A stretch of DNA of 42,272 nucleotides from a bacterium (lineage in GTDB: Bacteria; Armatimonadota; Zipacnadia; Zipacnadales; Zipacnadaceae), in NCBI GenBank assembly GCA_030603495.1, contig JAUVXR010000023.1, positions 1 to 42,272 of the forward strand, read 5' to 3'. Below, in pieces: positions 1 to 42,272 of the stretch. The position numbers and the translations under genes were made by a program. The notes below the pieces were generated by a model. That model searched no databases. It had not been told where the DNA came from and saw only the letters and a list, made by a program, of their open reading frames with translations. The first letter of the stretch is position 1; the number at the start of each line of letters is the position of its first letter.

Positions 1-1
1 G

Positions 2-91
2 TACGGGGTAGACAAGCCGCTGTGGGACGGGGAGTTCGGCGCCTATCGCTCGCTCTGGGAAGATGGCGCTCGTGCCCAGGCCGGCGCCTGA
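2..91 (+). CDS. C-terminal end of an unidentified protein (5' partial)
   Basis: An open frame runs in from the left edge and ends at TGA 89-91, giving 29 residues rich in Trp, Gly and Ala (ends WEDGARAQAGA). Too little is present to name a family. The only support is the open frame with ordinary coding-like composition and a low-complexity Ala/Gly end typical of a protein C-terminus. It is convergent with the minus-strand genes that follow. Confidence 0.35.
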   Translation, partial: YGVDKPLWDGEFGAYRSLWEDGARAQAGA

Positions 92-438
92 AGTCTACCA
101 CCGTCAGGGAAGGGCAGCAGGCTGGTTTCATACTGGATCAGGCGTATGGGAACTTCTGGGCTTACACTGTCAGATTCATCAAGCCGGAAGCAAGCTGAGC
201 CCACCTCCATAAAGTTCCCTTAGGAGACCTAGTATCCCACTCCAGTCCACCGGCGTGGTCCCCTCTAAGAATCGTTGAAGCGCCTGACCAGTCCCTGGGG
301 GGATTTCATCTGAGCCATTTAATCTGATTCTGGTCATCTGGGCTCCAGTAGCGTGAGAGTCACGTCGGAGTCAATCAGTGGTACCTTCTTGGTCCAGCCC
401 AAGGCGTATCCCGAAGTGCCGCCTGGCCTTGGGGGCTT
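92..438. other. Intergenic stretch between convergent genes, one hairpin
   Basis: No convincing gene. A hairpin with an 8-bp perfect stem (CCCAAGGC at 398-405 with GCCTTGGG at 426-433) lies just past the stop codon of the minus-strand gene. On the plus strand it is followed within a few bases by TTTT, so it could act as a weak terminator there. On the minus strand no T-run follows. Confidence 0.4.
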
Positions 439-1077
439 TTACTCCAGGCCAACTTCAGGGCGCATTTCGGACGTCCAATGCGACGGATCGCGCTTGTCCT
501 TTTCGACCTGAAGGGTCACCCTGTGCGAAACCCAATCGAGCAGGAATCGGGATATCTCATGCCGGCGGGCCAGTTCGCCAAGCAAGTTGTTTACCTTGAC
601 GTACATTTGGGCGAACGTTAACCCCCGCCCCTCGGGGTGCAGACCACAGTGCTCCAGCATCACCTTGACCTTGCGGTTATACACACTGTATTTGTCGGGA
701 TAAGCAACGAGCAGAATCGGTGTCGCCACGGCCCGACCCAGGAACTTGATGTGCTTCGGCCCATGCTTGGGGAACAGCTGGTCGAGGCGCCCTTGGATCG
801 GTCTGGCCTCATCGAGCAGGATGTGTAATGCACGGCGCAGATGCGCCATGTCCCTGGTCAAGCGGCTGCCCTGCCGCTGAATGCCCCACCAATGCTTGTT
901 GTCCCTGTACCGGAGAAATGCTCTGAAGTCCTCGGCCCTGAGTCCATCGAGATTCTCAGGGCAAAAGATCGGCTGGAAACGATCGATGACTTCCTCCTCC
1001 TCTCGGGCATATCGTGCATCGTTAGCAAGGTCCAGCTTAAACGCTTCTATCTCGGCGCCAATGTCTATCACATTCAC
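439..1077 (-). CDS. McrB-N-like conserved hypothetical protein
   Basis: A 212-aa protein with no membrane segment or signal. Residues about 40-175 carry a pattern I know from the N-terminal regions of some McrB-type AAA restriction proteins: a stretch like 'FRAFLRYRDNKHWWGIQRQ', a helical block with an RRALHILLDE core, then a block like 'AYPDKYSVYNRKV'. There is no AAA+ ATPase domain here, so this is a stand-alone version. Its GTG start (1075-1077) overlaps the stop of a short upstream ORF, and the helicase-nuclease gene lies further upstream on the same strand, so the two are probably co-transcribed. Involvement in DNA restriction is inferred from the family resemblance and the neighbour only. 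The biochemical role is unknown. Confidence 0.7.
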   Translation of the reverse strand: MNVIDIGAEIEAFKLDLANDARYAREEEEVIDRFQPIFCPENLDGLRAEDFRAFLRYRDNKHWWGIQRQGSRLTRDMAHLRRALHILLDEARPIQGRLDQLFPKHGPKHIKFLGRAVATPILLVAYPDKYSVYNRKVKVMLEHCGLHPEGRGLTFAQMYVKVNNLLGELARRHEISRFLLDWVSHRVTLQVEKDKRDPSHWTSEMRPEVGLE

Positions 1078-1274
1078 CGGGCATCAGCTCCCTCGGCTGC
1101 TTCTCCAATTGGCCCCTCGCTCGTGCACCTCAGCCTCTGCGAACTGGGCCGCTGTTTACCTCCTCCTGGAGCTTTCCTCAACTTTGCCCACGAAGCCGGC
1201 CGATTGCGTGCCGCCAGGACCTCTTCCTCAAATGCTAGCATTAACCCTGGACTCGTTTTCGGAGGCAAGGTCAC
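1074..1274 (-). CDS. Possible small protein between helicase and McrB-N-like gene
   Basis: A 66-aa frame with a GTG start whose TGA (1074-1076) overlaps the GTG of the next gene, an arrangement typical of translational coupling. It is basic, with no recognisable motif. I see no good ribosome-binding site, and composition does not clearly separate it from noise. The alternative is an untranslated 240-bp spacer. It is kept because of the coupling and the co-directional neighbours. Confidence 0.25.
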   Translation of the reverse strand: MTLPPKTSPGLMLAFEEEVLAARNRPASWAKLRKAPGGGKQRPSSQRLRCTSEGPIGEAAEGADAR

Positions 1275-1319
1275 TTGCTTGAGTCCGATGGAGCCACCCG
1301 CTTCTGCTGAATCACAAAC

Positions 1320-4300
1320 CTACGCTTCAATAATCCGCGCTCGCGCGATCTGCTCAATCGAGGCCGCATCGATGCTTCCGTCGGGCCCATCCTGGGACGT
1401 GATCAGTCGATCTGCGAAGCCATTCTTCTCGTACCACTCCTGCTTGCGTTCCCACGCCTCGCGGTAGCTGGGCACATTGAGCATGCCGAGATGCTCCCAA
1501 TAGAAAACGTCGCCCTCGAAGCTGACTGTGAAATCGGGAAGTCGGAAGTCTTTCGGGTCCGTGCGCGAGTGGAGCGGCTGCTCGTACTCATAGCTGATCC
1601 CAAGCGCATCGAGCACGTCTGCCACGATCACCTCGCTTTTCGAACGGACAGCGATCCCCTTCCGCGTGCGGTGGATGAGCGCCTCCGGGTGAGGTCGCTT
1701 CGGATCGTCCGGCCGAAGGGCCAGCGTGAACATGTGCGTATTGCGCAAACGGGTGTGCGAGCAATCCGGGCTACGCAGCCGACGGAGGGGTTCGATGTCC
1801 TTCTCGATCAGGAGGACCAGCTTGCGCCGGAAGCGTGTGAGGCCCGTATACATCAGCTCCCGTGACAGGGTTGACGCATTCTGTGGAATGATAAGAAAGA
1901 CAACTTCGAAATCACTTCCCTGAGCCTTATGGATCGTCAGCGCGTAGGCAAGCTCGAGGTTCTCCTCGGCCTGCTTTCGGAAGTAACGGTAGGACACGTC
2001 AGGCTGGGTCGAGAACACCGCTTTGAGGTAGTCCCCCCGGTCACCCTTCGCCGTGCTGCAAACGATTCCCACCTCTCCATTCGCCACATAGTCTATGCCT
2101 TTGCCTTTCGGCCATCCCTTGATACTGCGGTTGACGACCTGGATCACCTTGTCCGTGTAGACGATATCCTGTTCTCCAAACGGCCGTGCCACCTTGGACC
2201 AGGGGTTCTTTGCCTTGGCGATAAGACCGCCATTGTATTCCAGTTGGATGCGGCGGTTGAGATCCTCAGTGCCGAAATGCTGGGCACGCGTGGGAGAGAG
2301 GATTTGCCAAGCCTCGCTGCGGGCCCAATCCTCCGTGTCGATCCCGAGCGACCGATTGAAACTCTGGTAGTCGTCGTCTCGGATTCCGAGTAGGTCCGCC
2401 ATCCGTCCTTTCAGCTTGGCGAGCAACTCGTCGTGGTTGTCCCAGAACACGACCTCGAGGTCGCCAGCCGACTCCCCCCGAGCGACGGCGGCCAGGACTT
2501 CGTCGTCGCCCGGGCTGACGACCGATGCACGGTAACCGTCGGCGAGGGCCAGAGCGACGCTGTTCTCGGCAGGAAAGTCCGTCTCATCGTCGGTACGCAT
2601 ACAGACGCTGAGGGGAGCGATGCATCTGGGGTGCTCTTTCTGCAGCCACTCGATGACGTCGGCGAAGGGCCTTCCCGGACCGATTGGCGGCAGCTGGTTA
2701 GGGTCACCCACAAGAATCAGACGACTCAACGGGCCGGAGTCGAGAGCGCACAGCAAAGTCCCGAGAAGGTCCGTCGGTATCATCGAACACTCGTCGATGA
2801 TAACGGTCGTCGCCGGGTAGGGCCTCTCATCACTCTCCGGCTTGAGCACGAAGATGCCGGGCACCAACCAGCCCTGTTTCAGCAGGAACTGGTGAATGGT
2901 CATTGCATTGCGCTTGGCTTTCGTGGTTAGGCGAACACGCGCCTTCCCGGTTGGCGCCAGCAAGAGTGCCGCATGCCGCCCCTCAACGCGATCCAACTCT
3001 TGGAGGAATATACTGAGGATCGACGTCTTCCCGGTGCCAGCCCCTCCGGTTAGCACGCTCAGTCTCCGAGAGAACAGGGTGCGTAACGCGTTTTGCTTCT
3101 CGTCGAGTGCTGCCCGTTCACGGTCGGACTTCGGTGCGCCGAAAAGCCCCTTCAGCCCGGTGAGCCAGTCAATCGGAGGATCGGCTTCGGAGTTAACCTT
3201 TTTGGCCCGCCGCTTGACTGTCGAGGCGATGCTTTGTTCCAGCGCCTGGATGTGTTTGAGCGCAGCCAGCTCGGGATCAGAGTCGAGGGCCATCCAGAGG
3301 CACCTCTGATAGAAGTCTCGCTCGGCCAGCACGATCTCCCGATCCGGTCGGCATGCTCTGCGCTCGGGGAAACGGTCGATGATGCGGCTCAGGAAGTCGC
3401 CGAAAGTCAGTACCGTGTCCCCGGTGCTTGCGGCATCCTGGAGAGCCGCGACTCCCACGGCGCGAACCCTCCGCCTGTCGTCGTGGGAGACTTTGTCATC
3501 ATCTGGAAACAGTGCGGCGTTCCCCTCAGGTCGCATACCGTGATCGACAGTCTCCAATGCCACGGGGTGTGAATTCACCATCCCGAGGTCACTCTCGGCA
3601 AGGATGTACGGGTTCGCAACTAGCTCGTCCTCGGTGGCGTCGATGCCACTATCAGCACGCTGGTCTGGATTGGCGATCCGCTGGACCTGGTCCGGAGACA
3701 ACTCGAATCGTGCCAGCTTCGACAGGAGCGCCTGGCGGGACTTGAGGAGTCCCCACCGTTCTCGCGCTGTGAGGAGTCCGGCTTGGTAGGAGGCTGTGCC
3801 GGGTTCGGCCTTCCCGTCGAGGATAGACTGGGCGTACTCCCATGGGTTCTCGCCCCGCTTTGCCATAGGTGCAAGGACGGTCCGCTGAAACGAGGTCCCT
3901 TTTGCGGAGCCGAGATACTGGAGTACGCTGCCGGCGCCGGGAAAGGGGCCCCGGCCACTCCACGTCTCGGATAGAGCGTCGTTGAGCCACGCAAGGCAGT
4001 GTTCCCAATCACCCGCGATGTGCTCGTCAGCATTGACGCGCTCCACGCACTGGATGACACGTTCCAGGATGGCGACAGCCACATCGTCGGAGACATGCTC
4101 CGCGCCATACGAGAAGGGGAGCAACGCGTTCCTGGGGACCCGGCAGATGATACCATCAGTGGCGTGGCCATCCCGCAGGTATTCTTGGTACGGGATGCGG
4201 ATGCCCTGCCCGGGGTAGTCCTGAGTGATTCGGCGCGACCAGAGAGGATACAGGTCTTTGTACTCGGCTGTTGTCCCGAAGTAAAGCTGTGGCCCTATCT

Positions 4301-4856
4301 CGGCGACCCTTCCGACGCCAACAACGATGCGGGGCGTATTCTCGTCAAGAGGATTGCCGTGGTTGCAGTAGTAGAAGACGAGGGACCTCTGAAGCTCCAG
4401 CTTTCCCCAGAACCGTTTGAGGAGGTCCCGTTGGCGATCCGGCTCGAAGATCCACCCGTTGCTCCGAGGATCGTCTGGCACTCGGATTGATAGGTCCTCC
4501 GCCTCGCAGACCTCCTGGAAGAACTCCTCGCGCATCCAGCGGTAGGGAGCCGGGCATGACGAGTAGGGGGGGATGTCCTCGGAGACCGCCGGCAGCTTGC
4601 GAAACTTGACCGGATCTTGATGGACGATGACGAAACCGCGGGAGGCATAGGCAGCCGGATCGCGGGAGCAAGGTGGCAACCACCCGTCCAGCTTGGCAAG
4701 CTGCGTGCCTGCAGCCCTGCGCTCCTTATCGTCATCCCGCGAGTCGCGGATGTGATCATGGACGATGCAGTGGGCGTTCAAGTGCGGCGCGTCACACACG
4801 TGTCCATCCCAAGCCCGGTCATGCCATGCAAGTCTTGCAGACAGATGTGTAGTCAT
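1320..4856 (-). CDS. RecD-like SF1 DNA helicase with C-terminal nuclease-like domain
   Basis: 1178 aa from the ATG at 4856, preceded by GAGG nine bases upstream; a TTG five codons earlier lacks that spacing. The N-terminal ~200 residues begin MTTHLSARLAWHDRAW and contain scattered cysteines (about residues 21, 30, 63, 101) that might bind metal. The helicase core starts near residue 600: Walker A GGAGTGKTS, then IIDECSMI (motif II), LVGDPNQLPP (motif III) and YALTIHKAQGSDF (RecD-type motif V/VI region). After residue ~1080 comes a PD-(D/E)XK-like segment with LPDFTV followed by FYWEHLGM, as in Vsr- or restriction-type nuclease folds. The likely role is ATP-driven unwinding coupled to cleavage in defence or repair. 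RecB and RecC are absent, so it is not part of a RecBCD set. It heads the minus-strand cluster. Confidence 0.85.
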   Translation of the reverse strand: MTTHLSARLAWHDRAWDGHVCDAPHLNAHCIVHDHIRDSRDDDKERRAAGTQLAKLDGWLPPCSRDPAAYASRGFVIVHQDPVKFRKLPAVSEDIPPYSSCPAPYRWMREEFFQEVCEAEDLSIRVPDDPRSNGWIFEPDRQRDLLKRFWGKLELQRSLVFYYCNHGNPLDENTPRIVVGVGRVAEIGPQLYFGTTAEYKDLYPLWSRRITQDYPGQGIRIPYQEYLRDGHATDGIICRVPRNALLPFSYGAEHVSDDVAVAILERVIQCVERVNADEHIAGDWEHCLAWLNDALSETWSGRGPFPGAGSVLQYLGSAKGTSFQRTVLAPMAKRGENPWEYAQSILDGKAEPGTASYQAGLLTARERWGLLKSRQALLSKLARFELSPDQVQRIANPDQRADSGIDATEDELVANPYILAESDLGMVNSHPVALETVDHGMRPEGNAALFPDDDKVSHDDRRRVRAVGVAALQDAASTGDTVLTFGDFLSRIIDRFPERRACRPDREIVLAERDFYQRCLWMALDSDPELAALKHIQALEQSIASTVKRRAKKVNSEADPPIDWLTGLKGLFGAPKSDRERAALDEKQNALRTLFSRRLSVLTGGAGTGKTSILSIFLQELDRVEGRHAALLLAPTGKARVRLTTKAKRNAMTIHQFLLKQGWLVPGIFVLKPESDERPYPATTVIIDECSMIPTDLLGTLLCALDSGPLSRLILVGDPNQLPPIGPGRPFADVIEWLQKEHPRCIAPLSVCMRTDDETDFPAENSVALALADGYRASVVSPGDDEVLAAVARGESAGDLEVVFWDNHDELLAKLKGRMADLLGIRDDDYQSFNRSLGIDTEDWARSEAWQILSPTRAQHFGTEDLNRRIQLEYNGGLIAKAKNPWSKVARPFGEQDIVYTDKVIQVVNRSIKGWPKGKGIDYVANGEVGIVCSTAKGDRGDYLKAVFSTQPDVSYRYFRKQAEENLELAYALTIHKAQGSDFEVVFLIIPQNASTLSRELMYTGLTRFRRKLVLLIEKDIEPLRRLRSPDCSHTRLRNTHMFTLALRPDDPKRPHPEALIHRTRKGIAVRSKSEVIVADVLDALGISYEYEQPLHSRTDPKDFRLPDFTVSFEGDVFYWEHLGMLNVPSYREAWERKQEWYEKNGFADRLITSQDGPDGSIDAASIEQIARARIIEA

Positions 4857-5296
4857 TCGCTGAATCCTCAATCTCCGGGTGACTATCGAGATTCATGGCC
4901 AGCTTAGCGTCCCGAATCAAGTACCCGCTTCCCAACCGATCTCAGACAGTTTCTCTTCCTCTGCGCGGTTCCTTTCGACTGTAAGCCTCCTACCATATCG
5001 TGTCCGTCGTCAGGCCCTCCTTGCACCGGACCCCGCAAGCTTAGGCTGTGGCTAGGCATCTGTCCTACACTTCTACGTCATATCTGCTTTCTCCTGCCGG
5101 CAACTTGCTGGTCTCGGCCTTCCTAAGCATTCACGGGACGCAGCTTGTCAGTGCTTCGTGATAGCGCCCGCGGTTGTGATTTGGCGGAGTTACAGCAGCA
5201 GCTTGCAGGACTGCAGGAGCAGCTTGCGGCGCTGGCCGCAGAATAGTGGCCCAACGAGTGTGGAACCCCCCCGCACGGGGCAGGTGCCACCAGTGA
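4857..5296. other. Intergenic region, probably decayed
   Basis: No intact gene. A short plus-strand frame near 5157-5247 would encode a Gln/Leu/Ala heptad-like tail (ELQQQLAGLQEQLAALAAE then stop), which looks like the end of a lost coiled-coil protein. The first 100 bases upstream of the helicase show no clear promoter hexamers. Recombinase debris follows on the right. Confidence 0.35.
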
Positions 5297-5422
5297 AGAC
5301 GTAGAAGTGCCAACACGGCCCAGGCGGGCCTCGAAGCCGACGAGGTGCAGATGCTTGCCGAGGCCCTAACGAAACTGCCCAAAGAGCAGGGGACAGCCCT
5401 GCCCGAAGCCCTGAGTGGATAG
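5297..5422 (+). pseudogene. Remnant of a tyrosine recombinase C-terminus
   Basis: The plus-strand frame ending at TAG 5420-5422 encodes a segment with ADEVQMLAEALTKLPKEQ. It closely matches the last residues of the intact tyrosine recombinase at 29036-29797 (DEVQRIAKALAALPQEQ), with about 17 identities in 29 positions by eye. No catalytic residues are present and a stop lies just upstream in frame (5294-5296), so this is the 3' scrap of a related integrase gene. It suggests a former integration or excision event at the edge of this island. Confidence 0.6.
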
Positions 5423-5446
5423 TCCAACCAGTCCACAGGAGCGGTT

Positions 5447-5713
5447 ATGATGGCTAAGTATGACCCATTGCGGGACTATCTAAGAGATCGTTCTGCAAAT
5501 CGGATCGTTCTGTCGTTTGACCAAATCGAAGATATCATCGGAGCTGCCCTTCCACCGTCGGCCCGCAAGTATGGCGAATGGTGGGCTAACGAGGATCCTC
5601 AGCGCACCATGCATGTGCAGGCGGTGGCATGGCAGGAAGCGGGTTGGGAAATGGCAGGCGTGGACCTCTTGGCTGAGCAAGTCTCTTTCGTGAGAGTAGG
5701 AAGTGTAGAGTAG
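5447..5713 (+). CDS. DUF7662-type small protein
   Basis: An 88-aa protein starting at ATG 5447, with GGAG a few bases upstream. The order 'YDPLRDYL', a stretch like 'LSFDQIEDIIGAALPPSARK', 'WWANE', then 'AWQEAGWEMAGVDL' and a final beta-strand with FVRV matches the small DUF7662-type family found beside defence genes and mobile elements. A helix-strand fold of this kind may bind nucleic acid, but no function is established that I can state. It is a single gene on the plus strand, just after a recombinase scrap and before a 48-bp repeat. Confidence 0.75.
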   Translation: MMAKYDPLRDYLRDRSANRIVLSFDQIEDIIGAALPPSARKYGEWWANEDPQRTMHVQAVAWQEAGWEMAGVDLLAEQVSFVRVGSVE

Positions 5714-5765
5714 CCGCAGGAGGCCCGTAGACGCGACGAAATGACGAGACCCGTCCCTTAAGCAT

Positions 5766-5813
5766 GGGGTAAATCGGGGCTTTTGAGCGGAAAGAAGCGG
5801 AAGGGGATTGCCG
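5766..5813 (+). repeat. 48-bp imperfect direct repeat, left copy
   Basis: Matches 8255-8302 in the same orientation at 43 of 48 positions by eye; the core is AAATCGGGGC followed by GCGGAAAGAAGCGGAAGGG. This copy runs into the ribosome-binding region of the membrane protein gene starting at 5817. The right copy covers the stop codon of hsdS. Together they bracket a 2.4-kb block of small genes. Confidence 0.75.
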
Positions 5814-5816
5814 ACC

Positions 5817-6470
5817 ATGACCACACTAAGACACTGCTGGCTGCGGATCGTAGGAGTAATCCAGCACCCTTGGTTTCTTCTGACAATTGGTTTGCTAATA
5901 GTTCTGGGAGCGACCTTTGTTGGCTGGTGGCACACGCGAGACGACTCCGCGAATTGGGCGCCGGTGGTTATCCTTGGCGTCACGGCCCTGGTGGTGGTTT
6001 GCTATGCCCACCAAGCTCGCCGGACAGCCGACGAGACACGACGCATGGCTATTGGTACCCACAAGCTGGTGCATGGAAGCCTCTATCCCGTTGTGCGTAT
6101 AATCACAAGAGGACGTCCCACTGACGGACCAGTAATCAACGAAATCAAGAACAGAGGTACGGGACCTGCGCTTGATGTCCGCATAACGGTTGGAGAAGGC
6201 GGCAGGTATTCTAAGGTGGTGTCTGACATACTTATGCCGGGTCAAACCACACCAGCACCAGATGCTATAGTGCCCACGCCTCAGGGAGAGACGGTTTGGA
6301 TGACGTGGGCAGACATACTACACAACCACTATGGCTATGAGTACGTCTACAGAGAATCCACGAATACGTGGCTGGCCATGGAGGCCGATGCCTCTGATGT
6401 GGAGGGACGAAACAAACGACGCCGCCAATTCGGGCTTCCACCGATAACCGACAAAGACATTGACTTATAG
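5817..6470 (+). CDS. Membrane protein with two N-terminal TM helices, unknown function
   Basis: 217 aa from ATG 5817, with AAGGGG about ten bases upstream; a TTG three codons earlier is less well placed. Two hydrophobic helices (about residues 17-36 and 45-63) are followed by a charged stretch with QARRTADETRRMAI, then a ~130-residue soluble domain. The layout (two TM segments, short polar linker, soluble domain) resembles the neighbouring protein at 6690-7274, whose second TM has a similar VVILGxTAxVVV pattern, so the two may be distant paralogues. No catalytic motif is seen. An envelope-located accessory or defence role is possible but unsupported. Confidence 0.7.
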   Translation: MTTLRHCWLRIVGVIQHPWFLLTIGLLIVLGATFVGWWHTRDDSANWAPVVILGVTALVVVCYAHQARRTADETRRMAIGTHKLVHGSLYPVVRIITRGRPTDGPVINEIKNRGTGPALDVRITVGEGGRYSKVVSDILMPGQTTPAPDAIVPTPQGETVWMTWADILHNHYGYEYVYRESTNTWLAMEADASDVEGRNKRRRQFGLPPITDKDIDL

Positions 6471-6529
6471 AGCACTCTTAGCTGTTGGCCTCCCAACACA
6501 GCGAAGATAGCTGCTACCGCTGCTAGGCG

Positions 6530-6667
6530 ATGACGCTGGTGGGCGACGGTAGCCATATGCCAGACCTTGAGCTGACCGTCAAGCAGGCCGGGCGTGAGCA
6601 GAACAACCGGGAGCTGTGGCGAAGGAGCAAGCTGCTACCGAATAGAACAGAACCGCTAAGGCGGTAG
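6530..6667 (+). CDS. Possible 45-aa small ORF
   Basis: A frame from ATG 6530 (or ATG 6557) to TAG 6665-6667 fills the gap between two membrane protein genes. The product is basic and polar, with LTVKQAGREQNNRELWRR. It has no strong ribosome-binding site and no family match that I recognise. It may be a relic or noise. Confidence 0.2.
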   Translation: MTLVGDGSHMPDLELTVKQAGREQNNRELWRRSKLLPNRTEPLRR

Positions 6668-6689
6668 ATATGACAGGAGGGCAGAGACA

Positions 6690-7274
6690 ATGAGCTGGGA
6701 CTGGGGATATGCACTCGTGGGGCTGGCGTTCATAGGCGCATTGGTTGCCGACGACAGATGGAGTGGACGCGCCGGTTGGGGGGCTATAGTCATCCTGGGT
6801 GCGACTGCTATTGTGGTCGTCGCGTATACTGCCCAGACGCGGAGGCTTGCTGAGGAAACGCAGAAGCTTGCTAAGGAAACCCAAAGCTTGGCTACGAGCA
6901 CGAAACAGTTAGCCGGAGAAGCGCCGCTGCGCCATGCACTCTGGAGCAAACGTCTTGACTGCTACTTTCGGATAAGTGGGATACTCAGGATGTACGCCGC
7001 TACTTCTGGTAAAAGTCCATTTGCCGCGCGCGATGAGCATGCGGAGGACCTGGCCCGTGCATGGAGTGAGGCGCTGATCCTGTTCCCTGGTGCGGAAGAT
7101 CCCGCCTGCAAAGCCCTCCTCTCTGAGCTTCCGGATTTTATGAGAAAGAAGAGCCCCACGCTGGACGAAATAGCCGAAGCGCTGGCTCATTGGCGCAGCG
7201 CGGCCCGCAAATCACTTGGGCTCCCCGAGCTCGAACGGGGCATACCGGACTCTCCTCCCAACGTCGAGCCCTGA
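6690..7274 (+). CDS. Membrane protein with two TM helices and a coiled coil
   Basis: 194 aa; ATG 6690 follows a clear AGGAGG nine bases upstream. Two TM helices (about residues 4-20 and 30-47) lead into a heptad-patterned region (RRLAEETQKLAKETQSLA, about 51-72) that should form a coiled coil, then a helical C-terminal domain. The same topology is common in phage- and mobile-element-encoded accessory proteins, with the coiled coil probably mediating oligomerisation in the cytoplasm. Its TM2 and linker resemble those of the upstream neighbour at 5817-6470. No enzymatic motif is visible. Confidence 0.75.
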   Translation: MSWDWGYALVGLAFIGALVADDRWSGRAGWGAIVILGATAIVVVAYTAQTRRLAEETQKLAKETQSLATSTKQLAGEAPLRHALWSKRLDCYFRISGILRMYAATSGKSPFAARDEHAEDLARAWSEALILFPGAEDPACKALLSELPDFMRKKSPTLDEIAEALAHWRSAARKSLGLPELERGIPDSPPNVEP

Positions 7275-7303
7275 GCTGGCCGGTGAGTAGGCAGGCAGCA
7301 ACT

Positions 7304-7474
7304 ATGAACGACTATATCACGGTCACGGACGCGGCCACTCGTCTCCACAGGTCGCCAGGCACGGTGCGGCGATGGCCGCCGGCCCGGCCCAGCAGCGCAG
7401 GCGTCTACACTCTGGCAGGCTCCAGACGGGCTGCGTCACCAGACAAGTTTGCATTCATGCAGGAGAATGCGTGA
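7304..7474 (+). CDS. Small excisionase-like HTH protein
   Basis: 56 aa from ATG 7304. The first 25 residues (MNDYITVTDAATRLHRSPGT followed by VRRW) match the winged-helix/MerR-like HTH_17 pattern of excisionases and small DNA-binding proteins. The second half is shorter and less typical, ending SPDKFAFMQENA where such proteins normally have a strand and a helix. It may be a directionality factor or regulator for a neighbouring element. Its 3' end overlaps the 3' end of the convergent OB-fold gene by 39 bases. Confidence 0.55.
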   Translation: MNDYITVTDAATRLHRSPGTVRRWPPARPSSAGVYTLAGSRRAASPDKFAFMQENA

Positions 7475-7900
7475 ATATGGAGAGCCGCCGCACCTACCCT
7501 TGATCCTCACCGTCTGCCATGGCTGTAGTCGGCTGAGCTCAGGGGTATCCGTGTCTGCGAACATACACCGCACAGTGGTATAATCCCCCGTGATCAGACT
7601 GACGTATGGGCCGTCGTGGACATCCTTGCCGATACTCTTAATCCGACCGCCCACGATGATTATCTTGTCCTTGAATCTAATGTCCGCCGCGACCTGATTT
7701 CGTCCGTATGCTATGGCGAGGTCCGTCGCAGAAACGATCTCCGAGACAGTCTGGCCCGGCGCATCCCCCGCCTCCGTCTCGGATCCACCGCGCCCCCATA
7801 TAGCTCCTATTACCATCCCAATAGCGATTACTCCCGACATCCCTATGGCCAACCCAACAAGTACCCTCCGGATCGAGAAAGTGGTCGCGCTATCCGCCAT
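7436..7900 (-). CDS. Membrane-anchored OB-fold protein (tRNA_anti-like)
   Basis: 154 aa. One N-terminal TM segment (about residues 11-33, IRRVLVGLAIGMSGVIAIGM), then a linker and an OB-fold domain (about 57-154). The domain follows the tRNA_anti-like pattern: a helix with DLAIAYGRNQVAADIRFKDK, strands with IIIVGGRIKSIGKD, YVSLITGD, VRCMFAD and VRIKGRCGG, and a final LLHECKLV. Family members are usually small membrane or secreted proteins of unknown function, so nucleic-acid binding should not be assumed. The gene stands alone on the minus strand. It is preceded by the 96-nt structured leader and its promoter, indicating RNA-level control. Confidence 0.75.
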   Translation of the reverse strand: MADSATTFSIRRVLVGLAIGMSGVIAIGMVIGAIWGRGGSETEAGDAPGQTVSEIVSATDLAIAYGRNQVAADIRFKDKIIIVGGRIKSIGKDVHDGPYVSLITGDYTTVRCMFADTDTPELSRLQPWQTVRIKGRCGGSPYSRILLHECKLVW

Positions 7901-7945
7901 GTCTCCGGCCCCTTTCTTGGCTGGAGTAATCCGGGGACCATAGAT

Positions 7946-8041
7946 AAGGCCGGCCCCCTGGTGGCATCCTGAGGAGTCGAAACTCCGTCAAGCACCTGAG
8001 AACCGGCCATTGCCGGCACGGAGTTTCTTACCTCAGGATGC
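7946..8041 (-). ncRNA. 96-nt structured leader RNA, copy A
   Basis: Read on the minus strand, it folds into three stacked helices. P1 pairs GCATCCTGAGG (8041-8031) with 7974-7964 (11 bp). P2 pairs GAAACTCCGT with ACGGAGTTTC (10 bp). P3 is a 6-bp hairpin with an AATG loop. Downstream, GGGGGCC (7958-7952) can pair with GGTCCCC (7939-7933), and the GGTG after P3 could pair with CACC after P1 as a pseudoknot. A second copy, also exactly 96 nt, lies at 27731-27826 and is 84/96 identical with compensatory changes. It ends about 45 bases before the OB-fold gene start. It matches no riboswitch class that I recognise. Confidence 0.75.
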
Positions 8042-8047
8042 ACCATC

Positions 8048-8077
8048 ATCATAAGCTATCGTCCGTCACTATGTCAA
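8048..8077 (-). promoter_or_regulatory. Sigma70-type promoter of the OB-fold gene leader
   Basis: Minus strand: TTGACA (8077-8072), an 18-bp spacer, then TATGAT (8053-8048). A start seven bases downstream falls at 8041, the first base of helix P1, so the RNA element would be the extreme 5' end of the transcript. Confidence 0.7.
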
Positions 8078-8254
8078 CCCTTGGGCACGAGGCGAGGCCC
8101 CAGAGGTAGCCGGTCCGGAGCGTAGGCGTCTACCCCCGGTCGCGCCCTGGCCGCGAGAATTGCAGCCGGGTGCTGTTTTGGCAAAGGGGCAGACCACACA
8201 AAGGCCATAGAAGCGCGTAGAGCGAAAGTTAGGGCAATAGCCAAGCAGTAGCCT

Positions 8255-8302
8255 GGGGCAAATCGGGGCTTTGGGGCGGAAAGAAGCGGAAGGGAATTAC
8301 CG
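8255..8302 (+). repeat. 48-bp imperfect direct repeat, right copy
   Basis: Same orientation as 5766-5813, with five differences in 48 positions. It includes the stop codon of hsdS (TTA on the plus strand at 8297-8299). A shorter match to its AAATCGGGG core also occurs near 14127, upstream of hsdR. Confidence 0.75.
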
Positions 8303-9988
8303 GCGTCGTCGGCTTTTCTTCGTATAGGCAGGATACTTGTCGTAGACGACATTGAGCAGCGCTTCGTGGTCCAGATCGCCATAGGCCGCTGCGATGGTCG
8401 CCACGTCCTGCCGGAGGTCCTCGGGTAGCTCCTGCAGGGCTTGCTCGGCTCGGCCAGCGTCGGCCAGGCTGATGCGGGTCTTGTCGTTGTCCTCTTTAAC
8501 CGCCACCAGGCTCTGGTCCTGAAGGCTTTCGAGATCGCTGTAGACCTCCTGAGCGAAGGGGCCGTAGTGGTAGGGAAGAAAGCTGTAAAGACGCCGCCGG
8601 CTGGCCCCCTCCATCTGAAGCAGGAAGGCGTACTTCATGAGGGCAGTGATGAGCACTGTGGCTTCGGCGGCGCGCCCGGCGTGCTGGGTTTTTTCGTGGA
8701 GGAAGGCCAGCAGGACAAGCTGAGGCAGGCGCTCGTAGAAGGCCTGGCGCTGGGTGATCCAGTCGGCATTGCGGGCTTCCCACTCGGCCGTGAGTTCGCC
8801 GGTGAAGGCGCGCTGCAGGACGACTTGGAAGGTGGTCTCTGCTTCTTGGAGGGCGTGCTCAAGACTATCCCTCAGCTGCTCTATCGCGGCATATTGGCGG
8901 AGGAATGACCGTTGGACGGCAATAGGCGGAATTGTAAGGCGAATACGCTTTAGGTTGGGGACGTTGAAGACGGCAACTGTTGAGCCTGGCGATAGTCGCC
9001 GGATCTGGTGTATGACGGCGGGACTAAAGTTGATGGCAACCGACAGGACTTCAGGTAGCAGTCTCTCGGGGGCCGGGGACACCTTGAGGAGATTGGGGCC
9101 GATAACCGCCCCCCGGAAGTTCTCTGGAACCACAGCTGCGCGGCCGGCGGTGCCAGTCCTGGTTATGATGACGTCGCCCGGGCTCACTCGGCAACTCGCT
9201 AGTTGGGCGGCCTTATCGGGCGTCACAAACTTGTCTCGCGTGTCGATAAACCGGTTAGAGGCCACATTGTCAATACCCAACACAGGTATTCCGCTATCAG
9301 TTAGTTCCGAGATGTGTAGTTGGCTTCCGAATGGGCCACACTTGACCCCACGCCGGTCGCGGACCAACTGTGCCAACGGCCTCACGTCGTAGCCTGCAGT
9401 GTCTCCCTCTGGGTCGCCAAGAGTGGTGTGGAAGAGAGCAATCAGGATGTCGTCCGCAAGCTTGAGGGCCTCCTGCCGCTTGCGCCGTATCTCATCCGCC
9501 TTCTGCAAGATCGCCACGATCCGCTCCTGCACAGGAAGAGGGGGAAGGGGGATGGGTATTTGCTTCGCCATGGTCTGATTCAGTTTCGAACGTGTTGTGC
9601 CGGAGACTAATGGAAGAATATCCGGGCGTATGACCAGGCTATAGTAGAGATAGTCGTGGGTGATGATTCCGGGAAGTGCGCGTAGTACGTGCGCATGATT
9701 GTTGACCCATGTTTTCCCAGAAACGGGGTAGGCAATCGGTTCAGTCGTGGATCCGAAAGGTCCGGCATCTTCTGCTAGAAGGACGAGGTCTTCGTCGAAT
9801 AGGTAATCATCAATCCAACCGACTTGGCCGTTTGCTCCATAGTATGGGAAGAGATCCTCGGGTTTCTTGCCTGCGATGCGCTCTTGGCGGGCTGCCTCAT
9901 TGATAGGGCGCCGGATGTGATCGAGGAATTCGGCAACCTCGCCCAGGTTCTTGGTTGGCCAGTACTTCGCGTGTTCCGAGGGCTTCAT
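8297..9988 (-). CDS. hsdS: Type I restriction-modification specificity subunit HsdS with extra C-terminal domain
   Basis: 563 aa. Two target-recognition domains (about residues 1-145 and 200-340) are each followed by a conserved helix region: 'IPIPLPPLPVQERIVAIL' near 144-161 and 'LTIPPIAVQRSFL' near 351-363. This is the normal HsdS half-repeat plan and reads the bipartite DNA target for HsdM and HsdR. Unlike ordinary HsdS (about 400-450 aa), it continues with a ~145-residue domain (about 420-563) containing LVLLAFLHEKTQ, a predicted helix with KYAFLLQ, then 'FLPYHYGPFAQEVYSDLESL'. That resembles YwgA/Panacea (DUF4065)-type domains known from antitoxin-like proteins. The start overlaps the hsdM stop by four bases (ATGA). 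A very basic tail (KKSRRRR) ends inside a repeat. Confidence 0.9.
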   Translation of the reverse strand: MKPSEHAKYWPTKNLGEVAEFLDHIRRPINEAARQERIAGKKPEDLFPYYGANGQVGWIDDYLFDEDLVLLAEDAGPFGSTTEPIAYPVSGKTWVNNHAHVLRALPGIITHDYLYYSLVIRPDILPLVSGTTRSKLNQTMAKQIPIPLPPLPVQERIVAILQKADEIRRKRQEALKLADDILIALFHTTLGDPEGDTAGYDVRPLAQLVRDRRGVKCGPFGSQLHISELTDSGIPVLGIDNVASNRFIDTRDKFVTPDKAAQLASCRVSPGDVIITRTGTAGRAAVVPENFRGAVIGPNLLKVSPAPERLLPEVLSVAINFSPAVIHQIRRLSPGSTVAVFNVPNLKRIRLTIPPIAVQRSFLRQYAAIEQLRDSLEHALQEAETTFQVVLQRAFTGELTAEWEARNADWITQRQAFYERLPQLVLLAFLHEKTQHAGRAAEATVLITALMKYAFLLQMEGASRRRLYSFLPYHYGPFAQEVYSDLESLQDQSLVAVKEDNDKTRISLADAGRAEQALQELPEDLRQDVATIAAAYGDLDHEALLNVVYDKYPAYTKKSRRRR

Positions 9989-11598
9989 TGCGACATCTCA
10001 CCAGTGTCGCCGTGGCTCACCATCAGCAGCAGGTCCCGCAGTTCGCTGGTGATCTCATCCTCCAGCTCCAGCAGACGGTTAATGTACACCTCGGGCGGCT
10101 GGTAGTCCACCGTCTCAGCTTCGTGCGGGCAGTAGCGCCCGGCAGTGAGGTTGTAGTTGGTCTCCCGTATCTGCTCGACGGTCACCCACCAGGACGTTTG
10201 GCTCTCGAACTGCGCGAGGTCGTCCGCCTTGGGGATCGCCCTGACACCACCATCACGCTGGTGGACCCAGTTGTACGGCCAGAGTAAGACCATGTGCTCC
10301 AGGTCGCCGTCGGTGTCGAAGTCGGGGAGGGGCCGGCGGGTCGCACCGAGATCACGCCCGTCGCTGTCGACGCCGTAGAACCAGACCCTGGAGGTCCGAA
10401 TGTCATCCTTGCCCAGAGGCCGCCGGAAGACGACGACGCTGGTCTTGGCCCCACTGTAGGGGTTGAAGACGCCGTTGGGCAGGCTGAGCACGGCGAGAAG
10501 CTCGAACTCCTCCACCAGACGACGGCAGATCTTGCGCAACATGCCCTTGGAGTCGAATAGCAGGCCCTCCTTGACCACGACAGCCGCCCGCCCGCCGGGG
10601 CGCAGGGCGTTCATCATGTGCTGGATGAACAGGGCCTCGTAGAGCTTGATGTGGTATTCGAAGTCTCCGATGCGCTCCTGCTTGGTGGGGCCGAATGGCG
10701 GATTGGCGAGGATGATGTCGTACTTGCCCTTGTGCACGTCCTGGGCTTTGTTGGAGATGCTGTCGTCGTTCTGAAGTTGGGCAGAGCCGTCTCCGTGCAG
10801 GATCATGTTCATGAGCGCCAGCTTGAAGACCAGGGGAACATGCTCGACACCGATAAGGTGCCTCTCCTTTAGGTCACGGATACGCCGCTCCTTCTCGGTA
10901 TAGGAGACGCGCTGCTGGTCAATCTGGCCCCGGACGTACTCGAAGGCCCTGACGATGAAGCCGGCGGTTCCGCACGCGGGATCATAGATGGTCTCGCCCA
11001 TGCCCGGCTCGACGATCTGCACCATCCGGTCCACGATATGGCGCGGGGTGAAGTACTCGGCGAACTCCTTGTCCTGTCCGTGCCTGCGAAGAAGATCCTC
11101 GTACGCGTGGCCAATGACATCGTAGCGTTCGCCCTGCTCACCGAGGCCTCGGGCCATGATCTCGCGCAAGTTCAGCTCACGGAGGCGCGAGGCAAGGGCG
11201 CGAACGGTGGTTGTGTAGCGCAGGGGAAAGAGTACGTCCTCGAAGAGCCGCCGGACGTCGGTAGCCGTAGGGTGATGGGAGTCACGCTGTGCGAGGTCTC
11301 GGAACATGCGGCGGCAGAACTCAATGCTGTCGGAAAAGCCGTGCTCCCTGGCATAACCGTCCGGGTCTGGTGCCCAACAGCCGAACCGGTACAGGTCCGG
11401 GATAAGCTGCTGGTCGTCGGGCAGGTGAGTGCCCCGGGCTTCCTCCTCCTCGGCGGCCATTTCATCCCAGAGCTTCATGAACAGGAAGAGGCTGAAGATT
11501 TCCAAGCGTTCGGTGGCGTGGAGGGCATCGTCGCGGAAGACGTTGGCGATGTCCCAAAGCTCGTCCCCGAACTGGTTGAAGTCAGGGGTCGTTGCCAT
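9985..11598 (-). CDS. hsdM: Type I restriction-modification DNA methyltransferase subunit HsdM
   Basis: 537 aa. An N-terminal helical HsdM domain (about 1-140) precedes the N6-adenine methylase domain. The AdoMet-binding motif I reads YDPACGTAGF (about 205-214) and the catalytic motif IV is NPPF (about 299-302). It methylates adenine at the target read by HsdS and forms the M2S core that HsdR joins. It lies between hsdR (17-bp overlap) and hsdS (4-bp overlap), so the three are translated as one operon. GGGGAG lies eight bases before the ATG. Motifs and length are normal for the family. Confidence 0.95.
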   Translation of the reverse strand: MATTPDFNQFGDELWDIANVFRDDALHATERLEIFSLFLFMKLWDEMAAEEEEARGTHLPDDQQLIPDLYRFGCWAPDPDGYAREHGFSDSIEFCRRMFRDLAQRDSHHPTATDVRRLFEDVLFPLRYTTTVRALASRLRELNLREIMARGLGEQGERYDVIGHAYEDLLRRHGQDKEFAEYFTPRHIVDRMVQIVEPGMGETIYDPACGTAGFIVRAFEYVRGQIDQQRVSYTEKERRIRDLKERHLIGVEHVPLVFKLALMNMILHGDGSAQLQNDDSISNKAQDVHKGKYDIILANPPFGPTKQERIGDFEYHIKLYEALFIQHMMNALRPGGRAAVVVKEGLLFDSKGMLRKICRRLVEEFELLAVLSLPNGVFNPYSGAKTSVVVFRRPLGKDDIRTSRVWFYGVDSDGRDLGATRRPLPDFDTDGDLEHMVLLWPYNWVHQRDGGVRAIPKADDLAQFESQTSWWVTVEQIRETNYNLTAGRYCPHEAETVDYQPPEVYINRLLELEDEITSELRDLLLMVSHGDTGEMSQ

Positions 11599-13912
11599 GT
11601 TGCTGCTCCCCTTGAACTGGCATTCGGACCTCGAGGTTCATTGCCTGGTCCGCGAACGCGATGAGGCTGTCCAGGCTGCCGAACACGCGCTTGATGTTGG
11701 CGAGACCGCCTGCCTGCTGGAGCCATTGGCTGCGCAGGATCTGCTCCGGCCTGATCTCGGGGTTCGCCCGCTTGAAGTCGCAGACCATGAAGACAAGTTC
11801 TCGCTGCTCCTTGTTGAGGCCTTTGTCCCGCGCCCACTGCTCGAACTGACGGCGGCGTGTCAGGGTGTCGAAGTCGGCCTCGCCACTGGCGACGGCAGCA
11901 AAGTCCTCCAGCGTAGCTTCCGGCTCGCCGTACAGATCGCGCAGGGCTTCCAGGGCGAAGCCGAGAGTGGCGAGGAAAGCATGGTCGGGCACCGGGGTGT
12001 TCTGTAGGTAGCGCCAGGAAAGGACAGTCTGGGCGAAGCGCTGCTTCAGGGCTTCGCGCTGCAGTCCGCCGCGTAGCTGGGCCTCGACCTGGCGGCGTAG
12101 TTCTTCGAGGATCGCGGGCGAGATGGTCTCGGAGAAGACGAGGTGGACCGGAACGTCTGCAATGACCATTTGCTGCTCGGCTCCAGGTCGCTCCGCAGGC
12201 GCGCCTTCCGGCTGTTCCTCTTCTTCCCGCTCCTCGCGGATCAGGTCTTCCTCTTCCTGCTCCACAGGCTCTTCTTCGATGCCCTGGGTGTCGTTCGTGA
12301 TGACCGGTTCGAGGCGCGTGATGTCTACGAAATCCACGAGCTTGTAGAGGGTCTTGCCGGTCTCCTGGCACTTGCGCGTGCCTCGTCCCTTCATCTGGAC
12401 GTAGAGCACCTTGGACTTCGTGGGTCGGGCCATGAGCAGGACTTCCACATCCGGGGCGTCTATGCCGGTGTCCAGCATACCGATGCCCACGAGCACGATA
12501 GGGCGTGGGTCCATGTTGGGGTCTTTGTGGGATTGCTCGATGATGGCGCTGCGTTCGGCAGCGTCTGTGACCCTTTGGAACTCCTCGATGATCCCCGCCG
12601 CGCCTGGCATTTCGTTGTGTACGGCCACAATGAAGCTCTCCGCTGCCGCGTCATTGGGCGGTAGGTTGTTGCGGCGATTGTACTCCTCAATGAGTGCATA
12701 GCGCAGGTTCTTGGCGTGGGCGATGGAAGCGGCGAAGACAATAGTCTTGACGGGCTCTCGGGTCCCGAGCATGTCCTCGAAGTAGGTCTGGGCAATCAGA
12801 CGGTTGCGCTCAGGCACGTCGACGGCGCGGCCCAGTTGACCCGGCTCGAAGTCGAAGCCCATGTCATGGACGCCTTCGAGGTCTACGTTGGTGTGGAGCT
12901 TGTGGTGGATGCACTGAGCGAGGCGTTCCCACTCCGTCACCTCGGGGTTCGTCTCGGCTTGCCGGATGGTGTAGCGGTAGATCGGGCCTCGGTACTGACC
13001 CGGATCGGTGAAAAAGCGGTCGGTGTTGACGGTCTCCTTGTCTGTGGGCGTGGCCGTCAAGCCGAGGAGAATGGCTCCGCCCTCAGCAAAGTACTCCAGC
13101 ACTGGATACCAATCGCCGAAGTAAGAGCGGTGGCATTCGTCGAGGATGACGAGGTCAAAGTGATCCTGGGGATAGTGTCGGTGCTTATCGCGGGCTGCCA
13201 AGTGTTGGATCGTGGTGACCAGCACGTCGCGGTGCCGGTCGTCCTTGCCGCCGGTTGCCCGGTCAATGTTGAAGTTGTCGCCGAGGTGTGTTTTGAACTT
13301 TCTGACGGTCTGAGCGGCCAGGGCGTCGCGATCTACCAGGAAGACTGCTCGTCTGACCAGGCCGACAGACCACAGCTTAGCGATAACCCCTGCTGCGGTG
13401 ATGGTTTTGCCCGTACCGGTGGCCATCTGAAGGTACATCCGCTTGCGAGCTGATTGGGCCGCAGCGAGGACTTGCGAGACCGCTACACGCTGGTAGTCGC
13501 GCAGAGTACCGTGTAGCTCGGTAGCCTGGGGTTGAAAGAACTCACGGAACTCCGCCGGAGTGGGGAAGGAAGCGAGACGTTCCGGTAGAGTGTTCGCCCT
13601 GAGGTTCTGGCGAAGGAACCCCGATCCGTCGCTGGCGAAGACGAGAGGGACATCCTGGCCTGTGTTCTCGCGGTAGGCGCGGGCATATCCCTTCGCCTGC
13701 TCAAGTGCAGCCCAGAGGTCTTTGCCGGGCTTCTTGGCCTCAAGGATCGCGACAACACGACCATCATACAGGAAGACCCGGTCGGCCTCTTGTCCGTCGA
13801 GGTCTTCGCGCCAGCGCTTGCGGGTGACGGTGAAGTCCGTGAGGTCCCATCCCCGTTCGCGCAGATGCTCCTCTATGAGTGTCTCGGCATCGGCTTCGCT
13901 GATAGCAGTCAA
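11582..13912 (-). CDS. hsdR: Type I restriction endonuclease/translocase subunit HsdR (EcoEI-like)
   Basis: 776 aa from a TTG at 13912, chosen because a perfect AGGAGG sits seven bases upstream. The frame is open for 51 more codons, but those residues do not look like protein of this family. The N-terminal nuclease domain has DRVFLYDGRVVAILEAKK, the D...E-x-K signature, near residues 44-61. The SF2 motor follows with GTGKT (166-170) and DECH (258-261), then a later RPTKSKVLYVQMKGRGTR segment (motif VI). An acidic Glu-rich linker precedes an EcoEI-type C-terminal domain. It cleaves unmethylated DNA after ATP-driven translocation. It is first in the operon and intact. Confidence 0.95.
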   Translation of the reverse strand: MTAISEADAETLIEEHLRERGWDLTDFTVTRKRWREDLDGQEADRVFLYDGRVVAILEAKKPGKDLWAALEQAKGYARAYRENTGQDVPLVFASDGSGFLRQNLRANTLPERLASFPTPAEFREFFQPQATELHGTLRDYQRVAVSQVLAAAQSARKRMYLQMATGTGKTITAAGVIAKLWSVGLVRRAVFLVDRDALAAQTVRKFKTHLGDNFNIDRATGGKDDRHRDVLVTTIQHLAARDKHRHYPQDHFDLVILDECHRSYFGDWYPVLEYFAEGGAILLGLTATPTDKETVNTDRFFTDPGQYRGPIYRYTIRQAETNPEVTEWERLAQCIHHKLHTNVDLEGVHDMGFDFEPGQLGRAVDVPERNRLIAQTYFEDMLGTREPVKTIVFAASIAHAKNLRYALIEEYNRRNNLPPNDAAAESFIVAVHNEMPGAAGIIEEFQRVTDAAERSAIIEQSHKDPNMDPRPIVLVGIGMLDTGIDAPDVEVLLMARPTKSKVLYVQMKGRGTRKCQETGKTLYKLVDFVDITRLEPVITNDTQGIEEEPVEQEEEDLIREEREEEEQPEGAPAERPGAEQQMVIADVPVHLVFSETISPAILEELRRQVEAQLRGGLQREALKQRFAQTVLSWRYLQNTPVPDHAFLATLGFALEALRDLYGEPEATLEDFAAVASGEADFDTLTRRRQFEQWARDKGLNKEQRELVFMVCDFKRANPEIRPEQILRSQWLQQAGGLANIKRVFGSLDSLIAFADQAMNLEVRMPVQGEQQHGNDP

Positions 13913-14187
13913 CGATGTGCCTCCTGCATCGTTACTGAGACGGTGCGGCACGTGTAGTGGCGGAAACGCCACGAGAATATTCGCTGCAAGACGAAGATAT
14001 TCCTCCTTAGGCGGAGAGGAGGAAGGTGGGATCAGGTGGATGGCGAATGAACATACATAGAGCACGGGGCTGGCAGCGTGGGAAAGTAGGCACTAAACCG
14101 AGGGGTATCGTCCCACAATGCGCCGGCAAATCGGGGTGGAATGGGGGCTTATTGGCAAGTAACTCGGCTTATGTCACCCCTTAGTCT

Positions 14188-14715
14188 TCAATCTCCCACG
14201 GTTCCCGAAAGCTTCTCCACCAACTCCCCAAATGCTTTGGTCTGGGCTTCCCTGTCCTGAATCACTACGAGTTCCCGCAACTGCCGTCCCGAGTATATGC
14301 GTTGCTCCCGAGCAGGAAGGGCTATAACGTACTCCTGGATCCGATCAGGGAGCTGGAGCAAACTCATAACCTGCGTTACCCGTGCGCGACTCAGCCCGCA
14401 CCGGCGAGCAATCTCTGCCCGATTGTTAACCACCCCGCCTTCTAACAGCCCCTGAAACTCATACGCGAGGGTAAGTGGATACCTGTACGGACTCTCCTGG
14501 ACTTTTTGAAGGCCCGGTTCTTCCCGTAATATCAAGCTTTTCGGGCAAAATGTAAAGCGCTCGAAAAAGTTCCTTCTGTGACCCATCCCCATCGGAGCCT
14601 GGTTCCTTGGCATTCTCCGGATCACCTCCCTGACGTCTGCGCCACGGACCGCCGTTCCCGTTTCGTCCTTGCGTTGGTTCGGACTCACTGATCTGGCAAC
14701 CCTTTCCGCTGCCAA
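14188..14715 (-). pseudogene. ParB/KorB-like HTH fragment, recombinase-tail homologue
   Basis: The frame is 175 codons, but clear similarity begins only around residue 49. From there it matches the C-terminal tail of the serine recombinase at 25278-27194: a shared 'YPLTLAYEFQ' block, then 'GVVNNRAEIAR', 'CGLSRARVTQVM', and 'IQEYVIALPAREQRIYSGR'. These form a ParB/KorB-type DNA-binding HTH. The first ~48 residues overlap the junction with an IS3 remnant on the opposite strand and are probably not genuine. The most likely reading is a recombinase gene truncated by IS insertion or deletion. A free-standing HTH protein is the alternative. Confidence 0.6.
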
Positions 14716-14718
14716 GCA

Positions 14719-15125
14719 GTGGCGGTCGGTGGCTGGACCACAACGATGAATCCTCCCAACTTGAATAGATCCCAGAGAGTCAAGCCCGTATGGCGATGGT
14801 TGTGGCGCGTAGGGGTCAAGCCCCTCTATATCGAGCCAGGCAGTCCCTGGGAGAATGGGTATCTAGAATCGTTCAACGGCAAGTTGCGGGACGAGCTGTT
14901 GAATGGGGAGATCTTTGACACCCTCCTGGAGGCGCAGGTACTAACGCAGCGATGGCGAAGGCACTATAATACAGTGAGGCCCCACAGTGCGCTCAACTAC
15001 CAACCACCAGCCCCGGAGGCGCTCCAGCCACGGCCTCCAGCTTCGGCTACGCCTCAGCTTACGGCCATGGCTATGCAGGCTGTAGGACTAACATAGCAGG
15101 TGGTACCACTAACGGGGGCAGGTCA
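14719..15125 (+). mobile_element. IS3-family element remnant (3' part of OrfB transposase)
   Basis: From about 14790 to TAG 15094-15096 the frame matches the end of an IS3-type DDE integrase: GVKPLYIEPGSPWENGY, SFNGKLRDELLNGE, and WRRHYNTVRPHSALNY. The final catalytic Glu (in WENGYLES) is present but the first two Asp residues are lost, so it is inactive. The residues before ~14790 are unrelated and mark the truncation point. The sequence just after the stop, with GGGGGCAGGTCA near 15114-15125, resembles the right end of such elements. It abuts the truncated recombinase tail on the other strand. Confidence 0.8.
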
Positions 15126-15193
15126 GTACTACCAGTCGCGGCTTCTAAGTTACAACACAGGCCACACGTTATCCTAATCTATCACTAACCCCC

Positions 15194-15222
15194 TTGACAC
15201 AAAGTCGGCGAAGTGTTACAAT
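15194..15222 (+). promoter_or_regulatory. Consensus sigma70 promoter P1
   Basis: TTGACA (15194-15199), a 17-bp spacer, then TACAAT (15217-15222). The expected start is near 15229. No gene follows directly. The nearest termination signal is the hairpin at 15473-15512. Confidence 0.7.
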
Positions 15223-15305
15223 ATCATTAGGACTTGGTGAGTACCGTAATCATACGCTTGGGGTGGGACCCTGCCAACTACGAAAACTAACGTAGGGCTA
15301 ACCTC

Positions 15306-15334
15306 TTGACAATCATTCCGGTAGCTGCTATACT
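15306..15334 (+). promoter_or_regulatory. Consensus sigma70 promoter P2
   Basis: TTGACA (15306-15311), a 17-bp spacer, then TATACT (15329-15334). The expected start is near 15341. It is in tandem with P1, 112 bases downstream. Confidence 0.7.
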
Positions 15335-15340
15335 ATGAAG

Positions 15341-15512
15341 TGACAATTCGGTAGTCGTCGTCAGTAGATGTAGGCTCGGGACTCATACACAGAAGCAGCC
15401 ATAGATGCGCTAACCATCGCCGCTTTCACTTTGCAGCAGTAGCTATACAATCAGTTTAAGCAACTTACGACACCGTCCGGGGGGACGAGCCAGTGGAACC
15501 CCGGGCGGTTTT
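15341..15512 (+). ncRNA. Candidate noncoding transcript or attenuated leader from P1/P2
   Basis: The region between the P2 start and the terminator at 15473-15512 is about 170 nt and has no credible reading frame. Two strong promoters followed by a terminator with no gene between suggest either an independent small RNA or a leader whose terminator is sometimes read through into the lipoprotein gene at 15801. I see no match to a known RNA family. Confidence 0.4.
15473..15512 (+). terminator. Rho-independent terminator-like hairpin
   Basis: CCGTCCGGGG (15473-15482) pairs with CCCCGGGCGG (15499-15508), ten pairs including one G-T, followed by TTTT (15509-15512). The loop is 16 bases. Confidence 0.6.
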
Positions 15513-15594
15513 GTGTCTGGGAACGCATCTCAACAACTGATAGTGACGAGGAGGAGAGCGAGCCAGAGCCGGAGTCAATCCGGCTCAACCGAGT

Positions 15595-15669
15595 AAAAAA
15601 GAGGGCCAGCGAGCGGCTACTCGCTGACCCTGAGGCAAACACAAATCCTAGCGTGGACGGTTTGCCTAT
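15595..15669 (-). ncRNA. Candidate ~75-nt small RNA with own promoter and terminator
   Basis: Minus strand. An 8-bp perfect hairpin (AGGCAAAC at 15667-15660 with GTTTGCCT at 15640-15633, 19-nt loop) is followed two bases later by the terminator hairpin (15630-15603, ten paired of eleven positions, 6-nt loop). The RNA then ends in UCUUUUUU, with the main T-run at 15600-15595. The promoter at 15704-15676 predicts a start at about 15669. No start codon with a useful frame is inside. This is a compact two-hairpin sRNA layout. It would be antisense to the 5' region upstream of the lipoprotein gene if that mRNA extends here. Confidence 0.6.
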
Positions 15670-15675
15670 GTGTAT

Positions 15676-15704
15676 ATTATACCACGGTATGGCTCGCAGG
15701 TAAA
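15676..15704 (-). promoter_or_regulatory. Promoter of the minus-strand small RNA
   Basis: Minus strand: TTTACC (15704-15699), a 17-bp spacer, then a perfect TATAAT (15681-15676), seven bases before the proposed RNA start. Confidence 0.6.
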
Positions 15705-15763
15705 CTCCCTAGCTACTCCCCCTCACATTGGCCATATCGGTACCGGGGGCAATATCTTTAGCG

Positions 15764-15780
15764 TAAGAGAGCATCTCTTA
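15764..15780 (+). promoter_or_regulatory. Perfect inverted repeat before the lipoprotein gene
   Basis: TAAGAGA-GCA-TCTCTTA, a 7-bp palindrome with a 3-bp centre, ends about eight bases before the AGAAGGAGGG ribosome-binding site. It could be a repressor operator or an RNA hairpin that modulates translation. Confidence 0.45.
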
Positions 15781-15800
15781 AACTAGAAGGAGGGATTCAG

Positions 15801-16793
15801 ATGTACCGCTACATGAAGGTCGTGTTGGTCTGTGCCGTCTGTTCAAGTTTCGTGGTTCTTGCTGGTTGTGCGGGAGGTGACGGCGCATTCTTATTCGGCA
15901 AGAGTTCGGCATTGATTGGCCCAGCCGCGATCTCCCACGAAGCCACCGGCGGAACGGAGGGCTTCTTCTTCCTGCCTCCCATTGCTCCCGACCCGAGTCC
16001 TGGGGGCACCTTCGACGCCACCCTGGCTTCCGACTTGGAAGTAGAAGTCGTTGATCTAGACCTCGGCACCACAGTGGTCATCTTTACTGACACTGCCACT
16101 ACCAACAGTAGTGAGACCATTCGGGTCAATGCCGACGACGAGCACTACATCGTCAACTTCCACACCGACTTATATGACTTGCCGGATGGCCAGACCTGCC
16201 GGATCTTTGTCCGCCGCAAGTCCGATGGTGCCGTCTACGGCTTTGCTGACGTGCAGGTCTTCGCCAACATGAAGGAGGCCAAGAGCCTCGTCGACGACAC
16301 AACGTTCGCCCTGAAAGACGGCCGCACGCTGCCCGTTAAGTTCCGCATCGAGCAGCACGCAGAGCCGGCCGTGCTGCTGTTGTACGAGAAAGACTCCAAC
16401 TGGAATATTGTGGAGGGCGGTGCTTCCGGCGTGCTGGCGTACTGTCCCTCTGGCCCAACCTTTGATTATTTCTTCGACGGAGGCGGGCTGCAGGCAGACA
16501 CCGAGTACAACCTCATCTACTACGCGGATCCATGGCCGGGGAACAACCCCGGAGCTTTGATCGCCAGCGGGATGGCGGACGGCTCCGGTAACATTCAGCT
16601 CGCGGGATCCATCGATCTGGGGATGGACCTCCCGCAGTGGCCCGACGAGAATCTAGCGGATGGCGCGAAAATCTGGCTCGTCCCCTCAAGCGACTATAAC
16701 CTCGGAACGAACGCGATGACGGGGTGGAACACGACGGAGTATCTGTTCGAGGACAGACTAATCACCTATGACGACACTGATGTTAATGGTTAG
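15801..16793 (+). CDS. Secreted lipoprotein of unknown function
   Basis: 330 aa with a strong AAGGAGGG site before ATG 15801. The N-terminus is a lipoprotein signal: hydrophobic VVLVCAVCSSFVVLAGC, with the lipobox LAGC placing the lipidated Cys near residue 23. The mature part is acidic, rich in Asp, Thr and Gly, and has the alternating pattern of beta-sandwich proteins, including YIVNFHTDLYDLPDGQTC and a stretch with TLPVKFRIEQ. That resembles domains in surface proteins that bind or align in arrays. No catalytic motif is seen. It is first in the plus-strand exoprotein run and is probably anchored in the outer membrane. Its leader region is unusually rich in regulatory signals. Confidence 0.75.
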   Translation: MYRYMKVVLVCAVCSSFVVLAGCAGGDGAFLFGKSSALIGPAAISHEATGGTEGFFFLPPIAPDPSPGGTFDATLASDLEVEVVDLDLGTTVVIFTDTATTNSSETIRVNADDEHYIVNFHTDLYDLPDGQTCRIFVRRKSDGAVYGFADVQVFANMKEAKSLVDDTTFALKDGRTLPVKFRIEQHAEPAVLLLYEKDSNWNIVEGGASGVLAYCPSGPTFDYFFDGGGLQADTEYNLIYYADPWPGNNPGALIASGMADGSGNIQLAGSIDLGMDLPQWPDENLADGAKIWLVPSSDYNLGTNAMTGWNTTEYLFEDRLITYDDTDVNG

Positions 16794-16855
16794 CCGATGC
16801 CGGCAACAAGCGTACCGCCTGAAGCTCTACACAGGCGCCAAGTGAGGCGATGGTA

Positions 16856-17560
16856 ATGACGGCGAAATCACTCGTGTATATCTTGGTAGTGGCGGCGCTG
16901 CTTTTCCTGGCCAGCGGGCCGGTGGGTGCTGATTCGCCAGCTCTGGCCTCCCATGGGAGCAGCAGCCTTGTCCAGCGTCATTTTCCGGGACTCAGGCTCC
17001 CGGGACGCCCCGCTGAGCGCGCCAGCACCCAGACTCCGCAGCAGCCATCTGCCCGGGATGAAGCAGAGATGATGTGGCCGGCGGCGGCCGAAGACTTCGC
17101 GGTGCTCGCGCTCGCCGCCAACAGCCTTTCCTTCACCATACTGCCCTTTGACACCGAGCCACCGGTGGGGCTGCTCGCCGGCACGGTGGAGGGCTCAACT
17201 GACACTTATCAACTGAAGCTGGAAATGCTGGACCGAGAGCAGATCGTGCTGCTACCGGCGGAGGAGGCTTTGCGGGAGCGGCCCGATGCGCCCATCCCCA
17301 TGGAGTGGACCCTGCGATGGAAAGGTTCGGGAGATTGGACCTCCTGGGAGGCGGGTGAGTCCCTTGGCCCGGCGAGCCTGGATTGGGCAATTGGCGGTGA
17401 GGGGGCCAACCGCTACGAATTCGAGCTGCGCTGCCAACTCAACCCGCAGCTCTGGCAGTTAGGCGGCAATTATAGCGGGTCAGTGGCCATAACTGCTCAT
17501 CCGGTCCAAAAGCTTGATGAGTTGCTGCCCGCCCGACTCGGTTCGTCAGGAGTACCTTGA
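16856..17560 (+). CDS. Secreted protein of unknown function
   Basis: 234 aa from ATG 16856, which has GAGG eight bases upstream; the ATG at 16850 is too close to that site. A Sec signal peptide (SLVYILVVAALLFLASGPVGA) is cleaved near residue 25. After a Pro/Gln-rich linker the remainder is predicted beta-rich, with FTILPFDTEPPVGLLAGTVE, and a later Trp-rich section around MEWTLRWKGSGDWTSWE. It shows no family match that I recognise. It follows the lipoprotein gene by about 60 bases, so the two are probably co-transcribed. The role is inferred only from location: a periplasmic or surface component. Confidence 0.65.
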   Translation: MTAKSLVYILVVAALLFLASGPVGADSPALASHGSSSLVQRHFPGLRLPGRPAERASTQTPQQPSARDEAEMMWPAAAEDFAVLALAANSLSFTILPFDTEPPVGLLAGTVEGSTDTYQLKLEMLDREQIVLLPAEEALRERPDAPIPMEWTLRWKGSGDWTSWEAGESLGPASLDWAIGGEGANRYEFELRCQLNPQLWQLGGNYSGSVAITAHPVQKLDELLPARLGSSGVP

Positions 17561-17952
17561 CAAAGAAGTCTGGTAAGTGTGTCTACCCCCGTGGCGGGGG
17601 AGGGAGTTTGGCCGCATGATGCTATGGAGGGGCCGAGTTTGCTCCAGCCCGCCGGGGGGATCCCGGGGCCGTGTGAGTAACCGGCCCCCCCAAATCATAC
17701 GCTTGCTGCTGGCCGTGCCCTGTTGGCATAGCCATATCGGCAGCAAATGGGAATAACTTTATATCAAGTTTACCTTATTCTTACATATACTAAACCTCAA
17801 GTCAAGTGCAAATTATGATTAAATCTGAGCATAGGGAGGTGAGAGTGATTCCGCTGGAAGCCGGACAGCTCAACCAGATGGGGTGGAAAAACTCAATGCC
17901 GTGAGCCGTCTCGCACTACGGAGATGAACTAACAGGTGCACTACTACGCCGA
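17561..17952. other. Intergenic region with GC-rich hairpins
   Basis: No gene seen. A 7-bp hairpin (GGGGCCG 17665-17671 with CGGCCCC 17682-17688) lies in a GC-rich patch, then an AT-rich patch at 17750-17830 that probably holds the promoter of the following operon, although no consensus hexamer pair stands out. GGGAGGTGA near 17835 followed by GTG opens a frame of about 19 codons that could be a leader peptide. I do not regard it as established. Confidence 0.4.
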
Positions 17953-18063
17953 TGCGTACCCCGGGCAGGCCGGGGGAGACTCATCCGCCGTAGCCTTGGC
18001 GAAGGCGGAAAACACCTGATACGCACCGACTATGTGGGCCATAGCCCGTCGGGGCAAAGGCCC
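17953..18063 (+). ncRNA. Structured 5' leader of the exoprotein operon (candidate)
   Basis: Nested pairings are visible. TGCGTA (17953-17958) pairs with TACGCA (18020-18025), enclosing CCCCGG/CCGGGG (17959-17964 with 17970-17975) and TCCGCC/GGCGGA (17984-17989 with 18004-18009) as a three-way junction. CCGAC...GTCGG (18026-18030 with 18048-18052) and GGGC-AAAG-GCCC (18052-18063) follow. The ribosome-binding site AAGGAG is about ten bases further on. The TCCGCC hairpin resembles a short dispersed repeat seen in some environmental genomes, so part of this could be an inserted repeat. It matches no riboswitch class that I recognise. Confidence 0.45.
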
Positions 18064-18090
18064 AACGAAACCTAAGAAGGAGAAACAAAA

Positions 18091-18912
18091 ATGTCGAAAC
18101 TGTATGTAAGTATTATGATGGTCGCGCTGTTGGCGCTGGTCTGTACTAGCGCCTTTGCGGTGACCACGACCTGGGATGTCCAATCGCCAGAGCTCACCCC
18201 GGTCGCAGATGATTGGGTACAGGAGATCCCCATCACAGCACAGGTCAAGTGCTACATCCAGATCATCTACCAGGACAACGACATCGGATTCGTTAACGAC
18301 AAGAACCCTGGCGACTGGTTCCGAGCGCGTGCTGACGGGCTGATCGGCGCGTACGGATCCCTCGACCCGCTCAACGACGACGACAAGTCCTCGTGTTCGG
18401 CCTGGGCGGACGGATACTACGAGTCCCGCGACGGCGCCCATCTGTACGTCCAAACCAACAACCCGCTGACGATGGACATTCACCGGAAGGGCGACCTGGA
18501 GACAGTGGCCGGCGACATCATCCCCACTTGGTGGACACTGGCAGCCAGCGGAAACTGGGCCTTGGGCTTCCTGGTGGGCGGTCAGTGGGTCGCTGATGTT
18601 CACGGCACGCCGGACGGCAAGCTCCCGCTGGACGGTGCCGGCGGCTACGCCGGGCTAAACAACCCCGGGCTTACCCCTGGTGGCACTATCTTCCTGGGCG
18701 GCCAGCCGCCGTACCCGAACCAGCACGCGTTCGCCTGCGCGCCGGACTGCGATCACTTCTTCCTGAAGCTTCCGTGCCCCACCCGTGGGACACTGGAGTT
18801 CAAAGCGCGGATGCTGCGCACCAGCATCGCATGGGGCGCGACGGGTGAGCTGATCCCTGACCAGGCGGGTGACTACAGCACAGCCCTGAACGTCACGTTC
18901 ACCAGTCCGTAG
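18091..18912 (+). CDS. Secreted beta-rich protein, unknown
   Basis: 273 aa; AAGGAG lies before ATG 18091. A Sec signal peptide (YVSIMMVALLALVCTSAFA) is followed by a mature protein rich in Asp, Gly, Trp and aromatic residues. Cys pairs (SSCSAW, FACAPDCDHFF, LPCPTRG) suggest extracellular disulfides. The C-terminus ends in strand-like DYSTALNVTFTSP, reminiscent of spore-coat-U or WxL-like beta sandwiches, where a terminal strand finishes the fold. That resemblance is weak. It may be a major subunit or matrix protein of the surface structure encoded by the following genes. A GC-rich hairpin follows its stop. Confidence 0.7.
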   Translation: MSKLYVSIMMVALLALVCTSAFAVTTTWDVQSPELTPVADDWVQEIPITAQVKCYIQIIYQDNDIGFVNDKNPGDWFRARADGLIGAYGSLDPLNDDDKSSCSAWADGYYESRDGAHLYVQTNNPLTMDIHRKGDLETVAGDIIPTWWTLAASGNWALGFLVGGQWVADVHGTPDGKLPLDGAGGYAGLNNPGLTPGGTIFLGGQPPYPNQHAFACAPDCDHFFLKLPCPTRGTLEFKARMLRTSIAWGATGELIPDQAGDYSTALNVTFTSP

Positions 18913-18926
18913 CAGCAACGACGCCA

Positions 18927-18960
18927 AGCCGCGCCCGACTCGGTTGAGCCGGGCGCGGCT
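18927..18960 (+). terminator. Strong GC hairpin after the secreted protein gene
   Basis: AGCCGCGCCCG pairs with CGGGCGCGGCT (11 bp, 12-nt loop), 14 bases after the stop. There is no T-run, so it may be a processing or partial-termination site. That would allow higher expression of the first gene than of the genes downstream. Confidence 0.5.
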
Positions 18961-19026
18961 CGAATCGGTCGTAATTGCTATGATAGACCTGTAACGTCAT
19001 AATAAAGACAATGAGCTAATGAAGAT

Positions 19027-20718
19027 ATGAACCGCCCACTGATATTCCTGCTGCTCATCGCCGCTATTCTGGTAGCCTCGTCCAGCGCCTTCGCCCAGCA
19101 GCCGCCTCCCACCGAGTGGCCCGGCTTCGCCGTATCTCCGATAGAGCAAGACCTCAGTGTGAACGCGGGCGAAACGCTGCGCCGAGGGATAGACCTCTTG
19201 ACAAGAAAGACCAACGAACCTACGGGATTCGAAATCCAAGTGATGGACTTGGGACAAGCAGAAACCGGTGACGTGACAATCGTAGAGCGTGATCAGGGAG
19301 CCCGTTCCTGCGCCGACTGGATAACTATCGCGGACAGCGTTGAAGTGCCTCCGGACCGGCGACTGACGGTTCCGTACAGCGTCCAAGTCCCCACCACAGC
19401 CCACGGCGAATACCATGCATTTGTGACCATACGGCTAAGGCCCCGGCGGCTCGAGCGCCGGATAGTGATGGGCGTGATACCGGTAGCGACGGTGCGGATT
19501 GCGGTCAGCGTAAGAGACCGGCCCACCAAATTGGGCATGGAGGTCTCGGGCCTGCAGCTTCAGCCCGCCCAGGGGGGCCAGCCGGCCGGGGTCACAGTGG
19601 AAGTCACTAACACCGGCGAGTTGAGGACGCCCTTGGCGGGCGATGTTCTGTTTCGGGGACCGACCGGAACCTTCCCCGTCCGGGTGCCACTGCCTCACCG
19701 AAGTTCGGGTGGGCCGATGGAGATATACCCAGGGGCTATCGTGGGAATCATCTGTCCTCTGCCTAATCCCTTCCCGCCCGGTCACTATCTAGCCCAGGTG
19801 CGGGGCACGCTGCTGGGCAACCGGCGCATGCAAGCGGACTTCGAGTTGGAGATACCAGAGGAGCAAGTACGCACGGTCATCGGCAAATTCCTGAGTGCGG
19901 CGGCGTTCAAGGTGAACTTGGAAGTCGAACCGATAACGGTGGACCTGAACCTTCCCCCGGGCGCACGCCGGACGGTGGTCATCCGGATACGCAACAACGG
20001 CGAGGAACCAGTGGAAGTTGCCCTCGAACCTGCGCTGGTGCGCATTGAACCCGATGGCCTGATGACCTACGCCAGCCGGTGGCCCGCGGATACTCCGCAG
20101 TGGGTGGAGGTGCCCAGCGCTTCCTTTACGCTGGCCGCCGGGCGCTCGCGGGCGTTCCACGCCCAGGTGGTCATTCCCCGCGACCGGCCCATTGGCGGGA
20201 CCGTTGCCTGCGCCGTGCTCATCAAGGCCCATACCCTGGCACCGCATACAGAGGAAGAGGGTGCGTCAATCGGCGAATATCCGGTGCTGATTATAGCCCG
20301 CGACCCGCAGGCACCGCCGGCGAAGCTGGAGTCGCAGGGCCTGGAACTGGTGCGAGCTTCCCCTGAGTCCAACCCCACTGCGGCAGTAGTACAGGTGAAA
20401 AACGTAGGCGGCCAACTGGGTGATATCACGGGGCAGATGTGGCTGGAAGGCCCGCAGGGCATCGAAATGAGTAGGTTGGAGATCGGGGAGCGGAGCAGGG
20501 AACAGATCTTGCCGGGGGGAATACGGGAGTTCCGCCTACCCCTGCCCCCGCTGGATAAGGGCGAGCATACGGTGTTTGCCAAGCTCAATCCCGGCAGGCA
20601 GGGGGAGGGCACACTGGAGATGCAGGAGAGCTTTACCGTAACCATAGGGGTGCCGGAGGGCCTCAAGGACAGCGGGTCTGAATCAACCGCCTCGGGTGCG
20701 GCGTTGACTGAAGAATAG
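19027..20718 (+). CDS. Periplasmic Ig-like, chaperone-like protein
   Basis: 563 aa with a Sec signal peptide (LIFLLLIAAILVASSSAFA). The mature region begins FAVSPIEQDLSVNAGETLRR, the opening strand pattern of pilus chaperone-like (PapD/FimC or SCPU-type) Ig domains. It continues with about four to five Ig-like repeats rich in Pro and Val, including VTVEVTNTGELRTPLAGDVL near residue 190 and VVIRIRNNGEEPVEVALEP near 320. It is longer than a simple chaperone (about 230 aa), so it may be a scaffold or a multi-domain periplasmic adaptor. It is surrounded by secreted subunit-like genes and a secretin. No usher gene is present. The start has only a weak ribosome-binding site. Confidence 0.65.
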   Translation: MNRPLIFLLLIAAILVASSSAFAQQPPPTEWPGFAVSPIEQDLSVNAGETLRRGIDLLTRKTNEPTGFEIQVMDLGQAETGDVTIVERDQGARSCADWITIADSVEVPPDRRLTVPYSVQVPTTAHGEYHAFVTIRLRPRRLERRIVMGVIPVATVRIAVSVRDRPTKLGMEVSGLQLQPAQGGQPAGVTVEVTNTGELRTPLAGDVLFRGPTGTFPVRVPLPHRSSGGPMEIYPGAIVGIICPLPNPFPPGHYLAQVRGTLLGNRRMQADFELEIPEEQVRTVIGKFLSAAAFKVNLEVEPITVDLNLPPGARRTVVIRIRNNGEEPVEVALEPALVRIEPDGLMTYASRWPADTPQWVEVPSASFTLAAGRSRAFHAQVVIPRDRPIGGTVACAVLIKAHTLAPHTEEEGASIGEYPVLIIARDPQAPPAKLESQGLELVRASPESNPTAAVVQVKNVGGQLGDITGQMWLEGPQGIEMSRLEIGERSREQILPGGIREFRLPLPPLDKGEHTVFAKLNPGRQGEGTLEMQESFTVTIGVPEGLKDSGSESTASGAALTEE

Positions 20719-20779
20719 ACAACCCGCTATAATTGCGTAGTATAGGCCGGACCGCAGACAATTGACTCACAATCTGAAA

Positions 20780-21685
20780 ATGCAGCAAGCGACTAGTAGC
20801 ACCAACTGGTTGCACAGCGGCAAGGTTTGGCTGTGGCGCGGCGGGATAGTGGTGGCTGTGTTGGTCGTGGCGCTCGCAGTGTCTTCCCTGGCGTGGGGCG
20901 ACGTAGTTAGCGCAGACCTGTACCCAATCGCCGACGCCAGTGGGCAGTACTGGAAGGATATCACCGGCGCCGCCTACTCCGGGGATTTCCAAAGCAGTTT
21001 CAGTTACAACGATGCCAGCGTCAGCCTGTCCTACAACAGTTATGATGACTGCTGGTTTCGGGCCAGTTTGGATGCCACTGGCCTCAAGCCGAACTTTTGC
21101 TACCAGGTCAAGCTGAACGGCAAGCCGGAGGCTTATTGGGGGGAAGGCGGCGATGATACATCTAACGAAGCTCTGGGCTATGCCGGGCGCTGGTGGCGCA
21201 ATGAACCAAGTCCGGGTAACGCCGACGATAGCAACTACGAGGCTCACAAGGATGATCCCGACTATGTCTACAGCGGCTACCTGATGTACGATTTCTTTGT
21301 CACTGATGCGGACGGCAACGCCCAGATTGAAATAATATCGGACAATTCGTATCATGTCGTTTGGAAGACGAGCCAGCGTACACCGCAGGCTAACGATGGG
21401 CCAGTTTGCGATTACAATGTAGACGGAACCCCCGTCAGCATTTACGGCGAGTGGGAACCGACACGGGCCCTGCCGGGTGAATTAGCGCTGCGCCCGGGCA
21501 AATACGATGTCCAGTTCTTCCTTACCGAGGAGAGCTTCCATGATTCCGGGGCGTCGTGGGCGACAGTCATGGGCTACGATGAAGCCCGGTTTGATATCGC
21601 CCCGGAGCCGTCAACATTGATTCTGACGATCATGGGGATGACGGGGCTGGCTGGGGCACTCAGACGCAAGCGCTGCCAACGCTGA
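20780..21685 (+). CDS. PEP-CTERM-sorted extracellular protein
   Basis: 301 aa from ATG 20780; a TTG six codons earlier is possible. A long N-region precedes a hydrophobic signal (GGIVVAVLVVALAVSSLAWG). The C-terminus is a textbook PEP-CTERM tail: PEPSTLILTIMGMTGLAGAL followed by RRKR, that is a PEP motif, a TM helix and a basic tail recognised by exosortase and linked to exopolysaccharide. The central part is Asp/Tyr/Trp-rich and of unknown fold. The exosortase itself is not in the window. Such proteins are surface or matrix proteins. Confidence 0.85.
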   Translation: MQQATSSTNWLHSGKVWLWRGGIVVAVLVVALAVSSLAWGDVVSADLYPIADASGQYWKDITGAAYSGDFQSSFSYNDASVSLSYNSYDDCWFRASLDATGLKPNFCYQVKLNGKPEAYWGEGGDDTSNEALGYAGRWWRNEPSPGNADDSNYEAHKDDPDYVYSGYLMYDFFVTDADGNAQIEIISDNSYHVVWKTSQRTPQANDGPVCDYNVDGTPVSIYGEWEPTRALPGELALRPGKYDVQFFLTEESFHDSGASWATVMGYDEARFDIAPEPSTLILTIMGMTGLAGALRRKRCQR

Positions 21686-21781
21686 GATCTGCATAGAACA
21701 GATGGCCGTTGAGCGACACAGTACCGTGTGTGAAATCGCGTATGGCCGACGCGGGAGGGTGCCTTCAAAAGGAGCCCGACA

Positions 21782-22945
21782 ATGAAGCACGGCAGCATCA
21801 TAGTGACAGTGAGCGCATGGCTGATATTGACACTTGCGGCCGGATATGCTGACGTGGATAGCTACGAAGCCAATGACCCGAGGGTTGGGTTCATCATCGT
21901 CTCCTGGGCGGACCGTCCTGCGTCGGAGTGGGAAGCCTCCGTCCAGGCACTTCACGATATTGGCGTCACTGATGTTACCTTCGTCACATACCGTTTCAAC
22001 GAGTACGATGGCGCCAATTTCGGCACCAATATCACTACTACCAACACTCATGGTTATGAGCGGCCCACCGATGCGGCCATCGAGGCGGCTATCCAGCAGG
22101 CCAAGTTGCTGGGCATGACCGTGACCCTAAACCCTTTCCTAGAGGTAGATGCTAGCGGTGGGATAGGAGCCGTCTGGCGCGGCAATATCAACTTCTCTGA
22201 CAACGACGACCTGGCGGCATGGTTCGGCAGTTATGACTCCTATATGTACGACATGGCTACAATGGCCGACGCGAATGGCGTGGACCGACTGATGATAGGC
22301 TCTGAGCTGCAGGGCCTTTCGCTGGACGGCGATGCTACCAGCCATTGGAACTCACTGATTAGCGACATCCGGGCAGTTTATGACGGGAAGCTTAGCTACG
22401 CCGCCAATTGGAACTGGGAGTATAATCACGTGCCCTTCTGGAGTCAACTTGACGAAATTGGGATCGAGGCTTACTTTGAATTAGTGAGCGAAGGTGTGGC
22501 AAGTGGTGAGGGCAATCCTTCGATCGAGACCCTGGCGAGCGGTTGGGAGAGCGTTTTGTCAAGCCTGGAATCTTACAGCATTGCACAAAGCCGGCCAATA
22601 ATATTTAGTGAGGTAGGCTACACGTACCTGGATAAGACTACGGCACACCCGTGGAATTGGCAGACGTCAAGCGATCCGGATTATGCGGAGCAGCTTAACG
22701 CCTACAAGGCCCTCATTCACGCCACTGACCTGCAAGGAGACTGGCTCAAAGATATGGCATTTTGGCACTGGGACATGATCGGCGCCGATAGCAGCAACTA
22801 CATGATACCTTACGGTTCTGAGCCAGCCGAGTATGTTGGTGGCTATGTTCCAGAACCCGGATCAGTGTCATTGATGCTCTCGGGGCTTGGCGCACTGCTC
22901 GTTGGCTTTCGCCGGCGGCAGCGGTCGGCTGATGAATCCGAGTAG
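21782..22945 (+). CDS. Glycosidase-like TIM-barrel protein with PEP-CTERM tail
   Basis: 387 aa; AAGGAG lies seven bases before ATG 21782, with a Sec signal at residues 1-23. Residues about 33-345 follow the GH113/GTA-type TIM-barrel plan: an opening strand VGFIIVSWADRP, MIGSELQGL with candidate acid/base Glu near 175, and IIFSEVGYTY with candidate nucleophile Glu near 277. The barrel probably binds a beta-linked polysaccharide such as mannan or the cell's own exopolysaccharide. The C-terminus has VPEPGSVSLMLSGLGALLVG then RRRQR, a second PEP-CTERM tail. Likely a surface-anchored polysaccharide-modifying enzyme. Substrate unknown. Confidence 0.8.
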   Translation: MKHGSIIVTVSAWLILTLAAGYADVDSYEANDPRVGFIIVSWADRPASEWEASVQALHDIGVTDVTFVTYRFNEYDGANFGTNITTTNTHGYERPTDAAIEAAIQQAKLLGMTVTLNPFLEVDASGGIGAVWRGNINFSDNDDLAAWFGSYDSYMYDMATMADANGVDRLMIGSELQGLSLDGDATSHWNSLISDIRAVYDGKLSYAANWNWEYNHVPFWSQLDEIGIEAYFELVSEGVASGEGNPSIETLASGWESVLSSLESYSIAQSRPIIFSEVGYTYLDKTTAHPWNWQTSSDPDYAEQLNAYKALIHATDLQGDWLKDMAFWHWDMIGADSSNYMIPYGSEPAEYVGGYVPEPGSVSLMLSGLGALLVGFRRRQRSADESE

Positions 22946-22987
22946 TCAACTGCCGGGAACTCACTGTAAACGTCGGGAGCAAAGACC

Positions 22988-23452
22988 TTGAAGCCGCTAA
23001 CGGGTAGCATTGTTACTTCTCTACTATCTGTGGTCTTCTGGGTACCTGCCATGTCGCCTGTAGGCCAGCAAGCATCAATAGAAATCAGCTTAACGATCCC
23101 CCAAGCTGTATTGTGCACTAGCATGCGGGTAATGCCGAGGGTGTTAGAGCTTGATTGTCCTGAGGGCGAGCCGCCAGTTCACATATGCCTGGACCTCCTC
23201 GCCTTTGTCAAGTATTCTGACGTGCGATTCGACACAATTAACCTAAACGACGTACCCATTAGTCCAGTACCACCACCCACCAAGTGGAAGCCAGACAAGG
23301 ACTCCACCCACTGCCACATATTCTTTGATCGCAAGGAGGTCGTGGACATCCTGGGGCCGCCCCCGGGCTACAGGACAATTCAGTTTCAGGCTGAAATCTC
23401 CGGGGGTCACCTAATAACTGCAGTTGATACCATCAGACTGCAGCCAGGCTAA
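22988..23452 (+). CDS. Small secreted protein, unknown
   Basis: 154 aa from a TTG at 22988 with GGGAG about ten bases upstream; no ATG fits before the signal-like region. The N-terminal hydrophobic stretch (SIVTSLLSVVFWVPAMSPVG) looks like a signal peptide. The rest is compact and beta-rich with three or four cysteines (VLCTSM, LDCPEGE, HICLDLL, HCHIFFD), suggesting a disulfide-stabilised periplasmic domain. It sits 42 bases after the glycosidase-like gene and 63 before the secretin, so it is operonic. It is a plausible secretin-associated or minor subunit protein. Confidence 0.6.
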   Translation: MKPLTGSIVTSLLSVVFWVPAMSPVGQQASIEISLTIPQAVLCTSMRVMPRVLELDCPEGEPPVHICLDLLAFVKYSDVRFDTINLNDVPISPVPPPTKWKPDKDSTHCHIFFDRKEVVDILGPPPGYRTIQFQAEISGGHLITAVDTIRLQPG

Positions 23453-23515
23453 GGCGCAACTGCACGATAACAGAGGGCCAACCAGCCAACTGACTCAAGT
23501 GGGAAGGATAATAGC

Positions 23516-24979
23516 ATGCATACTAACGCATCGCAGTTGCCCTGGGGGCATCACCGCCGGGGCACACACATTAATCTGGTAACGATGGCCGCCCTTGTCT
23601 GTATCGGGTTGCTGGCGTCAGCGACGCTTGGCATCACGGTATGCTGGGCGCAGGCGGAGCAGCCCGCCGCCGAAGCTGAGGGAATCCTCACCGGCCCCAC
23701 GGGCTATCCGCTGGTCAGCAACGTCTTCTACGATACGGACATTCGCCAGGCGCTGTCCGATGTGGCCTCCCAGACCGGCGCCACTATCATCCCCGATGAG
23801 AGCGTAATGGGCTATGTCACTCTTGACCTGCAGGATGTCGCTTTGGAGCAGGCATTGGAATGGATCCTGATGCCGGGCGGCTTCATCTACGCCGAAGTGG
23901 AGAAAGGCATCTACCTGGTCACCAGCCCCGATCCGACGGCGCCCAGCTTCGCCAGAATCGCTCGTACTCAAATAGTCGAACTCGACTACATTGACAGCGA
24001 TGAACTGAAGAGGCTACTGCCGGACATTTACAGCCCATTTGTTAAGTTTGATGAGATAGGCAATCGCGTAGTAGTGACCGCCCCGCCCAGACTTCTTGAA
24101 AAAGCCGTCGCGCAAATCAAAGCAATAGACGACCCGCCGCTGCAGATTATGATCGAGGCGTTGGTGGTGGAGACCAATCGGGACGCGTTGCGGGACTTCC
24201 AACTGAGCCTGCAGGGCGAGCATGTGGGCATGAGCAGTGCCACCGGGTTGATAACCTACGTAGACCAAGCCGAACAACTGCTGCATCAGCTATTGTGGCT
24301 AACTGACAAGCAAAAAGCTACCATTAGGGCTAATCCACGAGTGGTGGCCCAGGAAGGCGACGAGGCCAAGGTAAGTGTGGCCACCGAGCAGTACTACCAG
24401 ATACTGACGGGGCGAGTCGGCTGGGAATATGTAAGACTGGAGGCAATAGAGGCGACCATCGGTTTGACCATAACGCCGCGAGTAGCTGAAAAGGATAACA
24501 AGGTAATCTGCACCATTAAGCCAGAGGTGGGCGATGTAACCGGAACGGGCCCCAACAGCTTGCCAATTATCACCAGACGAACGGCCGAAACCACCGTGCG
24601 CATCGCCGACGGTAAGGTCATCGCTATTGGTGGACTGCTCCAAGAGGTCAAACGCGAGACCGAGCGCAAGATACCGCTACTGGGCGATCTGCCTCTGATT
24701 GGCCCGCTGTTCCGCAGTACAAGCAAGGAAAGCCACCAACGAGAAATTATCATCTTCGTAGTTCCTCATATTCTCGACGAGGCCGGCGGATTTGAGGGGC
24801 CACTGTTGTTCCAACGCCAGCTAGAGCAGCCAGCTAATGGGCCAGGAAACACCCCTGAGCAGCCGAGTGGGCGAAGAGACCGAACCGGGGCGACCACTCA
24901 GGATGAAGAGGCCCGCTCCTCGGTCAGAGGTCTGCGTGAATCGTTTCACTTTCCTCCAGCGGTAGGAAGCAAGCACTAA
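23516..24979 (+). CDS. Secretin (type II/IV pilus-type outer-membrane pore)
   Basis: 487 aa. The signal segment (MAALVCIGLLASATLGITVC) follows a polar N-region. Residues about 65-140 form an STN/N0-like domain (NVFYDTDIRQALSDVASQTG and LDLQDVALEQALEWIL), then an N1/NolW-type region. The C-terminal secretin domain (about 280-430) ends with the hallmark KIPLLGDLPLIGPLFR and then IIIFVVPHIL. It should form an outer-membrane channel, and it is shorter than PilQ or GspD, with fewer N-domains. No ATPase, inner-membrane platform or prepilin is in the window. It is the last gene of the exoprotein run, suggesting it exports or anchors products of the preceding genes. Confidence 0.9.
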   Translation: MHTNASQLPWGHHRRGTHINLVTMAALVCIGLLASATLGITVCWAQAEQPAAEAEGILTGPTGYPLVSNVFYDTDIRQALSDVASQTGATIIPDESVMGYVTLDLQDVALEQALEWILMPGGFIYAEVEKGIYLVTSPDPTAPSFARIARTQIVELDYIDSDELKRLLPDIYSPFVKFDEIGNRVVVTAPPRLLEKAVAQIKAIDDPPLQIMIEALVVETNRDALRDFQLSLQGEHVGMSSATGLITYVDQAEQLLHQLLWLTDKQKATIRANPRVVAQEGDEAKVSVATEQYYQILTGRVGWEYVRLEAIEATIGLTITPRVAEKDNKVICTIKPEVGDVTGTGPNSLPIITRRTAETTVRIADGKVIAIGGLLQEVKRETERKIPLLGDLPLIGPLFRSTSKESHQREIIIFVVPHILDEAGGFEGPLLFQRQLEQPANGPGNTPEQPSGRRDRTGATTQDEEARSSVRGLRESFHFPPAVGSKH

Positions 24980-25036
24980 GTCGATTGAAACGAGGGGCAT
25001 CAAGTCACCAAGTGCAATCGGGACAATTGCCCAGGA

Positions 25037-25207
25037 CTAACCCGTACCGCTAAGCACTTGGGTCGCCCACACGCTCGAGGAGCCAAGCTTCGCGGCCAGA
25101 TCCCCCCTGTTCTTGGCCAGCTCAGAATCGAGCATGGCCTCGAATCGCCTATCCCTTTCCAGAGGCGTCTCTTTGCGGACTCTTGGCGGTCGTGCTCGAG
25201 GAATCAT
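25037..25207 (-). CDS. Small KorB/ParB-like HTH protein or fragment
   Basis: 56 aa from ATG 25207 to TAG 25037, just downstream of the serine recombinase on the same strand. It contains RRFEAMLDSELAKNRGDLAA followed by KLGSSSVWATQVLSG. Position by position this parallels the HTH block in the recombinase tail (FQELLEAGVVNNRAEIARHC, then GLSRARVTQVM). Thus it is a third, diverged copy of the same DNA-binding module. No strong ribosome-binding site is evident, so it may be a relic. Confidence 0.45.
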   Translation of the reverse strand: MIPRARPPRVRKETPLERDRRFEAMLDSELAKNRGDLAAKLGSSSVWATQVLSGTG

Positions 25208-25277
25208 ATATGGAATAGCCGGATCGTACCGAAACTCAATACTCTATCCGGGGCCACTTGCAAGCCCGTGCTCCTGC

Positions 25278-27194
25278 TCAACCCATCTCGTTCTGGAGTT
25301 CTTCGAAACCATCGACCTGCGCCCGCTCATTCGCGAGAGCAACGATGTTTCGCAACCGCCGCCCAGAGTAGAGCTGTTGCTCCCCAGGGGGAAGGGATAT
25401 AACGTACTCCCGAATCTCATCAGGTAGATGGAGCAACTTCATAACCTGCGTAACCCGAGCCCTACTCAGGCCACAGTGCCGGGCAATCTCGGCTCGATTG
25501 TTAACTACTCCGGCCTCCAACAGCTCCTGAAACTCATACGCAAGGGTAAGCGGATGCCTGTAAGGCTCTCGACATTCCTTCGCAACACCGTGTTTTGCCC
25601 GCCGTTTCAGGCTTTCTGGGGTGAATGTGAACCGCGTGGAAAAGTTCTCACAATTGCCCGCCCCGGGGAGCCAGTTTTGTTTCTGGGCTTCAAAATCGTC
25701 AGAACCCTTGTGGTTACAGGCATACTCGCGGTTCGAGTGGGCAATGAGGTCAAACGGAGGCCGGTAGACCGGGGACAAGGAGCCGTTACCCCAGGTAGCA
25801 TGTGAAACCACGCAATTAAGCAGTCTACGCTGCTCTTCTGGGGATTGGGCGGTATATAGGTCGTAGGACTTGTCGGCCAGTTCGAGTAGCTGAATGCCCT
25901 CTTCGATGTAGCTCTGATTCGCCTGTTCGTGGATTTCGATCCTCCGCCGTGTGTCTGCTTGTTCTTTACGCCACTCGGCGCTCTTCTCATCGAAGTAGGC
26001 ACCCGAGATACTTCCGTCGAGCTTGTCAACGTACATCGCGTCAATCCGGTCCTGTAGCTTCTGGTATCGCTTTTGCAGCTCAGCAACCACCTTGTCGTGG
26101 AATTCCTTCTCGTCGACGTGGCTGGCGCGCAGCGTATCTCGCACCCATTCCAGTATCTCGGGCTCAAAGTGTAGGTCTCTTAGGACATCTCCGAACTGCT
26201 GCGAGAGTTCCTCTTCCCGCACCCACGGCTCACCGCACTTGCCCTTGTTGCCTGTGCAGTGGTAGTAAACATATTTGCCCTTCTTCTTCTCAGCGACAAG
26301 AGCACAGCCACAGTGATCACAGGAGACCAGGCCCTGAAAAGCCCACCAGTGCTTCTGATGCCGGGTGCGCCGGTTACCGTTCCTGTTCATCACTGATTGC
26401 ACCGTGTCCCAGAGTCCCTTTGAGACAAGTGGTGTGTGGCTACCCTCGTAAGTCTTTCCGTCCCACATAAAGTCCCCGTAGTAGATGGGGTTGCTCAGGA
26501 TCTTGTGTACAGCGCTCTTGGTGACTGGCCGTTTGCTTATGCGATTAGATAGGCCTTCCTCATTGATCTGGCGGGTCACTTCAAGCAACGAGTAGTCACC
26601 AGTCGCATACAGCTCAAATAGTCGGCGAATCAGCGGCGCGGTCTCAGGATCCAGGACAATGTGTCGCTTGCCATTTGTATCCACATTGAGGTATCCGAGA
26701 GGGGCAAAGGATGGCCAGATGCCCTGCTCAGCTTTCTCCCGCATGCCCTTGCTCGTCTCCTCGGAGAGGTTGTCGACGTAGTTCTTGGCCATCAGCACCT
26801 TGATGCCGTGCATGAACTTCTCAGTTGACCGCGAGTCATCAGACAGGACGAAGTTCTCCTTGACGAAGCGGATCTCGATGTCCAACTCATCAAGGGTCAC
26901 GTAGTCGCGAAGGTTGCGATAGAGACGGTCGGTCTTCTCCACCAGAATGATCCTGCACCGGTCGGCGTGGTCCGCCAGGAAATCCACCATCTCCGCAAAG
27001 CCCGGCCTTCCCGTTGCCTTGGCGGTCTCGACGTCCACGAACTCCTGCTTTACTGCCAGCCCTGATTGACTGGCATAATCCCTGAGCAGCTTCAACTGGG
27101 CCGGTATCGAAAAGCCCTCTTCTTCCTGCTGTCTCGAGGAGACGCGAGCATATATGACCGCGTGGTGTGCTCCCTCAGTTCTCATGTTGCTCAT
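25278..27194 (-). CDS. Large serine recombinase with fused KorB/ParB-like HTH
   Basis: 638 aa. The resolvase-type catalytic domain (about 10-150) opens with VIYARVSSRQQEEEGFSIPA, where the nucleophile is the first Ser after RV (about 19). A recombinase domain follows, with LGYLNVDTNGKRHIVLDPE and GLSNRISKRPVTKSAVHKIL. A zinc ribbon with CDHCGCALV and later Cys (about 290-325) precedes a coiled coil and a C-terminal beta region. Typical relatives end near a WLPG segment. Here the frame continues for ~120 residues with a ParB/KorB-like HTH (GVVNNRAEIARHCGLSRARV). It catalyses site-specific integration or excision. The tail may aid DNA binding, or may come from read-through into host DNA at an attachment site. 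Confidence 0.9.
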   Translation of the reverse strand: MSNMRTEGAHHAVIYARVSSRQQEEEGFSIPAQLKLLRDYASQSGLAVKQEFVDVETAKATGRPGFAEMVDFLADHADRCRIILVEKTDRLYRNLRDYVTLDELDIEIRFVKENFVLSDDSRSTEKFMHGIKVLMAKNYVDNLSEETSKGMREKAEQGIWPSFAPLGYLNVDTNGKRHIVLDPETAPLIRRLFELYATGDYSLLEVTRQINEEGLSNRISKRPVTKSAVHKILSNPIYYGDFMWDGKTYEGSHTPLVSKGLWDTVQSVMNRNGNRRTRHQKHWWAFQGLVSCDHCGCALVAEKKKGKYVYYHCTGNKGKCGEPWVREEELSQQFGDVLRDLHFEPEILEWVRDTLRASHVDEKEFHDKVVAELQKRYQKLQDRIDAMYVDKLDGSISGAYFDEKSAEWRKEQADTRRRIEIHEQANQSYIEEGIQLLELADKSYDLYTAQSPEEQRRLLNCVVSHATWGNGSLSPVYRPPFDLIAHSNREYACNHKGSDDFEAQKQNWLPGAGNCENFSTRFTFTPESLKRRAKHGVAKECREPYRHPLTLAYEFQELLEAGVVNNRAEIARHCGLSRARVTQVMKLLHLPDEIREYVISLPPGEQQLYSGRRLRNIVALANERAQVDGFEELQNEMG

Positions 27195-27289
27195 AGCCTG
27201 ACTCCCTCATTTCCCGGATAAAAGCTGAGTGCAGCGGCATGCAGCACGAGCTGGGCTGTCTGACGGTCAGCTCAAGGTCTGGCCGGGGG

Positions 27290-27694
27290 CTATACCTTCT
27301 GATACCACATCCAGTACCAGAGTCCTGGACTATACGGGAATACCAAGTACAGGTCAGGACCAGACGGAAAGAAAGACGCTATCTGTGGGCTTCCGTCGTC
27401 AAAAGTATAGAAGGTCCCAAGGTTAGTCCATATCCCTGTTACTGTCCCGCCTCCCCCAGGATACACCATTGTCCATTCTGCCTCGTGGTTACTGAAGCAG
27501 CGCAGGGTCGAGGCAATCGGCCCCAGGTCGGGGTCCCTGTAACTATCCAACGAGAGGCTTATAGCGTACAGCTCCCACGTCCCCACTATGAAGTCCTGGC
27601 TGGACCCGCCACCGCCGCCTCCACAGCCCACAAGTAGCCCTACCACCACTGCCGCCGTGATAACACTGACTGCCCAGAATCTGTTACGCTTCAT
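27290..27694 (-). CDS. Small lipoprotein under the 96-nt leader RNA
   Basis: 134 aa from ATG 27694, with GGAGG eight bases upstream. The signal ends in a lipobox (AAVVVGLLVGC) followed by a flexible Gly-run. The mature part of ~100 residues begins FIVGTWELYAISL, a lipocalin-like opening, and is rich in Tyr, Trp and Gly, suggesting a small beta-barrel. The function is unknown. The 96-nt structured RNA and its promoter lie immediately upstream, the same arrangement as for the OB-fold membrane protein at 7436-7900. The two proteins share no sequence similarity that I can see, beyond being small and envelope-bound. Confidence 0.75.
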   Translation of the reverse strand: MKRNRFWAVSVITAAVVVGLLVGCGGGGGGSSQDFIVGTWELYAISLSLDSYRDPDLGPIASTLRCFSNHEAEWTMVYPGGGGTVTGIWTNLGTFYTFDDGSPQIASFFPSGPDLYLVFPYSPGLWYWMWYQKV

Positions 27695-27730
27695 CTGTCT
27701 GCCCTCCGTGCTTGATCCGGGGGCACACAA

Positions 27731-27826
27731 AAGGCCGGCCCCCTGGTGGCCTCTTGAGGAGTGGAAACTCCGTCAAGCACCTGAGAGCCGGCCATAGCCA
27801 GCACGGAGTCTCCTGTCTCAAGAGGC
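27731..27826 (-). ncRNA. 96-nt structured leader RNA, copy B
   Basis: Same element as 7946-8041. P1 is GCCTCTTGAG (27826-27817) with CTCAAGAGGC (10 bp). P2 is GGAGACTCCGT with ACGGAGTTTCC (11 bp, one G-T). P3 is a hairpin with TATG loop. Relative to copy A, two P1 base pairs change on both sides (A-T to C-G, C-G to T-A) and most other substitutions are G-T tolerant or in loops. GGGGGC/GCCCCC pairing (27743-27738 with 27724-27719) sits between the element and the ribosome-binding site, matching the downstream helix of copy A. Confidence 0.75.
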
Positions 27827-27833
27827 ACTGCTT

Positions 27834-27862
27834 ATTATAGCTACGGAGGGCCACTAGGTCAA
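27834..27862 (-). promoter_or_regulatory. Sigma70-type promoter of the lipoprotein leader
   Basis: Minus strand: TTGACC (27862-27857), a 17-bp spacer, then a perfect TATAAT (27839-27834). The predicted start, 27826-27827, is the first base of helix P1. Parts of the spacer (TAGTG after the -35 and TAGCT before the -10) are also shared with copy A. Confidence 0.75.
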
Positions 27863-27998
27863 ACACTGACAGCACCTTTCTTTCCTGCGTCTTTCCGGTC
27901 AAGCTGCCCGATTTACCCTATGCTATGGGTCGGGTCTGATCATTTCGTCGCGCCTACGGGCCTACTGGTACAAATGCTCCTGTGGGCTGTTAGTTCGT

Positions 27999-28721
27999 CT
28001 ACTCTCCGTTAGCACTACACTTTGCCACATATTCCCTTGTTCGCTCCGCCAACCACTGGAAAAGAGCATCACTGTCATTAAGCATATCGGTACAGTTGTC
28101 ACCGGTCAGCTCCACTCGCCATGTGTCACACAGTCCCATGCCCGCGTCTTCGAATTGCAGGCCCAAGTGCTCTTGAAGGTCTTCCACGGTGCTCAGGTCG
28201 TCTATACAGCCATCTGTATGCACTAGAGCGTTGCGCACCCTCCGCCAGCGATCAATGCGTTCCCACTCGGAACTAGACCTCAAGCTGGGCCAGCCAAGTG
28301 TCGTCACAATGTCATCTAACCGCTTCGATATTTCATCAAACCCCATACGGTCCGGACTGCACTTCCGGCCCTCGAGTGTTTGGCAGTACACTCTCAGCGC
28401 GTCCTTCAAGGACTGTTCTACAGCAGAATAGACCATCAGCACTACGGCCTCATACAGAATCTTGTGGAAGTGTATTGCGACCATAGCGGCTTTGTCCCAG
28501 ACAAGCTCCTCACGGCACTGATCCCAATACCCCTTATTGGGAACATCCGCGAGCCGTTGGCTGAACTCCTTGGCTGCAGCTTCCCTTGCACCTAATTCGG
28601 CATCTGTCCATCGCCCTGCACAGCCCAGGAAATCTGCGATGGCATGCAGCGAGGGCCCCAGGCCGACTTCTTCTACCATCGACGTCAGCATCTCCAATCC
28701 TTTTTCTCTTTCCGTTGGCAT
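27999..28721 (-). CDS. HEPN-domain protein (putative RNase or toxin-like)
   Basis: 240 aa, all-helical, cytoplasmic; AAGGAG lies five bases before ATG 28721. Residues about 80-170 look like a HEPN four-helix bundle: an upper helix with FHKILYEAVVLMVYSAVEQS and the RNALVH motif (Arg 163, His 168), the R-x4-H signature of HEPN ribonucleases, followed by a conserved Thr-Asp. HEPN proteins cut RNA in toxin-antitoxin, abortive-infection and Abi-like defence systems. The gene lies downstream of an integrase and a 70-aa gene on the same strand, which fits mobile-element cargo. No nucleotidyltransferase (MNT) partner is adjacent, so if it is a toxin the antitoxin is not obvious. Confidence 0.65.
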   Translation of the reverse strand: MPTEREKGLEMLTSMVEEVGLGPSLHAIADFLGCAGRWTDAELGAREAAAKEFSQRLADVPNKGYWDQCREELVWDKAAMVAIHFHKILYEAVVLMVYSAVEQSLKDALRVYCQTLEGRKCSPDRMGFDEISKRLDDIVTTLGWPSLRSSSEWERIDRWRRVRNALVHTDGCIDDLSTVEDLQEHLGLQFEDAGMGLCDTWRVELTGDNCTDMLNDSDALFQWLAERTREYVAKCSANGE

Positions 28722-28801
28722 CGTAGCTCCTTTTGCGCTTTAAGCGCGGTTTGTGGCTGCCTACGGGTTTCCTGTGGCCTCGTTTTCGCTGACCTATGCG
28801 C

Positions 28802-29014
28802 TCAGGGAAGCATTCCAAAGTGCCGCATGGCATCTTCAGTCATTGGCCTGGCCCAGTCAGGACAGGGGTTTGCGCGGCCACTACCGGGCATACGATTGTG
28901 GGCACGTCTCACCGGCAGCCCGTTGAGTTCTTTGACGTGGGCAATCCAACAGGTCTTCACAGTTGGCCCATACTTCGCCTGCACAAACGCCTGGATTTCT
29001 GCATAACTAGCCAT
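28802..29014 (-). CDS. Conserved 70-aa hypothetical protein
   Basis: The sequence has a recognisable conserved pattern: YAEIQAFVQAKYG at the N-terminus, KTCWIAHVKELNGLPVRRA in the middle, and a C-terminal Pro-rich CPDW...F-GM(L) end. I recall small proteins of this kind from mobile elements and phage-like regions. They have no assigned function and may bind DNA or RNA through the basic middle. ATG 29014 lies 21 bases after the integrase stop, and the HEPN gene follows after 80 bases, so the three form a likely operon. A candidate partner or antitoxin for the HEPN protein, on position alone. Confidence 0.65.
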   Translation of the reverse strand: MASYAEIQAFVQAKYGPTVKTCWIAHVKELNGLPVRRAHNRMPGSGRANPCPDWARPMTEDAMRHFGMLP

Positions 29015-29035
29015 TGGTCTTCGCCGCCTCCGTGA

Positions 29036-29797
29036 TCATGCGCTCAGGACCTCGGCCAGGGCTTCTCGCTGCTCCTGTGGCAGAGCGGCCAGGGCCTTAG
29101 CTATCCGCTGCACCTCGTCTTCCTCTGCCGGCGGCGCCACCTCCAGGGCCTCCACCGCCTGCCGTACATCTTTGTCTCTGGCCTCCGCATATATCTGCGT
29201 GGTGGTGACGGCCCGGTGCCCCAGGAACTTGCGGACTATCTCGATGTTGCCAGTCGAGTTAAAGAGCCGCTGGGCTGCCGAATGCCGCAGGGTATGCGGA
29301 TGTACCCAGTCCGGCAGGCCCGCCTTCTCCGCTAACCGCTTGACCAGTTCCCGCACATACCGAGGCTGGATCTTCCGGCCTGGCTGGATTTGCTTCTCCT
29401 GCGTAGTACCGGGAATAAACTGCCCGTCGTCACCCCGGACGGGGAACCGCAGCTTACCCCTGGAGAGTGTGGTAACGACCAGGCCATTGTTCAGCCCCAG
29501 GCTCGCCCGCCGCTCCAGCCACCGGGCCAGGGCATCACGGCCGCGGCCCGTCAGGTACACGATCCGCTCCCAGCCGCCCTTGGTGTGGGTGAGGTGCAGG
29601 GAGGTAACCTCCTCCCGCTCGCGCCGCAGGTCGCCGCTCTCCAGAGACAGCACCTCGTCCAGGCGCAGGCCGCCGTCAGCCATAAGCACCAGCAGGGCGC
29701 GGTTGCGTAAGGCCATCGAGCTTTTGCCCTCCACCTGGTCGAGCAGGGCGCTTACCTGCTCTTCGGTGAGGGATTTGGGTAGTTTTCTGCTTGTCAT
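29036..29797 (-). CDS. Tyrosine recombinase lacking the N-terminal core-binding domain
   Basis: 253 aa from ATG 29797 (GTG at 29800 is equally possible; GGAG lies 6-9 bases upstream). The catalytic fold is complete: Arg in GGLRLDE (about 45), Lys in THTKGG (about 73), HTLRH (His 168, Arg 171), LGHRAV (His 194) and the nucleophile in TTQIYAEA (Tyr 203). The usual ~100-residue SAM-like arm or core-binding domain is missing, so it resembles short integron- or XerH-like forms or a trimmed phage integrase. A polar tail (about 215-253) matches the remnant at 5297-5422. A consensus promoter precedes it. It probably mobilises the block with the 70-aa and HEPN genes. Confidence 0.85.
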   Translation of the reverse strand: MTSRKLPKSLTEEQVSALLDQVEGKSSMALRNRALLVLMADGGLRLDEVLSLESGDLRREREEVTSLHLTHTKGGWERIVYLTGRGRDALARWLERRASLGLNNGLVVTTLSRGKLRFPVRGDDGQFIPGTTQEKQIQPGRKIQPRYVRELVKRLAEKAGLPDWVHPHTLRHSAAQRLFNSTGNIEIVRKFLGHRAVTTTQIYAEARDKDVRQAVEALEVAPPAEEDEVQRIAKALAALPQEQREALAEVLSA

Positions 29798-29834
29798 CAC
29801 CTTTCTCTCCTTTCCTGCCGATAAGTGTAGTTAG

Positions 29835-29895
29835 CGGCAGTATACCATAAGCAATTTACCCTGTCAAATCCCTCCTTAAATAAAACGGCAGTATA
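29835..29895 (-). repeat. Direct repeat TATACTGCCG upstream of the integrase
   Basis: The 10-mer TATACTGCCG occurs at 29844-29835 (including the -10 box) and again at 29895-29886, 51 bases apart on the same strand. One copy covers the promoter, so this could be an autoregulatory operator or a recombinase binding site. Confidence 0.45.
29839..29867 (-). promoter_or_regulatory. Consensus promoter of the tyrosine recombinase gene
   Basis: Minus strand: TTGACA (29867-29862), a 17-bp spacer, then TATACT (29844-29839). The expected start is about 35 bases before the ATG. Confidence 0.75.
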
Positions 29896-29897
29896 AT

Positions 29898-30278
29898 TCG
29901 AGAAGGTGACCTCCTGCCGCTGGTTGTGCGTGCCGGACCAGGGGCGGAATCTAATCCCCGGCCACAATGCCTTTCCCCGGTGCTGGACACCGGTTCGTGT
30001 GGGCGAAACGTATGTTCGATACTTTCCCCTGGGTGTAGATCGCATTGCTCGTCCTGGGTGCTTAACTCTCTACTGGTATTGCGTTTATTCGCGCTGTAAG
30101 CCTCCGTCTGCCTTCGGGTAGGGGTAAGACACCACATCACTCCTGCCGGCGCAACCTGCGCCCTATCCTGCTCCCCTATCTATACCGCTGGAACCTTTCT
30201 GGCCTCCGATCTGGCCGCGCACCCGCACCCCCCTAGTTCGTTTTTCGCGCGATCCGCTATACGTATGTCTTGGACCAG
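29898..30278. other. Intergenic region without visible gene
   Basis: No reading frame with coding character, no clear promoter and no terminator. It may hold the attachment site of the integrase, but no repeat pair marks it. Confidence 0.4.
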
Positions 30279-30898
30279 TCTCTGAAAAAACTAGCAAAAA
30301 TTTCAGCGAGACCGCTCCTTCAGCAGCCGTGCTTCCAGTTCGCGGTCTCCTCGGCAAGCGCGGTGAATGGCAAAGTCGCGGCCCATACCGTCAGCTATCA
30401 GTCTGCTCACTTCGGCGACCGCCTGCTCCACGCGGAGATCAGTCTCTACGGCCGCGGCGGGTGGTGGCCAAGGTGGAGTGGCACTGTGGAGAGCTCTTCC
30501 CCCGAGTGAGTTTTGTGGTGACGAACCTGCGGGCTACGCCGCAAGCGGTAGTGGAGTTCTACAACCGGCGGGGCACGGCGGAGCAGTGGATCAAGGAAGG
30601 CAAATACGCCCTGCACTGGACCCGTCTATCCTGCCATCGCTTTGTGGCCAATCAAGTCAGACTAGCCCTGTTTGTGTTGGCCTACAACCTGGGCAACTTT
30701 CTGCGGCGGTTAGCCCTGCCGGAGAGCATACGCCACTGGTCGTTGCGTAGCATCCAGGTTAAGTTGATCAAGATCGGGGCCAAGGTAGTTCACCATGCAC
30801 GACAAGTAATCTTCCAGATGGCGGAAGTGGCGATATCCAAGGAGCTCTTCGAGCAGATTCTGGAAGGAATCTGGGCCTTAGCCCCCGGTGCCGGGTGA
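30279..30898 (+). pseudogene. IS1380-family transposase remnant (C-terminal part)
   Basis: From about 30460 to TGA 30896-30898 the frame shows an IS1380-type DDE transposase end: RRVVAKVEWHCGELFPRVSF, VVEFYNRRGTAEQWIKEGK, and WTRLSCHRFVANQVRLALFV followed by LAYNLGNFLRRLALPE. The Glu in the YNRRGTAEQWIKEGK block is the third catalytic residue. The upstream two thirds, with both catalytic Asp, are missing, and the region 30279-30460 is shifted between frames, so the element is dead. It forms the left border of the sugar gene cluster. Confidence 0.8.
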
Positions 30899-31067
30899 CT
30901 ATGACCTCACTGCGGCGAAGCATCGGTAGTTTTGCTCATGCCCGGGCGGGACTGTGTCTGCCATCGCCCAAAAGCAGTCATACTTGTTCAATTGGGGGCA
31001 CAATCTTCGTCATAACCCTTTTGCTCTCGGGTTTTTATGGCTTAATCATCCGCAGCAGGAGGAATTA

Positions 31068-31187
31068 ATGCAGGACACAGAGAATATTAGACGCAGCAAC
31101 AAAACATATGGGCAATCCCAGTTTTGGTATAAACTTCTGGACGAAGGTATGAATCCCGTCGGCGCGGCGCCATATTCAAAATCCTGA
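31068..31187 (+). CDS. Possible 39-aa protein or truncated gene start
   Basis: ATG 31068 follows an excellent site (AGGAGGAATTA). The 39-residue product contains YGQSQFWYKLLDEGMNPVG and ends PYSKS. No family is recognised. The strong site with so short a frame suggests the 5' end of a gene whose remainder was lost, or a small leader peptide for the sugar cluster, whose first gene starts 28 bases later. Confidence 0.4.
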   Translation: MQDTENIRRSNKTYGQSQFWYKLLDEGMNPVGAAPYSKS

Positions 31188-31215
31188 TCTGGAACAAAGA
31201 CAGGAGAGGCAGGCC

Positions 31216-32106
31216 ATGGCTATTTCAGAGGTCACATTTGACGGCCTGAAGGCCGTCGAGCTAACCACAGAGAAGTTGCGGGTGGTGGGGGTTACACAGG
31301 TGGGTCCTCGCATTGCTTTCTTTGGCCTGGCGGACGGCAATAACCTGCTTTTCTGGGATCCGGAGAAGTTCGTCCGCAAGGGATGGAACCTTTACGGCGG
31401 TCATCGCGTCTGGGTGACCCGCCCCGGGGCGGATGAGAGCGAAGAAACATACTCTCCCGACAACGAGCAGGCTGAGGTCGAGATGTTGGATGACGGCTTC
31501 CGCATCACCGGTGCCGAAAATCCCTTCAACTGTACACGCCGGGGAGTGGCGGTCAGAGTTCTTTCTGACGATCGGCTCAAAGTGGACAACTTTGTCACTA
31601 ACACCGGCGATATGCTCTTTAGCGCTGGCGTGTGGGCGCTCACGTGTACTGTGCCTAAGGAAGGCACAATATACGCTTTTCTTATCGGAGACGGTAGTGC
31701 CTGGGACTGCTTCAACTTAGTCATGTTTCGGTCCTGGGGAGGGTTTGACGGCGCTTACAACGATCCACAGATATCTTTTACCGATGACCTTATGCTGATT
31801 AACCCGCAGGGGCGACAGAACAAGCGAATAGTTCAGTGCCATGCCGGCATCTGCGTCATGTCCGATCCGGCTCGGAGATTCACCTTTGCAAAGAAAGTGA
31901 ATTACGACCCGGCTGGATATTATCCCCTGGGTGCGAACATGGCGATTTACATTGGCCCGGATAACTTCATGGTCGAGATGGAAACAATGGGTGCACAGAT
32001 GACCCTGAAGCCGGGCGAGTCAGCATACAACATTGAGACCTGGCTCCTGAAACCTTCAGCTGTAGAACTGAAGGGCGCAAACACGCTCATTGAACTGTTC
32101 GGGTGA
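31216..32106 (+). CDS. Galactose-mutarotase-like protein (DUF4380 type)
   Basis: 296 aa, cytoplasmic, beta-rich. The pattern VGPRIAFFGLADGNNLLFWD, then WNLYGGHRVWVTRPGADE and TYSPDN, matches the mutarotase-like beta-sandwich superfamily of the DUF4380 kind. Members bind carbohydrate with conserved His, Arg and Glu or Asp; the GGHRVW His is a candidate. It would interconvert sugar anomers or an unusual sugar derivative before oxidation. AGGAGAGG precedes the ATG. It heads a co-directional set running to 41941, so the sugar handled by this cluster is probably its substrate. Confidence 0.75.
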   Translation: MAISEVTFDGLKAVELTTEKLRVVGVTQVGPRIAFFGLADGNNLLFWDPEKFVRKGWNLYGGHRVWVTRPGADESEETYSPDNEQAEVEMLDDGFRITGAENPFNCTRRGVAVRVLSDDRLKVDNFVTNTGDMLFSAGVWALTCTVPKEGTIYAFLIGDGSAWDCFNLVMFRSWGGFDGAYNDPQISFTDDLMLINPQGRQNKRIVQCHAGICVMSDPARRFTFAKKVNYDPAGYYPLGANMAIYIGPDNFMVEMETMGAQMTLKPGESAYNIETWLLKPSAVELKGANTLIELFG

Positions 32107-32162
32107 CCCTGAAACAGGTCATGCAATCGTTTGCTTGACAGCCTGAAAAGACTTGAACGGTG

Positions 32163-33137
32163 ATGAAGAAGGTTCTCATTACGCAACCGATTCACGAGGA
32201 AGCAATCGGGCTCTTCGAAGGCAGGGCGGAAGTGGTCATATCACCCGACCCTTCCGAGGCGACGATAAAGCGTCTGGTGAATGATGTGCACGGGATCGTG
32301 GTGCGTACGACCTCGCGCATAACGCGCGAGATCATTACCGAAGCTAGGCAACTGGAAGTCATTTCGCGCACTGGTGCAGGGGTGGACAACGTTGATGTCG
32401 CTGCCGCTAGCGAAAGGGGCATTCCGGTGTGCAACCTGCCCGGCGTCAACAGTATGTCGGTTGCAGAACATGCTGTAGCTCTCATCCTCGGGCTCGCGAA
32501 GCAGCTGAGGCCGATGGACAGGGCGGTTCGGCAAGGCGACTGGGCCGCCAGATATGGCTCCGGGCGCGTCGATCTTGAGGGCAAGGTATTGGGGCTGGTT
32601 GGCCTCGGTCGCATAGGGATGCAGGTAGCCGACAAATGCCGCAATGGTTTCAACATGCAGATTATCGCCTACGACCCCTACATCAACCAACCAGAAGTCC
32701 GAGTCGGAAGCTTAAAACTATGCGATAGCCCTGAAAAGATATTCAGGGAATCCGATTTTGTGTCGCTTCATGTGCCTTGCAACCGTGAGACACATCACCT
32801 GGTTGACGCAAGACTCCTTGGTCTGATGAGGAGCGATGCCTATCTTGTCAATACCTCCCGAGGGGCGGTTGTTGACGAAGCAGCGCTGATAGAAGCGCTC
32901 AGGAAGGGAAACATCGCCGGGGCTGCGCTCGACGTTTTCGAAGAAGAACCTCCCTCGATTGACCACCCATTGCTCGCTATGGAAAACGTGTTGATGACAC
33001 CACACTCAGCCCCGCTGACCAGGGAAGGCACCATCAGGATGGCCACTGGTGCGGTCAAAGCCGTCCTTGACATATTTGCCGGGAGGGAACCAAAGCACGT
33101 CTTTAACAAAGATGCTCTTAGCGGAAAGCATCGTTAG
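32163..33137 (+). CDS. D-isomer-specific 2-hydroxyacid dehydrogenase (phosphoglycerate dehydrogenase-like)
   Basis: 324 aa from ATG 32163. The substrate-binding N-domain (about 1-100) is followed by the NAD-binding Rossmann domain: LVGLGRIGMQVADKC carries GxGxxG near residue 148. Catalytic residues are in place: Arg in NTSRGAVVDE, Glu in FEEEPP and His in TPHSAPLT. It oxidises a D-2-hydroxyacid or reduces the keto acid with NAD(H). It is too short for biosynthetic SerA with an ACT domain, and the neighbourhood is catabolic, so a sugar-acid dehydrogenase role is more likely than serine synthesis. Nine bases separate it from the kinase gene. Confidence 0.85.
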   Translation: MKKVLITQPIHEEAIGLFEGRAEVVISPDPSEATIKRLVNDVHGIVVRTTSRITREIITEARQLEVISRTGAGVDNVDVAAASERGIPVCNLPGVNSMSVAEHAVALILGLAKQLRPMDRAVRQGDWAARYGSGRVDLEGKVLGLVGLGRIGMQVADKCRNGFNMQIIAYDPYINQPEVRVGSLKLCDSPEKIFRESDFVSLHVPCNRETHHLVDARLLGLMRSDAYLVNTSRGAVVDEAALIEALRKGNIAGAALDVFEEEPPSIDHPLLAMENVLMTPHSAPLTREGTIRMATGAVKAVLDIFAGREPKHVFNKDALSGKHR

Positions 33138-33146
33138 GTCGGACGA

Positions 33147-34475
33147 ATGAAGAGGAAGCGATACATTCTAGCTTTGGATGCAGGGACTTCCTCGCTGAAG
33201 GCTACGATCTTCGACACTGAAATCAATGTGGTCGAGGAAACCAGGCAAGTTTACCATTACGAGATGCTGCCGCACATGGCCGTCGAGATTGATGTGGGTA
33301 AAATCTGGAACGCCTGCCTTGCATCTATGCGGGCTTTCAAGCATTACCTGAAACAGGTCGAGGTGATAGTGCCAAGTGTCTTTTGCCCCGGCCTTCTTCC
33401 GATGGACAAGAGGGGCCGCGCCCTTCATCCAGCCATTGTTCACATTGACCGCCGCAGTTACAACGAGGCCATCCAGGCAGTGAGCACGGTAGGTAGGCAG
33501 AAGTTCCTCTCGCTTGCAGGCAACCTGCCCTATCCTGGTAGCATATCACTTACCAGCATTCTCTGGCTCAAACGCCACAAACCGAATGTGTTCAGGAAAA
33601 CGTACAAGTTCGGGCACATCAACACGTACCTGGTGAAGCAACTCACCGGCAAGTGGGGCATCGACCCTACCAATGCATCTTTTACCGGTCTTTATCAAAC
33701 CGTCACGGGTGACGACTGGATCTGTGAGATCGCCGACAAATTGGCCATCCCTGTCCGGAAGCTGCCCCTGGTGATTGCTCCTCAGCGAAAGGTTGGAAGC
33801 ATAACCAAAGAAGCATCGGGGCTGACTGGCCTAAGACAGGGGGTTCCCGTTTTGATGGGGGCCAATGATACATCCTGTGCTGCACTCGGGGCTGGTGTAG
33901 TCGAAAGTGGGCAGATGCTGAACATCGTCGGCAGTTCAGAGATCTTTGTCATATGCATGGACAAGCCACTGCCTGACGAGAAGTACAACCTGCGCCAGCA
34001 CGCTGTTGCCGACCGGTGGCTGATGCTGGTCATTACAACGGCCGGTTTTACACTCGAATGGTTCAGAAAGCAGTTCTGCCGGGAGATGGGCAAGGATGAG
34101 TTTTACCAAACCTATTTGCCGCGCGTCTTGCAACGCGGCGAAGACAACGCCGTGCGCTTTCGAGCTTATCTGGTCGGCGACCGCACGAGTTTCACGAAAA
34201 AGAAGGGATCGCTTTCCGGCCTGACACTGGCAACTACCCGAGAAGAATGCCTGCTCGCTATAGTAAAAGGGAGCATGGTACCTATGAAGAGGGCGTTAGA
34301 TAAGTGTCGGCGGTTTATGGAACTCAGTGACACGGTGATACTGACGGGGGGAGGGATGAGCCAGACTATGACCAAATACAAGGAACTGATGTTCCCTGAT
34401 TTCCGGTTCAAGGAGATTGGTGATTGTTCGCTGCGTGGTGCAGCGATACTGGGTAAGCAATATCTCTGTGGATAG
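33147..34475 (+). CDS. FGGY-family carbohydrate kinase (first copy)
   Basis: 442 aa. The ATPase-fold N-lobe opens with ALDAGTSSLKATIFD (phosphate 1 motif) and the C-lobe has a GGGMSQTMTKY adenosine-type motif near 395. It phosphorylates a ketose, polyol or similar with ATP. It is shorter than xylulokinase (about 480-510 aa) and only distantly like the second kinase at 37818-39356, so it probably acts on a different substrate. The sequence is intact, although the genes that follow it are broken, so it may still be expressed from the upstream dehydrogenase. Confidence 0.85.
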   Translation: MKRKRYILALDAGTSSLKATIFDTEINVVEETRQVYHYEMLPHMAVEIDVGKIWNACLASMRAFKHYLKQVEVIVPSVFCPGLLPMDKRGRALHPAIVHIDRRSYNEAIQAVSTVGRQKFLSLAGNLPYPGSISLTSILWLKRHKPNVFRKTYKFGHINTYLVKQLTGKWGIDPTNASFTGLYQTVTGDDWICEIADKLAIPVRKLPLVIAPQRKVGSITKEASGLTGLRQGVPVLMGANDTSCAALGAGVVESGQMLNIVGSSEIFVICMDKPLPDEKYNLRQHAVADRWLMLVITTAGFTLEWFRKQFCREMGKDEFYQTYLPRVLQRGEDNAVRFRAYLVGDRTSFTKKKGSLSGLTLATTREECLLAIVKGSMVPMKRALDKCRRFMELSDTVILTGGGMSQTMTKYKELMFPDFRFKEIGDCSLRGAAILGKQYLCG

Positions 34476-34542
34476 CACTGTGCCACCACAGCAGTTGTGA
34501 CGGTCATTGAGGGTGACTGAGAGAGCAAGGAGGTCCGAGTCA

Positions 34543-34855
34543 ATGAAAGCAGCCAAGATCTTGGGGAAAAGGAAGATTGTTTATATGGACGTGCCAAAGC
34601 CAGAACCAAAGCGGAGCTAGGTTCTGATAAGAGTGAATGCGGTTGGGCTTTGTGGGACTGATTTGGAACTCTACAACGGGACCATGCCCTACTTCAAGCT
34701 GGGAATGTCCGAATACCCGATTGTCCCCGGTCACGAATGGTCGGGTGTCATCGAGGAGACAGGTGAAGACGTCTCCTTGGTCAAGGTCGGAGATAGGGTA
34801 ACCGGTGACGTGAGCATCGGGTGCGGCAAGTGTCCTTACTGCATGCATCGATCGT
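34543..34855 (+). pseudogene. Truncated zinc-type alcohol dehydrogenase (MDR family)
   Basis: ATG 34543 has a strong AAGGAGG site. The frame gives MKAAKILGKRKIVYMDVPKP, then TAG at 34618-34620 breaks it. Reading on in the same frame gives VLIRVNAVGLCGTDLELYNG, PIVPGHEWSGVIEE and VGDRVTGDVSIGCGKCPYC, the start of a polyol or threonine dehydrogenase with the catalytic Zn Cys and His and the structural-Zn Cys. Similarity stops at about 34845, where cyclase-like sequence begins. The Rossmann domain is absent. So: one nonsense mutation plus a large deletion. Confidence 0.85.
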
Positions 34856-35413
34856 ATGGGGGGTCAGGTCACTCAGATTATGATGAGTTCCCATGCAGGA
34901 ACCTACCTGGACGCGCCTGCGCATTTTATCAAGGGTGGGGAAACCGTGGGCCGGTTGGAGCTGGACAAGTTTGTTGGGCTCGCCCATGTTATTGATCTCA
35001 GCCATAAGAAACCGCGCGAAGAAATCACACCTGCTGACCTGAAGGACTATCAGCGCAAGATTAGGAAAGGCTCGAGAATCCTGTTGCGAACCGATTGGTA
35101 TAAGATGGCCGGCCACAAGAGCTTTTTCACGGATTTTCCGCGGGTGAGCCTCGAGCTGCCGGAGTGGCTCGCAGCAAGACGAATAGCCCTGCTGGGATTG
35201 GAATCTCCCTCTACAAACCCCGATTTCAAGCCCACTCACAAGGTCTTGTTGGGCAGTGGTGTTATCCTGGTGGAGGCTCTGGTATATCTGGACAAGCTGA
35301 AACAGGACAAGGTTTTCTTCGTGGCTGTGCCGCTTAAGATACGAAACGGGCACGGTTCACCCGTGCGGGCCTTCGCTATCGAGAAAAGTACTGGTGGGAG
35401 TAGGAGAAAATGA
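34856..35413 (+). pseudogene. Cyclase/kynurenine-formamidase-like protein, N-terminally truncated
   Basis: 185 codons from ATG 34856. The segment SSHAGTYLDAPAHFIKGG carries the metal-binding HxGTxxDxPxHF signature of the cyclase (formamidase) superfamily, followed by VIDLSHKK, GSRILLRTDW, RRIALLGLESPSTNP and VAVPLKI. Normal members have ~40 more residues at the N-terminus, including IIDLSH-type strands, which the deletion removed. Enzymes of this fold hydrolyse amides or lactones, so a lactonase step in sugar-acid breakdown is possible for the intact ancestor. It overlaps the aldolase fragment by four bases (ATGA). Confidence 0.8.
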
Positions 35414-35535
35414 GCTACGTTAATCTGCGTGACATGCTGTTCGAAGCAAAAAGCAAGAGATATGCAGTCGGTGCATTCAATATAGTGGACCCGATGACTG
35501 CCCAGGCTGTTTTTCGGAACTCCTGCCGTGTTTGA
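35410..35535 (+). pseudogene. Truncated class II aldolase, N-terminal fragment
   Basis: Encodes 41 residues: MSYVNLRDMLFEAKSKRYAV then GAFNIVDPMTAQAV. It is clearly homologous to the start of the intact aldolase at 39399-40253 (MSYVNVHDMLLAARSEKYAV). Similarity is lost after about 35518 and a stop follows at 35533-35535. All metal ligands are missing. It shows the region once carried two aldolase genes, each downstream of a kinase. Confidence 0.9.
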
Positions 35536-35947
35536 CAGGAGCTTTCAACACCCAGCCCAACAGCATGCCGAGCAGCTACTAATCACTACGTCCAACGGGT
35601 TGCCTTGGCCCGGTGGCAAGGCAACATCAGTTTTGAGAATAAGCACTAGGTTAGTCGCACGGCCCGTGCAGCCGTGGTTGGAAGACGAGGCCTACCCGCG
35701 CCTGGAGGCCATGGCTGAACCGCTACATTACCAGGGGCTTGAAGGTAACCCGCCTGGAATACTGGATGGATATGGCCAACGTATTGTCAGTCACACCCTG
35801 GTAGGCCCCCGCCCTCGCTTTACCTTAGCAACGGCAGGGGGACAGCTAGCAAAATAGAAAGCGCGAGGGGCTGAGAGGGGGTGCGACATTGTAAACGTGG
35901 TTATACGCGCCGGTGGGAGGGGTACCCCTGTTAAGTGGAGGTAAATC
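35536..35947 (+). other. Unassigned relic, probable insertion debris
   Basis: A 109-codon plus-strand frame at 35528-35857 contains PWLEDEAYPRLEAMAEPLHY, which has protein-like composition but no family that I recognise. It begins exactly where the aldolase fragment breaks off, so it may be a transposase-type relic that entered here. The last 90 bases hold no gene. GTGGAGGT at 35935-35942 serves the cupin gene. Confidence 0.35.
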
Positions 35948-36343
35948 ATGAAATATCTGGTCAATATCCAGGATCTAAAACCTAATGAAGATGAGCGTTC
36001 TCTGCGTTTCAATGTTAAGGACCGCAAAGGCGAGATTCTGAGGGACACCCACTTCCTCATAGATCCTGATGTTTCTCCCTCAAACAGGCTGAAGATGGGA
36101 CATACAACCATCTATGCAACGGGAAGGACAACTGGCCATGCGCATGACGACATGGAAGAGGTTTACTTCGTAGTTTCCGGGGAAGGTGTGATGAAAATCG
36201 GGCACGACGAGTTTCCGATAAGAGTTGGAGATGCCCTCTATGTACCCCCGGGCGAGCACCACACCACCTATCAGAGGGGAAACATTCCTCTGACGATTAT
36301 CTGGGTAACGTGCCGCTTGGATGAGGGAGGCAGTGAAATATGA
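35948..36343 (+). CDS. Cupin-domain protein
   Basis: 131 aa with GGAGG before the ATG. The single cupin barrel shows motif 1 TTGHAHDDMEEVYFVVSGEG (His, His and Glu metal ligands) and motif 2 VGDALYVPPGEHHTTY with the final His. Such small cupins are sugar isomerases, epimerases, dioxygenases or ligand sensors. In this cluster an isomerase or mutarotase-like step on a sugar or sugar phosphate is plausible, but the pocket cannot be judged by eye. The stop overlaps the aldehyde dehydrogenase start by four bases (ATGA), so they are translationally coupled. Confidence 0.85.
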   Translation: MKYLVNIQDLKPNEDERSLRFNVKDRKGEILRDTHFLIDPDVSPSNRLKMGHTTIYATGRTTGHAHDDMEEVYFVVSGEGVMKIGHDEFPIRVGDALYVPPGEHHTTYQRGNIPLTIIWVTCRLDEGGSEI

Positions 36344-37797
36344 AACGTCAACTCATGCTGATCAACGGAGAGTGGGTTGCGGCAACGGATGGTGGAGTGA
36401 TCGACGTTATTAACCCTGCCACTGAGGAGGTATTCGCCCAGGTACCCGGAGCGACGGAGCAAGACACAATCAGAGCCATCAAAGCCGCTGATGATGCTTT
36501 TCCCGGATGGGCGGAACTAGCGCCGGCTGAACGAGGTAGTTACATACGAGCTGCTAGCGAACTAGTGATGCAACGCAACGCGGAGATCGGACGCACCATG
36601 ACCGAAGAGCAAGGCAAACCCCTGCTTGAGGCCCAGGGTGAAGTGAAAAAGGCAGCCCATATCTTGAGGTACTATGCCGAAGAAGGGGAACGCGCCTATG
36701 GTCGTATCGTGGCGAATTCTGAGGCTGACACGGAGAGTCGGGTAGTCTACCAACCAGTCGGCCCTGCCGCGGCGATCTCTCCGTGGAACTATCCTGTTGA
36801 GTTACTTGCCTGGAAGGTGGGTGGAGCGCTGGCCGCGGGATGCACGATTATAGCCAAACCTCCTTCTCTGACACCCCTTTCGCCCTTGTTGTTTCTCCAA
36901 TGTATGGTTGATGCAGGTGTATCTCGTGGCGTGGTCAATGCCGTCACAGGGCCAGGAACGGTGGTGGGCCAACAGCTTATTGCTAGTCCCCTTGTCAGGA
37001 AGGTAGCTTTTACAGGATCAACAGAAGTGGGAAGAAAGGTTCTGGCCGATTGTGGTGCTTTGCTGAAGAAAGTCTCCGCGGAGTTGGGTGGGCATTGTCC
37101 CTTAGTAGTCAGCCGGGATTGTGATCTGGAGGCAGCGATACGGGCAGCCGTGCGGCGTTCGTTCCGGAACATGGGCCAAATCTGTATCGCTATCAATCGT
37201 ATCTACGTGGACCAAGGGATCTACGACGATTTTGTGCAACGGTTTGTCGACTCGACGCGTGAACTCGTGATCGGAAACGGTCTGACTAAAGTACCTTGTG
37301 ATCTAGGGCCGATGACGAGTCGGGAAGGACTGAACAAAGCCAAACGCCATATTGCGGACGCTTTAGAAAAAGGCGCCACGATAGCCCACGGTGGCCAACA
37401 GCCAGAGGGTGAGGAATTTCGCAAAGGGTTCTTCTTCGAACCTACCATCCTCACCAATGTGAACCACGATATGCTGGTGATGCGAGAGGAAACCTTTGGC
37501 CCAGTTGTGGGAGTGATGGCGTTTGAGGGGTTGGATGAAGCTATTGCTCTAGCGAATGATACGCCATACGGTCTATCCTCGTATGCCTTCACGAATAGCT
37601 TCGATGAGGCCGACCGCCTCTGCCGCGAACTTGAAGCTGGTAATGTGGCCATCAACAACGCGGACGCAGGGGTCATCAATGCACCCTATGGTGGCTGGAA
37701 GGAGAGCGGGCTGGGACATGAACATGGTCCGGAAGGACTTTACGAGTATCTAAAGGTCAAACATCTACGCCTGCGTTTCCTCCACAGCGGTCGTTAA
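36340..37797 (+). CDS. NAD(P)-dependent aldehyde dehydrogenase
   Basis: 485 aa, full length. The Rossmann motif FTGSTEVGRKV (about 224-234), Asn in SPWNYP (150), the general base Glu in ELGG (248) and the nucleophile Cys in GQICIAINR (282) are all present. It is closest in style to succinate-semialdehyde and lactaldehyde/glycolaldehyde dehydrogenases. It oxidises an aldehyde product of the pathway. Candidates are glycolaldehyde or lactaldehyde from the aldolase, or alpha-ketoglutarate semialdehyde if the DapA-family enzyme acts as a dehydratase. Confidence 0.9.
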   Translation: MKRQLMLINGEWVAATDGGVIDVINPATEEVFAQVPGATEQDTIRAIKAADDAFPGWAELAPAERGSYIRAASELVMQRNAEIGRTMTEEQGKPLLEAQGEVKKAAHILRYYAEEGERAYGRIVANSEADTESRVVYQPVGPAAAISPWNYPVELLAWKVGGALAAGCTIIAKPPSLTPLSPLLFLQCMVDAGVSRGVVNAVTGPGTVVGQQLIASPLVRKVAFTGSTEVGRKVLADCGALLKKVSAELGGHCPLVVSRDCDLEAAIRAAVRRSFRNMGQICIAINRIYVDQGIYDDFVQRFVDSTRELVIGNGLTKVPCDLGPMTSREGLNKAKRHIADALEKGATIAHGGQQPEGEEFRKGFFFEPTILTNVNHDMLVMREETFGPVVGVMAFEGLDEAIALANDTPYGLSSYAFTNSFDEADRLCRELEAGNVAINNADAGVINAPYGGWKESGLGHEHGPEGLYEYLKVKHLRLRFLHSGR

Positions 37798-37817
37798 AGG
37801 TGGATAATGAGAAGCTT

Positions 37818-39356
37818 ATGTCTGCTGAATATGTCGTAGGAATTGATATAGGTACCTCGGGATGCAAGTCCATTCTTATCGATGCCGAGGGCAAGGTGAG
37901 GGATTCTTCTTTACAGGAATACCCATTGCTCACTCCACGACCGGGCTGGGCAGAACAACACCCTACGGAGTGGTGGAAAGCTGTCCAGACTAGTTTACGG
38001 CAATTGCTGGGGAAGACCAGCATCTCTGGCAGTGTGGTCAAAGGCGTTGGGTTAAGTGGCCAGATGCACGGTCTAGTGGCTTTGGACAAAGTTGGCCACG
38101 TTCTTCGGCCAGCCATCCTGTGGAACGATCAGAGGACCATGTCCCAATGCCAACGCATTCACGAGGTGGTTGGTGGCATTCCCAGGCTTCTGGAGTTGAC
38201 CAACAACCAAATGCTGCCGGGCTACACCGGGGGAAAGATTCTGTGGATGCGCGAGCAGGAGCCTGGACTCTACGAGAGGACGCGGGTCTTTCTTAATCCG
38301 AAGGACTACATTCGCTACCGCCTAACTGGAGAGCTTGCCACAGAGGTTTCAGACGCCTCAGGAACTGGCTTGTTCGACGTCCGGCAGCGCCGTTGGAGTT
38401 ATCAGCTTCTCAATTTGCTCGATATACCCGAAGAACGCCTGCCCCAGTGCTTCGAATCTCCCGAGATCACCGGGAAAATCACGGAAAGAGCATCGGAGTC
38501 AACCGGCCTGCCGGCAGGCTTGCCAGTGGTTGGGGGAGGGGGAGATGCCGTGATCCAGACAACAGGAATGGGTTTGGTGAAGTCCGGCATACTTGGAACG
38601 ATAATTGGCACGGCCGGGATAGTGGCCATGGCATTGAATGAATTTCACTCCAATGCTGACGGGCGGTTGCAGATATTCTGCAACAATAGCCCCGGCACAT
38701 GGCATGTTATGGGTGTAACATTGGCCGCTGGCGGGTCCTACCGATGGTTCCGGGATACACTGTGCGAGGCGGAAAAGGAAAAGGCCGCGCAGTCGGGCCG
38801 GGACGTCTATCAAGTCATGGACGAGATTGCATCCACGGCACCCGCGGGATCCCGAGGCCTGATATTCCTTCCTTATCTGATAGGTGAGCGTTGCCCTTAT
38901 GCCGATCCGAAGGCGTGCGGGGGGCTCATAGGTCTGCGGCTCCATCATGGACGTGCGGAGATTACCAGAGCCATTCTGGAAGGGGTAGTCTTCAGCATCA
39001 GGGATGTATTCCAATTGATCAGCACAATGGAGAATTCTGTTACGGAGATCAGGACCTCCGGGGGCGGGTCACTAAGCCCTCTCTGGCGACAAATACAGGC
39101 TGACGTGTTCCAATGTCCGGTAACCACCGTGAGCGGTAGTAGAGAGGGAGCCGCCTACGGAGCAGCTTTGGCAGCCGGGACCGGAGTGGGTATCTGGCCG
39201 AGTGTTGAGCAAGCAGTAGGAGTCCTTAGGATAGAGACTGAGACGACTCCTGTTCCTCGAAACAGGGAGCTCTACGAGAACTTATATCAGATCTATTGCG
39301 GTCTCTACGGGGCCTTGAAACCCAGCTTTGATACCCTGGTCCAATGCCTAGGATAA
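37818..39356 (+). CDS. Xylulokinase-like FGGY carbohydrate kinase (second copy)
   Basis: 512 aa from ATG 37818, with GAG eight bases upstream; the GTG at 37800 is only two bases after the previous stop. The N-lobe begins VVGIDIGTSGCKSILIDAEG, followed by the xylulokinase-type LSGQMHGLVALD and PAILWNDQRT. The C-lobe has RTSGGGSLSPLWRQIQADVF. This is the typical XylB pattern, so D-xylulose or a similar ketopentose or ketohexose is a likely substrate, although FGGY substrate assignment by eye is uncertain. Placed directly before the aldolase, it suggests ketose to ketose 1- or 5-phosphate to aldol cleavage. Confidence 0.9.
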   Translation: MSAEYVVGIDIGTSGCKSILIDAEGKVRDSSLQEYPLLTPRPGWAEQHPTEWWKAVQTSLRQLLGKTSISGSVVKGVGLSGQMHGLVALDKVGHVLRPAILWNDQRTMSQCQRIHEVVGGIPRLLELTNNQMLPGYTGGKILWMREQEPGLYERTRVFLNPKDYIRYRLTGELATEVSDASGTGLFDVRQRRWSYQLLNLLDIPEERLPQCFESPEITGKITERASESTGLPAGLPVVGGGGDAVIQTTGMGLVKSGILGTIIGTAGIVAMALNEFHSNADGRLQIFCNNSPGTWHVMGVTLAAGGSYRWFRDTLCEAEKEKAAQSGRDVYQVMDEIASTAPAGSRGLIFLPYLIGERCPYADPKACGGLIGLRLHHGRAEITRAILEGVVFSIRDVFQLISTMENSVTEIRTSGGGSLSPLWRQIQADVFQCPVTTVSGSREGAAYGAALAAGTGVGIWPSVEQAVGVLRIETETTPVPRNRELYENLYQIYCGLYGALKPSFDTLVQCLG

Positions 39357-39398
39357 GTGATCATTGCCTGCTAGCATCATAGAATAGAAAGGAAAGGA

Positions 39399-40253
39399 AT
39401 GAGCTACGTTAACGTGCATGATATGCTCCTTGCAGCAAGGAGTGAGAAATATGCGGTTGGTGCATTCAACATAGTGGACCCGATGACTGCCGAGGCTGTT
39501 GTTCGGGCTGCTGAGGCAAAAAGGGCTCCAGTGATAATACAGACCTCGGTCAAGACAGTAAAACTTTACGGATGCGCCTCCCTGGTCGCAACAGTGAAGA
39601 CTCTTGCCGAGAAAGCAACTGTGCCTGTTGCCCTTCACCTCGACCACTGCAAGGATCTGGACCTTATCCGCTCCTGCATAGAGGCAGGCTGGTCATCCGT
39701 AATGATAGATGCTTCCACTTTTCCCTTCGAAGACAACGTAACGATGACCGAAGAAGTTGTGAACATGGCCCGTCCATATGACGTGACAGTTGAGGGGGAA
39801 CTGGGAGCAATAGTGGGTGTAGAGGATGATATTCATATCAATGAGCAGGAATCGCATCTAGCTGACCCCGAGCAGGCTCTTGAATATGTCACTCGTACAG
39901 AGGTTGATGTATTTGCCCCGGCAATAGGAACGGCTCACGGCGTTTATAAGGGGGAGCCAACGATTGCATTTGACCTCCTTGAGAGAGTGGCTTCACAGGT
40001 AAAAGGGGCCATTGCTATCCACGGGGGTACCGGGCTCTCCGATGAAGTCTTCAAAAGGTGCATAAGTCTGGGAGGGGCAAAGATAAATGTTTCTACTCAA
40101 GTAAAGCATTCTTTTCGGGATTCGCTGTCAGAATATTTTCAGCAAAATCCGCAGGATTATGAGCCGGTGAAAATTCTTGCTTATATGAGGGACAAGACCC
40201 AGGAGGTTATTGAATCCTTCATAGATAAGTTCGGATCTGGAGGAAAGATATAG
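39399..40253 (+). CDS. Class II (zinc) ketose-bisphosphate-type aldolase
   Basis: 284 aa with AAAGGAAAGG before the ATG. Metal and catalytic motifs are intact: ALHLDHCKD (His 80, Asp 82 and His 83), VEGELGAIVG, IGTAHGVYKG (His near 180) and AIHGGTGLSD (His near 209). The family includes fructose-bisphosphate, tagatose-bisphosphate and other ketose-phosphate aldolases giving DHAP plus an aldehyde. The N-terminus is duplicated in the broken copy at 35410. It follows the kinase and precedes a phosphatase, so the substrate is probably a phosphorylated ketose made by the kinase. Confidence 0.9.
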   Translation: MSYVNVHDMLLAARSEKYAVGAFNIVDPMTAEAVVRAAEAKRAPVIIQTSVKTVKLYGCASLVATVKTLAEKATVPVALHLDHCKDLDLIRSCIEAGWSSVMIDASTFPFEDNVTMTEEVVNMARPYDVTVEGELGAIVGVEDDIHINEQESHLADPEQALEYVTRTEVDVFAPAIGTAHGVYKGEPTIAFDLLERVASQVKGAIAIHGGTGLSDEVFKRCISLGGAKINVSTQVKHSFRDSLSEYFQQNPQDYEPVKILAYMRDKTQEVIESFIDKFGSGGKI

Positions 40254-40271
40254 AGAAGGAGAAGAGGAAAA

Positions 40272-41045
40272 ATGGCAGAACTCAAAGCGGTCATTTTCGA
40301 CCAGGACGGGGTAATTGCGGACACGGAAAGGGATGGACACAGGGTTGCATTCAACCGGGCTTTCAAGGAGTTTGAACTCGACATCGGTTGGGACATTGAA
40401 ACCTACGGTGAACTTCTGAAAGTTGGCGGCGGCAAGGAGAGAATGCGCCATTACTTCTACCGAGAAGGTCTGGCTAAAGATATCGAGAATATTGACATAT
40501 TTATTAAGGAACTGCACAAGCGAAAGACAGAGATATTTGTAGAGATGATTGAAAAAGGCCAGATGGGACTGCGCCCTGGCGTAGCCCGCCTTATAAGGGA
40601 ATGCCACGATGCCCACATCAAGTTAGGCGTTTGTTCCACAGCAAACGAGAGAGCGGTCCACACTCTGTTGCGCAACCTCCTGGGAAATGAAGTATATGGC
40701 TGGTTTAACCCAATTCTTGCCGGGGACGTTGTGACTAGGAAAAAGCCTGATCCGGAGATATACAACCTTGCCAGAGAAAGATTAGCGCTTTCTCCACAAG
40801 ATTGTGTGGTGATAGAAGATAGCCAAAATGGTCTTTTAGCGGCAAAGAAGGCTGGTATCAGGTGTATTGTTACGGTAAATGGCTACACTCAGCATGAGGA
40901 TTTCACTAGTGCTGATCTGGTTGTTACGTGTCTAGGTGATATAGAAGGAGAGAAAACGGAAATTCTGGCTGGAGGGAAAGACCTCGCTTTCGAAGGTCAG
41001 ATCACAGTCCCTCTTCTTCGCCAGCTCATTGCAAAGGAGAAATAG
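40272..41045 (+). CDS. HAD-superfamily phosphatase (CbbY/beta-phosphoglucomutase-like)
   Basis: 257 aa with GAAGGAGAAGAGG before the ATG. Motif I is FDQDGVIADTE (nucleophile Asp 10, acid/base Asp 12); motif II is VCSTANERA with Ser and Thr; motif III is RKKPDPEIY with Lys; motif IV is VIEDSQNG. The helical cap and the spacing of these motifs match CbbY, which dephosphorylates xylulose-1,5-bisphosphate, and beta-phosphoglucomutase. In this cluster it may remove a dead-end bisphosphate or release the free sugar. Only five bases separate it from the next gene. Confidence 0.85.
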   Translation: MAELKAVIFDQDGVIADTERDGHRVAFNRAFKEFELDIGWDIETYGELLKVGGGKERMRHYFYREGLAKDIENIDIFIKELHKRKTEIFVEMIEKGQMGLRPGVARLIRECHDAHIKLGVCSTANERAVHTLLRNLLGNEVYGWFNPILAGDVVTRKKPDPEIYNLARERLALSPQDCVVIEDSQNGLLAAKKAGIRCIVTVNGYTQHEDFTSADLVVTCLGDIEGEKTEILAGGKDLAFEGQITVPLLRQLIAKEK

Positions 41046-41050
41046 AGGGT

Positions 41051-41941
41051 ATGTCCGAAGAAAAACTCCGTGGCGTCTTTGCTCCTGTCGTAACCCCGTT
41101 TGACGGTGATGACGTTCGCTACGATTGGCTCGGAGAAAACCTCGTGAAATTGGCTGAGACCGAATTGAAAGGCTATCTTGCTCTCGGAAGCAACGGCGAA
41201 TTCATGAGCCTGACCCGGCCAGAGCAGCTTGAGGTCTTAAAGGTGTTTGTCAAGCACAGGGGTAGCAAGATCGTAATGGCTGGAACAGCACGAGAATCAA
41301 CGCGGGAGACGATAGAGTTTTCCCGACGTGCCGCAGACATGGGAGTGGATTTCGTTACTGTGCTTCCGCCTCATTACTTCGCCGCAAGAATGACTGATGA
41401 TGCGCTCATACGCTACTACACCGAGGTGGCAGACAATGTCCCCGTGCCCGTACTTCTTTACAATGCACCTAAGTTTGCTGCGAGTGTGCAGATTTCAGCT
41501 CAAGCGGTGAGCGAACTGGCTGCTCATTTGAACATTGTCGGAATGAAGGACAGCTCGCCAGCTGGCATGAACTCCTTTCTGTCGGCAACAAGGGATGACG
41601 ATACATTTCATGTTCTAACTGGCTCGGCAGACTTATTCTTCAGTGCCCTCGCCGTAGGCGCGATAGGTGGAGTGCTTTCCATGGCGAACTACCTTCCGGA
41701 TTGGTGTTGCCGCCTTTACGAAGTTTTTGTCAAAGGAAATCTTCAGGAGGCCAGACAGTTGCACTACAGGATTTTCGCCCTCAATAAGATGATTTCAGGC
41801 CGCGCAGGCGTGGCTGGCGTCAAAGCAGCAATGGATATCATGGGCTACCGAGGAGGCTCACCGAGGAGACCTCTTCTTCCCCTTGATGAAGCTGCCCGAA
41901 ACACAATCATGGAAGCCCTTCGGAGCCAGCAGGCGCTGTAA
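41051..41941 (+). CDS. DapA-family aldolase/dehydratase
   Basis: 296 aa, a TIM barrel of the dihydrodipicolinate synthase / N-acetylneuraminate lyase superfamily. It shows GVFAPVVTPFD at the start, LALGSNGEFMSLT (the carboxylate-binding loop), the Tyr in LLYNAP (137) and the Schiff-base Lys in VGMKDSSP (166). With sugar enzymes around it, 2-keto-3-deoxy-sugar-acid aldolase or dehydratase chemistry is more likely than lysine synthesis, giving pyruvate plus an aldehyde or alpha-ketoglutarate semialdehyde. GAGGG precedes ATG 41051. It is the last gene of the plus-strand cluster in the window. Confidence 0.85.
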   Translation: MSEEKLRGVFAPVVTPFDGDDVRYDWLGENLVKLAETELKGYLALGSNGEFMSLTRPEQLEVLKVFVKHRGSKIVMAGTARESTRETIEFSRRAADMGVDFVTVLPPHYFAARMTDDALIRYYTEVADNVPVPVLLYNAPKFAASVQISAQAVSELAAHLNIVGMKDSSPAGMNSFLSATRDDDTFHVLTGSADLFFSALAVGAIGGVLSMANYLPDWCCRLYEVFVKGNLQEARQLHYRIFALNKMISGRAGVAGVKAAMDIMGYRGGSPRRPLLPLDEAARNTIMEALRSQQAL

Positions 41942-42144
41942 AGCGAGTGAAACTCTGTTCAGGGCCCTCCGGTGTACACTGATCGAGGTTCATGGCTCCT
42001 CAGGAAAATCGCCGATGTAGCCCATGGAAATCACAATCACCCAGATGCGTCCCCAAGCAAATGATGCGAAGCGGCTGTGGCATATTGCTCTCTTCCTCAG
42101 CCTTGTCACTTATAGGCCGCTTGGTCCGATCATCCGTGCGGATG

Positions 42145-42272
42145 TCAGTACCTCCCCACCAGTTCGGTGATGCGGGTGATTCGCTCGAAGTTGGCGGTAG
42201 CCGGAGTGGTATCGGCGATGCTCAGTATGATGTGGCTCTTGCCCGTGGCCAGGTCTATAGCTTCGTCAACGG
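42145..42272 (-). CDS. C-terminal end of a uroporphyrinogen-decarboxylase-family protein (partial)
   Basis: The minus-strand frame enters from the right edge and stops at 42145-42147. It gives AIDLATGKSHIILSIADTTPATANF and a short tail (ITELVGRY). A 'GIADTTPP-A-F' type segment followed by a helix and a final RY is typical of the end of URO-D/MtaA-like proteins in catabolic or methyltransfer contexts. Only 42 codons are visible, so the assignment rests on the tail pattern. It is convergent with the sugar cluster. Confidence 0.45.
   Translation of the reverse strand, partial: VDEAIDLATGKSHIILSIADTTPATANFERITRITELVGRY

Follow-up and report, generated by a model that had tools for sequence, protein, structure and literature searches.

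A candidate promoter-proximal transcription attenuator with two mutually exclusive folds, associated with mobile accessory genes in Armatimonadota

Introduction

A 96-nt sequence occurs twice on the minus strand of the window, the whole 42,272-nt stretch of DNA analysed here, at 7946-8041 and 27731-27826, each time ahead of a small gene. The original prediction took this duplicated element, which precedes two unrelated genes, to be a selected cis-regulatory RNA and not a random repeat. Is it such an RNA and, if so, how could it control the genes that follow it? The host belongs to the Armatimonadota, a phylum with very few cultured members. Its class, Zipacnadia, was described from anoxic deep-sea sediments (PMC10290634), and the contig of a copy that we found in another genus also carries the Zipacnadia name.

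Results and discussion

Two copies with a covarying fold

The two copies are identical at 84 of 96 positions (blastn E 4e-30), as originally predicted, and are all the copies that blastn and covariance searches found in the host genome. Their folding z-scores were -4.1 and -2.6. The compensatory changes claimed earlier are present in the sequences: two P1 pairs change on both sides between copy 1 and copy 2 (A-U to C-G and C-G to U-A), and P3 keeps its pairing through a G-U to G-C change (G-T to G-C in the DNA). Copy 2 lacks one basal P1 pair. The leaders, their promoters and the genes that follow are listed below.

7946..8041, minus strand: leader RNA copy 1 (read-through fold and covariation; model score (R1) 129 bits)
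8041-8031 with 7974-7964, minus strand: copy 1 P1, read-through form
8026-8018 with 7988-7980, minus strand: copy 1 P2, read-through form
8016-8012 with 8007-8003, minus strand: copy 1 P3, read-through form
27731..27826, minus strand: leader RNA copy 2, P1 27826-27816 with 27759-27749 (fold and sequence comparison)
8048..8077, minus strand: promoter of copy 1, TTGACA-18-TATGAT (11/12 consensus matches, 0.1 expected)
27834..27862, minus strand: promoter of copy 2, TTGACC-17-TATAAT (11/12 consensus matches)
7436..7900, minus strand: gene 1, membrane-anchored OB-fold protein (tRNA_anti-like, Pfam), 154 aa, with none in the other genomes of the order
27290..27694, minus strand: gene 2, lipoprotein-like protein, 134 aa, without a Pfam match

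DNA and covariance searches, the latter suggested in the original prediction, identified three further copies: two sister species in the genus have one each, and the third comes from a different genus within the family. The leader was not found in the remaining 287 of the 291 Armatimonadota genomes searched. In the covariance-model alignment, which comprises only five mutually related rows fitted to the model, 9 of 25 pairs changed on both sides, and P1 accounts for seven of these nine. Pairing was retained in 97.6% of cells, compared with 31-48% when the partner strand was slid by 1-3 columns, and none of 500 shuffles matched the observed covariation score. Because these nine pairs change on both sides, the evidence that P1 and P2 are real helices is strong, if not final.

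The Rfam search that had been proposed was also run, and no named family matched either copy: Rfam 15 (4227 models) gave no match in the window at the gathering score, and permissive thresholds yielded only chance miRNA, snoRNA and sRNA scores far under threshold. Phage and plasmid collections held no match to the leader. Among 2.9 million viral contigs, a core-motif scan returned two matches and a terminator-pair scan one, none of which reached a covariance-model E of 0.01. The core-motif scan of 84,980 genomes (species) gave 20 matches, of which the covariance model scored only three already known loci. A relaxed promoter-plus-terminator pattern applied to 46 genomes recovered the architecture only in the known leaders and one diverged relative, and a promoter/hairpin scan of 394 kb (~310 kb sampled elsewhere in the host's own genome, the window and the relatives' contigs) found no further family members. 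The covariation among five copies and the absence of an Rfam match support the view of a selected cis-regulatory RNA. Random orientation to genes, which would have suggested a mobile repeat, was not seen, as all copies share one orientation to the gene. From these comparisons, the leader looks like a previously undescribed, very rare and narrowly distributed cis-regulatory RNA without an Rfam family.

Promoters and downstream genes

A near-consensus sigma-70-type promoter, recognized by consensus only, ends a few nucleotides 5' of P1 in the five copies and in the diverged relative. In copy 1, the RNA should start ~5-7 nt past the promoter, at the first P1 base. Two observations bear on a ribosome-mediated, trp-like attenuator with a conserved leader peptide: the start predicted by the promoter scan lies within ~10 nt of P1, leaving no room for a Shine-Dalgarno sequence before it, and in the alignments indels between the copies break the reading frame. 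Among 126 promoter-like sites in the 394 kb, the seven with the lowest folding energies comprise all six leaders and one other site, which looks tRNA-like. Homology of copy 1 to the other copies runs from the -35 box through CCCCGG after the terminator, the span that would be expected of a unit under selection.

An ORF follows the leader on the same strand in 5/5 copies; in the window, the start codons lie 45 nt (copy 1) and 36 nt (copy 2) past the GGCCGGCC arm. Placement before envelope genes had been anticipated. A gene is indeed always downstream, but "envelope" proved too specific, as the five genes are unrelated and encode an OB-fold protein, a lipoprotein, an ankyrin protein, a secreted protein and a small soluble protein.

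A second, terminator-like helix

In every copy, GGCCGGYUCUC, made up of the P3 3' arm together with the apical bulge, has its complement in GGGGGCCGGCC, immediately 5' of a run of U's. The pairing extends via GGUG:CACC, CUUGA:UCAGG and GGAG:CUCC or shorter equivalents to a total of 21-24 pairs, with GGCG:CGCU (G010) and GGUG:CAUC (G004) as the counterparts of GGUG:CACC. This alternative helix was found in 6/6 leaders, namely the five copies and the diverged relative. It uses strands of P1, P2 and P3, and the two folds are therefore mutually exclusive.

7998..8008, minus strand: copy 1 terminator 5' arm GGCCGGUUCUC, overlapping the P3 3' strand and apical bulge and continuing through GGUG 7996-7993
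7944..7963, minus strand: copy 1 terminator 3' arm, CACC 7963-7960, GGGGGCCGGCC 7958-7948 and UUAU 7947-7944 (weak U-tract)
27793-27783 and 27743-27733, minus strand: copy 2 terminator arms, then UUUU 27732-27729
7933..7958, minus strand: copy 1 post-terminator hairpin GGGGGCC/GGUCCCC, fitting the read-through form only
27743-27738 with 27724-27719, minus strand: copy 2 post-terminator hairpin (fold)

The post-terminator hairpin (GGGGGC/GCCCCC), present in 5/5 copies and compatible with the read-through fold only, is the further helix that had been noted by the ribosome-binding region of both window copies. The GGTG/CACC complementarity pointed out earlier is likewise present, but its reading as a pseudoknot was rejected on geometric grounds: with P1 and P2 intact the partners cannot meet, because a stem of ~20 bp separates them and the linkers measure only 0-4 nt. 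The pairing instead continues the competing terminator helix.

When sequences were shuffled with the read-through pairs kept, an inner terminator helix as strong as the real one arose in fractions of 0.004, 0.004, 0.012, 0.006, 0.032 and 0.076 of trials, that is, it was weaker in 92-99.6% of them. The helix stays paired in every copy through several G-C/G-U changes, and in L004 one of its pairs is compensatory (U-A to C-G); most of the 11-bp arms are invariant, so that they offer no covariation. The U-tract is UUUU-UUUUU in four leaders, UUAU in copy 1 and UUCC in the diverged relative, and the weakness of the last two is the main caution. A simple terminator scan, whose loop limit is 8 nt, found none at the leaders.

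The read-through fold was favoured by 0.5-12 kcal/mol, and termination would therefore need a trigger. At 37 °C, the predicted probability of the terminator at the U-tract was 1e-8 to 0.03, and blocking nt 1-12 raised it to 0.90-1.0 in the five copies. An RNA thermometer was rejected, since the terminator fraction stayed low throughout 10-60 °C.

A diverged tandem relative

The diverged relative lies in G004, where another promoter, followed by a hairpin of other sequence (z -6.6), was found ~0.26 kb upstream of the copy. In this hairpin, the apical GGUCGGCUUCGU can pair with ACGGAGCCGGCC, after which comes UUCC. The family model scored the relative at 14.8 bits, with an E of 0.0008 that applies to this 301-base stretch alone. 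Compared with shuffles, the inner terminator helix stands out less (0.076), and blocking nt 1-12 raised the terminator fraction only to 0.02. Downstream of the relative comes a second promoter and not directly a gene. Judged from its sequence, this relative is of the same design as the leader family.

Proposed mechanism and alternatives

The features of an attenuator seen here are a promoter upstream (consensus only), a same-strand gene downstream, and exclusive, conserved helices, one of them terminator-like. We therefore consider it fairly probable that the leader attenuates transcription close to its promoter by choosing between two folds that exclude each other, and that it moves with mobile accessory-gene insertions; termination, its trigger and the direction of regulation are the inferred parts of this reading. 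Transcription would start at the first P1 bases. With P1, P2 and P3 formed, the arm GGCCGGYUCUC would be hidden and RNA polymerase would continue into the gene that follows; the read-through state would then be locked by the GGGGGC/GCCCCC hairpin. If a protein, a trans RNA or a ligand-stabilised alternative kept the P1 5' strand from pairing, the arm and loop would be released to pair with CACC(A)GGGGGCCGGCC, and the resulting 21-24 bp helix followed by U's would stop transcription after ~100 nt, so that the terminated RNA would end at GGCCGGCCUUUU. As the read-through fold is more stable and blocking nt 1-12 flips it in the modelled five copies, we infer a default-on switch that is turned off when something captures the RNA 5' end. 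The pair of folds thus makes concrete predictions, namely particular mutations and nt 1-12 as the site of the trigger.

Some of the same observations could fit other kinds of RNA. The conserved apical sequence (CUCCGUGCCGGCUAUGGCCGGUUCUCRGGUGCUU..CGGAG) might be the aptamer of a small-molecule riboswitch with the terminator as its expression platform. The conservation itself, the terminator-type platform and the tandem arrangement in G004 speak for this, and yet terminator formation already accounts for the majority of these apical bases, neither the size nor the sequence of the P1/P2 internal loop is constant, and the downstream genes share no common pathway, which is unusual for metabolite riboswitches. 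Rare classes with an aptamer overlapping the terminator do exist (the HMP-PP class, PMC6478431); all in all, a riboswitch seems unlikely. The greater stability of the read-through hairpin and the weak U-tracts of 2/6 leaders would also suit a structured 5' leader without a switch, acting as an mRNA stabiliser or as a promoter insulator of a mobile gene, with the second fold incidental. We doubt this explanation, because the inner terminator pairing beats structure-preserving shuffles in most copies and survives sequence change, and the diverged relative retains the competing helix. A promoter together with a terminator-like 3' end would suit a ~100-nt trans-acting small RNA whose gene precedes others by chance, and the diverged copy in G004 does stand before a promoter; such a gene is nevertheless very unlikely, given that the terminator and the main fold cannot coexist, an ORF follows all five close copies, and the post-terminator hairpin is conserved up to CCCCC.

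The proposed attenuator resembles factor-dependent attenuators (trp/TRAP, B. subtilis rplJL/L10(L12)4 and ANTAR/EutV leaders) in being a promoter-proximal leader before a gene with two mutually exclusive helices, one of them an intrinsic-terminator-like stem with U's. It differs from them in sequence and fold, in that the switching strand is the extreme RNA 5' end, and in the unrelated accessory genes downstream. Like the leader, the HMP-PP (thiS motif) riboswitch (PMC6478431) is rare, has an apical sequence common to the sensing fold and the terminator, and occurs in tandems; its aptamer is embedded in the terminator. Unlike it, the leader has a ~25-bp read-through stem as its default state, no thiamin genes and no Rfam match.

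Mobile context

Copy 1 sits in a 2.5-kb segment bounded by 53-nt direct repeats, and the G004 tandem in a 1.33-kb insert bounded by 48-nt repeats of the purS 3' end; at the latter site, just 50 bp separate secA and purS in G003. Copy 2 and the G006 copy share a nearby serine recombinase, 91% identical at the DNA level, and have different genes. For the two downstream genes tested, no orthologue turned up elsewhere in the order.

5761..5813, plus strand: direct repeat on the left of the copy 1 segment, 53 nt, 89% (repeat comparison)
8250..8302, plus strand: right direct repeat of the copy 1 segment, at the hsdS 3' end
27882..27967, minus strand: stretch adjoining promoter 2 on its upstream side, with 83% identity to 5717-5802 (overlapping the left direct repeat) and also found upstream of the G006 copy

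Because direct repeats flank two loci, a recombinase is shared between sites with different genes and the two downstream genes tested lack orthologues in the order, we read the leader as a putative promoter-plus-attenuator on small mobile insertions, by extension also for the copies without flanking repeats. The best reading is that the downstream genes are accessory cargo and that the RNA is both regulatory and carried on mobile DNA, so that the leader would move as a promoter-plus-switch module ahead of unrelated accessory genes. More tentatively, promoter and bistable, 5'-end-triggered termination switch might form a mobile module that has repeatedly been placed before unrelated cargo in small insertions. 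If so, newly acquired genes would arrive under ready-made common control. That mobile gene cassettes may bring their own promoter and termination switch bears on the control of freshly acquired genes, and the leader adds an undescribed cis-regulatory RNA from the Armatimonadota.

The occurrence of copies within recombinase-bearing islands, with direct repeats at two loci, could also mean that the hairpin acts as DNA, as an attC-like recombination site or a MITE-like transposable hairpin folding as single-stranded DNA during cassette movement. As in integron gene cassettes, a structured hairpin stands beside exchangeable, mostly orphan small genes. Here, however, the hairpin follows a promoter at the transcript 5' end instead of following the gene, inspection of the two window leaders revealed no attC core boxes (GTTRRRY / RYYYAAC) at the hairpin ends, and the flanking repeats are host-gene 3' ends (purS 3' end, hsdS end) away from the hairpin. 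Moreover, the promoter keeps a constant distance and orientation, and three U-G pairs per terminator arm form only on the transcribed strand. A role as a DNA hairpin is thus extremely improbable, and we retain the attenuator reading.

Several observations concern the surroundings of the leaders. The secA-purS gap is an insertion hotspot in the genus (L036 12604-13983; L093, L094, L095, L098), where G002, G004, G005 and G006 carry different genes over 0.6-1.4 kb, with purS-3'-end-like sequence on both sides of the inserts of G002, G004 and G006. In the G002 insert (L095), the promoter start CACTAAAGGTTGACTTTTTCC recurs together with a hairpin and a 12-13 bp terminator with UUUUU, followed by what we take, from reading the sequence, to be an NYN-like gene; this may be a third leader type. 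In L034, the purL 3' end lies within a direct repeat of 209 bp and 90% (12680-12884 and 14534-14742), which flanks a 1.65-kb insert with a 462-aa ORF, presumably sialidase-like. Four of the five leader copies have the 3' end of an integrase gene nearby, which at some sites seems to be a remnant (window 29036-29163 and 5333-5418; L034 1715-1843; L035 2684-2766). Within the window, a complete type I restriction-modification operon (hsdR, hsdM, hsdS; 8297-14065) adjoins copy 1, and the gene upstream of copy 2 (27999-28721) has weak, sub-threshold similarity to the HEPN family. Two PEP-CTERM proteins, of which one is a GH113 glycoside hydrolase, are encoded at 20762-22945, followed by a secretin at 23516-24979.
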